Positions 1-64,000 of a stretch of 64,000 nucleotides of DNA are shown piece by piece (within the stretch, counting starts at the first letter, position 1; the number at the start of each line of letters is the position of its first letter). The notes beneath the pieces are model-generated. The model had not been told where the DNA came from. It saw nothing but the letters and a program-made list of their open reading frames with translations, and did no database searches. The position numbers were made by a program, and so were the translations under genes. Location: the NCBI GenBank assembly GCA_913048595.1, contig CAJWVJ010000002.1, positions 1-64,000 on the forward strand, in the 5' to 3' direction. Source of the stretch: an uncultured Alphaproteobacteria bacterium. Its GTDB lineage: Bacteria > Pseudomonadota > Alphaproteobacteria > Puniceispirillales > Puniceispirillaceae.

Positions 1-10
1 CCGCCTTAAG

Positions 11-885
11 ATGACCTGGACCGACCTCAAGACCCGACTCGACCATGCCGGCTATGTCGCTTCCGACGAGCTGGCCATGGCGATTCACATTGCGTTGCAG
101 CTCGAGCGGCCGATACTCCTCGAAGGGGACGCCGGCGTCGGCAAGACGCAGATTGCCAAGACGCTTGCCGAGATCGAAGTCACGGAATTGATCCGCCTGC
201 AATGCTATGAAGGTCTGGATGCGGCCGCCGCCATCTATGAATGGAACTATCAGCGCCAGCTTCTGTCGATCCGCGCATCGGCCGATGCCGGGGTGTCCAC
301 AGGTGAAATCGAGACGCGTATCTTCTCGCGCGACTTTCTTCTGGAAAGGCCGCTTCTTCGCGCCATCCAGCAGGAACGCCGCCGGTGCTGCTGATCGACG
401 AGATCGACCGCGCCGACGAGGAATTCGAAGCCTTCCTTCTGGAAATCCTGTCCGATTTCCAGATCACCGTTCCCGAGCTTGGGACGATCACGGCGACCAG
501 CCGCCCGATCGTGGTGCTGACGGCGAATGGCACGCGCGATCTGTCGGATGCCCTGCGCCGCCGCTGTATCTACAGCTTTGTTCCCTATCCGGATCGCGAG
601 ACCGAACTGTCGATTCTTGCCAAGCGCGGCCCCGAACTGTCGCCGCAGCTGGCCCGCCAGATAGTCGGATTTGTGCAGGCGCTTCGCAAGGAAGACCTTG
701 AAAAGAAACCTGGTATTGCCGAGACGCTTGACTGGGCGGCAGCCCTTGCCGGGCTGGGCCTGAAGGATCTCACCGATGATCCGGTGGCGCTCCAGGCCTC
801 GCTTGTCGCGCTGCTGAAGACCGAAGCCGACCAGGCGACAATTCCGGGCCCGGTGGCACAGCGCCTGGCCGGCGCCTCCGGGTGA
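11..885 (+). pseudogene. coxD: MoxR-family AAA+ ATPase (CoxD-like), split by an apparent -1 frameshift near 380-390 into ORFs 11..394 and 385..885
   Basis: Walker A GDAGVGKT in the first ORF; Walker B LLIDEIDRAD in the second. Restoring one C (gaacgcc-gccggtg to gaacgcccgccggtg) gives continuous ...QQERPPVLLIDEIDR... Confidence 0.75.
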
Positions 886-891
886 CCTGTC

Positions 892-2079
892 ATGACCGCC
901 GTTACACGTTTTCCGACCCGCGCCACGACGGCCGAACGCATGGGGGAATTTACCCGCCATCTTCGTGAGAACGGGTTCCGTGTCGGCATGCCGGAGACGG
1001 AAATGGCGCTTCGCAGTATGCCGCTTCTCGATGTGGGCGACCCGCGCGAGCTGCGGATGGCACTGAAGGCCATCTGTGCCGCCGACGCCGAGGGCTATTC
1101 GAAATTCGATGATCTGTTTGATGCCTATTGGCACAATCCGGGCCGGTCGCGAACCGAGCACAAGCGCACCAGTGACCGCGGCCCCGACCCCAGCAGCTTC
1201 AGCAACCTCTCGAAATTCCTGTCCCCGCAGGACAGTGGCGAGAGCGGGGATGCCGACACCCCTGACAATGACAATGACGGCGAGGCCGACAGCGACGGCG
1301 AAGGCAAGCTCGTCTCGACCGACATGGTCAATACCGACAAGACCGATATGCGCGAATTCCTGCTTCCCGAGGACCGGGCGCGGGCCGAACGCGCCGCGCA
1401 GCGTATTGCGGCCGCCATCCGGTATCGCCGGTCACGGCGGCGCAAGGCGGCGCGCAAGGGCGCGATGATCGATTTGCGCCGGGTGATCCGCCGGTCGGTG
1501 TCCAGCGGCGGCGAACCGATGCAGCTTCTGCGACGAAGGCGCCCCGACCGCCCGGTGCATCTTGTCGCCATTCTGGATGTGTCCGGGTCGATGACCCTGT
1601 ATGCCCGAGTGTTCATGGCGTTCCTGCGAGGGCTGATCGATGTTGACCAGCGGGCAGACGCCTTTGTCTTCCACACCAGCCTGATGTGCGTCAGCGACGC
1701 CCTTCGTGACAGCGATACGTTGCGTGCTGTGAACCGCCTGTCGATGATGGCGCAGGGTTTTGGCGGCGGCACGCGGATCGGCCAGTGCCTCGAGCAGTTT
1801 ACAAGCCAGTATGCCGGCCGCATGCTGGGACGCCGCAGCGTCGTCATCATCATGTCCGACGGTTATGACACCGGCGCATCGGACCGGGTAGGCGCGGCGA
1901 TGGCGAAGCTGAGACGCAAGGGATGCAAGCTGATCTGGCTCAATCCGCTGATTGGCTGGAAGGATTATGAGCCGGTGGCGGCCAGCATGGCGGCGGCGAT
2001 GCCTTATCTGGACGTGTTTGCGCCATGCAACACGCTGGAAAGCCTTGCAGCACTCGAACAGGAGCTTGAGCGGCTATGA
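892..2079 (+). CDS. coxE: VWA domain protein, CoxE-like
   Basis: vWA signature ILDVSGSMTLYARVFMAF; follows the MoxR ATPase; cox accessory gene order. Confidence 0.85.
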   Translation: MTAVTRFPTRATTAERMGEFTRHLRENGFRVGMPETEMALRSMPLLDVGDPRELRMALKAICAADAEGYSKFDDLFDAYWHNPGRSRTEHKRTSDRGPDPSSFSNLSKFLSPQDSGESGDADTPDNDNDGEADSDGEGKLVSTDMVNTDKTDMREFLLPEDRARAERAAQRIAAAIRYRRSRRRKAARKGAMIDLRRVIRRSVSSGGEPMQLLRRRRPDRPVHLVAILDVSGSMTLYARVFMAFLRGLIDVDQRADAFVFHTSLMCVSDALRDSDTLRAVNRLSMMAQGFGGGTRIGQCLEQFTSQYAGRMLGRRSVVIIMSDGYDTGASDRVGAAMAKLRRKGCKLIWLNPLIGWKDYEPVAASMAAAMPYLDVFAPCNTLESLAALEQELERL

Positions 2080-2906
2080 CCGACCGTACATCACAGGCAG
2101 CATCACGGGACATCGAGGGCGTGGCGGCACTGCTTCGCGCCGCCGGCACTCCGCATGCGGTGGCGACTGTGGTGCGCACCCTGTCCTCGACAGCGGCGAA
2201 GCCGGGGATGAAGGCGCTTGTGCTGGAGGACGGGAATTTTGCCGAGGGCTGGCTTGGCGGCGGCTGCGTGACGTCTGCAGTCCGGCGCGCCGCGCAGGAG
2301 GCCATCCGGTCCGGCGAGGCCACGCTTGTCTGCCTGCGCCCCGAGGAGCTTCTTGCCGATGAGGCCGATGGCGAAGCGATGGTGACACTGGCCCGTAATG
2401 GCTGCCCGAGCAAGGGGTCGATGGATATCTTTGTCGAGCCTGTGGTGCCGCAGCCTGAGCTTCTCGTCTTCGGGCAGGGGCCGGTGGCGCGGGCCTTGTT
2501 GCGGATTGCGTCCGGCTTCGGCTTTACGCTGGCGAGCTACGGGGATGCGGTCGAGGGTGTGGCGGTCGACCGCCATTACGCCTCTGCCGACGACCTCGCC
2601 GTGGCCGGCAATGCCGAACGGTTCATCATCATCGCGACACAGGGCGCGGGGGATGTGGCGTCGCTGACGGCCGCCCTGCCGCTGGCGAGCGACTATCTGG
2701 CCTTTGTCGGCAGCCGCCGCAAATTCGCAAGCTATCGCGACAAGCTTCTCGCGGCCGGACTCAGCGCCGCGCGGATCGGTGATGTGCGCTCGCCGGCCGG
2801 GCTGCATATCGACGCCGTCACGCCTGAAGAGATCGCCCTGTCGATCATGGCCGAGGTGATCCAGACACGCCGCAGCGCCCGTCGTGCCGAGGTGGCCCAT
2901 GGCTGA
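2076..2906 (+). CDS. XdhC/CoxF-family molybdenum enzyme maturation protein
   Basis: XdhC-like sequence (GWLGGGCV, LVFGQGPVARAL, GLHIDAVTPEEIALSIMAEV); ATGA overlap with coxE. Confidence 0.8.
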   Translation: MTDRTSQAASRDIEGVAALLRAAGTPHAVATVVRTLSSTAAKPGMKALVLEDGNFAEGWLGGGCVTSAVRRAAQEAIRSGEATLVCLRPEELLADEADGEAMVTLARNGCPSKGSMDIFVEPVVPQPELLVFGQGPVARALLRIASGFGFTLASYGDAVEGVAVDRHYASADDLAVAGNAERFIIIATQGAGDVASLTAALPLASDYLAFVGSRRKFASYRDKLLAAGLSAARIGDVRSPAGLHIDAVTPEEIALSIMAEVIQTRRSARRAEVAHG

Positions 2907-3552
2907 AGTGCAGATCATTCTGCTGGCGGCGGGCCAGTCGACCCGCATGGGACGTGCCAACAAGCTTCTGATGAAGGTTGGCGACGTGCCGCTTGTGCGC
3001 CGCACCGCCGAACAGATGTGCGCTGTCGCCGGTGCCGAGGTCACGGTGGTCCTTGGCCATGCGGCTGGTGAGGTGGAGGTGGCGCTGGCCGAGCTTGCGG
3101 TCCGTACAATCGTCAATCACCATCATGCCAGCGGTCAGATGAGCAGCGTCCATGCCGGTCTTTCTGCTGCCGGTACCGGTGAGCGTTTCATGGTTGTGCC
3201 AGCCGACATGCCCCGCCTGACAACGGTGGACTGCCTGTTCCTGATCGACGCGCATGATGGCGCGGGCGCCGGGCAGGTCACTGTTCCGGTTCGCCATCGC
3301 GATGGCGAGCGTCAGCGTGGCAATCCCGTGATCATGCCCGCCAGCGCCGCCAGGACGGTACGTGAAGGCGGGATCAATCTCGGTTGCCGCGGTCTTCTTG
3401 ACCGCCAGCCCGAGCTGCTGCATGCGTATGATACCGACAGGGACGCATTCTTTGTCGATATGGACACGCCGGATGCCTATGCCGATCTGTTGGCGCATGC
3501 CGCGCAATATCCGACTGCCGGGTCTGAAAGGAGACATCCAGAATGGAATTAG
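2884..3552 (+). CDS. MobA-like nucleotidyltransferase (molybdenum cofactor cytidylyltransferase type)
   Basis: N-terminal ILLAAGQSTRMGRANKLL nucleotidyltransferase motif; cox context. The real start may be ATG 2899. Confidence 0.8.
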   Translation: MPRWPMAEVQIILLAAGQSTRMGRANKLLMKVGDVPLVRRTAEQMCAVAGAEVTVVLGHAAGEVEVALAELAVRTIVNHHHASGQMSSVHAGLSAAGTGERFMVVPADMPRLTTVDCLFLIDAHDGAGAGQVTVPVRHRDGERQRGNPVIMPASAARTVREGGINLGCRGLLDRQPELLHAYDTDRDAFFVDMDTPDAYADLLAHAAQYPTAGSERRHPEWN

Positions 3553-4007
3553 CCGACGAAATCACCATCCCCGCGCCACGAGACCGGGTCTATGAGGCGC
3601 TGAACGATGTGGACATACTGAAAGCCTGCATCCCGGGATGTGAGGAGCTTGAAAAGGAATCCGACAACGAGCTTGTGGCGAAGGTCACGCTCAAGGTCGG
3701 GCCTGTCAAGGCGCGCTTCAGCGGCCGTGTCACTCTCGATCCGAGCAAGGCACCCGAAATGTTCAGCCTGTCCGGTGAAGGTGATGGCGGCATCGCCGGC
3801 TTTGCCAAGGGTGGCGCGGATGTCGAACTGATCGAGGATGGCGAGACCACCATTCTGAAATACGTCGCCAAGGCCGAGACCGGCGGCAAGCTGGCGCAGC
3901 TTGGCGGTCGCCTGATCACCAGCACGGCCAAGAAGCTTTCGAAGATGTTCTTCGAGAAGTTCGAAAAGATCATGAGCGGAGAGGTGGAGCTGGAAGAGGC
4001 TTCCTGA
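3543..4007 (+). CDS. coxG: SRPBCC/CoxG-family protein (CO dehydrogenase subunit G-like)
   Basis: CoxG-like PAPRDRVYEALNDVDILKACIPGCEELEK; 154 aa, with no obvious C-terminal membrane anchor. Confidence 0.8.
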   Translation: MELADEITIPAPRDRVYEALNDVDILKACIPGCEELEKESDNELVAKVTLKVGPVKARFSGRVTLDPSKAPEMFSLSGEGDGGIAGFAKGGADVELIEDGETTILKYVAKAETGGKLAQLGGRLITSTAKKLSKMFFEKFEKIMSGEVELEEAS

Positions 4008-4020
4008 CCGCTTTCCGGAC

Positions 4021-4127
4021 GGTACCCGCCGTGTGTGCCCGGTTATTGACGCCGGTTCCCGCCGGCGTCGTCAGTGGGGGGGAAGGGCAGCAGGCGCAAG
4101 CCGCTGCCACGGGCCCCGGCGGGTACC
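4021..4127 (+). ncRNA. Candidate structured RNA / imperfect palindrome between convergent genes
   Basis: 11-bp perfect arms GGTACCCGCCG (4021-4031) / CGGCGGGTACC (4117-4127); inner GCCCG/CGGGC; hairpin GACGCCGG-ttcccg-CCGGCGTC (4048-4069); hairpin GGCAGC-a-GGC-GCAA-GCC-GCTGCC (4086-4108). Confidence 0.35.
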
Positions 4128-4169
4128 ACCCTTTCAGGGTGTGTGCACGCGCGATTATCGTAGTCGGGA

Positions 4170-5081
4170 TCAGCTGTAGCTGATCTCGCTTCGGAGGGCG
4201 GGATCATGTATCCAGTGCCAGTAGGTCTCGTGCAGCGCGCTCGCCACCGGGCCGACAGCGCCATTGCAGAAAATCCGGTCATCGACGCGGGTCAGCGGGG
4301 CAACCCCGCCGCCCGATGTCGACAGGAACACCTCGTCCGCAGCCATGAATTCATCGAGGGGCAGCGGCCTGATTTCCGTTGACAGGCCGTGCTCGGCCGC
4401 CATTTCCAGTACGGTGCGACGGCTGATCCCTTCCAGCGCGCCATGGTCCGAGGTCACCAGCCTGTCACCATGGATCGCGAAGACATTGAAGCCGGGGCCC
4501 TCGGTCACACAGCCATCCGCATCAAGCAGAATGACGGTTTCGAACCCGTGATCCTTGGCCTCGAACAGCCCGGCGGTGAAATCGCCCCAATGGTAGTTCT
4601 TGACCCGTGGGTCGATACTGGATTCCGGAATACGGGTGACCGATTTCGCGATCCAGGCGGTGCGGGATTCGGGTGGCATGTCGGGGCGCATCACATGGAT
4701 GTAGGGAACGCACCAGCCATAGAAATGATTGCCACATTCGCGTGGATCGCGCGTGCCGGGGATCAACGGAACCCCGCGCGAGGCAACCATCGCCACATAG
4801 GCGGCCCTGAGCCCGGAGGCCGCGACCATGTCATGAAGCGCAGCGCTGATTTCGTCCTCACTCATGCCGATATCGAGCCGCAGGCTGGCGCGCGAGTCCC
4901 GGAACCGCGCCATGTAATCGGGAAGGCGGAAGAACCCGCCATCCCAGACCGGCACCACGTCATAGGTGATGTCGCTGTGCAGGATGCCCCAGTCATTCAC
5001 CGGAAGGCGCGCCTCGACCAGTGGCATCACCGCGCCGTTCATCCAGGCCGCGCCGGCGGCCAGCGGGGTGGTCTTGTCCAT
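4170..5081 (-). CDS. Class IV (branched-chain type) aminotransferase
   Basis: Fold-type IV PLP signatures (FEAKDHGFETVILLDADGCVTEGPGFNVFAIHGDRLVT, EVFLSTSGGGVAPLTRVD); start at MDKTTPLAAG. Confidence 0.8.
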   Translation of the reverse strand: MDKTTPLAAGAAWMNGAVMPLVEARLPVNDWGILHSDITYDVVPVWDGGFFRLPDYMARFRDSRASLRLDIGMSEDEISAALHDMVAASGLRAAYVAMVASRGVPLIPGTRDPRECGNHFYGWCVPYIHVMRPDMPPESRTAWIAKSVTRIPESSIDPRVKNYHWGDFTAGLFEAKDHGFETVILLDADGCVTEGPGFNVFAIHGDRLVTSDHGALEGISRRTVLEMAAEHGLSTEIRPLPLDEFMAADEVFLSTSGGGVAPLTRVDDRIFCNGAVGPVASALHETYWHWIHDPALRSEISYS

Positions 5082-5112
5082 CTGGAGTCTCCCTCGGCAG
5101 GCCCGCCTATAC

Positions 5113-6894
5113 CTATTTCTGTGGATATAGCTCGTCGATCCGCTCGCCATAGATGTCGCGGACAACGTGGCGGCGCACCTTCAGGGTTGCCGTCATCTGG
5201 CCGTTCTCGATGCCGAAGGCCTCGTCCGCGATGATGAAGCGGCGCACACGTTCGAGCTGTGACAGGCGGCTGTTGGCGCGGTCCACGGCTTCGCTGACCA
5301 TGGTGTAGAGCGCATCCGGAGAGGTCGCGATGTTGCGAAGCTCGTCGGAGGGCACGATCACCGCCGAAAGCCAGGGCCGCTTGTCGCCATCGACCATGGC
5401 CTGTTCGATTTCCGGCTCGATGGTCAGCAACGCTTCAACCCGCCCCGGCGCGATGTTCTCGCCGCCGGAATTGACAATGATGTCCTTTTTCCGGCCGGTG
5501 ATCGAGATATAGCCGTCTTTGTCGATGGCGGCGATATCACCGGTATAGAGCCAGCCATCGCGGATGGTGGCCGCGGTGGCGGCCTCGTCGCGCCAGTAGC
5601 CCTTCATCAGCAAATCGCCCCGCACCAGTAATTCCCCGTCATCGGCGATGCGAAGATCAATGCCGGCCACCGGCGGACCGACCGTATCGATCTTGATGCG
5701 TTTCGGCCTGTTCGCGGAAATCAGCGGCGATGCTTCGGTCTGGCCATATCCCTGCAGAAGATTGATGCCGAGTGCCATGAAGAAATTGCCGATCTCGGGA
5801 TTGAGGGCGGCGCCGCCGGAAATGAAATATTGCAGCCTGCCGCCAAGCCGCGCGCGGACCTTGGTTCTGACAAGCCTGTCAACAATCATGTTGAGGATGA
5901 ACTCATGCGGCATCAGCCGCCGTCCGAGATAGCGCTTGGTGCCAAGCCTGACCGCCGCCATGAACAGCTTTTCCGACATCCCGCCCTTGGCGCGGACACC
6001 GCGCATGATGCGGTCATGGAGAACTTCATAGAGTCGTGGCACCGCCGTCATCAGGGTCGGCGACACCTCGACAAGGTTATTGGCGATCTGGTCGGTGCTC
6101 TCGCAGTACCAGACCTCTGCCCTGATCTGGAAGGGAAGGTGCATACCGGCCGTATGTTCATAGGAATGTGACAGCGGCAGCAGCGACAGGAACCGTTGAT
6201 TTTCGACAACATCGCCTTCTTCCAGAAGCTCAATGGCTGCGGTGATGTTGGCCTGGATCGACCTGTGGGTGAGCATCACGCCCTTGGGCCGGCCGCCTGT
6301 CCCCGAGGTGTAGATGAAGCAGCAGACATCATCGGGCTGCTGCGCGGCGATGCGCTGGTCGATGTTGGCAAGAGGCGCGGCACCTTCGATGGCGGCACCC
6401 CAATATTGAAGCTGCGGGCGCAGCCCGTCCGGCGCAGTGAAATCATCATCCATGATGATCAGCGTATGAAGCGACGGTGCCCTGTTCGCGGCTAGTGCGA
6501 TCCGTGTTGCCAGCATGCCGCCCGAGGTGATGGCCACGCTGGCCCCCGAATGGTCCATGATGTAATGGTGGTCGTCTTCAGTGTTGGTCGTATAGGCGGG
6601 AACAACGATGGCCCCAATCGCCATCACCGCCAGATCGGCGATGGCCCATTCAGGACGGTTTTCGGCCGAAACCAGAACCCGGTCACCGGGCTCGACGCCG
6701 CGGCTGGCCAGCACGCTGGCAAGCCGGCTGACGCTGTCGGCCACCTGCCGCCAGCTGATGGCACGCCATTCACCATCTACCTTGCTGACGAGAAGATAAT
6801 CGTCTCCGCCTGTTTCCACATTGGCGAAGAAAGCGGCGGGCAGGTTCGCCGTATCAATATAATGCGTGCCGGGCGGCCATCTGTCGTCTGTCAT
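5113..6894 (-). CDS. Long-chain fatty acyl-CoA synthetase (AMP-forming)
   Basis: CCFIYTSGTGGRPKGVMLTHR and GWLYTGDIAAIDKDGYISITGRKKDIIVNSGGENIAP motifs. Confidence 0.88.
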   Translation of the reverse strand: MTDDRWPPGTHYIDTANLPAAFFANVETGGDDYLLVSKVDGEWRAISWRQVADSVSRLASVLASRGVEPGDRVLVSAENRPEWAIADLAVMAIGAIVVPAYTTNTEDDHHYIMDHSGASVAITSGGMLATRIALAANRAPSLHTLIIMDDDFTAPDGLRPQLQYWGAAIEGAAPLANIDQRIAAQQPDDVCCFIYTSGTGGRPKGVMLTHRSIQANITAAIELLEEGDVVENQRFLSLLPLSHSYEHTAGMHLPFQIRAEVWYCESTDQIANNLVEVSPTLMTAVPRLYEVLHDRIMRGVRAKGGMSEKLFMAAVRLGTKRYLGRRLMPHEFILNMIVDRLVRTKVRARLGGRLQYFISGGAALNPEIGNFFMALGINLLQGYGQTEASPLISANRPKRIKIDTVGPPVAGIDLRIADDGELLVRGDLLMKGYWRDEAATAATIRDGWLYTGDIAAIDKDGYISITGRKKDIIVNSGGENIAPGRVEALLTIEPEIEQAMVDGDKRPWLSAVIVPSDELRNIATSPDALYTMVSEAVDRANSRLSQLERVRRFIIADEAFGIENGQMTATLKVRRHVVRDIYGERIDELYPQK

Positions 6895-7003
6895 GCGCTT
6901 CCTGCCATCACGCCCGACCATTCACGGGGCGCTCTCGTTCATCAAACTGTAATGGAAATTCGGGCCTGCGCAACGGGCGATTGCCATTTCCGGGCCTGTT
7001 CGC

Positions 7004-7600
7004 CTAGCCCGTAAAGATCGGCACCATACTGACAAGAAGAAGCGTGGCCATGGCGATATTGAACCGGCGCAGCGCGCTGTCCTGTTTGAGAAACTGTCCG
7101 ATCATGGTTCCGAACAGACACCAGGTGCAGGCTGAAGACAGGGTGGCCAGAACAAAGATGGGCACCATCACCATCAGGTCGGTGACAATATTGTCTGGCC
7201 CGGTGCTGTAGGCGACGATCGCGCTGGCGAGAAGCGTCACCCCCTTGGGGTTGATCCACTGGAAAGCGGCCGCCTGAAGGAAGCTGAGAGGGCGGCTTGA
7301 CCCGGTTGCCGTCGCGCGGGTTGCCGTGCCGATCTTCCAGGCCAGATAAAGAAGAAAGACAATTCCGAAGAACTTCAGCGCGAGGTGGAGTTGCGGCACG
7401 GCCTTCACCAGCCCGGCAAGCCCAAACCCGCCGGCGACCGCCAGTCCGGCGAATCCCACCGCGATGCCGAGGATGTGCGGCAATGTGCGTCGAAAGCCGA
7501 AGGTGGCCCCCGAGGAGGTCAGCATCACATTGTTCGGTCCGGGCGTGAAAGCGGCGGAAAGGGAAAAAATCATCAGACTGGCGAAGGCGGCACTATCCAT
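7004..7600 (-). CDS. LysE/RhtB family translocator
   Basis: N-terminal FTPGPNNVML motif; hydrophobic ~199 aa protein. Confidence 0.85.
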   Translation of the reverse strand: MDSAAFASLMIFSLSAAFTPGPNNVMLTSSGATFGFRRTLPHILGIAVGFAGLAVAGGFGLAGLVKAVPQLHLALKFFGIVFLLYLAWKIGTATRATATGSSRPLSFLQAAAFQWINPKGVTLLASAIVAYSTGPDNIVTDLMVMVPIFVLATLSSACTWCLFGTMIGQFLKQDSALRRFNIAMATLLLVSMVPIFTG

Positions 7601-7707
7601 ATCGGTAATCCCGGCTCTGGTTCGAATGCTGGCGGATCTGACGGACGGCCAGGCTATGGTGCTAGAGCAAATGGCCCCCTGAGGGAATATGTTTCAGGAA
7701 AGGCGTT

Positions 7708-9243
7708 TCAGGGAACAATCTTCACCATGCAGCCGACCATCCTGTCCCAGAGCCTGCTGCACAGCTGTTTTGCCTCGTCGGCTGTCATGCCGGATGTCAT
7801 GATGCGGAACAGGTTCTGCCCGTCCGCGCGCCTGTCCATGGTCACATTCAGTCCTGCTGCCGCCAGCTGGTCGGGGAAGGCCTGTTCAGGCGTGGCGATC
7901 TCGTTGGCCGCGCCAGTCCTTGACCGGAAGGCCCCGAGCTGTGCCACGAACATTGTCTGATTGGCCGCTTCTGGCGAGGCGTCGATGTCTGTGGCGGTGC
8001 GTGGCCGTGTTGCCGTCTTCTGATCTGCCTCGCTGTCGAGAAGCGTCAGCCCAGCCGACTGTGTGATGCCCCTTTCGGAGTCTGTAAGGGTGGGCATGCC
8101 GTCCACCGTCGCGACGCTGGCATTCAGCAACGACGCCGGTAGCAGGGACCCCGGCCGCAGGGCCGCATCAAAGGCGGCGACGGCGTCGTCGCGCTCGCTG
8201 CGAACCGTGTCCAGCTCCGCGGCGATCCTGTCCAGCCTGGTCCGTGCTGTGGCGGCATCGTTCTTCGCCGCTGCAAGTTCGGCCGGGCTGGGAAGGGCCG
8301 ACATACGCCGTTCCGTGGCCGCAAGCTGCTGGACCAGCGACGCGATGTCGGTTTCAAGCGTCTCTATGCGTGACGCCAACATCGTGTTCTGTTCGATAGC
8401 GGCGGCCTTCTCGGCCCCGACAGTGTAGAGCCCGGAAATTTCCGTATTGAGCCTTGCGATTTCACCTTTCAGCTGGTCATTTTCCAGATTGAGTTCGACA
8501 GCGCGTCTGGCGGTGTCGCGCGCGGCATCAGCGCCGTCCTGCAACGCATCCAGCCTGGCGTGAAGCGTGGCAATCCTGGCCTCCAGCGCCTCGCTCCGCT
8601 GCTGCGCCGCGCGGCGTCGGTCCTCTTCCTCGCTGAGCCGCAGTACAGCCCCGGCCAGATCTGCCTCCGCTTTCTTCACAGTCGCGGCAGCCAGAAGCGC
8701 CTCGTTGCCATCGCATTGCTGTGGGGTGGCTCCGGCCTCGGTAGACAAATCGCCGGCCGGCTTGGCGGAACAGCTGGCAAGGGCCGGGTGCTTTTGCACG
8801 ATGGCCCTGTCGGCCTGGGTGTAGAGCGTGGCGCAGACATCAGCGACCATCTCGCGTGCCGCGTCGCGGGCGTCCGGGCTGAGGATTTCCGCATTGGCCG
8901 GACTCGCCAGATTGTTCAGAAGCCACATGGAATAGTGGTTCAGCAGGATGTCGATATCGTCGTCATTGATGTCGGCAAGCCCTTCAAGGCTCGCCGCCTG
9001 CCGAATAACCGATCCTGAATAGTTCCGGCGTTCCGCCCATAGCCGTCCAAGCTTTTCATCCACAAGCGACTGCATCGCCATGATGTCGGCAAAGGCGCCA
9101 CATACCGCGCCCTGTTCCGCCATGGTCGCATAGCTGTTCCAGACACCAAGATCGATTTCGGCCCTGGAGGCATGCAATGGCGCCTGCGCGACTGCCAGCG
9201 ACACACCAAGCAGACAGATTTTCACAATACGAGACAGACCCAT
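7708..9243 (-). CDS. Exported coiled-coil protein with C-terminal SPOR-like domain
   Basis: Signal peptide (MGLSRIVKICLLGVSLAVAQAPLHA), long heptad-rich region, C-terminal FVAQLGAFRSRTGA...NLFRIMTSGMTADEAKQLCSRL. Confidence 0.55.
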   Translation of the reverse strand: MGLSRIVKICLLGVSLAVAQAPLHASRAEIDLGVWNSYATMAEQGAVCGAFADIMAMQSLVDEKLGRLWAERRNYSGSVIRQAASLEGLADINDDDIDILLNHYSMWLLNNLASPANAEILSPDARDAAREMVADVCATLYTQADRAIVQKHPALASCSAKPAGDLSTEAGATPQQCDGNEALLAAATVKKAEADLAGAVLRLSEEEDRRRAAQQRSEALEARIATLHARLDALQDGADAARDTARRAVELNLENDQLKGEIARLNTEISGLYTVGAEKAAAIEQNTMLASRIETLETDIASLVQQLAATERRMSALPSPAELAAAKNDAATARTRLDRIAAELDTVRSERDDAVAAFDAALRPGSLLPASLLNASVATVDGMPTLTDSERGITQSAGLTLLDSEADQKTATRPRTATDIDASPEAANQTMFVAQLGAFRSRTGAANEIATPEQAFPDQLAAAGLNVTMDRRADGQNLFRIMTSGMTADEAKQLCSRLWDRMVGCMVKIVP

Positions 9244-9371
9244 CACAGAACCGTGGCCAGCGCCGCCACATCCCAGCAATCAAAAGGTGCAAACTTTACC
9301 GTATTTTAACGATTTCTGTCAGGCCGAAGCTGTGGCGGAAACCGGCGGTGAGGACGCCGGCAGGTTGCGTG

Positions 9372-10874
9372 TCAGCGCGAGAAGCGCAAGGCATCTGCCG
9401 CCGCGCGGATCAGCGCCATGGCCTTGTTCTGGGTTTCCTCGAACTCGGCCTGCGGGTCGCTGTCATAGACGATGCCGGCACCTGCCTGAATGTGCAGCTG
9501 TCCGTCATGCACAAGGGCCGTCCTCAGCGCGATACAGGTGTCGAGATCGCCTGCCGCCGAGATATAGCCGATGGCGCCGGAATAGACGCCCCGGCGGTCG
9601 GGCTCAAGATCATCGATGATCTGCATGGCGCGGATTTTCGGCGCACCGGAAACGGTGCCGGCCGGAAATCCGGCGATCATCGCGTCAACAGCATCCAGAT
9701 CGGGCCGGATCTCGCCTTCGACCTGCGAGGCGATATGCATCACATGGCTGTAATATTCGACCTCATAGTTCGATTTGACCCGTACGGATCCGGGTTTGGA
9801 GACGCGCCCGACATCGTTGCGCCCAAGATCCAGCAGCATCAGATGTTCGGCGCGTTCCTTGACGTCATCCATCAGGTCGGCGGCGTTCGCCGCGTCCTCT
9901 TCGGGCGTGGCACCGCGCTTGCGCGTGCCGGCGATCGGCCGGATGGTGACGACATCGTCGCGAAGCCGCACCAGGATTTCCGGGCTCGATCCGACAATGG
10001 CCAGATTGTCGAAATCGAAGAAAAACAGGAAGGGCGAGGGGTTCAGACGGCGCAGGCTGCGATAGAGATTGATCGCGGGAAGATGGAACGGGATCGAAAA
10101 CCGCTGCGAGAGCACGACCTGGAAGATATCGCCGGCGCGGATATGGCCCTTGGCGGTATCGACCATGCCAAGAAAGTTATCCTTGCCCATATTGGATTGT
10201 GGTTCGGGAAGGTCGGCGGTGCTTTCCCCGGCCTCGGTCGGCGGCATCGGCGCGTCGAGGGCGTCGAGCGCGCTGCTGATCCGGTCCTGGGCGTCCTGCC
10301 ACGCCGCGGCGGCATCATCCCATTCCGCCGGCCTGACCTGCACGACAAAGGTGATGGAATCCTTCAGCCTGTCGAAGATGGCAATAAGCGAGGGCCGGAC
10401 AAGCATCGAATCCGGCGTGTCGATCACCGTGGGGTTGGCATCGGGAATCTCTTCGATATGCCGGATCATGTCATAGCCGAAATAGCCGAACAGGCCGGCC
10501 GACATGGGCGGCAGGTCACCGGTGTCCTGCATCGCCGATTCTGCCATTAGGGCGCGAAGCGAGTCCATCGGCGCGCGCGTGTCGGCGGTGAAACTGTCGC
10601 CGCCTGCTGGGTCGCGGTTGATTTCGGCAACGCTGCCACGGCACCGCCAGACAAGGTCGGGTGACAGGCCGATGATCGAGAAGCGCCCCCGGATTTCCCC
10701 GCCCTCGACCGATTCCAGAAGGAAGGTGTTGCGGGTTCCGGCGGCAAGCCGCAGATAGGCCGACACGGGTGTCTGTGTGTCCGCCACAAGTTCGCGCGAG
10801 ACCAGTTGCAGGCTGCCGCCTGCGAACCCGGCGGCAAATCCGGCAAACCCGTCTTCAGCGGTGGCGTTGGTCAT
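9372..10874 (-). CDS. trpE: Anthranilate synthase component I
   Basis: Chorismate-binding signatures (GDIFQVVLSQRF, IAGTRKRG, GTVSGAPKIRAMQIIDDLEP). Confidence 0.93.
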   Translation of the reverse strand: MTNATAEDGFAGFAAGFAGGSLQLVSRELVADTQTPVSAYLRLAAGTRNTFLLESVEGGEIRGRFSIIGLSPDLVWRCRGSVAEINRDPAGGDSFTADTRAPMDSLRALMAESAMQDTGDLPPMSAGLFGYFGYDMIRHIEEIPDANPTVIDTPDSMLVRPSLIAIFDRLKDSITFVVQVRPAEWDDAAAAWQDAQDRISSALDALDAPMPPTEAGESTADLPEPQSNMGKDNFLGMVDTAKGHIRAGDIFQVVLSQRFSIPFHLPAINLYRSLRRLNPSPFLFFFDFDNLAIVGSSPEILVRLRDDVVTIRPIAGTRKRGATPEEDAANAADLMDDVKERAEHLMLLDLGRNDVGRVSKPGSVRVKSNYEVEYYSHVMHIASQVEGEIRPDLDAVDAMIAGFPAGTVSGAPKIRAMQIIDDLEPDRRGVYSGAIGYISAAGDLDTCIALRTALVHDGQLHIQAGAGIVYDSDPQAEFEETQNKAMALIRAAADALRFSR

Positions 10875-12733
10875 TGGCTGCCAAGAAGAAGCTGTTGCAC
10901 ACCGCCGAGGCGAACCTGAAGGTCATGTGTCTGCGACAGCTCGCGGGCGAGAATGTTCAGAACATCCTGACGCATGGAATTGGCAATCACCCCGCTGATC
11001 ATCCGCGCCGAATTGTCGAGTTCGTCCGTCTCGACAGGCAGAATGTCTTCGGTACGCACAGCAATGGCCTCGGTTCCGGTCTCGACAACGCGGCTTTCGC
11101 CGGCGCCTTGCGCGAAGACGGCGCTTGCGATCAGCCGCGCTGCCTCATGGTCAAGACCGATGCCGTTGCGCCGGAAATCGGCTGTGGGTTCGGCCCCATC
11201 AAACGCGGCGGCGTCGGCGTTGATGGCCTCGGCGGCTTCGCGCGCCGCCTTGATGGCCTTGACAGTCTGCCAGTCGGCGGCGGCACGGTCTCGCACCTCG
11301 TCAAGGCTGCGTTCGCGCGCGTCGGTCTCGCCGGTCACCTCGACAACGAAGAACATGTCGTCGGTGCCTTCCTCGACAACGCCGATCTCGTCGATATCAG
11401 CTGCCCAGATGGTCTCCAGAACAAGGCTGTCCTGCGCCAGCTCGGCGGCATCGGCGACCACCGGAATCCCGTTGATATCGTTGCCGCGGCGGTCAATCTC
11501 GCCTATGGTCACCACCGTTCCGTTGACGGCGGCAAAGGCTTCGTCAAGCGTGGCGCCAGAGGCGATCTTGTCCTCAAGCTCGTTCACCTTGTCATAAATC
11601 AGGTCGGTGGCGGCTTCCATCCGCAGGGTGTTGCGGATGTCGTCGCGAACCTCGTCAAGCGCGGTCTCGCCACCGGGAATGATGTCATCGACAAACAAAA
11701 GGTGCACGCCAAAGACGGATTTCGCCGGTCCGGCAAGTTCGCCCGATGCGGCACCGAACACCGCTTCGCCGACCGCCCCTTCAAGATCGGCCTTCGTGAC
11801 AAGCCCGAGGGTGATGTCGTCTTCCGTCCATCCAAGCAGGTCATTGGCGACCGCGGCAAAATCCTCGCCGGCCACGACACGCGATTTCGCCGTCTGGGCG
11901 GTGTCCATGTCCTCGAAGACCATCTGGCGAACGCGGCGTTGTTCGAGTGTGGTGAATTCATCAAGCCTATCCGCGTAGGCTGACTCGATCTCGGAATCGC
12001 TGATTTCGATCGTGTCGGCGAACATCTGCGGCACAATGCTGCCGACCCGCGCCGAGCGCAGTACAGGCGCGTCATAGCGGCTTTTGACCTCTGTAAACCA
12101 GGTCGACAGCTGTTCGTCTGTCGGCATGGCGATGGCATTGGCATCGACAGGCACGGACACAAGCCGGGCCGTGCGCCGTTCCAGCTCATAGGCGGTCAGG
12201 GCGCGGGCCACGGCCTCGGGCTGTGCCGCGCCGGCAGAGACCGCTTCGACAATCTGCTCGCGGCGCAGGGCGGTGTTAACCCGTTCCAGATAGTCGGCCT
12301 CGGTCAGTCCGGCATTTGCCAGCACGCCGACGAAGCGGCTTTGCGAGAAGGTGCCTGTGTCATCCTGGAAAGAGGGCTCGTTCGCCACTTCGTTGCGCTG
12401 CATCTCGCGGGTCACGGTCAGGCCGAGCTTGCCGGCCTCGGCCCGGAAGACAACATCACGCGCCAGGCTGCCGGCAACCTCGCCAAGAAGGCCGGATTGC
12501 AGGGCCTCGCCCATGGTCGCGTTCGGCAGGTAGTTGCGGCGGGTGCGGTCGAACTCGACAGCCACCTGACCTGGCGACAGGCTTTCATCGCCGGCGGTGA
12601 TCGCCTTGTCGCTGCCGCCGATGAGACCGGTCGTCATGTCGCCGACACCCCAGAGCGCGAAGCCGCCTGCGAGAAAGACAAGGAAAACCTTCATAATGGG
12701 CGACTTTACGCCGCCTCGTAGTGCCTGGAGCAT
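10871..12733 (-). CDS. ppiD: SurA_N/PpiC-type peptidyl-prolyl isomerase, PpiD-like
   Basis: MLQALRGGVKSPIMKVFLVFLAGGFALWGVGD anchor, parvulin-like region; ATGA overlap with trpE. Confidence 0.85.
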   Translation of the reverse strand: MLQALRGGVKSPIMKVFLVFLAGGFALWGVGDMTTGLIGGSDKAITAGDESLSPGQVAVEFDRTRRNYLPNATMGEALQSGLLGEVAGSLARDVVFRAEAGKLGLTVTREMQRNEVANEPSFQDDTGTFSQSRFVGVLANAGLTEADYLERVNTALRREQIVEAVSAGAAQPEAVARALTAYELERRTARLVSVPVDANAIAMPTDEQLSTWFTEVKSRYDAPVLRSARVGSIVPQMFADTIEISDSEIESAYADRLDEFTTLEQRRVRQMVFEDMDTAQTAKSRVVAGEDFAAVANDLLGWTEDDITLGLVTKADLEGAVGEAVFGAASGELAGPAKSVFGVHLLFVDDIIPGGETALDEVRDDIRNTLRMEAATDLIYDKVNELEDKIASGATLDEAFAAVNGTVVTIGEIDRRGNDINGIPVVADAAELAQDSLVLETIWAADIDEIGVVEEGTDDMFFVVEVTGETDARERSLDEVRDRAAADWQTVKAIKAAREAAEAINADAAAFDGAEPTADFRRNGIGLDHEAARLIASAVFAQGAGESRVVETGTEAIAVRTEDILPVETDELDNSARMISGVIANSMRQDVLNILARELSQTHDLQVRLGGVQQLLLGSQ

Positions 12734-12976
12734 GATACGTCCTGCGGTGGCTCGTCATGTCTGCCGAAACGCCGGCTGGGCGGCATGATCAGGCAGACCA
12801 CAAGGGTGAAAACTTTGTCGTAGTTGTACCCATTGAACCATGGCGGGGCAATTGCGAATTTTGCTGTTTCCCGGGGTGTTTCCTGACGGCTGGGAGGTGA
12901 CAAGCACCCCGCCCGGGCGCTACTGTCCGGCAGAACCGCGCCGGTGGCTGGACGCCGGACGTGCAGGGAGGTTGCC

Positions 12977-13726
12977 ATGATCATAGCTGCGAACTGGAAA
13001 ATGAACCCGCCACTGGCAGAGGCCGGCGCGCTTGCCGCCGCCTATGCCGCCGCGACCCATGACGGGGTGACCCGTGTGCTGTTCCCGCCGGCGCCTTACC
13101 TTGTGCAGATGTCGATGCGGCTTGACGGCAGCGGCGTTCTGCTTGGCGGACAGGATTGCCATCAGGCGGACTCAGGCGCGCATACGGGCGATGTCGCGGC
13201 ATCGATGCTGGCGGCCTGCGGGGCCGGCATGGTGCTTCTTGGTCATTCCGAACGGCGCCAGGATCATGGCGAGACGGACGCGCTTGTCGCGGCAAAGGCC
13301 GGGACGGCTCTTGGTGAAGGACTGGCGGTGATGATCTGCGTTGGTGAAACGCTGGACCAGCGCGCCGCCGGCGATGCCGAGGCGGTCGTCACATCACAGC
13401 TTGAAGGATCGATCCCCCCCGTGGTTACGCCTGACCGTCTGACAATCGCCTATGAACCTGTCTGGGCCATCGGCACCGGCAAGGTGGCCGGCGTCGACGA
13501 GATCACGGCGATGCATGCGGCCATCCGAAACTGGCTTGCCGGGCGGGGCCTCGGGCAGGTTCCGGTTCTGTATGGCGGGTCGGTCAAGCCTGGCAATGCG
13601 GACGAGATTTTCGCCGTTGGCGATGTTGGCGGAGCTCTTGTCGGCGGGGCCAGCCTGAAGGCTGAGGATTTCGACGCCATCTGCGCGGCGGGCGCGCGCG
13701 CCGCGGCGATCTGCGCGTCGGCGTAA
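12977..13726 (+). CDS. tpiA: Triosephosphate isomerase
   Basis: MIIAANWKMN; LLGHSERR; AYEPVWAIGTGKVA. Confidence 0.95.
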   Translation: MIIAANWKMNPPLAEAGALAAAYAAATHDGVTRVLFPPAPYLVQMSMRLDGSGVLLGGQDCHQADSGAHTGDVAASMLAACGAGMVLLGHSERRQDHGETDALVAAKAGTALGEGLAVMICVGETLDQRAAGDAEAVVTSQLEGSIPPVVTPDRLTIAYEPVWAIGTGKVAGVDEITAMHAAIRNWLAGRGLGQVPVLYGGSVKPGNADEIFAVGDVGGALVGGASLKAEDFDAICAAGARAAAICASA

Positions 13727-13790
13727 ATCCCTTGAAATAGCGCGGCTGTCCCCATATAACAGCGCGATTGACGAGGAAGGTTCACGCCCC

Positions 13791-14102
13791 ATGGAAACTC
13801 TGGTCCTGACGATCCACATCCTGATCGCACTGGCGCTCATCATCTCGGTGCTTCTGCAGCGCTCCGAAGGTGGCGGCCTTGGCATTGGCGGTGGCGGTGC
13901 CGGCGGCGGGTTCATGACAGCGCGTGGCACGGCGAACCTGATGACCCGTGTGACAGCGATCCTCGCAGCGTCGTTCTTCGCGACCTCGCTGCTTCTGGCG
14001 ATCATGGCCGGTGCGCAGCGCGAGTCGGTATCGATTGTCGATGAAGTGATCAACGAGACACCGAAGCCGGCCAGTGGCCCGGTCGTGCCGACGACCGAAT
14101 GA
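13791..14102 (+). CDS. secG: Preprotein translocase subunit SecG
   Basis: Two TM segments, VLLQRSEGGGLGIGGGGAGGGFMTARGTANLMTR. Confidence 0.93.
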   Translation: METLVLTIHILIALALIISVLLQRSEGGGLGIGGGGAGGGFMTARGTANLMTRVTAILAASFFATSLLLAIMAGAQRESVSIVDEVINETPKPASGPVVPTTE

Positions 14103-14161
14103 GGCACGCCAAGGGCTGCCGGTTTGTCAAGCGGCAAGACCCGCGAAAATCCACCATATGA

Positions 14162-15841
<1,680 letters not shown>

Positions 15842-15887
15842 GGTGGCGGCAAAGCGCCGCCTCGCCAATGCTGTCCTGGAGTGACAA

Positions 15888-18123
<2,236 letters not shown>

Positions 18124-18132
18124 GGAATCCGG

Positions 18133-18178
18133 CGATTCGCTTTTCGCTTGACGCGGCGAATCGGGTTTGATTCACTTT
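18133..18178 (+). terminator. Possible terminator hairpin downstream of eno
   Basis: CGATTCGC (18133-18140) / GCGAATCG (18156-18163) followed by a T-rich stretch. Confidence 0.35.
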
Positions 18179-18215
18179 CTCCATCGGGCGGCCGTCACGG
18201 GCGGTCCCGGCAACG

Positions 18216-18581
18216 ATGGAGACGGGCATGTATGCGGCGCGACAGCGAATTCTGGTGATGCTGGGGGGCTCGGCCCTCCTGTCCTCGGTGGTGATCTTCT
18301 TCGGCTTCCATATCTTTGCCGGCGAGCGCGGCGTCCTTGCGCGGCCGGAGCTTGACCGGAAGATTGCCCTTGCCGAGGAACGGCTTGATCTTATAACCAA
18401 GCATCACGGCTTTCTTGCGCAGCGGATCAGGCTGATGCAGTCGGACTCGCTTGATGCCGACATGCTGGCCGAGACTGCGCGCGCCGAACTTGGCCTTTAC
18501 GCCCCGAATGATGTCATAATTTCAATTGACCTGTCGAAATTGAAATTTTCTGAAATAGCTGCAGGAGATAAAGTAAACTGA
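18216..18581 (+). CDS. FtsB/DivIC-family septum formation protein
   Basis: Single TM then coiled coil (LDRKIALAEERLDLITKHHGFLAQRIRLMQSDSLDADMLAETARAELGL). Confidence 0.8.
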   Translation: METGMYAARQRILVMLGGSALLSSVVIFFGFHIFAGERGVLARPELDRKIALAEERLDLITKHHGFLAQRIRLMQSDSLDADMLAETARAELGLYAPNDVIISIDLSKLKFSEIAAGDKVN

Positions 18582-18726
18582 AATTTAGTTTATTTCAGAA
18601 ATATCCAATGAATACATATAAATAAAATTATTGAAAAATATTTTTTTTCAGTGAACCCTTCGCATATCAGGCATGTGGTCCAACCAGCATGCCGACCATC
18701 ATTGCTTTGCAAGCGGAGGGTGCCCC

Positions 18727-19800
18727 ATGGCCGAAACGGTAAAAGCAACACGCAAGCGCAAGCCCGGTCGGCCGCCAAAGGCCGCCGCCGGCGCGACGGC
18801 AGCGAATGATTTGCCGGCGAGGGACGACCTTGTCGCCATGTATCGCGACATGCTGTTGATCCGGCGGTTCGAGGAAAAGGCCGGTCAGTTGTACGGCATG
18901 GGCCAGATTGGCGGTTTCTGCCACCTCTATATCGGCCAGGAAGCCGTTGTTGTCGGCCTGCAGTCTGTCAGCAAGCCGGGCGATACCGTTGTCACCTCCT
19001 ATCGTGATCACGGCCATATGCTGGCCTGTGGCATGGATGCCGACGGCGTGATGGCGGAACTGACCGGCCGGGAGGGCGGCTATTCGCGCGGCAAGGGCGG
19101 ATCCATGCACATGTTCAGCCGCGAGAAGAATTTTTTCGGCGGTCATGGCATCGTCGGCGCGCAGGTGCCGATCGGATGCGGCCTTGCCTTCTCCCACAAA
19201 TATCGTGATGAGGCGAATGTCTGCCTGACCTATCTCGGCGACGGGGCGGTCAATCAGGGGCAGGTCTATGAAAGCTTCAATATGGCGGCGCTCTGGGATC
19301 TTCCGGTGCTGTTCGTCATCGAGAACAACCAGTATGGCATGGGAACGGCCGTCACCCGCGCCGCCGCCGGCCGCTCGCTTGCCGACCGCGGGGCCGCCTA
19401 CGGGATTCCGGGCCGTCAGGTGGACGGCATGGATGTGCTGGCTGTCCGCACCGCGGGGGCCGAGGCGCTGGACCACTGCCGTAGTGGCAAGGGGCCGTAC
19501 ATCCTCGAGATGAAAACCTACCGGTATCGCGGCCATTCGATGTCCGATCCGGCGAAATACCGCACCCGCGAGGAGGTGGACGCCATGCGCAAGCAGCATG
19601 ACCCGATCGACCAGCTTCGTGATGTGCTTCACAAGCAGGATGTGACGGACGACACGCTGAAGGGCATTGACGCCGACGTGAAGGCCATCGTCCTGCGCGC
19701 CACCGAATTCGCCCAGACCAGCCCCGAGCCCGATCCGTCGGAGCTGTTCACCGACATATTGCTGCCAGTCGGCGGCCGTACCGCAGCTGGGGAGGTCTGA
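18727..19800 (+). CDS. pdhA: Pyruvate dehydrogenase E1 alpha subunit
   Basis: GQEAVVVGLQ, GDGAVNQGQVYESFNMAALW, YRYRGHSMSDPAKYRTREEV; basic N-terminal tail RKRKPGRPPK. Confidence 0.94.
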   Translation: MAETVKATRKRKPGRPPKAAAGATAANDLPARDDLVAMYRDMLLIRRFEEKAGQLYGMGQIGGFCHLYIGQEAVVVGLQSVSKPGDTVVTSYRDHGHMLACGMDADGVMAELTGREGGYSRGKGGSMHMFSREKNFFGGHGIVGAQVPIGCGLAFSHKYRDEANVCLTYLGDGAVNQGQVYESFNMAALWDLPVLFVIENNQYGMGTAVTRAAAGRSLADRGAAYGIPGRQVDGMDVLAVRTAGAEALDHCRSGKGPYILEMKTYRYRGHSMSDPAKYRTREEVDAMRKQHDPIDQLRDVLHKQDVTDDTLKGIDADVKAIVLRATEFAQTSPEPDPSELFTDILLPVGGRTAAGEV

Positions 19801-19803
19801 ACC

Positions 19804-21192
19804 ATGGCCATCGAGATTTTGATGCCGGCGCTGTCGCCGACCATGGAAGAGGGCACGCTCGCCAAATGGCTTGTCGATGAAGGGGCCGAGGTGAGAAGCG
19901 GTGATGTGATCGCCGAGATCGAGACCGACAAGGCGACAATGGAGGTCGAGGCGCTTGATGACGGCACCATCGGCCGGCTCCTTGTCGCCGCCGGCACCGA
20001 AGGCGTGAAGGTGAATGTGCCGATCGCCGTGCTTCTGGAGGAAGGCGAGGCAGCCGGTGCGGTGCCAGCCCCCGCGGCGGCAGCTAGTGGCGAAGCTCCT
20101 GTTGCCGGGGCCGCGCCAGCTGCCGAGGCGGCTGTGGCTGCGCCGCCGGTCGTCGCCATGGCCGAAACAGTGACCGCTGAACCTGTTGCCACCGGTGCCA
20201 TGGCCGAGATCACGGTTCGCGAGGCGCTTCGCGACGCGATGGCCGAGGAAATGCGGTCCGATGACCGGGTCTTCGTGATGGGCGAGGAAGTGGCCGAATA
20301 TCAGGGGGCCTACAAGGTGACCCAGGGGCTTCTTGCCGAATTTGGTGATAGGCGCGTGATCGACACGCCGATTACCGAACAGGGCTTTGCCGGCCTTGGC
20401 GTGGGCGCCGCCTTCGGCGATCTGCGGCCGGTCATCGAATTCATGACCTTCAATTTCGCCATGCAGGCGATTGACCAGATCATCAACTCGGCTGCGAAGA
20501 CGCTGTATATGTCGGGTGGGCAGATGGGATGCCCGATTGTTTTCCGCGGGCCGAACGGCGCCGCCAGCCGCGTCGCCGCGCAACATTCGCAATGCTATGC
20601 CAGCTGGTATGCGCATTGCCCGGGACTGAAGGTTGTGTCTCCCTGGTCGGCGGCCGATGCCAAAGGGCTTCTGAAGGCCGCGATCCGCGACCCGAACCCG
20701 GTGATCTTCCTCGAGAACGAGGTCATGTACGGGCAGAGCTTCGATGTGCCCACCGATGATGACTGGGTTGTGCCGATCGGCCGCGCCAACATTGTTCGCG
20801 AGGGAAGCGATGTCACCATCACCGCCTTCTCGATCATGGTCGGGCGCGCGCTGGAGGCTGCTGACAAGCTTGCCGAACAGGGCATTTCCGCCGAGGTCAT
20901 CGATCTTCGCACGATCCGCCCGCTGGACACTGAAACCATTGTCAATTCGGTGAAAAAGACGTCACGGCTTATCACCTGTGAAGAAGGGTTCCCCTTTGCC
21001 GGTGTCGGGTCGGAAATCGCCATGCAGGTGATGGAACAGGCGTTCGACTGGCTGGATGCGCCGGTGGCACGGGTGACCGGCAAGGATGTGCCGATGCCCT
21101 ATGCCGCCAATCTGGAATCGATGGCTCTGCCGCAGATCGACGACATCGTGGCCACTGCGCTGGCCACCTGCGAAGGCTTCAGGGGGGCGTAG
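19804..21192 (+). CDS. pdhB: Pyruvate dehydrogenase E1 beta subunit with N-terminal lipoyl domain
   Basis: Lipoyl motif [14 protein letters not shown]1beta [27 protein letters not shown]. Confidence 0.94.
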
Positions 21193-21194
21193 AT

Positions 21195-22466
21195 ATGGCA
21201 ATCGATATCCTCATGCCGGCGCTGTCGCCGACCATGGAAACGGGGACGCTGGCAAGCTGGAACATGGGTGTGGGAGACGCCGTTCGCAGCGGTGACGTGA
21301 TCGCCGAGATCGAGACCGACAAGGCGACCATGGAGGTCGAGGCCGTTGATGACGGTGTTCTGGCCGTGATCCTGGTCGCGCCGGGAACGGAAAATGTGGC
21401 TGTCGGCACGCCGATTGCCCGCCTTGCCGAAGATGGCGAGGCTGTTGACGCTGTTGCCGCCGCACCTGTCGCCGCGGCTGCTGAGCCAAAGACCAAGGCG
21501 CCGGCTGACGAGGCGGCCGATCCGGCGGCTGCGCCTGCGGCACCTGCACCTGCACCGACAGCTGCTGTGCAGCCATCCTCTTCGACCTCGGGCGCCCCGC
21601 GCCTGTTCGCCAGCCCGCTGGCCCGCCGCATCGCCGGTGACAATGGGGTGGATATCGCCGCGCTGTCCGGCAGTGGCCCGCATGGCCGCATCCTGCGCCT
21701 TGATGTCGAGGCAGCGATGACCGCGGCGGCACCGGCGGCGCGTCCGGCATCTGGCGGTGCTTCAGCGCCCGTCTCGCCGGGGGCCAGCAGCCTCGAGCCG
21801 AACAGCCAGATGCGCAAGATCATCGCCCAGCGCCTTCAGGAATCAAAGGCCAACGCCCCGCATTTCTACCTGACGGTGGATTGCGAGATCGACACGCTTC
21901 TTGCCGCGCGCAAGGTGATGAACGCGCAATCGCCGGATGATGTGAAAATCTCGGTCAATGATCTGGTGATCCGCGCCGCGGCGATGGCGCTGGTCAAGGT
22001 GCCGAAGGCGAATGCCTCATGGGAAGGCGACAACACCCGTCTCTTCCATCATGCCGACATCGCCATGGCCGTTGCGGTCGATGGCGGGCTTGTCACCCCG
22101 GTGATCTGGGCTGCTGAGCAGAAGGGACTTGCAGAGATCGCTGCAACAAGCCGTGATCTGGCCACCCGCGCGCGTAATGGCTCGCTGGCGCCCGAGGAAT
22201 TCGCCGGCGGCAGCTTCACCATTTCAAATCTCGGCATGTATGGAATTCGTGAATTCGCCGCGGTGATCAACCCGCCGCAGGGCGCGATCCTGGCGGTTGG
22301 CGCCGGCGAGGAACGTCCGGTTGTGCGCGAAGGCCAGCTTGCCGTTGCCACCGTGATGACGGTCACATTGTCGGCAGATCACCGGGTGGTTGACGGTTCT
22401 GTCGGTGCCGAATGGCTTCAGGCCTTCAAGGGCTATATCGAAGCTCCGGTCACGATGTTGCTGTAA
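21195..22466 (+). CDS. pdhC: Dihydrolipoamide acetyltransferase (E2)
   Basis: Lipoyl domain, E3-binding domain, catalytic TLSADHRVVDGSVGAEWL. Confidence 0.94.
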   Translation: MAIDILMPALSPTMETGTLASWNMGVGDAVRSGDVIAEIETDKATMEVEAVDDGVLAVILVAPGTENVAVGTPIARLAEDGEAVDAVAAAPVAAAAEPKTKAPADEAADPAAAPAAPAPAPTAAVQPSSSTSGAPRLFASPLARRIAGDNGVDIAALSGSGPHGRILRLDVEAAMTAAAPAARPASGGASAPVSPGASSLEPNSQMRKIIAQRLQESKANAPHFYLTVDCEIDTLLAARKVMNAQSPDDVKISVNDLVIRAAAMALVKVPKANASWEGDNTRLFHHADIAMAVAVDGGLVTPVIWAAEQKGLAEIAATSRDLATRARNGSLAPEEFAGGSFTISNLGMYGIREFAAVINPPQGAILAVGAGEERPVVREGQLAVATVMTVTLSADHRVVDGSVGAEWLQAFKGYIEAPVTMLL

Positions 22467-22483
22467 GCGCGGGAGAACGGATA

Positions 22484-23884
22484 ATGGCAAGCGAAACGAA
22501 TTTCGATCTGATTGTTGTTGGCGGCGGCCCGGGCGGCTATGTCGCGGCGATCCGTGCGGCGCAGCTGAAGATGAAGGTGGCGCTTGTCGAGCGCGAGCAT
22601 CTTGGCGGCATCTGCCTGAACTGGGGCTGTATCCCGACCAAGGCGCTGCTGCGCGCGGCGGAACTTCGCCATTCCATCGACGAGATGAAGGAGTTCGGCA
22701 TCACCGTCAGCGGCGAGGTCAGCATCGATCTGCCAGCTGTGGTGAAACGCTCGCGCAACGTCGCCGGACGCCTGTCGACCGGTGTGGCGCATCTTCTGAA
22801 GAAGAACAAGGTCACCATCTTCGACGATATGGCGACGCTTGGCAAAGCCGTGTCCGGCCGCCGCGAGGTCAAGCTTGGCGGGGGCGGCACGCTGTCGGCC
22901 AAACATGTGATCCTGGCCACCGGCGCGCGCGCCCGCGCACTTGACGGTATCGAGGCGGACGGCAAGACCATCCTGACCTATCGCGAGGCGATGGTGCCGG
23001 AAAGCATGCCGAAATCACTTGTCATCATCGGCTCGGGGGCCATCGGCTCGGAATTCGCCTCCTTCTATCTCGACATGGGTGTCGAGGTGACGCTGGTAGA
23101 GGCGATGGACCGGATTCTGCCTGTCGAGGATGCGGAAATCTCTGATTTCGTGCAGAAAGCCTTTACCAAGCGCGGGATGAAGATCATCACCGGCGCGCGT
23201 CTTGCCGGTCTCGACAAGGCGTCGGGAGGTGTCACCGCGCGGTTCGAGGGCGATCTGGCACCGGTCACGGCCGACCGTGCCATCCTGGCCGTCGGGATTA
23301 CCGGCAACACCGAAAAGCTTGGTCTCGAGGGCACTGCAATCAAGGTCGATCGCGGCCACATCGTGACCGACCAGTGGGGCGCGACGGGCGAGCCCGGCGT
23401 CTATGCCATCGGTGATGTGACCGGCCCGCCATGGCTGGCGCACAAGGCAAGCCATGAAGGCATCATTTGTGTCGAGAAGATAGCCGGCGAAAAGCATGTC
23501 CACGCCATCGGCGAGGGTGCGGTGCCGGGATGCACCTATTGCCGCCCGCAGGTGGCCTCGGTCGGCATGACCGAAGCCGCGGCAAAGGATGCCGGCCATG
23601 ATATTCGCGTCGGCAGGTTCCCGATGCTGGCGAATGGCAAGGCCATCGCGCTTGGCGACGATCAGGGGCTGATTAAGACCATTTTCGACAAGAAGACCGG
23701 CGAACTGCTTGGCGCGCATATGGTCGGACCGGAGGTGACGGAACTGATTCAGGGATACGCCGTGGCCCGCACATTGGAGGCCACCGAGGCCGAGCTGATG
23801 CAGACCATCTTCCCGCATCCCACCCTGTCCGAAGCGATGCATGAATCGGTCCTTGACGCATATGGTCGCGCCATCCATTTCTAG
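22484..23884 (+). CDS. lpdA: Dihydrolipoyl dehydrogenase
   Basis: GGICLNWGCIPTKALL redox-active disulfide; start MASETNFD. Confidence 0.95.
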   Translation: MASETNFDLIVVGGGPGGYVAAIRAAQLKMKVALVEREHLGGICLNWGCIPTKALLRAAELRHSIDEMKEFGITVSGEVSIDLPAVVKRSRNVAGRLSTGVAHLLKKNKVTIFDDMATLGKAVSGRREVKLGGGGTLSAKHVILATGARARALDGIEADGKTILTYREAMVPESMPKSLVIIGSGAIGSEFASFYLDMGVEVTLVEAMDRILPVEDAEISDFVQKAFTKRGMKIITGARLAGLDKASGGVTARFEGDLAPVTADRAILAVGITGNTEKLGLEGTAIKVDRGHIVTDQWGATGEPGVYAIGDVTGPPWLAHKASHEGIICVEKIAGEKHVHAIGEGAVPGCTYCRPQVASVGMTEAAAKDAGHDIRVGRFPMLANGKAIALGDDQGLIKTIFDKKTGELLGAHMVGPEVTELIQGYAVARTLEATEAELMQTIFPHPTLSEAMHESVLDAYGRAIHF

Positions 23885-23948
23885 GGTGCCGGCCACAGCT
23901 TACCCGTGCTACCACACCGCCGTCGATATGAAGGACTGACTGACACGC

Positions 23949-24902
23949 ATGCCGCAGGTCAACACCACCAAGGGCGCCGAGCGCCATCCCGAAAAACGGC
24001 GCAATCCCGACCGGCCGCAACCGCGCCGGCCGGAATGGCTCCGCGTGAAGGCACCTGTATCTGCGGAATATGCCGAGACCCGCTCGCTCATGCGCGAGCA
24101 CAATCTGGTCACGGTCTGTGAAGAGGCGGCCTGCCCGAATATCGGCGAATGCTGGGCGCAGAAACATGCGACCATGATGATCCTTGGATCGGTCTGCACA
24201 CGGGCCTGCGCCTTCTGCAATGTGGCAACGGGCCGGCCTGACCTTCTCGACCCGCATGAGCCGGAAAATGTTGGCGCGGCGGTCGCCAAGCTGGCGCTGC
24301 GCCATGTGGTGATCACCTCGGTCGACCGCGATGATCTCGATGATGGCGGCGCGCTGCATTTCGCGCAGACCATCACCGCCATCCGCGCGCAATCCCCGGG
24401 CACCACCATTGAAATCCTCACCCCCGATTTCCTGCGCAAGGACGGGGCCCTCGAGGTCGTAGTCGAGGCCCGGCCCGACGTGTTCAACCACAATATGGAA
24501 ACGGTGCCGCGCCTCTACCCGTCGATCCGCCCCGGCGCGCGCTATTTCCATTCGCTGTCGATCCTGCAGCAGGTGAAAAAGCTCGACCCGTCGATCTTCA
24601 CCAAATCCGGCATCATGGTCGGGCTTGGCGAGAGCGACGAGGAGGTGGGCCAGCTGATGGACGACCTGCGAAGCGCGGATGTGGATTTCATGACCATCGG
24701 GCAGTATCTGCAGCCGACCCCCAAGCATGCGCCTGTTGACCGGTTCGTTGAGCCGGCGATCTTCGAAAGCTATTCCAAGCTTGGCAAGGCGAAGGGTTTC
24801 CTGCTGATGTCGGCGACACCGCTGACCAGGTCCTCCTATCACGCGGATGCCGATTTCGCGGCTCTTCAGGACGCGCGCAACGCCGCGCTTGCGAAGGGCT
24901 GA
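23949..24902 (+). CDS. lipA: Lipoyl synthase
   Basis: [13 protein letters not shown] and radical [13 protein letters not shown]. Confidence 0.96.
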
Positions 24903-24919
24903 AATGGCAGGGGCCTGAG

Positions 24920-25393
24920 ATGACTGTTCACGCTGAAAAGAGGGTAATCCCATACCGCCCGGAAGAGCTCTATGCGCTTGTCGCTGACGTGAAGCGCTAT
25001 CCGGAATTTCTTCCATGGTGCATGGCGGCGCGGATCCGTGAGCAGGATGAGCGCGCGCTGACAGCCGATCTGATCATTGGCTTTCAGATGTTCCGTGAGA
25101 GATTTACATCTTACATTGATTTAAATCCGGAACAGCTTGAAATAAATGTGAAATATGCGGAAGGCCCCTTTCGGTATCTTAGCAATAGCTGGCGTTTCCT
25201 GCCGCATCCGGACGGGTGCGAAATCGACTTCTATGTGGATTTCGAATTCAATTCGCGGCTGCTTCAGTCGGTGATCGAAACGCTGTTCACCGAGGCGGTG
25301 AAGCGGATGGTCAAGGCGTTCGAAGACCGCGCCAATGTTCTGTATGGTCGCCCGCAGGCACCTCTGAGCGGGCGCAGCATCCCGCAATCGTGA
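24920..25393 (+). CDS. RatA/COQ10-family SRPBCC protein
   Basis: YRPEELYALVADVKRYPEFLPWCMAARI; conserved position after lipA. Confidence 0.85.
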   Translation: MTVHAEKRVIPYRPEELYALVADVKRYPEFLPWCMAARIREQDERALTADLIIGFQMFRERFTSYIDLNPEQLEINVKYAEGPFRYLSNSWRFLPHPDGCEIDFYVDFEFNSRLLQSVIETLFTEAVKRMVKAFEDRANVLYGRPQAPLSGRSIPQS

Positions 25394-25403
25394 CTGGCGG
25401 GGC

Positions 25404-25898
25404 CTAGTCGCTCATTCCCTTCAGCAGAAGCGCAAGCGCGGCATTGGCTGCCGCCACGCGCACCGCGTCGCGATCTCCCGAGAAGACATGGCGGTTGGTC
25501 GTTACATCCCCGCCGCGCACAGCCATCCCGAACCAGACAAGCCCGACAGGTTTTTCAGCGCTTCCACCTCCCGGTCCGGCGATTCCGGTGATGGCGACCC
25601 CCACATGGCTCTGCGGCGCGGCGGCAAGCGCCCCGGCGGCCATTTCGGCGGCGGTTTCGGACGACACGGCGCCATGGGCTGTCAGGGTCGCCGCAGACAC
25701 GCCGAGGCAATCCGACTTGGCTTCATTGCTGTAGGTGACAAAGCCGCGGTCAAGCACGGACGAGGCCCCGGCGATATTGGTCAGTGTCGCCGCCACCATG
25801 CCGCCGGTGCAGGATTCGGCCGTCACCAGCATCCTGCCGCTGTCCGTTCCGGCGGCGATCACCCGCGCGGCAAGCGCGATATCGACAGAAGGACTCAT
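25404..25898 (-). CDS. pncC: CinA C-terminal family nicotinamide-nucleotide amidase
   Basis: TAESCTGGMVAATLTNIAGAS, VAITGIAGPGGGSAEKPVGLV. Confidence 0.88.
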   Translation of the reverse strand: MSPSVDIALAARVIAAGTDSGRMLVTAESCTGGMVAATLTNIAGASSVLDRGFVTYSNEAKSDCLGVSAATLTAHGAVSSETAAEMAAGALAAAPQSHVGVAITGIAGPGGGSAEKPVGLVWFGMAVRGGDVTTNRHVFSGDRDAVRVAAANAALALLLKGMSD

Positions 25899-26386
25899 CC
25901 CGCGCCCCCCATGGCAAACGCGACGGTCCATTGCATGGCAATCAGGCAGGCTGCGGCCAGTACGCCGGCGACGATGTCATCGGCCATTACACCGATCCCG
26001 CCGGGAAGCGCTTCGGCCATTTTCACAGGTCCCGGCTTGGCCACATCAAAGACGCGGAACATCACAAAGGCGGCAACCCACCAGCGCCAGTCGAGAGGCA
26101 CCACCAGAAGCGCGATCCACTGGCCGGCCAGCTCGTCGATGACAATTTCCGAAGCGTCCTTCTCGCCGGAATGGGCCTCATAGACATTCGCCGCCTTCAC
26201 CCCGAGGATACAGGCAAGAAGGGTGGCAATCTCAAGAACCCAGCCGCCGGCCATGGCAAGGCCGACAGCCGGCAGACACGCCGCTGCCGAGCCAAGGGTG
26301 CCCGGGGCAGGGCGCGTCCTGCCGATCCGCCCCATCGTGGCGATGGCGATCCAGGCGTGGTGTTCCATCTGCCGCATGCGTGTCAT
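25895..26386 (-). CDS. pgpA: Phosphatidylglycerophosphatase A
   Basis: [18 protein letters not shown]-type [12 protein letters not shown]. Confidence 0.85.
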
Positions 26387-27618
26387 GTCGCCAGTCCGAA
26401 CAGCAGGCTGGCAGCGGCCTGTGCGGCGATACCTTCGCCGCGGCCGGTAAAGCCGAGCCCCTCTGAGGTGGTCGCCTTGACGGCCACACGCTCGAGATCG
26501 ACGCCGGCAAGGGCGGCGATACGCGCGCGCATGGCGTCACGGTGCGGGCCGATCTTCGGTTGCTCGCAGATCAGCGTCAGGTCGAGATTGAGGATGGTGG
26601 CCCCGCGTGCCGCGCAGCGTTCGGCGGCGAACGCCAGGAACTGCCCGCTTTCCGCGTCCGTCCAGCGCGCATCGGATGGCGGGAAATGCGATCCGATATC
26701 GCCCTCGGCCAACGCGCCGAAGATCGCGTCACACAGCGCGTGAAGCCCGACATCACCATCCGAATGGGCGGCAAGTCCGCGGTCATGCGGAACCGCGACG
26801 CCGGCAAGCATCACCGGCCCGGACCTGTCACCGAATTTATGAACATCGAACCCGGTGCCGGTGCGGATGTCGGGGGCAGGGTTATGGCTTGTCATGAACA
26901 TCTCTCCGTCGCCAGCAAGGGCCGCCAGAATGTCAAAGTCACGCGGTGTCGTCAGTTTCCAAAGCCTTTCGTCGCCGAGAACAGTGGCAATCTGGCCGCC
27001 CGCCGTCTCGACAAGCTGGATATCGTCGGTGATCTCGGCCGCTGGATCATGCCTGTCATACAGTGCCAGCAGATGGTCGTGCCGGAATATCTGCGGCGTC
27101 TGGGCGCGGCCCAGATTGGCCCGCGATGTGGTGCCGTCGACGCGGCCGCCGGCAAGTGTCTTCAGCGTATCGACGACCGGCAGGACGGGAAGTGCCGCGT
27201 GCACATCTGCCTTCATGGCTTGCGCCAGCGCGCTGATCATCTGCTGCGAGAGAAGCGGGCGCGCCGCATCATGGATGGCGACAAGCCCGGCGTCGCTGTC
27301 GGCGGCTGCCAGCCCGGCGCGCACCGAATCCTGCCGCCTGGCGCCGCCGGTGGTGATCGCCACCTGGTCTTCATCTGCCAGCCGGCCTAGCGCGTCCTGC
27401 GCCGCCTGCTGGCGTCCCTCGGCCACGACAACAACAATCCGCCCTGTCGCCGGATGACGCAGGAACGCATCCACTGAATAGGCCAGAACCGCGCGTCCGC
27501 CAAAGTCACGGAACTGCTTTTCCAGCCCGCCGCCCATGCGCGCGCCGCCCCCCGCCGCGACAATGATGGCGGTCAGGCTGCTGCTGTCTGGTGGTGATGC
27601 ATTCGCGGAGGCTGTCAT
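26383..27618 (-). CDS. ispDF: Bifunctional IspD/IspF
   Basis: Isp[15 protein letters not shown] and Isp[32 protein letters not shown]. Confidence 0.95.
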
Positions 27619-27829
27619 GATGTTCCTGTGGCTACCGGTTTCTTATCTCCAATGCACGCGGCGAAGTCCATGATTATCGGGCAATGGCCTGCCAGCAGGG
27701 CGATGGCTGGCAGATGGCCGAAATGACTGGCAATTCTGCCTGTATTTGGGGCAATATGCCCGAAATTTCAGCACCCGGCGGTCTGTGAAAGGTTGCCGGT
27801 GACCAACCTGACCTGACGGGACTTCGGCC

Positions 27830-28828
27830 ATGGGCCTGACCATAGGTGGAATCACTGTGCCGCATGCCGCCATCCTCGCGCCGATGTCGGGGGTGACGGA
27901 CATGCCATTCCGGCGTGCCGTTCGGCGTGCCGGCGGCGGGCTTGTGGTCACGGAAATGGTGGCAAGCGCAGCCATCCTTCGCAAGGTCCGCACCGAAATG
28001 CGCAAGCTTCGCATGGATACGGTCAGCGAGGTGCCGCTGTCGGTGCAGCTTGCCGGCTGGGACCCGCAGATCATGGCTGATGCGGCGCGCATCGCCGCAG
28101 ATCTTGGCGGCACTTTCATCGACATCAATATGGGCTGCCCGGCGAAGAAGGTGACGGGCAAGCTGTCAGGCTCCGCCCTGATGCGGGATGAACCGCTTGC
28201 CGGCGCCATTCTCGAGGCGGTGGCCAAGGCCGTCGACGTGCCGGTGACACTGAAGATGCGGCTTGGCTGGGATGATGACAACCTGAACGCCCCGGTGATC
28301 GCCCGCATGGCGGCGGACGCCGGTATCGCCATGATCGCCGTCCACGGCCGCACCAGGTGCCAGATGTATAACGGGTCGGCCGACTGGCAAGCGGTTCGCG
28401 CCGTTGTCGAGGCTGTTCCCATGCCGGTCGTCGTGAACGGCGATATCCGTGGGCTCGATGATGTGGACAGCGCCATGCGGCAAAGCGGCGCGGCCGGGGT
28501 GATGATCGGCCGCGGCGCGCAGGGACGTCCCTGGCTTCTGGCGCAGGCGGGCGACTGTCTGCAGGGCCGCGCTGTCCGTCCGGACCCGTCGGTGGCCGAA
28601 CGCCACCGCATGATGCGGCTTCACCTTGATGACATGCTGACCCATTACGGCGCGCCGGCGATGCGGCTGGCCCGCAAACATATTGCATGGTACGCGCATG
28701 GACTTCCCGGCGCGGCCGCGCTTCGTGATGTGGCAAATAACACCACTGATGCCGGGACGGTGTTCCGCGCCGTGGACCAGTTCTTCGCCGAGCTGAGCGA
28801 TAACGCGGTTCAGGAAGCGGCGGCCTGA
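27830..28828 (+). CDS. dusB: tRNA-dihydrouridine synthase B
   Basis: [33 protein letters not shown]. Confidence 0.93.
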
Positions 28829-29931
28829 TGGACGAAATCCTTGCCCCCGACCCGCAGACGGAAGCCGCGCATATTCTGGCAAGCCTGCCGAACCCGGTGT
28901 TTCTTCTGGACAGCAAGGACCGGTTCCTGTTCCTCAATCATGCCGCCGAGATGTTCTTCGATTCCAGCGCGTCGATGCTGAAGGGAACCGAATTGGCTGG
29001 ACAGATACCGGCTGATTCCAACCTCATGGCCCTGCTGGCGAGGGCGCGCTCGCAGATGGCATCGGTTGCCGATCAGGGCATCGAGGTGGCCAGCCCGCGC
29101 ATCGGGATGAAGCTGCTGAATGTGCAGATCGCGCCCTTTGGCGACCGCAGCAGCCAGGAAGGGCGGATGCTTGTGACATTGCAGGAGCGCGCGCTGGCCG
29201 AACGGCTTCGCGGACAATCGATGTTCCACGGGGCGGCGCGGTCGATTTCGGCGATGGCGGCGCTTCTGGCGCATGAGGTGAAGAACCCGCTTGCCGGCAT
29301 AAAGGGCGCAGCCCAGCTTCTTCAGACAGACCTGTCGCCGGAAAACCAGGAATTCGCCCGCATGATTGTCGAGGAAACCAACCGCGTGACGGCGCTTCTC
29401 GACAGAATGGAGGGCATTGCCGGTGGCGGGCAGGTAGCGCTGGCACCTGTGAACATCCATGAAGTGCTTGATCATTGCCTTCGCATCGCCTCGGCGAGCT
29501 ATGGCGCGCATATGAGTGTGCGCCGCCGCTATGATCCTTCTCTGCCGCCGGTGGACGGGCATCGCGACCTGCTGATCCAAGCCTTCCTAAATATCATTAA
29601 AAACGCGTTTGAAGCAACTGAAAATAAATCAGAATTAACGGTTATTACTTCCTATTCAAGGGGGCGGCGTCTGAGTGGTGCCGGGGCGGCGCGGCTACAT
29701 GTGCCAATCCAGGTCGAGGTGATTGACGGTGGCCCGGGCATCCTGCCGGAGCTTCGCGACAACATCTTCGACCCATTCGTGTCCGGCAAGTCGGGGGGAA
29801 GTGGCCTCGGGCTGGCGCTTGTCGCCAGCGTCGTGGCGGACCATGGCGGCCTTGTCGAGGTGGACTCCGTGCCCGGGCGCACCGTGTTCCGGATCAACTT
29901 CCCGCCGGCCGGCCGCGAGGGCGCGCCATGA
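28828..29931 (+). CDS. ntrB: Nitrogen regulation sensor kinase NtrB
   Basis: PAS, H-box LLAHEVKNPLAGIKGAAQLL, N-box, G-boxes; ATGA-type overlaps on both sides. Confidence 0.92.
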   Translation: MDEILAPDPQTEAAHILASLPNPVFLLDSKDRFLFLNHAAEMFFDSSASMLKGTELAGQIPADSNLMALLARARSQMASVADQGIEVASPRIGMKLLNVQIAPFGDRSSQEGRMLVTLQERALAERLRGQSMFHGAARSISAMAALLAHEVKNPLAGIKGAAQLLQTDLSPENQEFARMIVEETNRVTALLDRMEGIAGGGQVALAPVNIHEVLDHCLRIASASYGAHMSVRRRYDPSLPPVDGHRDLLIQAFLNIIKNAFEATENKSELTVITSYSRGRRLSGAGAARLHVPIQVEVIDGGPGILPELRDNIFDPFVSGKSGGSGLGLALVASVVADHGGLVEVDSVPGRTVFRINFPPAGREGAP

Positions 29932-31364
29932 CGGTGAAGCCGGCGCATATCCTTGTGGCCGAGGATGACAAGTCCGTGCGGCTTGTGGTGCAGCAGGCGC
30001 TGGCCCGCCAGGGTTATACCGTGCAGTCGAGCGGCACCGCGGCCGGGCTGTGGAAGCTGATCGAAAGCGGGCGCGGGGATGTGCTGATTTCCGATATCGC
30101 CCTTCCGGACGGCGATGCGCTGGACCTGCTGCCGCGCATCCAGCAGCACCGGCCTGACATGCCGGTGATCGTGATGAGCGCGCGTTCGACCCTTCTGACA
30201 GCGGTGAAGGCCCAGCAGACGGGCGTGTTTGAATATCTGCCAAAGCCGTTCGAGCTTCGCAGCCTTGTCGAGGCCACCGACCGCGCGGTTGGCAGCATTG
30301 GCCAGTCACAGCCTGTCACCGCCTCGCAGCCGGGCGTGGAAGAAGGCGGGCCTCTGGTTGGCAGGTCGCGCCCGATGCAGGACATCTTCAAGGCCATGGC
30401 GCGCGTTGTCAGCACTGATCTGACCGTGCTGATCACCGGCGAGAGCGGCACCGGCAAGGAACTGGTGGCCCGCGCCCTTCACGACCTGGGGTCAAGGCGC
30501 GCCGGCCCGTTCGTGCCGATCAACATGGCGGCGATCCCGCGCAACCTGGTGGAATCCGAGCTGTTTGGCCATGAAAAGGGTGCCTTTGTCGGCGCGGACA
30601 GCCGCATGTCTGGCCGGTTCGAGCAGGCTGAAGGCGGCAGCCTGTTCCTTGACGAGGTCGGCGACATGCCGCCGGAGGCGCAGACGCGGCTTTTGCGGGT
30701 TCTTCAGGATGGCGAATATCTGCCTGTTGGCGCGAACCGGCCGGTTCGCGCCAATGTCCGCATCATCGCCGCGACCAATCACAATCTGCAGCATCTGATG
30801 CAGCAGGGGCTGTTCCGCGAGGATCTGTTCTACAGGCTGAATGTCGTGCCGTTGCGCCTGCCGCCGCTTCGCGAGCGGACCGAGGATATCGCCCCGCTGG
30901 TCAATCATTTCCTGAAACAGGCATCTGCCGGCGGCTTGCCGGCCAAGCGGTTTTCGCCGGATGCCATTCGCGCGCTGGCCGCCTGGAACTGGCCAGGCAA
31001 TGTGCGCGAACTGGAAAATCTTGTGCGCCGGCTTCTGGTGCTTGTTGGCGAGGACATCATTTCCGCCGATATGGTGGACTCCGAGCTTGCCTCCGTGCGT
31101 CCGGTCGAGGTGCCGTCGATCGAGGCAGAGAGTCTGTCGGAAGTCGTTGACCAGCACATCCGGAAATATTTCGATACGCTGGAAGGTGCGATGCCGCCTG
31201 CCGGGCTTCACGCCCATATTCTGCGTGAGGTCGAACATCCGCTGATCCTCGCCACCCTCGAGATCACCCGCGGCAATCAGGTAAAGGCGGCCGAGATTCT
31301 CGGCATCAATCGCAACACGCTTCGCAAGCGTATTCGTGAACTCGGAATCTGGTCGGGACGATGA
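29928..31364 (+). CDS. ntrC: NtrC-family response regulator with degenerate GAFTGA (GAFVGA)
   Basis: Receiver domain, AAA+ GESGTGKE, GAFVGA at 30579-30596, Fis-type C-terminus. Confidence 0.92.
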   Translation: MTVKPAHILVAEDDKSVRLVVQQALARQGYTVQSSGTAAGLWKLIESGRGDVLISDIALPDGDALDLLPRIQQHRPDMPVIVMSARSTLLTAVKAQQTGVFEYLPKPFELRSLVEATDRAVGSIGQSQPVTASQPGVEEGGPLVGRSRPMQDIFKAMARVVSTDLTVLITGESGTGKELVARALHDLGSRRAGPFVPINMAAIPRNLVESELFGHEKGAFVGADSRMSGRFEQAEGGSLFLDEVGDMPPEAQTRLLRVLQDGEYLPVGANRPVRANVRIIAATNHNLQHLMQQGLFREDLFYRLNVVPLRLPPLRERTEDIAPLVNHFLKQASAGGLPAKRFSPDAIRALAAWNWPGNVRELENLVRRLLVLVGEDIISADMVDSELASVRPVEVPSIEAESLSEVVDQHIRKYFDTLEGAMPPAGLHAHILREVEHPLILATLEITRGNQVKAAEILGINRNTLRKRIRELGIWSGR

Positions 31365-33547
31365 GCAATACGGCTTCCACGACAGCGCGCCGCGGCCTTC
31401 TGCTGCGCTTTTCCGAGAACCGCATCGGCTATCTTGCGGTTCTTGCGGCGCTCGGCATTGGTATCTACACCATATACACCCTGGCCCAGTTCGACCCTGC
31501 GCAATCCGACGGCAGCCATCTGACGGCCCTGATTGCGGTGGATGTGCTGGCGGTGATCATCGTCGGGGCGTTTGTGATCCGGCAGATTCTGCGGCTGTGG
31601 GTGGAACGCCGCCAGAAGATGGCGGGCTACCAGCTTCACTGGCGGCTTGCGCTGCTGTTTGGGGGGGTGGCGGCGCTCCCGGCTGTGATCACGACCGCCT
31701 TCGCGCTGTTTGTTGTCGATTATTCGCTTCGCGGGTGGTTCGCCGACCGCATCTCGACGGCGGTGACCGGGTCGGTGCAGGTGGCGGATGCCTATTATGA
31801 TGAACATTCCAGCTCGATCCGCAGCGATGTTCTGACCATCGCCAATGACGTCAACCGCGAAGCCTTCAAGCTTCTGAACGATCCCAACCTTCTGAACCAG
31901 TATCTGACCAACCAGGCCGTTCTGCGCAACCTGTCCGAGGCGATCATCCTTGACGGGACAGGACAGGTGGTGGCGCAGTCGAGATTCGCATTTGCCATTA
32001 CCTTCACCAGCGTCGGCGATGGCTGGATCGACCAGGCCCGCAATGGCGAGGTCGTGATCCTGCGTGGCGACGAGACGAACAAGCTTCGCGCCGCAGTGAA
32101 GCTGAACAGTTTTGTCGACGCTTATCTGTTCGTCAGCCGCTTCATCGACCGGTCGGTGCTGGATGCCGTTGACAACACGCGGCTGGCCGCTGCCGACTAC
32201 CAGCAGCTTGGCATCCGGCAGCTGGACCTTCAGGTCAGCTTCGCCTTTGTCTTCGGGCTGATTCTGGTGCTTCTTCTGATCACCGCCCTGTGGATCGGTC
32301 TCAATCTCGCGACAGCCATCGTCGAACCGCTGGGCTCGGTGATCGCGGTTGCCGAGCAGGTGCGCGGCGGCAATCTGTCGGAACGGGTGCCGGCCGGTCT
32401 CGAATTGGACGAGATTGCGCGGCTTGGCCTGTCCTTCAACGGCATGCTCGACGAGCTGGTGCGAAGCCGCGAACAACTGGTGCAGGCGAATATGCAGATC
32501 GACCGGCGCCGGGAATTCACCGAGGCGGTTCTCAGCGGGGTTTCCTCCGGGGTGATCGGTCTCGACAAGGATCAGAAGGTGACACTTCCGAACATTGCCG
32601 CGCTGCAGCTTCTGGGGCTTTCCGATGCCGAGATGATTGGCCGGAAGCTTGCCGATGTGGTGCCGGAATTCGCCGGGCTGGTGGCCGCCGGCACGGCGCG
32701 CCGGCGCAAGCTCGCCGAAGACCAGATCATTCTCGATCGGGGCAGCAGCAATATCACCCTACGGGCGAAGATCGCCACCGAGCGGGTTGACGGGCAGGTC
32801 ATCGGCTATGTCGTCACCTTCGATGATGTCACCGATCTGCTCACGGCCCAGCGAAAGGCGGCCTGGTCGGATGTCGCGCGGCGGATCGCGCATGAAATCA
32901 AGAACCCGCTGACCCCGATCCAGCTTGCCGCTGACCGCCTGCGCCGCAAATACCGTCCCGAGGACGAGACGGCGAGCGAGCAGTTCACCGAATATCTGTC
33001 GATCATCGGCCGCCAGGTTGACGATATCGGCCGCATGGTCGACGAGTTTTCCGACTTTGCCCGCATGCCGCAGCCGGTGATGAAGGAACTGTCGCTTGCC
33101 GCGCTGGCGCGCGGGCAGGTCGCGCTTTATGAAGCGCAGAATGTCACCTTCACCACCGATCTGGGGGATGACGGTGACGGCGGCCTGGTGCTGGGGGATG
33201 CCGGGCTGCTGCGCCAGGCCCTGACCAATGTCATTCAGAACGCCCTCGATAGCCTTGACGGGGCTGGACGGGACGATCCGCAGATCCGGCTGGCGATGAC
33301 AGTGAATGACGGCTTTGTCAGTCTTATGATTTCCGACAACGGGCCGGGCTTCCCGAAAAGCGACCGCGCATCCCTGCTGGAGCCTTATGTGACCAAGCGC
33401 GACAAGGGAACCGGGCTTGGGCTCGCCATCGTCAGCAAGATCGTTAAGGACCATTCCGGCGAGCTTGAGCTTGCCGATTCGCAGGGGGGCGGCGCCTGCG
33501 TCGTCATCAAATTGCCGCAATATGGCGCTGCAGATGTATCCGCATGA
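31361..33547 (+). CDS. ntrY: Nitrogen regulation sensor kinase NtrY
   Basis: Multi-TM N-terminus, HAMP, PAS, RRIAHEIKNPLTPIQLAADRLRRKY. Confidence 0.93.
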   Translation: MSNTASTTARRGLLLRFSENRIGYLAVLAALGIGIYTIYTLAQFDPAQSDGSHLTALIAVDVLAVIIVGAFVIRQILRLWVERRQKMAGYQLHWRLALLFGGVAALPAVITTAFALFVVDYSLRGWFADRISTAVTGSVQVADAYYDEHSSSIRSDVLTIANDVNREAFKLLNDPNLLNQYLTNQAVLRNLSEAIILDGTGQVVAQSRFAFAITFTSVGDGWIDQARNGEVVILRGDETNKLRAAVKLNSFVDAYLFVSRFIDRSVLDAVDNTRLAAADYQQLGIRQLDLQVSFAFVFGLILVLLLITALWIGLNLATAIVEPLGSVIAVAEQVRGGNLSERVPAGLELDEIARLGLSFNGMLDELVRSREQLVQANMQIDRRREFTEAVLSGVSSGVIGLDKDQKVTLPNIAALQLLGLSDAEMIGRKLADVVPEFAGLVAAGTARRRKLAEDQIILDRGSSNITLRAKIATERVDGQVIGYVVTFDDVTDLLTAQRKAAWSDVARRIAHEIKNPLTPIQLAADRLRRKYRPEDETASEQFTEYLSIIGRQVDDIGRMVDEFSDFARMPQPVMKELSLAALARGQVALYEAQNVTFTTDLGDDGDGGLVLGDAGLLRQALTNVIQNALDSLDGAGRDDPQIRLAMTVNDGFVSLMISDNGPGFPKSDRASLLEPYVTKRDKGTGLGLAIVSKIVKDHSGELELADSQGGGACVVIKLPQYGAADVSA

Positions 33548-33560
33548 ACAGGGCAGCAGC

Positions 33561-34976
33561 ATGAAGACCGCCAGTGACATCCTTATCGTCGATGACGAAT
33601 CCGACATCAGGCTTCTGATCGGTGCCACCCTTCGTGACGAAGGCTTCACCACTATGGAGGCGGCGTCGGCGATGGAGGCACGCGAGATTCTGGCCGCCAA
33701 GCCGCCGGGTCTCGCCATTCTGGATATCTGGATGCGCGATTCGGATATGGATGGTCTCGAGCTTCTGGAATGGGTGAAGGGCGTCTATCCCGATCTGCCG
33801 GTGCTGATGATCTCGGGCCATGGCACTGTCGAGACAGCGGTCCAGGCCATCCGCAACGGTGCCTATGATTTCATCGAAAAGCCTTTCAAGGAGGACAGGC
33901 TGCTGCTGATGGTGCAGCGCGCCCTTGAGGCGAGCCGGCTGGAACGCGAGAACGCCGATCTGCGCGCGCGGGTCAGCGATGAGGGTGAGCCGGCCCTTGT
34001 CGGCTTGTCCGCCGCCATCAAGGCGGTGCGGACAGCTGTCGAGCGCATCGCGCCGACCGCCAGCCGGGTGCTGATCAGCGGTCCCAACGGCAGCGGCAAG
34101 GAACTTGCCGCGCGATGCCTCCACAACCAGTCGGAGCGGCGCGATTCCCGCTTTGTGGTGGCAAACTGCGCGCGCCTTGGCTCGGAACGGGCCGATGTCG
34201 AGCTGTTCGGCTCCGATGGCAGCGGCACAAGCCGGCGGATTGTCGGGCTGTTTGAACAGGCGCACAAGGGAACGCTCTATTTTGACGAAATCTGCGATCT
34301 GCCGCTTGAAACCCAGGGCAAGATTGTCCGGGCCGTGGCGGAACAGCGGTTTCGACGGGTCGGCGGCAACAAGGAAGTGTCGGTCGATGTGCGGGTGATT
34401 TCCGCCTCCAGCCGCGATCTCGCGACGGAGATCTCCGAGGGGCGGCTTCGCGAGGATCTTTATTACCGGCTTGGCGTGGTGCCATTGTCGATGCCGCCGC
34501 TTGCCGATCGCCGCGAGGATATTCCGCCGCTGGCACGCCATTTTGTCGAGGCGGTGGCGCGCCGCACCGGTCTTGGCAAGGTCAAGCTCGGCGACGAGGT
34601 GCTGGCGGCGATGCAGGGCTATCGCTGGCCCGGCAATGTGCGGCAGATGCTGAACACCATCGAAAACATGCTGATCATGGCGCCATCCGACAGGTCGGTG
34701 CCGCTTGGTCTCGACCTTCTGCCGGCGGAAATCCAGAACATCTCGCCTGCCAACAGCAATTCTGATATTGATGCGCTTCTGGCGTTGCCCCTGCGCGACG
34801 CCCGCGAGGCTTTCGAGAAGAGCTACATGACAGCCCAACTGCAACGTTTTGACGGGAATGTGTCGCAGATGGCCGGTTTTGTCGGGATGGAACGGTCGGC
34901 CCTTCATCGCAAGCTGCGGTCGCTTGACGTGACGCAGCCTGACAAGTCGTCCTCCGACGGGGATGGAAAACCATGA
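33561..34976 (+). CDS. ntrX: NtrX response regulator (no GAFTGA)
   Basis: Receiver plus AAA+ (GPNGSGKE) plus Fis-type C-terminus; follows ntrY. Confidence 0.92.
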   Translation: MKTASDILIVDDESDIRLLIGATLRDEGFTTMEAASAMEAREILAAKPPGLAILDIWMRDSDMDGLELLEWVKGVYPDLPVLMISGHGTVETAVQAIRNGAYDFIEKPFKEDRLLLMVQRALEASRLERENADLRARVSDEGEPALVGLSAAIKAVRTAVERIAPTASRVLISGPNGSGKELAARCLHNQSERRDSRFVVANCARLGSERADVELFGSDGSGTSRRIVGLFEQAHKGTLYFDEICDLPLETQGKIVRAVAEQRFRRVGGNKEVSVDVRVISASSRDLATEISEGRLREDLYYRLGVVPLSMPPLADRREDIPPLARHFVEAVARRTGLGKVKLGDEVLAAMQGYRWPGNVRQMLNTIENMLIMAPSDRSVPLGLDLLPAEIQNISPANSNSDIDALLALPLRDAREAFEKSYMTAQLQRFDGNVSQMAGFVGMERSALHRKLRSLDVTQPDKSSSDGDGKP

Positions 34977-36352
34977 AGATTGTGATTTGTGGCGCAGGAC
35001 TTGTCGGTGCCAGCATCGCCGCGCATCTCGCCGAGGAAAATAACGACGTCACGGTGATCGACGCCTCGGACGAGAAGATCCAGAGGCTGACTGACCAGGT
35101 CGATGTCCATGGCGTTGTCGGCACCGCTTCCTATCCCGACATTTTGTCGGGGGCGGGCGCGCGCGACGCCGAACTGCTGATTGCGGTGACGGAATCCGAC
35201 GAGGTGAACATGGTGGCCTGCCAAGTGGCGCACACCATCTTCAACACCCCGGTCAAGATCGCGCGAATCCGGCATCAGCCCTATCTGGACCCGATCTATG
35301 GCGATCTCTATTCGCCGGACCAGCTTCCCATCGACCATATCATCTCGCCAGAGGCCGAGGTGTCGGCGGCTGTCAGCAACCAGCTTCGCGTTCCCGGCGC
35401 GTTTGACGTCAAGGATATGTGCGGCGGGCGGATGAACTTGGTCGGCGTGCAATGCACCGAGGAAAGCCCGATCATCGACACGCCCATCCGGCATCTGACC
35501 AACCTGTTCCCCGACCTGTCGATGACCATTCTGGCCATCATCCGGGATGGCAGGCTGACCCTGCCGCGTGACGGGGCGGAAATGATGCAGCCGGACGACC
35601 GCGTGTATTTTGTCTGCGATTCAGCGCATCTTGACCGCGCCATGGCGACCTTCGCGCATGAGGAACACGAGGCGCGCTCGGTTGTCATCGCTGGCGGCGG
35701 TGCCATTGGCCAGATGCTGGCCACCGAGATTGAGACAAATTTCCAGAACACCAAGGTCCAGCTGATCGAGCGGAACGCGGCGCGGGCCCACTTTCTGGCC
35801 GAAAATTTGCGCGATACCGGCATTTTCAGTGGTGATGCGCTGGACAGCAACATTCTGGCTGAGGCCGGTGTGAACACTACCGAGACCTTTGTGTCGGTCA
35901 CCGACGATGACGAGGTGAATATCCTTTCGGCGCTTCTGGCGAAGCGAAACGGGGCCAAGCACGCGGTGGCGCTTGTCAATATTCCCGGCTTTATCCCGCT
36001 CGTCGCGGCGCTTGGCGTCGACGCGGTGATCAACCCGTCGCAGATCACCGTGTCTTCCATTCTGGAACATGTGCGGCGTGGCCGCATCCGTGATGTCCAT
36101 GCCGTGGTCGAAGACCTTGGCGAGGTCATCGAAGCCGAGGCCCTGCCGTCATCGCAGCTTGTCGGCAAGCCGCTTCGCGAGGCCAAGGTGCCGAAAGGGG
36201 TGGCGATCGGAGGCATTCTGCGGGATGACAAGGTCATCCCGGCCCGCGGTGACACCGTGATCGAGGCCGGCGATACGGTCGCGATCTTCGCCGCACGGGG
36301 CAAGATCCCTCAGGTCGAGAAAATGCTGTCGGTCAGGCTCGATTTCTTCTGA
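34973..36352 (+). CDS. trkA: Trk potassium uptake regulatory protein TrkA
   Basis: Two RCK/TrkA-N domains (GAGLVGASIAAHLAEENNDVTVID; GGGAIGQMLATEIE). Confidence 0.94.
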   Translation: MKIVICGAGLVGASIAAHLAEENNDVTVIDASDEKIQRLTDQVDVHGVVGTASYPDILSGAGARDAELLIAVTESDEVNMVACQVAHTIFNTPVKIARIRHQPYLDPIYGDLYSPDQLPIDHIISPEAEVSAAVSNQLRVPGAFDVKDMCGGRMNLVGVQCTEESPIIDTPIRHLTNLFPDLSMTILAIIRDGRLTLPRDGAEMMQPDDRVYFVCDSAHLDRAMATFAHEEHEARSVVIAGGGAIGQMLATEIETNFQNTKVQLIERNAARAHFLAENLRDTGIFSGDALDSNILAEAGVNTTETFVSVTDDDEVNILSALLAKRNGAKHAVALVNIPGFIPLVAALGVDAVINPSQITVSSILEHVRRGRIRDVHAVVEDLGEVIEAEALPSSQLVGKPLREAKVPKGVAIGGILRDDKVIPARGDTVIEAGDTVAIFAARGKIPQVEKMLSVRLDFF

Positions 36353-36425
36353 TTCGGCGTTTCTGAGCCCGCCGCCATTGTAACGCGGCGGACAAGTCGC
36401 TAAGGTTGAACCGGGAGATCAAAAA

Positions 36426-36689
36426 ATGGCCAATGATAAGAGCCGGAACCTTCAGGAGCTTTTCCTTAACAACGTCCGCAAATCCCATGCGTCAGTCACC
36501 GTGTTTCTCGTCAACGGGGTGAAACTGCAGGGAATAATTACCTGGTTCGACAATTTCTCGATCCTGCTGAAGCGCGACCAGCATGTTCAGCTTGTCTACA
36601 AGCACGCCATCTCGACCATCATGCCGATGGCGCCGGTGCAGCTTCATGAACTTGATGATGAGGACGCGGACGGGATGGACGACGCCTGA
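36426..36689 (+). CDS. hfq: RNA chaperone Hfq
   Basis: [41 protein letters not shown]...[10 protein letters not shown]. Confidence 0.97.
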
Positions 36690-36712
36690 CCGCCACGGGA
36701 CCCGGGACCACA

Positions 36713-37543
36713 ATGCTTGACAGTTTTGCCGTCAGTGTCGCCGACCTGCTTCGTTCGGCCGGCGAGACATTCGTTCTGCCGCGGTTCGGCAGATTGGCCG
36801 ACAGCCAAATCGGCACAAAGGCCGGCCCCACCGACCTTGTCACCATTGCTGACAAGGAAGCCGAAGCCTGGCTGACCCCGAGGCTTCGCGACATTCTCGA
36901 CGGGGCGGTGATTGGCGAAGAGGCCTGCGCTGACAATCCGGCGCTTGCCGCGGCAGCCGGCGCGCCGCATGCCTGGACCATCGATCCTGTCGACGGCACA
37001 AACAACTTCGTCAAGGCAAAGGACCGGTTCTGCAGCATGGTGGCGCTTCTGGAAGAGGGGACGCCGGTGCGAAGCTGGATCTGGCTGCCGCGCCAGCGTC
37101 ACCTCTATTACGCCGAGGCCGGGGCTGGCGCGGTGCTCTGCACCGATGATGCGCCGCCAAAACCGCTTCGCCTTGCCAGCCGCAGATGGGTGATCGGCGA
37201 TCTTCAGGGCGCGGCGAGCGTGCGTGATGTCGACGAGCCCGAAAAGACGCGCCTTCGCGACATTCTGCGGACAATGCCGGGGCGGTGGTTTCCCGGCAGT
37301 GTCGGTGTGCTGGCGACGTGCATCGCCAAAGGAGAGCAGCAGTTCCTGATGCATGCCTCCTGCACACCATGGGATCATGCCCCGGTCGATCTGCTGTGCC
37401 GCGAGGCAGGCGCGCATGCCGCCATGGTGGACAGCGGGGCTCGCTATCATGCCGGCGCTGACTCGGCCTTCATGATCGCGCCGGATATCGAAGCCTGGAA
37501 CATGCTTCACCGCCATCTCTGGCCCGACGGTCTGGCGGCCTAG
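36713..37543 (+). CDS. Inositol monophosphatase-family protein
   Basis: TIADKEAEAWLTPRL, GEEA, WTIDPVDGTNNFVKAKDRFCSMVAL. Confidence 0.88.
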   Translation: MLDSFAVSVADLLRSAGETFVLPRFGRLADSQIGTKAGPTDLVTIADKEAEAWLTPRLRDILDGAVIGEEACADNPALAAAAGAPHAWTIDPVDGTNNFVKAKDRFCSMVALLEEGTPVRSWIWLPRQRHLYYAEAGAGAVLCTDDAPPKPLRLASRRWVIGDLQGAASVRDVDEPEKTRLRDILRTMPGRWFPGSVGVLATCIAKGEQQFLMHASCTPWDHAPVDLLCREAGAHAAMVDSGARYHAGADSAFMIAPDIEAWNMLHRHLWPDGLAA

Positions 37544-38367
37544 TCGGGTTTCGCCGACTTGGCCTCCTGCCACAGAGATTCCATCTCATTCAGCGTCAGA
37601 TTGTGAATAGAATTCCCATTTTTTTCAGATTGTTCTTCGATATATCTGAAGCGTCGCTCGAATTTTGAATTGCAGCCCATCAGCGCAGTTTCGGGATCGA
37701 CCCCGGCGCGCCGCGCCAGATTTACCGCCACAAACAGCACATCGCCAATCTCGTCGATGACACGGTCCTGGTTTACCGGGTCGCAGGCGACCTCGGCGCG
37801 GAGCTCGGCTGTCTCTTCATGAAGCTTGTCGATGATGTCGTCGATCCGCGTCCAGTCGAAGCCGACCCGTGCGGCGCGCTTCTGAAGTTTCAGCGCCCGC
37901 AGCATCGGCGGCAGGGCGGCGGCGATATCGTCAAGAACGCCGGTCTTGCCCTTCCTGGCGCGCTCGGCAGCCTTGATGGCCTCCCACCTGCCACTCTGTT
38001 CGCCGACCTGCGGGCGGTCTTCGTCGCCAAATACATGCGGGTGCCGGTCCACCATCTTGTCCGAGATGCTGCGCGCCACATCGGCAAGGGTGAAGAGGCC
38101 GGCTTCCTCGGCGATGCGCGACTGGAACACAACCTGAAGAAGCAGGTCGCCAAGCTCGTCGCGGATATCCGCCGTGTTGCCGCGTTGCACGGCGTCCGCC
38201 ACTTCATAGGCCTCTTCTATGGTGTAGGGCGCGATGGTCGAGAAATCCTGCTCGACATCCCAGGGGCAGCCCGTGTCCGGGTCACGAAGCCGCCGCATGA
38301 TCTCGATGATACGGTCGAGCTGGGCGAGGGCATCGGTTTCGGACTCGGATCGGCGGGGTGTTGTCAT
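37540..38367 (-). CDS. mazG: Nucleoside triphosphate pyrophosphohydrolase MazG
   Basis: LRDPDTGCPWDVEQ, EEAYEVADAV, ELGDLLLQVVF. Confidence 0.93.
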   Translation of the reverse strand: MTTPRRSESETDALAQLDRIIEIMRRLRDPDTGCPWDVEQDFSTIAPYTIEEAYEVADAVQRGNTADIRDELGDLLLQVVFQSRIAEEAGLFTLADVARSISDKMVDRHPHVFGDEDRPQVGEQSGRWEAIKAAERARKGKTGVLDDIAAALPPMLRALKLQKRAARVGFDWTRIDDIIDKLHEETAELRAEVACDPVNQDRVIDEIGDVLFVAVNLARRAGVDPETALMGCNSKFERRFRYIEEQSEKNGNSIHNLTLNEMESLWQEAKSAKPD

Positions 38368-38593
38368 GATTTCGGCAGGTCCTTGTCCGCTGAAGGCTAG
38401 TCTGGCCTTGTGTTCTGCTCCGGGATTCCGTGTATTTTGGCGGCTTTGCCCTGCCCCTGCAAGGTAGCCGGCGGAATGCTGTCACCCTGTGGCACTTATC
38501 CTTGCACCTTTTTGCTTTTCTCATCATTATCACGGCTCTTCTGTTGCCCCGCGAGGGTCACCCCCGAAAGGGCGAAATGGCGAGGAACACCCC

Positions 38594-39346
38594 ATGCTGA
38601 ACAATGACGGCAAGCCTCCGGTGAAGCGTGGCGGTATCTTCGGCAGGCTGCGCTCCTGGTTCTTCACCGGCCTGCTGGTGACAGCACCGGTGTTGCTGAC
38701 CGTCTATATCACCTGGGCGGCGATCAAGCTCATCGACGGCCAGGTCGCCGGTCTTCTTCCAGGGTTCAGCGAACTGCGATTTGCCAATGTTCCCGGGGTG
38801 GGGCTTGTTATCGGCGTTGTGCTGATCACGGTAATCGGCGCGCTGGCCGCTGGCTTTCTTGGCCGCTGGATTATCCGTCTTGGCGAATCCATCCTCAACA
38901 GAATGCCGGTTGTGCGCAGCATCTATGGCGCCACCAAGCAGATTCTGGAAACGGTGATCTCGACCCAGTCAGATGCCTTCCGCGAGGTCGTGCTGGTCGA
39001 GTATCCGCGAAAGGGGCTGTGGGTCATCGGGTTTGTCACTGGCGGCACGAAGGGCGAGGTCGCCCGCCGGATCGATATCGACATGGTCAATGTCTTTGTG
39101 CCGACGACCCCGAACCCGACATCGGGATTTCTGCTGTTCTGCCCGCGCAAGGACGTGATTTTCATGGAAATGTCGGTGGAAGAGGCTGTGAAGCTGGTGG
39201 TGTCAGGCGGCATCGTCACGCCGCCCGACAGGACGGCGAAGACCGTGGCCAGGAAGGGCACTGCCCGCAAGGCCCCCGCCAAGAAGGCTGCCAAAAAGGT
39301 GGCAAAGAAGTCAGCCGGTGCGGGACGCGCCTCAAAGAAGGCCTAG
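38594..39346 (+). CDS. DUF502-family membrane protein with a Lys/Ala-rich histone-H1-like C-terminal tail
   Basis: FFTGLLVTAPVLLTVYITW; VRSIYGATKQILETV; tail KTVARKGTARKAPAKKAAKKVAKKSAGAGRASKKA. Confidence 0.85.
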   Translation: MLNNDGKPPVKRGGIFGRLRSWFFTGLLVTAPVLLTVYITWAAIKLIDGQVAGLLPGFSELRFANVPGVGLVIGVVLITVIGALAAGFLGRWIIRLGESILNRMPVVRSIYGATKQILETVISTQSDAFREVVLVEYPRKGLWVIGFVTGGTKGEVARRIDIDMVNVFVPTTPNPTSGFLLFCPRKDVIFMEMSVEEAVKLVVSGGIVTPPDRTAKTVARKGTARKAPAKKAAKKVAKKSAGAGRASKKA

Positions 39347-41436
39347 CCCGATGCCAGGAAGCGCACTGCGCTGTCACGTTCGAACAGGCTGAGAAGCAGA
39401 TCGGCTGTCGCCCGGTCCCTTGGCGTATCGTCCTCGCCCATCATCCCGGCCGCCACCTTGCGCGCTATGGCCAGTAGGTCCTGATGCACCGCCAGATTGG
39501 CAAGGGTGAATTCCGGCATGCCGGACTGCCGCTGCCCCAGAAATTCACCAGGACCGCGAAGCTCGAGATCGCGTTCGGCGATCACGAAGCCGTCATTCGT
39601 CTCGCGCATCACGGCAAGCCGGGCCGTGGCCGTCTCGGATAGTGGTCCCTGATACAGCAGCAGGCAGGATGAGGCTTCGTCGCTGCGCCCGACGCGGCCG
39701 CGAAGCTGATGAAGCTGGGCAAGGCCGAACCGTTCGGCATGCTCGATGATGATCACGCTTGCCTCCGGCACATCGACACCAACCTCAACGACCGTCGTCG
39801 CGACAAGAAGCTGCGCTGCACCGCTTCGGAAACGCTGCATCGCCGCGTCGCGGGCGGCTGGCTTCATCTTGCCATGCGCCAGAGCCACCTCGACCCCCGG
39901 AAGCGCGCGGGCAAGCGCCTGCTGCCGTTCCTCAGCCGCGGCGACATCCAGCTTTTCCGATTCCTCGACAAGCGGGCAGATCCAGTAGGCGCGCTTGCCA
40001 GATGCCAGCGCCACCCGCAGCCTGTCGACCACCTCGCCAAGCCGGTCAAGCGGCAGCGCGCGGGTCTCTATGGGAAGCCGGCCGGCGGGTTTTTCATCCA
40101 GCCGCGAATGATCCAGATCGCCATAGGCCGTCATCGCCAGCGAACGCGGGATCGGGGTCGCCGTCATCACAATGACATCGACTCCTTCGCCTTTCTGCCC
40201 CAGCAGCACACGCTGGCGCACGCCGAACCGGTGCTGTTCGTCAACCACCGCAAGGCCGAGGTCGTGATAGGTCACACCTTCCGAGATCAGCGCATGCGTG
40301 CCGATCACGATCTTTGCGCTGCCATCCTCAAGGGCTTCGATCACCGGTTTGCGGTCGCCGCCGCGGCCCTGGCCAAGAAGAAGATGCGCCTCCATGCCAA
40401 GTGGCGCGAGAAAGGCGTTGATGCTGGTATGGTGCTGGCGTGCCAGCACCTCGGTCGGGGCGAGAAGGGCGGCCTGCGCGCCGGATTCCACTGTATGGAG
40501 CATGGCGGCAAGCGCCACCAGCGTCTTGCCGGACCCAACATCCCCCTGCAGCATCCGCAACATGCGTCTCGGGGCCTGCTGGTCCGCGCGGATTTCCGCT
40601 ATGGCGCGGGTCTGGGCACCGGTTGGCGTGAAGGGCAGCGCCGTCATCAGCGCGGTGGCCAGCGCCCCGGTGCCGGCGAATCGTCGGCCCGGCATGCTGT
40701 CCTTGGCGGCGTGCCGGACAAGCGCCAGTGCCAGCTGGTTGGCCAGAAGCTCGTCAAAGGCAAGGCGACTTCGCGCCTTTGATGTCGGCAGAAGATCCTC
40801 CGCCGCCTGCGGCGCATGGACCTGATGCATGGCGCTGGTGAAATCGGGCCAGCCGCGCGCCGTCATCAGATCGGCCGGAATCCATTCCGGCAGGGCGGGC
40901 ACCCGCTGTAAGGCGCCCTCGATGGCGCGGCGAAGCGGTTTCGGGGTCAGCCCGGCGGTAAGTGGATAGATCGGTTCCATCTCCGGCATCTCGCCGTGAT
41001 CCTCAAGCCGGACGATATGGTCGGGATGCGCCATCTGCGGCTTGCCTTGCCGGATTTCCACCCGACCGCTGACAATCCGGCGTTCACCGGCCGGCAGCAT
41101 GCGGCTGACGTAATCGTCACGGGCGTGGAAGAAGATGATCTCCAGCCTTCCTGTTTCATTCTCTGTGATCACGCGCCAGGGGCGGCGACTTCCAGGTGGC
41201 GGCTTGTCATGCTTGACAACCAGAACCTCGAAGGTGGCGATGCTGCCATCGACAAGGTCGGTCAGCGCCGGCCGGGCCCGCCTGTCGATCAGGCCGACAG
41301 GGAGGTGGCGAAGCAGGTCTATGACATGCGCGCCGATGCGCTTTTCCAGCACCCCGGCCAGTTTCGGGCCAACACCCGGCAGCACGGTCGTCGCGGCGAA
41401 CAGGCCATAGATTTCGGTCGGGCGTCTTGGATGCAT
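39343..41436 (-). CDS. recG: ATP-dependent DNA helicase RecG
   Basis: LQGDVGSGKTLVA, DEQHRFGV, QLRGRVGRSDEASSCLLLY. Confidence 0.95.
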   Translation of the reverse strand: MHPRRPTEIYGLFAATTVLPGVGPKLAGVLEKRIGAHVIDLLRHLPVGLIDRRARPALTDLVDGSIATFEVLVVKHDKPPPGSRRPWRVITENETGRLEIIFFHARDDYVSRMLPAGERRIVSGRVEIRQGKPQMAHPDHIVRLEDHGEMPEMEPIYPLTAGLTPKPLRRAIEGALQRVPALPEWIPADLMTARGWPDFTSAMHQVHAPQAAEDLLPTSKARSRLAFDELLANQLALALVRHAAKDSMPGRRFAGTGALATALMTALPFTPTGAQTRAIAEIRADQQAPRRMLRMLQGDVGSGKTLVALAAMLHTVESGAQAALLAPTEVLARQHHTSINAFLAPLGMEAHLLLGQGRGGDRKPVIEALEDGSAKIVIGTHALISEGVTYHDLGLAVVDEQHRFGVRQRVLLGQKGEGVDVIVMTATPIPRSLAMTAYGDLDHSRLDEKPAGRLPIETRALPLDRLGEVVDRLRVALASGKRAYWICPLVEESEKLDVAAAEERQQALARALPGVEVALAHGKMKPAARDAAMQRFRSGAAQLLVATTVVEVGVDVPEASVIIIEHAERFGLAQLHQLRGRVGRSDEASSCLLLYQGPLSETATARLAVMRETNDGFVIAERDLELRGPGEFLGQRQSGMPEFTLANLAVHQDLLAIARKVAAGMMGEDDTPRDRATADLLLSLFERDSAVRFLASG

Positions 41437-41678
41437 GATCGGTCAGTCTGGTGGCGGTGCCGTGGCCCCAGACTACCCGAAAGCCTCCTCCAAAACAAAA
41501 GGCCAGGACAAAATCGCGGACCGGGCGCAAAGGCCGGCGGCCCACAGCGCGACCAGTTGCCCCGATGGCAACAAATGCTTTGCTTTGCCGCCCGCCGCGC
41601 CGCATATTGCCGGCCTCCCAGCGCCTGCGGCCGACTGACCAGCCAGCGCGCCACCGGCGGAGTCCGCCAAGGAACGGT

Positions 41679-41954
41679 ATGATGGAAGAGCCCCGCGCCG
41701 AAACCCGTGAGACAAGGCTTCGCCGCCTTGTCTATCAGTCAAGCTATACCGGCATGAAGGAAACCGATCTTCTTCTTGGCAGATTCGCCAGGCTGCATCT
41801 GCCCGGGTTGAGCGACGACGAGCTAGACCAGTATGAAGCGCTGCTGGATGCCGGGGATGACCGGATCTATGCCTGGGCTGTTGCCGGAGAGCCGGCGCCA
41901 GAGACTCATGACAACCGTGTTCTCGACTTGATAAAAGATTTTAAAAACGACTGA
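41679..41954 (+). CDS. sdhE: Succinate dehydrogenase assembly factor SdhE (DUF339)
   Basis: RRLVYQSSYTGMKETDLLLGRFA. Confidence 0.92.
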   Translation: MMEEPRAETRETRLRRLVYQSSYTGMKETDLLLGRFARLHLPGLSDDELDQYEALLDAGDDRIYAWAVAGEPAPETHDNRVLDLIKDFKND

Positions 41955-41957
41955 CAA

Positions 41958-44900
41958 GTGTCAAATTTTGTTAAAAATACAGAGTTGAACTCTTCTGTCT
42001 GGGGGGTGCCTGACGGCGCCAGTATGCTGGCCATGGCCGGATGGCTTGCAGCGGGCGCGCGGGTCATCTATGTGGCGCGTGATGACGCCCGAATGGCGGC
42101 GATGCGCGATTCTCTGGACAGGCTGTGCCCGGAAGTGCGGCCGCATCTGTTTCCGGCCTGGGACTGTCTTCCCTATGACCGGCTTTCACCGCAGGGCGGG
42201 CTTGTCGGCCAGCGCGTGGAAACGCTTGCAAGGCTGAGCGAGGTGGGCGGCCAAGCCGGTGACGGCGGGCTTGTGCTGACAACAGTGAACGCGCTGCTGC
42301 AGCGTGTGCCGACAGCCGGTTATTTTACCGAGCGGTCGCTTGTTCTCGTGCCAGGAGACATGGACGGCCCGGCCGGGCTCTGCGATTTTCTGGTAGGCCA
42401 GGGATATCTTCGCACCGACACGGTACGCGAGACGGGCGAGTTCGCGCTTCGCGGCGGAATCCTCGACATCTTCCCGCCGGGGCGTGGCCATCCTGTGCGG
42501 CTGGATTTCTTCGGCGACGAGCTTGAAACCATCCGTTCCTTCGACGCGGCAACGCAGCGAGGCGGCGAGTCGCATGACAGGCTTGTGCTGCGGCCGGTCG
42601 CCGAATTCCAGCTTGACGAGGCTTCGATCGAACGCTTCCGGACCGGATACCGGGCCGCCTTCGGGGCGCTGGCAAGCCGCGACGCGCTGTATGATTCGGT
42701 CACTGCGGGGCGGATGCATCCGGGGATGGAACACTGGCTGCCGCTGTTTCATGACGAGCTGGCGGCGCTGACGGATTACTGCCCCGGCTGGACAATTGTC
42801 ATGGACCATGAGGCGGATGCGGTGATGGCCGCGCGCTTCACCCAGATCAACGATTTCTTTGCAGCGCGTCAGGAACCGGGCGACGAGGATCCGAGCATGG
42901 CCTATCGGCCGCTTCCAACAGACAGGCTGTATCTTGGCGAGGCCGAGGCCAAGGCATTGTTCGCCGACGCGATCCGCTTGCTGCCCTTTGCCGCCCCGCC
43001 GGGCGACGAGGGGTGCGATGCCGGCGGCCGGACGGGTCTTGTCATCACCGGCGCCGGCGCCGCCGGCACCAGCGTCATCGCCGAGGTCGCCAACATCATC
43101 ACCAAGGAACGCGCGGCGGCGAACAGGCCGGTAGTGATCGCCGTTGCCGGCGAGGGTGCGGCAGTCCGGATACAGGAACTTCTCGATTCCCAGCTTGACG
43201 GTCCCGGCGGCGCGGCACGGCGGATCACCTCTATCGACCAGATCACGGCTGGCGGCGTCTTCCTGCTCGATTGGCCGCTTGAGTCAGGCTTCCAGACAGA
43301 CAGCCTGCTCGTCGTCACCGAGACCGATATCTTTGGACAGCGCCTGTCGCGCCCGCGCGCCCGGCGCGGCCGCGGCGAGGATTTCCTGCGCGAGGTCAGC
43401 GCCCTGGAAGGGGGCGATCTGGTCGTTCATGCCGAACATGGCATCGGCCGCTATGACGGGCTGGTGATCATCAATTCCTCCGGCGGGCCGCATGATTGCC
43501 TGCAGCTTGTCTATTCCGGCGGGGACAAGCTGTATCTGCCGGTGGAGAATATCGAGATGCTGTCCCGCTATGGCAGCGCCGGCACCGACGCGCAGCTTGA
43601 CAGGCTCGGCGGCGCGGCCTGGCAGGCACGGGTGGCGCGGATCAAGGGCCGGGTTCGCGATATGGCGGACCAGCTGATCAAGATCGCCGCACAACGGCAG
43701 ACGGCGCGGGCCGAACCGCTGAACGCCCCGACCGGAAGCTTTGCCGAATTCTGTGACCGTTTCGGCTTTGCCGAAACCGAGGACCAGCTTGGCGCGATCG
43801 AGGATGTGATCGCTGATCTGGCATCTGGCCGCGCCACCGATCGGCTGATTTGCGGTGATGTCGGCTTTGGCAAGACCGAGGTGGCGTTGCGGGCCGCCTT
43901 TGTTGCCGCGATGTCGGGATATCAGGTGGCGCTTGTCGCGCCGACAACGCTTCTGGCGCGCCAGCATGGCCGTGTGTTCGCCGAACGGTTCACGGGCTTT
44001 CCGGTAAAGCTCGGGGTTCTCTCACGGCTGACACAGCCGGCCGCGGCAAAGCAGGTTCGCGCCGGCATCGCCTCGGGTGATGTGCAGATCGCGGTCGGCA
44101 CGCATGCGCTGCTGGCGAAATCCATCGAGTTCAACAATCTGGGCCTTCTGATCGTCGATGAGGAACAGCATTTCGGCGTGGCCCAGAAGGAACGGCTGAA
44201 AGAGCTTCGCGGCGACATCCATGTGCTGACCCTGTCGGCGACGCCGATCCCGCGGACCCTGCAGATGGCGCTGTCCGGCGTGCGCGAGATGTCGCTGATC
44301 GCCACACCGCCGGTCGACAGGCTGGCGGTGCGGACCTTTGTCGGACCCTGGGACGGGGTGGTGCTTCGCGAGGCGATCAAGCGCGAGATGTTCCGCGGGG
44401 GGCAGGTGTTCTGCGTCTGCCCGCGCATCGCCGACCTGCAACGCGGCTTCGACAGGCTGGTGACACTGGTGCCGGATGCGCGGATTCTTTCGGCCCATGG
44501 TCAGATGCCGGCGGCGGAGCTTGATGATGTGATGACCCGGTTCGCCGATGGCGAGGCGGATATCCTGCTGTCCACCAACATCGTCGAGTCAGGAATCGAC
44601 ATTCCATCCGCGAACACGATGATCATCCACCGTGCTGATATGTTCGGCCTTTCGCAGCTTTACCAGCTTCGCGGCCGGGTCGGGCGCGGGCGGCAGCGGG
44701 CCTATGCCTACCTGACATCCGATCCGAACCGGATGCTGACCCCGCATGCGCGCCGACGGCTCGAGGTGATGCAGACACTGGATACGCTTGGCGCCGGCTT
44801 CACGCTCGCCTCCTACGACATGGATATCCGCGGAGCCGGCAATCTTCTTGGCGACGAGCAGTCCGGCCATGTCCGCGAGGTCGGTGTCGAACTCTATCAG

Positions 44901-45413
44901 GAAATGCTACGCCAGGCGGTCGAGGCCGCGCGAAGCGGCACATGCAATGAAGAGCCTGAGATCGAATGGACGCCGCAGCTCAATCTGGGGCTGGAGGTGC
45001 GTATTCCCGAGGAATATGTCGCCGATCTCACAGTGCGGCTGTCGCTTTATCGGCGGATCGCGAATATGGATCTGGCTGCCGAGGCCGACAGCCTTGTGGC
45101 GGAGCTTGTCGACAGGTTCGGCCCGCTGCCGGAGCCGGTGCGAAACCTGTTCGCGGTGATTGAACTGAAACAGCTTTGCAAGCGGGTGAATATCGAGAAG
45201 GTGGATGCCGGACCAAAGGGGCTGTCCATCGCCTTCCGCGGCCATGAATTCGCCAAGCCGGACCAGCTTGTCGCCTGGATTGCAGGCAAGGCCGGCCGGG
45301 TGCGTCTCGGCGCGGATCACCGCATGGTCATGCAGCAGGCGATGCCGCGCGCCGAGGACAGGCCACAGGCCTGCAAGGCTCTGGTTCAGGAACTGCTGGC
45401 GCTGATCGTCTAG
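41958..45413 (+). CDS. mfd: Transcription-repair coupling factor
   Basis: UvrB-like N-terminus, CarD/RID region, helicase GDVGFGKTEVALRAAF; GTG start. Confidence 0.96.
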   Translation: MSNFVKNTELNSSVWGVPDGASMLAMAGWLAAGARVIYVARDDARMAAMRDSLDRLCPEVRPHLFPAWDCLPYDRLSPQGGLVGQRVETLARLSEVGGQAGDGGLVLTTVNALLQRVPTAGYFTERSLVLVPGDMDGPAGLCDFLVGQGYLRTDTVRETGEFALRGGILDIFPPGRGHPVRLDFFGDELETIRSFDAATQRGGESHDRLVLRPVAEFQLDEASIERFRTGYRAAFGALASRDALYDSVTAGRMHPGMEHWLPLFHDELAALTDYCPGWTIVMDHEADAVMAARFTQINDFFAARQEPGDEDPSMAYRPLPTDRLYLGEAEAKALFADAIRLLPFAAPPGDEGCDAGGRTGLVITGAGAAGTSVIAEVANIITKERAAANRPVVIAVAGEGAAVRIQELLDSQLDGPGGAARRITSIDQITAGGVFLLDWPLESGFQTDSLLVVTETDIFGQRLSRPRARRGRGEDFLREVSALEGGDLVVHAEHGIGRYDGLVIINSSGGPHDCLQLVYSGGDKLYLPVENIEMLSRYGSAGTDAQLDRLGGAAWQARVARIKGRVRDMADQLIKIAAQRQTARAEPLNAPTGSFAEFCDRFGFAETEDQLGAIEDVIADLASGRATDRLICGDVGFGKTEVALRAAFVAAMSGYQVALVAPTTLLARQHGRVFAERFTGFPVKLGVLSRLTQPAAAKQVRAGIASGDVQIAVGTHALLAKSIEFNNLGLLIVDEEQHFGVAQKERLKELRGDIHVLTLSATPIPRTLQMALSGVREMSLIATPPVDRLAVRTFVGPWDGVVLREAIKREMFRGGQVFCVCPRIADLQRGFDRLVTLVPDARILSAHGQMPAAELDDVMTRFADGEADILLSTNIVESGIDIPSANTMIIHRADMFGLSQLYQLRGRVGRGRQRAYAYLTSDPNRMLTPHARRRLEVMQTLDTLGAGFTLASYDMDIRGAGNLLGDEQSGHVREVGVELYQEMLRQAVEAARSGTCNEEPEIEWTPQLNLGLEVRIPEEYVADLTVRLSLYRRIANMDLAAEADSLVAELVDRFGPLPEPVRNLFAVIELKQLCKRVNIEKVDAGPKGLSIAFRGHEFAKPDQLVAWIAGKAGRVRLGADHRMVMQQAMPRAEDRPQACKALVQELLALIV

Positions 45414-46051
45414 GCTGCTGCTGCCGCGTCGATGGCCGGAACCAGATGTTCGGGCAGATGGGCGCCGGCAATTGCATATTTTCCGGCAAAGATGAAATAG
45501 GGAACACCGTCGAGCCGCATGCGGTTGGCATTGGACAGGTGATGTTCCAGCTGCCGGCCGATGGCCTCGTCCGCGGCGCCCGTGACCAGGCCGGGCATGC
45601 CAAAGCTGTCGGCGATTTCGGTCAGGGTCTCGGGATCGCCGATATCGCGGCCTTCGATGAAATAGGCGCTGTAGATCGCCTCTGACAGCTTGGCATTGTC
45701 GGTGCCCGACGCAATCAGCATCCGATGCGCCAGCCGGCTGTCAGGCGTGCGGGTGATGGCGTCGAAGCGGAAGTCGATGCCGCTATCCAGCCCGGCCGCG
45801 GCAATCCGGCCATAGACGGCTGCGGCGGAATTGCCGAATTTCGCGCTTAGATACGCAGCTCGGTCCATGCCGGCCACCGGCATGGTGGGGTTCAGAAGAA
45901 AAGCCCGCCAGACATAGGCGGGTCTGATTTCCGGCCGCTCGGCGAAGGCCAGGTCGAGCCGGCGCTTGCCGATATAGCACCAGGGACAGATCACGTCGGC
46001 GTAGATTTCCACCTGCACGGTGCGTGGGCCGCTGTGGGGCTGGTCCTGCAT
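45410..46051 (-). CDS. DsbA-family oxidoreductase (FrnE-like)
   Basis: VEIYADVICPWCYIGKRRLD CxxC motif. Confidence 0.9.
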   Translation of the reverse strand: MQDQPHSGPRTVQVEIYADVICPWCYIGKRRLDLAFAERPEIRPAYVWRAFLLNPTMPVAGMDRAAYLSAKFGNSAAAVYGRIAAAGLDSGIDFRFDAITRTPDSRLAHRMLIASGTDNAKLSEAIYSAYFIEGRDIGDPETLTEIADSFGMPGLVTGAADEAIGRQLEHHLSNANRMRLDGVPYFIFAGKYAIAGAHLPEHLVPAIDAAAAA

Positions 46052-46162
46052 GCGATGCTGTCCTTTCCTTGCGGCGCCCGGTCGTAAACGCCATATCTCT
46101 TGAAATACATATGATCCGGCCGCGCTTCAAGCATGGCCCTGTCGTGCCAGCGTGCATGCCAT

Positions 46163-46206
46163 GAGACAGACAAGAGACAGACAAGAGACAGACAGGAGAC
46201 AGGCTG
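46163..46206 (+). repeat. 11-bp tandem repeat, four tandem copies, immediately upstream of a start codon
   Basis: gagacagacaa / gagacagacaa / gagacagacag / gagacaggctg, directly abutting GTG 46207. Confidence 0.95.
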
Positions 46207-46704
46207 GTGACAGAAGAATTTGATTCCGCCGCGCTGTCGGCCGAACGGGACAGGCTTCTCGGCGCGGCGCGCACCGTGCTGATGGCCGCGGTGGGCGAGG
46301 GGGACATGCCGGAAATGGGAGTCACCCCGGTGATCCGCCATCAGGGCGATTTCTACATCTATCCAAGCCATCTTTCCGCCCATGTACGCGCCATGCTGGC
46401 GGCGCGCCGGGCCGCGGTTCTGATCATCGAGGATGAGGGCGAGGCCCAGAATATCTGGGCAAGAAAGCGAATTAAGTTTGATTCAGAGATAATTGAAATC
46501 GAACGACAAAGTGATGAATTCAATCTGATATGTGACGAATTTGCCTCAGCCCATGGGCCGACCATGGGCCTGATCCGTGATTTCTCCGATTTCCACCTCT
46601 TGCGGCTTCGTCCTCGTGGCGGGGTGATGGTTCTCGGTTTCGCGAGGGCCTACCGGCTCGAAGGCGCGGCGCTTGAGGTCACGGCGCATCTGCGCTCCAG
46701 CTAG
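46207..46704 (+). CDS. HugZ / pyridoxamine-5'-phosphate oxidase-like family protein
   Basis: Split-barrel flavin/heme-like N-terminus with C-terminal DFSDFHLLRLRPRGGVMVLGFARAYRLEG; SD-like AGGAGA at 46193-46198. Confidence 0.6.
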   Translation: MTEEFDSAALSAERDRLLGAARTVLMAAVGEGDMPEMGVTPVIRHQGDFYIYPSHLSAHVRAMLAARRAAVLIIEDEGEAQNIWARKRIKFDSEIIEIERQSDEFNLICDEFASAHGPTMGLIRDFSDFHLLRLRPRGGVMVLGFARAYRLEGAALEVTAHLRSS

Positions 46705-47618
46705 AACCTGGTCCTGCGCGCCTCGCGGGCAGAAGACAGGAAGTGCGCGCCAAGCGTCACCAGCACCAGACAGGCCCCGCCCATCATCGCCGCGCTTGGC
46801 CGCTCGCCGGTGCCGATCCAGACCCAGAAGGGCCCGAGCACCATCTCAAGCAACATGAAGAGGCTGACATTGGTGGGGCTCGTATGACGCGGCGCCATGG
46901 CCAGAAGCGCCCATGACACCGGCATGACGATCAGCCCCATCAGCCCGATCATCAGCGGATCGCCAGTCATGATCGCGCCGGGGGCAGCACCAAGATAGCC
47001 AAGAAATCCGGAAATCAGCGTGCCGATCGCACAGGCGGGTACCACCGGTACATCGGGATGCCGCCGCGTGGTGACGAAGACCACGGCGATACCGAAGGCC
47101 GCGCTGAAGCCAAGTCCGCCCCCCAGCCAGACATTGCCGGCCGGCGCAGACAGCGCGCCTTCGCCATTCAGGATGACGATCAGCACGCCGACCATGCTGA
47201 GGAAGATGGCCAGCCAGGTGCCCAGCGGAAGCCGTTCGGCAAGCACGATGACGCCAAGCGCGGCAGCGATCAGCGGTGCCGTCGCAAGCGCGGTCACGAC
47301 AACGGTGATCGAGGTTTCCATGGTCGCGAAATTGAAGGTGAAGGCGTTGAGGAAATTGGCAAGGATAATGACAAGGGCAGGGCCGCGGAACAACGCCGGG
47401 ATCTGCGCCCTGGCCCGCGCCGGGCCTTCAAGGGTGATCCACAGCACAAACATGCTGATGCCGATCAGAAGGCCGCGCCAGAAGGTCAGCCCCCAGCCTT
47501 CAAGCCCCGACAGCCGGATGAGAAGCGTATCCGGTGTGATGATCAGGGCGCCGGCAAGCGCCATCATCAGGCCAAGGACGGGGCGCGGCGTACCGCTTGC
47601 CAGGATCGAGGGTGCCAC
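46701..47618 (-). CDS. EamA/DMT-family transporter
   Basis: ~10 TM EamA-like; probable GTG start at 47618, 14 nt after the hydrolase. Confidence 0.85.
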   Translation of the reverse strand: MAPSILASGTPRPVLGLMMALAGALIITPDTLLIRLSGLEGWGLTFWRGLLIGISMFVLWITLEGPARARAQIPALFRGPALVIILANFLNAFTFNFATMETSITVVVTALATAPLIAAALGVIVLAERLPLGTWLAIFLSMVGVLIVILNGEGALSAPAGNVWLGGGLGFSAAFGIAVVFVTTRRHPDVPVVPACAIGTLISGFLGYLGAAPGAIMTGDPLMIGLMGLIVMPVSWALLAMAPRHTSPTNVSLFMLLEMVLGPFWVWIGTGERPSAAMMGGACLVLVTLGAHFLSSAREARRTRF

Positions 47619-47632
47619 GGGGCCGCGCGCCG

Positions 47633-48511
47633 TCAGCCGAAGAAATCGGTAAGGGCGGCAAGTGTTTCCTGCGGCGCTTCCTCGGCGCAGTAATGGCCGC
47701 CGGGCACCGCCTTGCCGCTGACCGTCTCGGCCACCTTCCGCCATTCGGCGGTCACGTCATAATGCCCGCCGACAAATCCGACCTCGCCCCACAGCGCCAG
47801 CAGTGGCATGGTCAGCTTGCGGTCGGCGTCGGCGGCGTCATGGTCAAGATCGATGGTGGCGGCGGCGCGGTAATCCTCGCACATGGCATGGACGGTTTCC
47901 GGGCGCCGGAAGCATCGCAGATAATCGGCAAAGGCATCGTCGGTGATGGCCCCGCTTGTCCGGCCCCACTGGCCGCATTTGCTGCGAAGATAGAATTCCG
48001 GATCGGCGCTGATCATCTGTTCGGGAAGTGGCGCTGGCTGAATCAGGAAGAACCAGTGGTAATAGGCGGTGGCGAAACGCATGTCCGTCTGGCCATACAT
48101 GGCGGCTGTCGGCGCGATATCAAGAACGGCAAGGCGGGTCACGGCATCGCCATGGTCGCGCGCCAGCCGGTGGGCGACGCGGCCGCCGCGGTCATGCCCT
48201 GCGACCATGAAGCTGTCATGGCCAAGGGCGGCCATGAGCCCGACCATGTCGTCCGCCATGGCGCGCTTTGAATAGGGGCTGTGCCGCTCGTCCGTCGGCG
48301 GGTGCCAGCTGTCGCCATAGCCGCGAAGATCAGCAGCCACCACGGTGTAGCGTTCGGCGAGCGCCGGGGCGATCCGGTGCCACATCATGTTGGTCTGGGG
48401 AAAGCCGTGAAGCAGCAGAAGAGGCGGCCCGTCACCGGCGATGCGGTAGGCAATCCTGCGCTCGCCGTCCAGATGCGTCTTCGAGGTGAAAAGCTCTGTA
48501 TAGGGGTTCAT
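47633..48511 (-). CDS. Alpha/beta hydrolase (haloacetate dehalogenase-like)
   Basis: LLLLHGFPQTNMMWHRIAPAL, DLRGYGDS, GHDRGGRVAHRLA. Confidence 0.8.
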   Translation of the reverse strand: MNPYTELFTSKTHLDGERRIAYRIAGDGPPLLLLHGFPQTNMMWHRIAPALAERYTVVAADLRGYGDSWHPPTDERHSPYSKRAMADDMVGLMAALGHDSFMVAGHDRGGRVAHRLARDHGDAVTRLAVLDIAPTAAMYGQTDMRFATAYYHWFFLIQPAPLPEQMISADPEFYLRSKCGQWGRTSGAITDDAFADYLRCFRRPETVHAMCEDYRAAATIDLDHDAADADRKLTMPLLALWGEVGFVGGHYDVTAEWRKVAETVSGKAVPGGHYCAEEAPQETLAALTDFFG

Positions 48512-48548
48512 GGCCTGGCCTCTGTTAACGGGCCCCGACACTAGGGCA

Positions 48549-49484
48549 TCACACTGTCGGCGGCAAGGTGGCGCGCGCCTCTGTCGCCGCCTGGTGCGAT
48601 GCGGCGCGATGTTCGAAATAGATCATGGCCAGGCCGGCTCCCACAGTGATGCTGATCCCGATGGACGCCAGAAGATTGGGGAATTCGCCAAAGACAATCC
48701 ATCCCACCGCCGTGGCGACGGGAAGCTCGATATATTGCATCGGTGCCAGCGTCGCCGAAGGGGCGAAACGGACCGCGTAATTCATGCTGAGATGCGACAG
48801 GGTTCCGAACAGTCCGATCAGGCACAGCCACATGAACAGACGGCTGTCCACAGGCACGAATTGCAGATCGGCGATGCCGGAATCGCGCAGCAGCAGCCAG
48901 GCGAGCAGAAGCAGCCCCGAACTAACCAGCCCGCTTGCCGCCTGCAGGCAGACAGGATCGTAATCCTTGGCGATCTGCCGTGTCAGAAGGACAAGGGTGG
49001 CGAACAGGAAGGCGACCAGCAGCGGCAGCAGCGCGGGAAGGCCAACCGCCACAAAGCTTGGCTGGATGATCAGCAGGGTTCCGAAGAACCCCACCGTGCA
49101 GGCGGAAATCCGCCGGATGCCGACCTGCTCTCCAAGGAACAGCCAGCCCATCACCAGCATGATGAAGGGATAGACGAAGGCGATGGCCAGCGCGTCGGCA
49201 AGCGGCAGATAGCGAAGCGCGAAATACATCGTCGTAACACCCGCAATGTGGATGATGCTTCGCGCCAGAATGAGCCGGAGAACGCGGCCCGTCATGGTGA
49301 TGCGGCTTCTGGTCATCAGGATGATCGGGATGGGAAGCAGGAACTGCAGACTGTAGCGGAACAGCAGAATCATGATCATCGGGGTGACAAGGGCGATGGA
49401 TTTCGCTGCCGCGTCGCCCATCGGCGCGAACAGGCAGAATCCCAGCATGAACAGGATTCCGATTAGGGGGCGGTCGGTGATCAT
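48549..49484 (-). CDS. EamA/DMT-family transporter
   Basis: Repeated EamA TM pattern (YFALRYLPLADALAIAFVYPFIMLVMGWLFLGE). Confidence 0.85.
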   Translation of the reverse strand: MITDRPLIGILFMLGFCLFAPMGDAAAKSIALVTPMIMILLFRYSLQFLLPIPIILMTRSRITMTGRVLRLILARSIIHIAGVTTMYFALRYLPLADALAIAFVYPFIMLVMGWLFLGEQVGIRRISACTVGFFGTLLIIQPSFVAVGLPALLPLLVAFLFATLVLLTRQIAKDYDPVCLQAASGLVSSGLLLLAWLLLRDSGIADLQFVPVDSRLFMWLCLIGLFGTLSHLSMNYAVRFAPSATLAPMQYIELPVATAVGWIVFGEFPNLLASIGISITVGAGLAMIYFEHRAASHQAATEARATLPPTV

Positions 49485-49578
49485 CGGCGAACCTTGCGCC
49501 GCGCGTGGTTTGCGGTCAACAGAAAGCGCGGGCAATGCGTGTATGGCCAGTGCCACCTGCCAGGGCTAAGCTGAAGCC

Positions 49579-50307
49579 ATGGCTGTCGAGATTCTCGTGA
49601 TTGCGTTTGGATGTTTTGCCGCCTCGGCCGTCAATGCGGCCTTCGCCACGGGCGGTGTGCATCTGACACTGGCTGCCAGTTCAGCCGTTCTGCCGCTGGC
49701 TGCCGCCATCCCGCTTCAGGTGGCGCTGAACGCCACATCGCTGATCGCCAGGATCATCACCTGCTGGCGGCACATCCACTGGCCTGTCTTCTGGATGTTC
49801 GCGCCGACTGCGGCTGTTGGCGCGATCATCGGGGCGCGGGTGTTCATCAGCCTTGATGAAGGTGTCATCTCGCTTTGCCTTGGCGGGATTCTGCTGGCGC
49901 TGATCTGGCTTGTGCCGCGGGGCGTCACGCTGAAACTGCCGCGCCGCTTTGTCTATATCGGCGGCATACACGGGTTCTTCAGCACGATTTTCGGGGTCGG
50001 GATGTTCCTTCAGCCGGCGGTGCTGCGCACCGATCTGGCTAGATTGCAGATCACCGGCACTCTGGCGGCCTGCATCATGGCGCTGGAGGTGGTGAAGGCC
50101 GGCGGCTATGCCGGCTTCGGTTTCGATTATGCCGACTATCTGCCACATGTGCTGGCGGGGTCGGTAGCAAGCCTGGTCGGCAATGCAGCCGGGCACCGGC
50201 TTGGTCATCATGTCAGCGAGACGCGGTTCCGCCTGATCTTCAAACTGATCGTGACGCTTGTCGGCGTCAGGCTTGTGATGAAAGGCGCGCTGCTGCTTGC
50301 CGGCTAG
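49579..50307 (+). CDS. TauE/SafE (TSUP) family transporter
   Basis: Polytopic, TSUP-like repeats. Confidence 0.7.
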   Translation: MAVEILVIAFGCFAASAVNAAFATGGVHLTLAASSAVLPLAAAIPLQVALNATSLIARIITCWRHIHWPVFWMFAPTAAVGAIIGARVFISLDEGVISLCLGGILLALIWLVPRGVTLKLPRRFVYIGGIHGFFSTIFGVGMFLQPAVLRTDLARLQITGTLAACIMALEVVKAGGYAGFGFDYADYLPHVLAGSVASLVGNAAGHRLGHHVSETRFRLIFKLIVTLVGVRLVMKGALLLAG

Positions 50308-50329
50308 GTGACGCGGGCAGGGGGCCGGC

Positions 50330-51697
50330 CTATTCCGCCAGCTTGTAGCTTACCGTCACCGACATATCGCTTCGCTTGTAGTCATATTGCATGATGTTGG
50401 AATCATTTTTCGTTGTCGAAGCGCTCAACCCGATCATCATACTGCCAAGTCTGTCTGACAGGGCCAGGCCGGAAAGCTGCAGGCCCAGGCTGTGGACGGT
50501 TTGCGAGTCACGGCGGAATTTCCGGCTGGTCGGTTCCTGATTGCCGTATTTCGCGTCATAGGCGCTGACCGAGGCGGTCACGCGGCTGTATCTGGTCGGC
50601 GATACGGCGATTCCGGCCATGATCCCCTTTGTCCTGTTTGCATTTGCCATTAGGGCGTTGAAAGCGGTGGTGCCGGGGGTGCGCCGCGACTCCGTCAGGT
50701 TGAAGGTGCTGTGACTTCCTTCGGCGAACAGCGCGAAACGCGACAGGAAGGTCCGCGAGATACCAAGCCTGTAGTCACGCGAATGGCCGTCATTCTGGTC
50801 CGCCGTGGTGAAGGCTGCGGAGGAGACGCGGTTGATGATGCTGTACTTGGCCGACAGATAGCTCTGCAGCCCAAAGGGAAGGCTGTGTCCTGCCGTCACG
50901 CCGCCGCTGATCACATTGCTGTCGGATGACGTCTTCGACAATGTTTCCGAGACCCGCGCATTTGGCGAGAGCCGCAGGCTGCCAAGCTTCAGTGACGCGC
51001 CGGTAAAGACACTTGTCGTGCCGCTTGTCAGATATTCATATTTGCGGCCCCGCTTTTCCTGATGCGAAGCGCCGATGGTCAGGCTGTCGCAGTCCTGATT
51101 GGCGAATTCGTAGGTTGCGGCGACCGACAGCCCGGCGGTGGTGGCCAGTTCGCGAATGGTCTTCCGGGCACCGCCGAAGGGTTCATAGGTGCTTGTCGAG
51201 TTGGCGGCACCCGGCGACAGCTTGAATTCAAGACGTCCGGATGAGGGGTAGCTGTTGGCATTGTCGCTGCCGCTCATTCCGATCGAGGCCGACACGATCG
51301 TGCGCCAGCGTCTGGCACGCCCGTCGATGATCGAGGTCAGCTCGGCAACACGCGCCTTCTGGTCGGCGGCGAGGGGTAGCTGCGCCAGCGCCTCAAGCTC
51401 GCCGGCGGCAAGCGTGTCATTGCCCAGATTCACCAGAATTTCAGCGCGGATCAGACGAAGCCCGACATCCGCGGGGCGTTGATTGACCAGACGTTCCACG
51501 GCTGACAGGGCGGCGGGAAGATCGCCCCCGGCCAGACGTTTGGAAATGAACTGCTGGTTCAGCCTCTGATTGTCCAGATCGGCAAGGATATCCATCCAGT
51601 CGACCTCGGCACGCACCGGGGCGGCCATGAACAGCGACAGCACCGATGCCGCAATCGCGGCAACAAGGGACCGCTTCCAGAAAATCACGCCTGTCAT
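50330..51697 (-). CDS. TPR plus C-terminal beta-barrel outer-membrane protein (surface lipoprotein assembly modifier-like)
   Basis: Signal peptide, TPR-like AALSAVERLVNQRPADVGLRLIRAEILVNLGNDTLAAGELEAL, then alternating amphipathic strands to a terminal ...SVTVSYKLAE. Confidence 0.55.
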   Translation of the reverse strand: MTGVIFWKRSLVAAIAASVLSLFMAAPVRAEVDWMDILADLDNQRLNQQFISKRLAGGDLPAALSAVERLVNQRPADVGLRLIRAEILVNLGNDTLAAGELEALAQLPLAADQKARVAELTSIIDGRARRWRTIVSASIGMSGSDNANSYPSSGRLEFKLSPGAANSTSTYEPFGGARKTIRELATTAGLSVAATYEFANQDCDSLTIGASHQEKRGRKYEYLTSGTTSVFTGASLKLGSLRLSPNARVSETLSKTSSDSNVISGGVTAGHSLPFGLQSYLSAKYSIINRVSSAAFTTADQNDGHSRDYRLGISRTFLSRFALFAEGSHSTFNLTESRRTPGTTAFNALMANANRTKGIMAGIAVSPTRYSRVTASVSAYDAKYGNQEPTSRKFRRDSQTVHSLGLQLSGLALSDRLGSMMIGLSASTTKNDSNIMQYDYKRSDMSVTVSYKLAE

Positions 51698-53322
51698 TGT
51701 GAGCCCATCCCGTGGACAGTGCCCTCTGCCAGTGTGGTACCGTCAGGCTTTTCGATATTGATTTCGTGGCTGGCGATATTTCCGGTGGATGCAGCCGCGC
51801 TGTCGTCCCCGCCGATGGCGAAGTTGGACAGATAGGCATCGCTTCGCAGCACAATGGATCCGGGCAGGCTGCCGCCGCCCTGGTTGGTCATGGTGACGCT
51901 GCTCACGCCATCGCTGGTCCAGTCGATCTGGTTGTACATGGCATCGTCACCAACCTGCGCGCCCGTCTGGCTCATCCCGTAGGGCTGAAGCGATGCCGCG
52001 CTGTCGTATTCGGCGCGGGTCTGGGCAAAACCGATCAGCTGCTGGCCGTTGGCCTCGGTGACGATGCTGTTGCTAAGCGGGCTGGACGCGCTGTAATCGA
52101 TGGTCACATCCATCTAGAAGGCGATGTTTGTGTCGACCGAGCCGTCGCCGCTGTAATCAAGCGTCGTACTGCCGTTCGAAATCACCGTCTTGATGGTGCC
52201 GTTGGCGAAATTCCAGGTGTTGGTGACGTCGTAGCTGCCGCCGCATCCGGACGCGCCGCTGTTCACGCAGGCGATGGCCACATCATTGGCCTGATAGACC
52301 GCCGATCCGGTCAACCCGCCATTGCGAAGCTGGTCGATGTTGGTATCGCCGAGATATTGCGCCCCGCCGCCAAACAGGGCGGCCGCGCCCGCGCCCAGAT
52401 TGATGCCGGCAATATCCATGTCGTCCGAGCCGGCTTCGCCTTAGGTGACAGCCGTGGACAGGGCGGTGAAGACCGCTTCGAGAATTTCGGTGTCATTGGT
52501 GACGGTGGCGTCGCCGGCCGTGGCGCTGGCGATGCTGGCGCCAAGGTCGCTGTTGACGACAATCTGGTCCGGAATCCCGTCATCATCCGAGTCGATGGCG
52601 GGCACAACCTCCAGGCTGTCCACCCCGAGGGCTACGGCAATCTCGGTTGCCGCATCCTCGCCGGTGCTGGCCTCGATGGCCTCGATGGCTTCAGGCGTGG
52701 CCGGTTCGGGCGTCGCCGGCGGCTGGTCGGGAAGAATGGTGGTAGCAAAATTCGGGCGGGTCAGATCAACGCTGCCAAAGCTGTTGGTGACTTTCACCGC
52801 GCCAAGCGAGGCGCCGAAATTATTTGGTCCCGGCCCGACCAGGACCACCTGGCTGGCGCCGTCCTCATCGACAATCCCGGCAACCTGCGTGCCGCGGATG
52901 CTGAGGCTGGCTGTGGGAAGTGTGACCTTCATCGCCTTCGGGCTGGATTTCGCCAGCTTGCCCGAGACAAAGCGAAACGCGCCCCTGGTGATGTTGGTGG
53001 TCATCGACCCGGTCTGCGAGGCCGGGTCGTAAACGAATTCATCTATGACCAGGCGGGCGCCGCTGCCAAGCGTGAAGACGGTTTCGTCAACAAGCATGAT
53101 CTGCATCCGGCCCCCTGACGCGACCTCGATTTCATCGCCAAGGAAGATTTTCGTACCAGAGAAAAGCTGGCCGACGCTGGCTTCACCCTCGACGGCCGAG
53201 ACCCGCACGACATCCCCACGAAGGGCTGCCGCGACACCAATGAATTCCGCCGCCGCCAATCCGGCGAAACCCGCCAGTGCAGCCCAGACACAGACCCCGC
53301 CCACAACAGAGACAACACGCAT
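51694..53322 (-). pseudogene. FecR-domain exported protein, followed in the same frame by two coding segments beyond TAA (52443-52441) and TAG (52116-52114)
   Basis: ORFs 52441..53403, 52114..52419 and 51694..52113 are in one frame. Signal peptide and FecR domain are only in the first. Could also be three short genes or readthrough. Confidence 0.6.
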
Positions 53323-53422
53323 GAAACAAACCCGCGCAACCAGAAAACGGCCGCAAATCTCACATGGTTGAAATCTGCGGTCACGGAATGTTTGATAGAT
53401 CAATTAATTTTTTTGAATTTGC

Positions 53423-54634
53423 CTACATGCAACTGAAAACTGTCTCGCGCCCCGGTATCGGATGGCGGGGAATCAGCAGGGCCAGCACAAGCGAGGCACC
53501 GGCCAGAAGCGCGGCCAGAACGAAGACCGACGCTTGCGAGGTTACCCACAGATAGCCGAGCGCTGCCGGCAGCACGACGGCGGCAATATGATTGATGGTG
53601 AAGGCCACCGCCGCCGTCGGGGCGATGTCGGCCGGATCGGCGATCTTCTGGAAATAGGTCTTCTGCGCGAAGGCCAGCGCGAAAAACAGATGATCGATGA
53701 CATAGAGCGCCGCTGCCATTGCCGCGCCCCATCCGAACCAGTAGATGCCGCCATAGGCGATGAACACGCCGATCAGGCCCGCATATTCGAAGGCAAGCGA
53801 CCATTTCTCGCCAATCCGGTTGATCATCCAGCCCATCATCGGCGCGAACAGGATGTTGGCGGCGTAGTTGATTAGGAACAGGAAGGTCAGCTCGTGTACG
53901 GCCAAGCCGAAATGCTCGACCATCATGAAGGCGGCAAACACCATGAAAATCTGCCGCCGCGCGCCAGACATGAACTGCAGCGTGTAATAGAGCCAGTAGC
54001 GGCGTCGCAGGATCAGCCTGTTATGCTGCGGTGTGTCCATCGGGAAGGCGGGATAGGCAAGCCAGCAATAGACGGCGATGGCAACGGTGATGCCGCCGCC
54101 GGCCATATAGACGGCGTCATAGCCCAACCCGCCCCATTTGAAGATGACGGCGATCAGCCCGTAGGCCAGAAGCGAGGATGCCGATCCCGCCGCCACTAGC
54201 CAGCCGATGACTTGTGGCGCGCGTTTCTTGTCGATCCATTGAAGCTGCAGCGACTGGTTGACCGTTTCGTAATAGTGAAAGCCGATGGAGCCGATCAGGG
54301 TCGTGATCAGCAGCCCGGCAAAGCTGGGGAAGAGGGACGTCACCGCGACGGCGGCGCCGAGCGCGACAAGCGCCAGCAGCGCCAGCGTCTGCTCGCGCAT
54401 TACAACAAGCACAAGGATGACCCCGACAGCGAAGAATCCCGGGATTTCGCGGACGGTCTGAAGCCAGCCGATCTCGATGCCGGAGAAGTGCGCGACCTCG
54501 ACCGTGAAATTGTTCAGCAGCGCAAGCCAGGTCGAAAACCCGAGCGGCATCGCGAAGGCCATCAGGAACAGCAGCCCGACAGGGCTGCGGCGCCGGGCAA
54601 GGGCCTCGCGGAAGGTGGCGACAAGAACGGTCAT
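53423..54634 (-). CDS. MFS transporter
   Basis: ~12 hydrophobic segments; MFS-like organisation; start MTVLVATFREAL. Confidence 0.75.
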   Translation of the reverse strand: MTVLVATFREALARRRSPVGLLFLMAFAMPLGFSTWLALLNNFTVEVAHFSGIEIGWLQTVREIPGFFAVGVILVLVVMREQTLALLALVALGAAVAVTSLFPSFAGLLITTLIGSIGFHYYETVNQSLQLQWIDKKRAPQVIGWLVAAGSASSLLAYGLIAVIFKWGGLGYDAVYMAGGGITVAIAVYCWLAYPAFPMDTPQHNRLILRRRYWLYYTLQFMSGARRQIFMVFAAFMMVEHFGLAVHELTFLFLINYAANILFAPMMGWMINRIGEKWSLAFEYAGLIGVFIAYGGIYWFGWGAAMAAALYVIDHLFFALAFAQKTYFQKIADPADIAPTAAVAFTINHIAAVVLPAALGYLWVTSQASVFVLAALLAGASLVLALLIPRHPIPGRETVFSCM

Positions 54635-54818
54635 GCGGCGTGGGGTCCCGATGCAGGTGAGGCCGCACCTTACACCGCTTTGCCGGCAACCGCCATTTCG
54701 GAACAGTGGCGGTGATGAAGCCGATCGCCGCATGTTCGGTATTCCGTGGCAGTTGATTTTGCTTCTATCCCGACAAAAGCCCTGTATTCTTTCGATAACA
54801 AGACAGCAGGATCCGCCC

Positions 54819-56387
54819 ATGACCACGCAGACCCGCCCGAATTTTTTGTTCATCATGACCGACCAGCTTCGCAGCGACTGGCTTGGCTGTGCCGGCCATC
54901 CGGTGGTGAAAACCCCCCATATCGACGCGCTTGCGGCCGTCGGGATACGGTTCAGGAATTTTCAGGCCACATCGCCTGTGTGCATGCCGAACCGGGCCTC
55001 GTTCATGACCGGGCGTTACCCGTCCACCCACGGGCTTCGCTACAATGGCTGCCTCTTGCCGCTGGACACGAATTGCTTCACCGACGTGCTGCGGGCGGGC
55101 GGCTATCGCACCGCGTCGATCGGCAAGAGCCATCTTCAGCCCTTTACCGTCGACGCGCCGCTTCGCGACGCCGATACGACCAAGAGGCTTGTCGCCGAGG
55201 CGCGCCGCCCGGTGGACGGCAATTACAGCCAGGAACAGCCATCCTCCTATCAGGGGGACACGCCTTTCGCCTTCGATCTTCCCTATTACGGGTTCGACCA
55301 TGTCGATATGGTGACCGGGCATGGCGACAGATGCGGCGGCCACTATCGGCAATGGTTCCGGCAGAACTGCCCCGACTGGGAAGCCATGCAGGACCCGGCC
55401 AACGAGCTGGCGCATGACTACACCTGCCCGCAGGCCTGCCGTACGCCGGTGCCCGAGGAATTCTACCCCACTCGCTATGTCGGCATGCAGGCGGCGGAGT
55501 GGATCGGCGGCCAGGCAGGCTCCGATGATCCCTTCTTCGCCTATGTCTCGTTTCCCGACCCGCACCATCCTTTCAATCCACCGGGAAAATACTGGGACAT
55601 GTACCATCCCGACCAGTTCGAGGTTTCGCTTCCCTATGAGGCGCACCAGAACCCGCCGCCGCCCCTTCGCTGGATGCACGAGCAATGGCAGGAAGGCGCC
55701 AAGGCGCGGAGCAAGACCACAGCGCGCCGTGTTGACGAGCAGCATCTTCGCGAGGCGATGGCGCTGACGGCCGGCATGATCACGATGATCGATGACGAGA
55801 TCGGGCGGCTTATTGAAGTGCTTAGGGATACAGGCCAGTTTGAAAACACCGTGATCTGCTTCAATTCGGACCATGGAGATTATCTGGGTGACTACTCGCT
55901 CCTTCTGAAAGGTGCCTTGCCGTTCCGGTCGATCACCGATGTGCCGATGATCTGGTCCGACCCGGCCTCGCGGCAAGGGCGCGAGACAGAGGCGCTGGCC
56001 ACGACCATCGATCTGCCGGCCACCATCCTCGACCGGGCCGGATTCGCTCCCTATAACGGTATGCAGGGAACAAGCTTCCTGCCGGTGATCGAGGGCGCGG
56101 ACAGGCATCACGACGCGGTGCTGTGCGAATTCAACGATCTTGGGGCAAGGCTGGGGTTTGAACGGCCGGCGCGGGTGCGCAGCATCCGCACGGCACGCTG
56201 GCGCTTCACCCTGTATCAGGGCGAGTCGTGGGGCGAGCTCTATGATCTCGCCGCCGATCCGCGTGAGACGCATAATCTGTGGGACAGCCCCGATCACAGC
56301 GAGGTAAGGGCGGAGCTGGCGCTGGAGCTGGCCCATATGCTGGCCGGTCAGATGGATGAAAGCCCGATTTCACGCCTGATGGCGTGA
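54819..56387 (+). CDS. Type I sulfatase (formylglycine-dependent)
   Basis: NFLFIMTDQLRSDWLGCAGHPVVKTPHIDALA; CMPNRASFMTGRYP (C-x-P-x-R at 54981). Confidence 0.9.
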   Translation: MTTQTRPNFLFIMTDQLRSDWLGCAGHPVVKTPHIDALAAVGIRFRNFQATSPVCMPNRASFMTGRYPSTHGLRYNGCLLPLDTNCFTDVLRAGGYRTASIGKSHLQPFTVDAPLRDADTTKRLVAEARRPVDGNYSQEQPSSYQGDTPFAFDLPYYGFDHVDMVTGHGDRCGGHYRQWFRQNCPDWEAMQDPANELAHDYTCPQACRTPVPEEFYPTRYVGMQAAEWIGGQAGSDDPFFAYVSFPDPHHPFNPPGKYWDMYHPDQFEVSLPYEAHQNPPPPLRWMHEQWQEGAKARSKTTARRVDEQHLREAMALTAGMITMIDDEIGRLIEVLRDTGQFENTVICFNSDHGDYLGDYSLLLKGALPFRSITDVPMIWSDPASRQGRETEALATTIDLPATILDRAGFAPYNGMQGTSFLPVIEGADRHHDAVLCEFNDLGARLGFERPARVRSIRTARWRFTLYQGESWGELYDLAADPRETHNLWDSPDHSEVRAELALELAHMLAGQMDESPISRLMA

Positions 56388-56405
56388 CCGCCCCGCATCG
56401 CCGGT

Positions 56406-58037
56406 TCAACCGCCCCGCTGACGCGGCATCAGCACAAAATCCCATGGCGATGGCACTTCGCCAAGCGGCACCTCGATGATGCTTGGACCGTCATAAAGCA
56501 GGGCTGTCTCGATGGCGCCGCGAAGCTGGTTCGGGCTTGTCGCCAGCAGGCCTTGCGCCCCGAAGGATTCGGCAAGCGAGATGAAGTCCGGACTGCTGAG
56601 GTCCGAGGCGATCAGCCGCGAATCATAATTGTCCATCTGCAGGCGGCGGACATTGCCGAAGGCGTGATCATTGAAGATCACGGTGGTCAGCGGGATGTTG
56701 TGATGCACCGCCGTGGCCAGTTCGCTGATGGTGAACAGGGCGCCGCCATCGCCGCTGATCGACAGCACCGGCACATCGCGGCGGGCATGCGCAACGCCAA
56801 GCGCCGTCGCGAACCCGTAGCCAAGCGTTCCCTGATAGCCGGTCGAGATGAAACTCCGCGGATGAAAGCTCGGGAAGGCGAAGCGCGAGACATAGCCTGT
56901 CTGGGTCAGTTCGTCGACAAAGATTCCGTCACGCGGCAGCGCATCGCGGATGGCGCCAAGCCATTCCAGCTGCGGGCCGAGACGTTCCGTATATTCGGCC
57001 TGGCGGCGCGCCTTGGCATCGGCGACACGCGCCGCCCAGTCGTGATTGGGGTCGGCTGTCTGATCAAGCGCCCTGATCAGCATCGGCAGGGCATCCGAAA
57101 GCCTGGCATGGATGCCGACATCGACCGGCGCGCTTCTGCCGATCTGGTTCTTGTCGATGTCGATATGGATGATCTTCATATCCGCGTCATGGCCCCACGA
57201 CATCACCTGGCTCTGTAGGCGTGTGCCAAGTCCGATGACAAGGTCGGTGTCCGGCCACAGGCTGTGCGCCACCGGCATGCCGATGGAGTTCGGGTCGTCC
57301 GAGGGGATGACGCCATGGCCGGTGCGAAAGGCGACCGCCGGTGCGCCGATCCGCGCGGCAAGCTGGCGGACAAGGCCGGAATCATCCTGGGCGCCGCCGC
57401 CGACCACGATCATCGGGGCCCGCGCGGCCGCGATCATCGACGCGGCCCGCTCGATGGCGTCGCTGTCGACGACCGGGGCAGGCCGTCCCGGCGGTGCCAG
57501 ATCACCGATCTCGGCCGTCACCGCCTGGGTCCAGAGATTCACGGCGATTTCCAGCCCGACCGGCTGTGGTCGTCCCGAGACCAGCGAGGTGAAGGCCTCG
57601 ACCATATGGCGGGCGGCATCCTCGCCACCGGTGACACGGTGGCTTGTCTTGGTCAGCCGTTCCAGAATTCCGATCTGGTCGGGTATTTCGTGAAGAAGGC
57701 CATGGCCCTTGCCCTGCGCGCCTGTCGGGATCTGCCCGACAAGCGCCAGCACCGGCGCGTTCAGCGCATAGGCGGTGGAAAGGGCGGCGGTGGTGTTGAG
57801 AAAGCCAGGTCCCGGCACAACGCAATAGGCCTGCGGCTCGCCGGTGGCCAGCGCGGCCCCGGTGGCCATATAGGCGGCGCCCTGTTCATGGCGGGTCTGG
57901 ATCGGGGTGATGGCGTCCGTATGGTCAAAAAGCGCGTTGAAAAAATGGTCATTCTGGACGCCAGGCAGGCAGTAGAGCTGGGTGATGCCATTGGTAATCA
58001 GGGTCTCTACGGCAAGCTCGGCGATGGTCGTTGTCAT
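56406..58037 (-). CDS. Thiamine-pyrophosphate enzyme, acetolactate synthase large-subunit-like
   Basis: RHEQGAAYMATGAA, SGDGGALFTISELATAVHHNIPLTTVIFND. Confidence 0.85.
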   Translation of the reverse strand: MTTTIAELAVETLITNGITQLYCLPGVQNDHFFNALFDHTDAITPIQTRHEQGAAYMATGAALATGEPQAYCVVPGPGFLNTTAALSTAYALNAPVLALVGQIPTGAQGKGHGLLHEIPDQIGILERLTKTSHRVTGGEDAARHMVEAFTSLVSGRPQPVGLEIAVNLWTQAVTAEIGDLAPPGRPAPVVDSDAIERAASMIAAARAPMIVVGGGAQDDSGLVRQLAARIGAPAVAFRTGHGVIPSDDPNSIGMPVAHSLWPDTDLVIGLGTRLQSQVMSWGHDADMKIIHIDIDKNQIGRSAPVDVGIHARLSDALPMLIRALDQTADPNHDWAARVADAKARRQAEYTERLGPQLEWLGAIRDALPRDGIFVDELTQTGYVSRFAFPSFHPRSFISTGYQGTLGYGFATALGVAHARRDVPVLSISGDGGALFTISELATAVHHNIPLTTVIFNDHAFGNVRRLQMDNYDSRLIASDLSSPDFISLAESFGAQGLLATSPNQLRGAIETALLYDGPSIIEVPLGEVPSPWDFVLMPRQRGG

Positions 58038-58165
58038 GTGATGGTCCGTTTAGGTCTGCGCGCGCCGTCACGGCGGCGGGTTGTCGCATCAGGCTGAGCC
58101 GATGCGCCCGGGCTGTCAATCTCCGGGGTATGGTGTCTGCCACACAATTCTGACAGCACACCTGG

Positions 58166-59596
58166 CTAGCTGGCAAAAGCGCGAACCGCAGCCGCGGCCC
58201 CGTGCGACGTAAGGGCGTCATGGGCGGACCTGATGGCGGCGACCAGATCGCGATGGTTGGCCAGATCGGCACCGAAGACCGAATCCATCGCCAGAAAGGC
58301 AGCGACCGGGTCCGCGGCCGCGGCGGCAGCGCGCAATTCATCTGCCAGCGGGTCGCGTACATCGATGGCGGTGCCAGCCTCGTCGATCCCGCCGGCATAA
58401 CGCATCCACCCGGCGATCGCCAGGCACAGCCCGGCCGGGAGTCGCCCCGCCGCCAGATTGTCGCGCACCGTGCCGAGTATCCGTTGCGGCAGCTTCTGGC
58501 TGCCATCCATGGCGATCTGCCAGGTGCGGTGGCGGATGGCCGGATTGCGGTAGCGGGTCAGAAGCGCCGCGCAATAGGCCGGCAGATTCTCGCCCTGCGG
58601 GACCGGAATGGTCGGCAGGATTTCGCGGTGCCAGAGACGCTCGCACAGTGCCGCGAAGGGCGCGTCGGCCACCGCCTCGGAAACGGTTTCATGCCCGGCC
58701 AGATAGCCAAGATAGGCAAGGGTGGAATGGGTGCCGTTCAGGCAGCGAAGCTTCATCAGTTCATGCGGCTCGACATCCGTGACCATCTGCGCGCCGGCCG
58801 CCTCCCAGGCCGGACGGCCCTGCGGAAACTGATCCTCGATCACCCATTGCCGGAAAGGTTCATGGACAACCATCGCCGGGTCACTGACGCCTTCGGATGC
58901 GGCAAGGGCGGCGATATCGTCCGGCGTGGTCGCCGGGGTGATCCGGTCAACCATGCAGGCCGGGAAGGCGACCTGATCCGCGATCCGGTCGGCAAGCGCC
59001 GGCGCGCGCCGCGCCGCGTAGTCCAGAACCACCTGCCGCACAACCCGGCCATTCGCCGGCAGGTTATCGCAGCTCAGCACGGTGAAGGGCGGCAGGCCGC
59101 TGGCGAAACGGCGTTCAAGCCCGGCCACAAGAAAGCCGATGGCCGAACGCGGGGCCTGCGGATGTGCCAGATCATGCTGAATGTCGGGGTGGTCGGCTTG
59201 CAGCCTGCCGCTTCGCGGGTTGTGGCAATAGCCTTTTTCGGTGACCGTCAGCGTGACGATGCGGGTCTCGGGCGCGGCCATGGCGGCGATGACGGCCTGC
59301 GGGTCCTCCGGCGCGACAAGCACGGCGCGGATCGATCCGATCTGCCGCGCGACATCACCTTCCGGCCCGCGTTCCACTGCCATGTAGGCGCCGTCCTGCG
59401 GGGCCAGCGCGTCGCGTGCCCGCGGGCTCTGCAGGCTGACAGCCGTGATTCCCCAGTCGCCGCCGGCGGCCATCATGGCCTCGTCCACATAGGGCGCGAT
59501 GAAAGCCCGGAAAAACGCGCCCGGTCCGAGATGCAGGATTCCCGGGGCCGGGGCGGCTGTGTCACGGGTCAGGCGGGGTGTGGTCGTCATCGGCAA
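58166..59596 (-). CDS. Mannitol dehydrogenase family (fructuronate reductase-like)
   Basis: ILHLGPGAFFRAFIAPYVDEAM; MKLRCLNGTHSTLAYLGYLAG; adjacent to uxaC. Confidence 0.88.
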   Translation of the reverse strand: MPMTTTPRLTRDTAAPAPGILHLGPGAFFRAFIAPYVDEAMMAAGGDWGITAVSLQSPRARDALAPQDGAYMAVERGPEGDVARQIGSIRAVLVAPEDPQAVIAAMAAPETRIVTLTVTEKGYCHNPRSGRLQADHPDIQHDLAHPQAPRSAIGFLVAGLERRFASGLPPFTVLSCDNLPANGRVVRQVVLDYAARRAPALADRIADQVAFPACMVDRITPATTPDDIAALAASEGVSDPAMVVHEPFRQWVIEDQFPQGRPAWEAAGAQMVTDVEPHELMKLRCLNGTHSTLAYLGYLAGHETVSEAVADAPFAALCERLWHREILPTIPVPQGENLPAYCAALLTRYRNPAIRHRTWQIAMDGSQKLPQRILGTVRDNLAAGRLPAGLCLAIAGWMRYAGGIDEAGTAIDVRDPLADELRAAAAAADPVAAFLAMDSVFGADLANHRDLVAAIRSAHDALTSHGAAAAVRAFAS

Positions 59597-59601
59597 TCCG
59601 C

Positions 59602-61008
59602 CTACAGCCTGTAGGCGCGTTTCGCGAGCCCGTAGGTCAGCTCGTGCGCCAAGTCGAAGGCTTCGGATTCGCGCAGCCTTCCGGTGCCGACAAGCTGGGC
59701 CAGATAGGCACAGTCGGACCGCCTTGCCACGTCATGGCGTGCCGGGATTGAACAGAAGGCGCGGGTATCATCATTGAACCCGGCGGTGTTGTAGAAGCCG
59801 CAGGTCTCTGTCACCGCCTCGCGGAATTTCCTGATGCCTTCGAAGGAATCGAAGAACCACCAGGGCGGGCCAAGGGTCAGCGCCGGATAGACCCCGGCAA
59901 GCGGGGCAAGTTCGCGCCCATAGGACGTCTCATCAAGGGTGAAGAGGATAATGGTAAGGTCGGGCTCTGTCCCCACGGCGTTGAGAAGAGGGGAAAGCGC
60001 CTCGACATAGTCGGTGCGGCCCGGGATATCGAATCCCATGTCGCGGCCATGGCGGGCGAATATTCCGGCATGGTGGTTGCGGCGCGATCCGGCATGTATC
60101 TGCATGACAAGCCCGTCATCAAGGCTCATCCGCGCCATTTCAGTCAGCATCTGGCCCCGGAACAGATCGGCCTCATCGGTACTGCAGCTGCCGGCAAGCG
60201 CCCTTGCATAGAGGGATGCCGCCTCATCGCGCGGCAGATCGGCCGTGTGCGCTGTCGCATGCCCGTGATCGGTGGCGGTGGCACCGAAGGTCCTGAAATA
60301 GGCCCGGCGGCTGCGATGCGCTGCCAGATAGCCTGCCCAGCTTGAAATATCCTCGCCGGTGATCGCGCCAAGCTGCGCGACATTGTCGGCAAACCCGGGA
60401 AAATCCGGATCGACCACGGCATCGGGGCGGTAGGTTGTGACAATGCGCCCGGTCCAGCCGCTGTCACGCAGCTGCTGGTGCCATGGCAACTCGTCGGTGG
60501 CGGCATCCGTCGTCGCAAGAACCTCGACATTGAACCGTTCAAACAGCGCGCGCGGCAGGAAATCCGGCTGTGCAAGGCAGGAATCGATATGATCATAGAT
60601 GCTGTCGGCCGTGTCCTCTGACAACACCTCGTCGAGGCCGAACAGATGCTCGAACGAATGGTCAAGCCACATGGCCGACGGGGTGCCGCGGAACAGGTGG
60701 TAGTGTCCGGCGAACCGGCGCCAGATCAGGCGCGGGTCGGTCTCCGTCTCGCCGCCATCGGTGCGCGGAATTCCGAGGTCGGTCAGCGTCACTCCCTGGC
60801 TTGCCAGCATCCGGAACACATAGTGATCGGGAATGACGATCAGTTCCGCCGGATTGGGAAAGCGTTTGTTTTCGGCAAACCAGCGTGGCTCGCAATGGCC
60901 ATGCGGGCTGATGATGGGAAGATCCCTGACGGAGTCATAAAAGGCGCGCGCCATGTCACGAAGACGCGTCTCTACGGGAAACAACCTGTCCGGATCTGTG
61001 AGGGGCAT
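59602..61008 (-). CDS. uxaC: Glucuronate isomerase
   Basis: LPIISPHGHCEPRWFAENKRFPNPAELIVIPDHYVFRML; AGSRRNHH. Confidence 0.93.
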   Translation of the reverse strand: MPLTDPDRLFPVETRLRDMARAFYDSVRDLPIISPHGHCEPRWFAENKRFPNPAELIVIPDHYVFRMLASQGVTLTDLGIPRTDGGETETDPRLIWRRFAGHYHLFRGTPSAMWLDHSFEHLFGLDEVLSEDTADSIYDHIDSCLAQPDFLPRALFERFNVEVLATTDAATDELPWHQQLRDSGWTGRIVTTYRPDAVVDPDFPGFADNVAQLGAITGEDISSWAGYLAAHRSRRAYFRTFGATATDHGHATAHTADLPRDEAASLYARALAGSCSTDEADLFRGQMLTEMARMSLDDGLVMQIHAGSRRNHHAGIFARHGRDMGFDIPGRTDYVEALSPLLNAVGTEPDLTIILFTLDETSYGRELAPLAGVYPALTLGPPWWFFDSFEGIRKFREAVTETCGFYNTAGFNDDTRAFCSIPARHDVARRSDCAYLAQLVGTGRLRESEAFDLAHELTYGLAKRAYRL

Positions 61009-61070
61009 CCTGCAATCTCCCGTCTGGCGCCTGCCAGATATCTTTATATAATCAAACGTTATAAAACATT

Positions 61071-61532
61071 TTATTCAATAGCATATATAGAAAGTCTTAC
61101 ACTTGACTTTAATCTTCCACCGACCCCCAGAAACAGTGTGTGGTTGACCCACTGATAGCCGGCATGGCCGGTTTCCAGCCGCGCATGGGTTCGCATGTAA
61201 TAGGACCCGGGATCGACATCCTCGCCGGCGGCGACACGGTCCAACACCTCCGGCGGGCCGTGACGATAGCCGAAATTGATGATCTCGATCACCGCGCCGT
61301 CATCCGTCTCAAAAGCGTAGCGCGTGTCGAGTTCGGCAAGCCCGCTGCCGAAGATCGTCTGCCAGTCGGCGCCGATATTCAGGATTTTGCCGGTAAAGGC
61401 GGGGCCGGTGACGCGGCCGCCGACAATCGGGATGATGCGGCGTTTGCCGCCGCGCCCGTCGCCCATTTCGCGGACCGGATCAAGGTCGATGTCGAAATCC
61501 GCCGCATGGCGCAGTCCCGGTTCCGGCAGCAT
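61071..61532 (-). CDS. DUF3237-family protein
   Basis: GGRVTGPAFTGKILNIGADWQTI...SYYMRTHARLETGHAGYQWVNHTLFLGVG. Confidence 0.8.
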   Translation of the reverse strand: MLPEPGLRHAADFDIDLDPVREMGDGRGGKRRIIPIVGGRVTGPAFTGKILNIGADWQTIFGSGLAELDTRYAFETDDGAVIEIINFGYRHGPPEVLDRVAAGEDVDPGSYYMRTHARLETGHAGYQWVNHTLFLGVGGRLKSSVRLSIYAIE

Positions 61533-61721
61533 CCGGTCTCTCCCGTAAAGAATCTCCTCAATGAAGCCTAGCTTTTTGGTCGCAGGTTACAAGAGCAGCA
61601 ATTCACCGCGTGCCTTCATTCTGATAACACTGGCAACATGGTCCGATGAGCCTTTCTTATGATGAGGATGGCTCCGCATGAAACATCGCAGCATAGCCGC
61701 CAGTCTGGGAGGAGTCGCGCC

Positions 61722-63008
61722 ATGACAGACGATTATGTGATCATTGCCGGCGGCGGGATCGGCGGTTTCGCCACGGCGCTGACGCTTCACCAGATCGGTG
61801 TTTCCTGCGTTGTGCTGGAGCAGGTGTCGGACCTAAGGCCGCTTGGCGTCGGCATCAATCTGCAGCCGAACGCGGTGCGCGAGCTGATGGATCTCGGCTT
61901 CACGGCGGCGGATATGGACAGCTTTGGCGTGCCGGCCCGCGAATGGGCGCTTGTCGGGCGACGCGGGCAGGACATACATGCAGAACCGCGCGGCACCGAC
62001 GCCGGGTATCGCTGGCCGCAATATGCGGCGCATCGCGGCAGGTTTCATATGGCGCTGTATCAGCGCTTCCGCGGTCTTGCCGGCGATTCCCGCATCCGTC
62101 TTGGGGTGCGTGCCACAGGGTACCGCGTCAACGGTGACCGGTCGGTTACGGTCAGTCTTGATACGGGCGACGGGCCGGACCAGGTCACTGGCCGTCTGCT
62201 GATCGGGGCGGATGGCATCCATTCGGCCATCCGCGCGCAGATGCATCCCGACCAGCCGCCGATTCACTGGGGTGGGGCGATTCTCTGGCGCGGCACCTCG
62301 CTGGCGCGCCCAATTCGCACCGGGTCGTCCTTCGTCGGTCTTGGCGATCATCGCCACCGCATGGTGATCTATCCCATTTCGCCGCCCGATCCGGAAACCG
62401 GCCTCGCGCTGATCAACTGGATTGCCGAGGTAACGTATGATGATCCGGCGGCACATGACCGCACCGGATGGTACCGGCCTGTCGAGATTGATGACTTCAT
62501 CCATCATTTTGCGGACTGGACCTATGACTGGCTTGACGTGCCGGCCCTGATCCGCGGGGCCGACGCCGCCTATGAAACTCCGATGATCGACCGCGATCCG
62601 GTCCCGACCTGGGTGGATGGTCCGGTGGCGTTGATGGGGGATGCGGCGCATCCGATGTATCCGACAGGATCGAACGGGGCCAGCCAGGCGATCATCGACG
62701 CGCGGGTGCTTGGCGCAAAGTTCCTGGCCCATGGTGTGACGGCACAGGCGCTTGCCGCCTATGATGCGCAGCTGTGCGGGCCAGTCTCCGAAGTGGTGCT
62801 TCGCAACCGCGGGGCCGGGCCGTTCGGCCTGCTGAACATGGTGAATGATCGCTGCGGCGGCGAGTTCGACAATATCGAAGATGTCGTCTCCACCAATGAA
62901 CGCGCTGATTTCATGGCAGAATACAAGGCTGCTGCCGGGTTTGCCCGCGACACGCTGAATGGCGCGCTGCCGACCATCGCGCCAGGGGCACGGGTCAACC
63001 CAGGCTGA
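61722..63008 (+). CDS. FAD-dependent aromatic monooxygenase (salicylate hydroxylase-like)
   Basis: VIIAGGGIGGFATALTLHQIG; GADGIHSAIR; ALMGDAAHPMYPTGSNGASQAIIDARVL. Confidence 0.88.
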   Translation: MTDDYVIIAGGGIGGFATALTLHQIGVSCVVLEQVSDLRPLGVGINLQPNAVRELMDLGFTAADMDSFGVPAREWALVGRRGQDIHAEPRGTDAGYRWPQYAAHRGRFHMALYQRFRGLAGDSRIRLGVRATGYRVNGDRSVTVSLDTGDGPDQVTGRLLIGADGIHSAIRAQMHPDQPPIHWGGAILWRGTSLARPIRTGSSFVGLGDHRHRMVIYPISPPDPETGLALINWIAEVTYDDPAAHDRTGWYRPVEIDDFIHHFADWTYDWLDVPALIRGADAAYETPMIDRDPVPTWVDGPVALMGDAAHPMYPTGSNGASQAIIDARVLGAKFLAHGVTAQALAAYDAQLCGPVSEVVLRNRGAGPFGLLNMVNDRCGGEFDNIEDVVSTNERADFMAEYKAAAGFARDTLNGALPTIAPGARVNPG

Positions 63009-63017
63009 CCGGGTCTG

Positions 63018-64000
63018 TCAGCCCTCGCGCCAGACGCGGCCAAGCGCCGCCAGCCAGTTGTCGCAGCATATCTTGCGCCGAAGCTCCTCGTCATAGCCGT
63101 GGCGCGCCATCGCCGCGCAGAGGGCGGGCAGCTCGGCCACTGTCGTCAAGCCGTTCGGCACCATGGTGCCGTCATAATCCGACCCCAGCCCGACACGGTC
63201 CTCGCCAAGAATGCCAATCAGGTGATCGAGATGGCGCATCATCACCTCGAACGGCACATCGGCAAGCATCCGCCCGTCAGGCCGCAGGAAGGCGGTGGCG
63301 AAATTCAGCCCCACCATGCCGTCGCTGTCGGCTATGGCGCGAAGCTGGTCGTCCGTCAGGTTGCGGGCATGCGGGCAGATCGCATTAACATTGGAATGGG
63401 TGGCGATCAGCGGGGCCGTCGACAGTCTGGCAACGTCCCAGAACCCGGCCTCGGTGATATGGGACAGGTCGATCAGCACGCCAAGCTCGTCACACCGGCT
63501 GACAAGCCGCTTTCCGGCAGTAGTCAGGCTGGGCCCGGTATCGGGCGAGGACGGATAGCGGAACGGCACCCCGTGGCCGAAGATGTTGCGGCGGCTCCAG
63601 ACCGGTCCGAGCGAGCGCAGCCCCATTCCGTGGAGCCTGTCCAGCATGGCAAGCCCGGGATCGATCGCCTCGACGCCTTCGAGATGCATGATCGCGGCGA
63701 TGCGGCCATCCGCCATGGCAGCCCTGATGTCGGCGACGGACCGGCAGATTCGCAGCGCACCGGCGGCGTCGAGCGCGGCCATGATTCCGGCCTGTGCCAG
63801 CGTGACCGAGGCGGCGTGCGGCGCGTCAAGCTCGGGCGGGAGCGGGATATCGTAGCTTGGCTCGGCCATGATGGCGCGCCTGCCGTCGTCATCGGCCTCG
63901 CGCGGCGGAACCCACATGGCGAAGAACCCGCCGGCGAATCCGCCGCGCCGCGCCTTGCCAAGGTCGAGCGCCGCGTCATACCCGCCGGTGAAGGCCGCGA
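63018..64000 (-). CDS. Membrane dipeptidase (peptidase M19), 5' end beyond window
   Basis: MHLEGVEAIDPGLAML, DLSHITEAGFWDV, ATHSNVNAICPHARNLTDDQ; reading frame stays open to 64000 (...GGFAGGFFAMWVPPREAD). Confidence 0.88.
   Translation of the reverse strand, partial: AAFTGGYDAALDLGKARRGGFAGGFFAMWVPPREADDDGRRAIMAEPSYDIPLPPELDAPHAASVTLAQAGIMAALDAAGALRICRSVADIRAAMADGRIAAIMHLEGVEAIDPGLAMLDRLHGMGLRSLGPVWSRRNIFGHGVPFRYPSSPDTGPSLTTAGKRLVSRCDELGVLIDLSHITEAGFWDVARLSTAPLIATHSNVNAICPHARNLTDDQLRAIADSDGMVGLNFATAFLRPDGRMLADVPFEVMMRHLDHLIGILGEDRVGLGSDYDGTMVPNGLTTVAELPALCAAMARHGYDEELRRKICCDNWLAALGRVWREG

Follow-up and report, generated by a model that had tools for sequence, protein, structure and literature searches.

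Three kinds of described system lie closest to the locus analyzed here: Slam proteins of type XI secretion (SlipAM, PF04575, DUF560), FecR-domain proteins (PF04773) and the nonsense pseudogenes of bacterial accessory and surface genes. Marine barrels of the type XI kind rarely have a known cargo barrel domain nearby (PMC12282271). FecR was not mentioned in the type XI secretion literature that was searched, PMC12282271 included.

The window (the whole 64,000-nucleotide stretch that was analyzed) belongs to a draft genome of 1.87 Mb in 135 contigs, 69% complete. On its minus strand, a gene for an exported FecR-domain protein lies directly upstream of a gene for a TPR/beta-barrel protein, and the FecR frame is interrupted by two in-frame stop codons. 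The closest named relative that carries the FecR gene is the SAR116 MAG MED-G06 (contig NTKV01000067.1). We consider it likely that this is a single exported-FecR gene, paired with the TPR/barrel gene, that has recently gained two nonsense substitutions; that is, an ordinary case of recent pseudogenization.

Reading frame of the FecR gene

A sequence-only reading of the window had described three ORFs in one minus-strand frame, separated only by a TAA and a TAG. Translation of positions 51694-53403 bears this out: between ATG 53322 and the TGA at 51696-51694 the frame contains exactly two internal stops, and strong coding signal is found on either side of both. The frame and stops of the ORFs as first drawn are thus retained, but their start is not, as ATG 53322 is a better start than the TTG at 53403. 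The N-terminus encoded from ATG 53322 (MRVVSV...) matches MRVFSF... in the closest relative.

Segment 1 (52444..53322, minus strand, as are all features described here) encodes a signal peptide (MRVVSVVGGVCVWAALAGFAGLAAA-EF, with no lipobox Cys), a FecR domain (PF04773, 4.7e-9, 37 bits versus a Pfam gathering cut-off of 24) and then an acidic Pro/Ala-rich linker. It ends at the first in-frame stop, TAA (52441..52443). Segment 2 (52117..52440) continues the same protein for 108 codons past the TAA, the first ATG there being at 52419; it contains a conserved Cys pair and is beta-strand-like. Following the second in-frame stop, TAG (52114..52116), segment 3 (51697..52113) encodes the C-terminal part of the same protein, with a conserved GTVHGM at its end. 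The natural stop, TGA (51694..51696), overlaps the ATG of the barrel gene at 51697, confirming the ATGA overlap between the third segment and the TPR/barrel gene that had been noted earlier.

FecR protein and barrel partner

The partner gene (50330..51697) is intact and encodes a TPR domain and a predicted outer-membrane beta-barrel. Its product has TPR domain matches and 51-55% identity to syntenic orthologues, and a predicted model of low-to-moderate confidence has TPR helices followed by ~14 strands. This barrel had been called Slam-like, a description that holds for its architecture but not for its family assignment. As in the Slam/type XI systems, a TPR domain precedes ~14 predicted strands and the gene adjoins one for an exported protein. 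In contrast to Slam, the barrel falls below the Pfam cut-off: SlipAM did not match the window barrel (the best family member had an E-value of 0.049, and 12.3 bits versus a cut-off of 22 were reached in a distant relative). The partner protein also differs from Slam partners, as it has neither a lipobox nor a TbpBBD domain; no Pfam match to a TbpBBD-type domain was found in the read-through protein or in an intact orthologue. Foldseek matches to the barrel model were confined to generic TPR-barrels and porins (PelBC, BcsC and FapF) and had low TM-scores, and PDB sequence profiles gave nothing meaningful.

The window protein resembles FecR-domain proteins in that it passes the Pfam cut-off, but it is unlike a typical FecR protein in having an export signal at its N-terminus and a long C-terminal region without a known family (segment 3 and the C-terminal region matched no Pfam family), and in that no anti-sigma regulator context was seen among the adjoining genes. 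Structure prediction for the intact FecR protein gave a mean pLDDT of 33 and no fold for segments 2-3.

The FecR gene is continuous in related genomes

Using the read-through frame as a query against same-genus genomes, four full-length orthologues (G001, G002, G003 and G009) were identified, each of which is one uninterrupted open frame of 554-583 codons, measured stop to stop. The read-through protein shows 63-68% identity to these over ~520-540 residues, almost its whole length. By segment, identity to the relatives is 72-75% in segment 1 (counted from the mature N-terminus), 61-65% in segment 2 and 49-57% in segment 3. The alignment gaps are all multiples of three and hence in frame. In the alignment, the TAA column is occupied by Glu, Glu, Glu and Asp in the relatives and the TAG column by Ser in all four. 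Both stops are single G:C to T:A transversions, 327 bases apart. Gene order is also conserved, running from a sulfatase and/or MFS transporter gene through the FecR gene, the TPR/barrel gene and TauE-like and EamA-like genes to a hydrolase gene (no MFS gene is present in G001, and in G003 and G009 the contigs are short and end within this order). Because the four orthologues are continuous and syntenic, the locus is read as one gene with two nonsense codons and not as three genes. Orthologues present as three separate genes, which the sequence-only reading had named as a finding that would count against it, are absent among these four relatives.

The segment boundaries could also suggest that termination-reinitiation yields each of the three segments as a separate product. 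An ATG lies 8 codons past the TAA and another directly past the TAG, the third segment runs into the barrel gene through the ATGA, the ATG after the TAA is missing in the relatives (which have Leu or Phe there) and relaxed constraint is not detectable. Nevertheless, we regard such a functional split as very improbable, for several reasons. First, no relative has a divided gene, which contradicts the earlier suggestion of an unusual split surface protein. Second, inspection of the sequence revealed no Shine-Dalgarno at a useful distance from either internal ATG. Third, segments 2 and 3 are without a signal peptide, even though the family protein is exported. Fourth, the ATG that follows the TAG corresponds to an internal Met conserved in all relatives. 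Finally, the constraint signal stems from a long branch that predates the stops.

Readthrough or suppression of both stops, yielding a full-length protein, had been proposed as well. Each stop lies between stretches of frame that are open and under constraint, as such a mechanism would have it, but other features of the genome leave the proposal unsupported. The genes for RF1 (with its PET motif) and RF2 are both intact, and TAA and TAG serve as ordinary terminators (49 contig genes end in TGA, TAG and TAA 29, 16 and 4 times, respectively). None of the nine tRNAs detected in this 69% complete genome has a suppressor anticodon, two different stop codons would need to be read and nothing comparable is found elsewhere in the sampled 349 kb. 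We judge this the least probable of the explanations. It is very doubtful that the gene still works, whether as three coupled cistrons or via two-stop readthrough, with leaky termination tuning C-terminal export and perhaps barrel expression.

Sequence quality

The main rival to recent nonsense inactivation is that the two stops are miscalled bases, arising from consensus or assembly error, and that the real gene is intact. We consider this unlikely. It would fit a draft that is incomplete and divided among many contigs, and the remainder of the frame appears fully constrained. Both changes are of the G:C to T:A type, but so are 51 of the gene's 103 nonsense routes, and the occurrence of two such changes is therefore unremarkable. 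Two independent miscalls would be needed in one gene, with none elsewhere on the 69-kb contig: over the ~57 kb of the contig compared with relatives' proteins, no other truly interrupted gene was found. Further stop-containing matches on the contig proved to be antisense shadow frames or extensions past the natural start or end of real genes.

In a reference-free scan of sampled stretches totalling 349 kb of the genome, the FecR locus ranked first and was alone in having in-frame stops flanked by strong coding without a recognizable new gene start. Elsewhere in the genome, ORF pairs that share a frame without a gap mostly have a Shine-Dalgarno and a start codon and look like true neighbouring genes. 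As there is no other interrupted gene on the contig and no comparable case in the scan, generally poor sequence quality is unlikely.

Selection and age of the stops

A codon model with separate omega values for the window branch and the background was applied to the gene. For segment 1, omega was 0.065 on the window branch versus 0.085 in the background; for segments 2-3, the values were 0.167 and 0.157, with omega = 1 rejected (2dlnL 18.1) and equality with the background not rejected. The upper limit for whole-gene omega on the window branch is ~0.19 (2dlnL 4.9 at 0.20). Relative-rate counts of lineage-specific residues in the window and in its nearest relative, MED-G06, were 13/14, 11/12 and 13/10 in segments 1, 2 and 3, respectively. 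No relaxation is detectable past the stops, on a branch whose dS is near 1 and which is too long to reveal a recent loss. The omega tests thus indicate that decay is not far gone, not that the gene still works. From these values, the time without constraint would come to no more than about a tenth of the branch for the whole gene, while a fifth would be allowed on segments 2-3 only.

The earlier claim that frameshift and decay are lacking agrees with the in-frame gaps and with the lack of measurable relaxation of selection. Given this intact frame and the absence of measurable relaxation, the stops are taken to be recent and most of the branch to have been constrained. Of the three options offered by the sequence-only reading, recent nonsense inactivation is therefore the one supported, by intact continuous orthologues, by the absence of frameshift and decay and by conserved flanks.

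Some observations count against the pseudogene interpretation. Nonsense changes make up ~2.1% (103/4860) of single-base changes in the FecR gene, so a second stop implies some tens of neutral substitutions, a number that is compatible with the omega estimates but not visible in them. The absence of any frameshift beside two stops also counts against it, as does the barrel gene, which has an omega of 0.19 (omega = 1 rejected) and shows no decay.

Pairing of FecR and barrel genes

Across the order, FecR-domain exported proteins repeatedly adjoin one family of TPR/beta-barrel genes, in several orientations. Besides the window locus (50330-53322), paired loci are L007, L008, L011, L012, L013, L016, L017, L019, L091 and L112. 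Distant FecR/barrel loci occur in G008, G022, G025, G028, G034 (three loci), G037, G075 and G076. Of these, L007, L013, L091 and L112, which lie outside the profile seed, have E-values of 8.8e-58 to 4.7e-127. Because distant FecR loci adjoin relatives of the barrel gene, the pairing is conserved even where the C-terminal region of the FecR protein diverges. It is a reasonable inference from these sequences that the FecR protein and the barrel may form an export or display pair.

FecR-domain relatives are also abundant on IMG/VR contigs (L113-L192), with at least 520 confirmed among the 600 candidates listed, at 29-41% identity; no close viral relative of the FecR protein was present among the matches listed. 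PHROG 37870, which is annotated as of unknown function, matches an intact orthologue at 8e-25.

Loss of the pair in related genomes

FecR-domain genes have a patchy distribution in the family, being found in 21 of 61 genomes, with at most one per genome in the window's genus; no FecR paralogue was found in the window's assembly. At the site that holds the pair in the relatives, G005 has neither the FecR nor the barrel gene, and its MFS gene adjoins TauE directly (L082:5980-6090). G007 retains, beside TauE, 36 codons of the barrel C-terminus with an in-frame TAG inside them (L081:10045-10152), and no FecR gene lies upstream of this relic. The loss in G005 and the relic in G007 show that the pair is dispensable and has been lost more than once. 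The allele in the window resembles an early step in this process of loss.

Conclusions and comparison with known systems

In the window, the two stops replace sense codons and the frame is otherwise intact. Under recent nonsense inactivation, the cell would produce no more than a truncated FecR fragment of ~293 residues that carries the signal peptide. As segments 2 and 3 have neither an export signal nor a ribosome-binding site, they would probably not be delivered and the full-length product would be lost, while the barrel gene would not yet have decayed.

The case itself matters little, as a further example of accessory surface gene loss in a SAR116 genus in which the pair has been deleted elsewhere. 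It does serve as a warning for annotation, since gene callers would give three proteins where the family has one. Of more interest than the two stops is the pairing of FecR and TPR/barrel genes across the order. With C-terminal regions that vary, this pairing could be a sign of an outer-membrane export pair, as yet undescribed, in marine Alphaproteobacteria.

Compared with nonsense pseudogenes of bacterial accessory and surface genes, the FecR gene is unusual in that its two stops are not accompanied by a frameshift and its partner gene is still intact. In other respects it follows their pattern: the nonsense changes are single-base changes confined to one lineage, the gene is intact in relatives, and it is a dispensable gene whose whole locus has been lost elsewhere in the genus.
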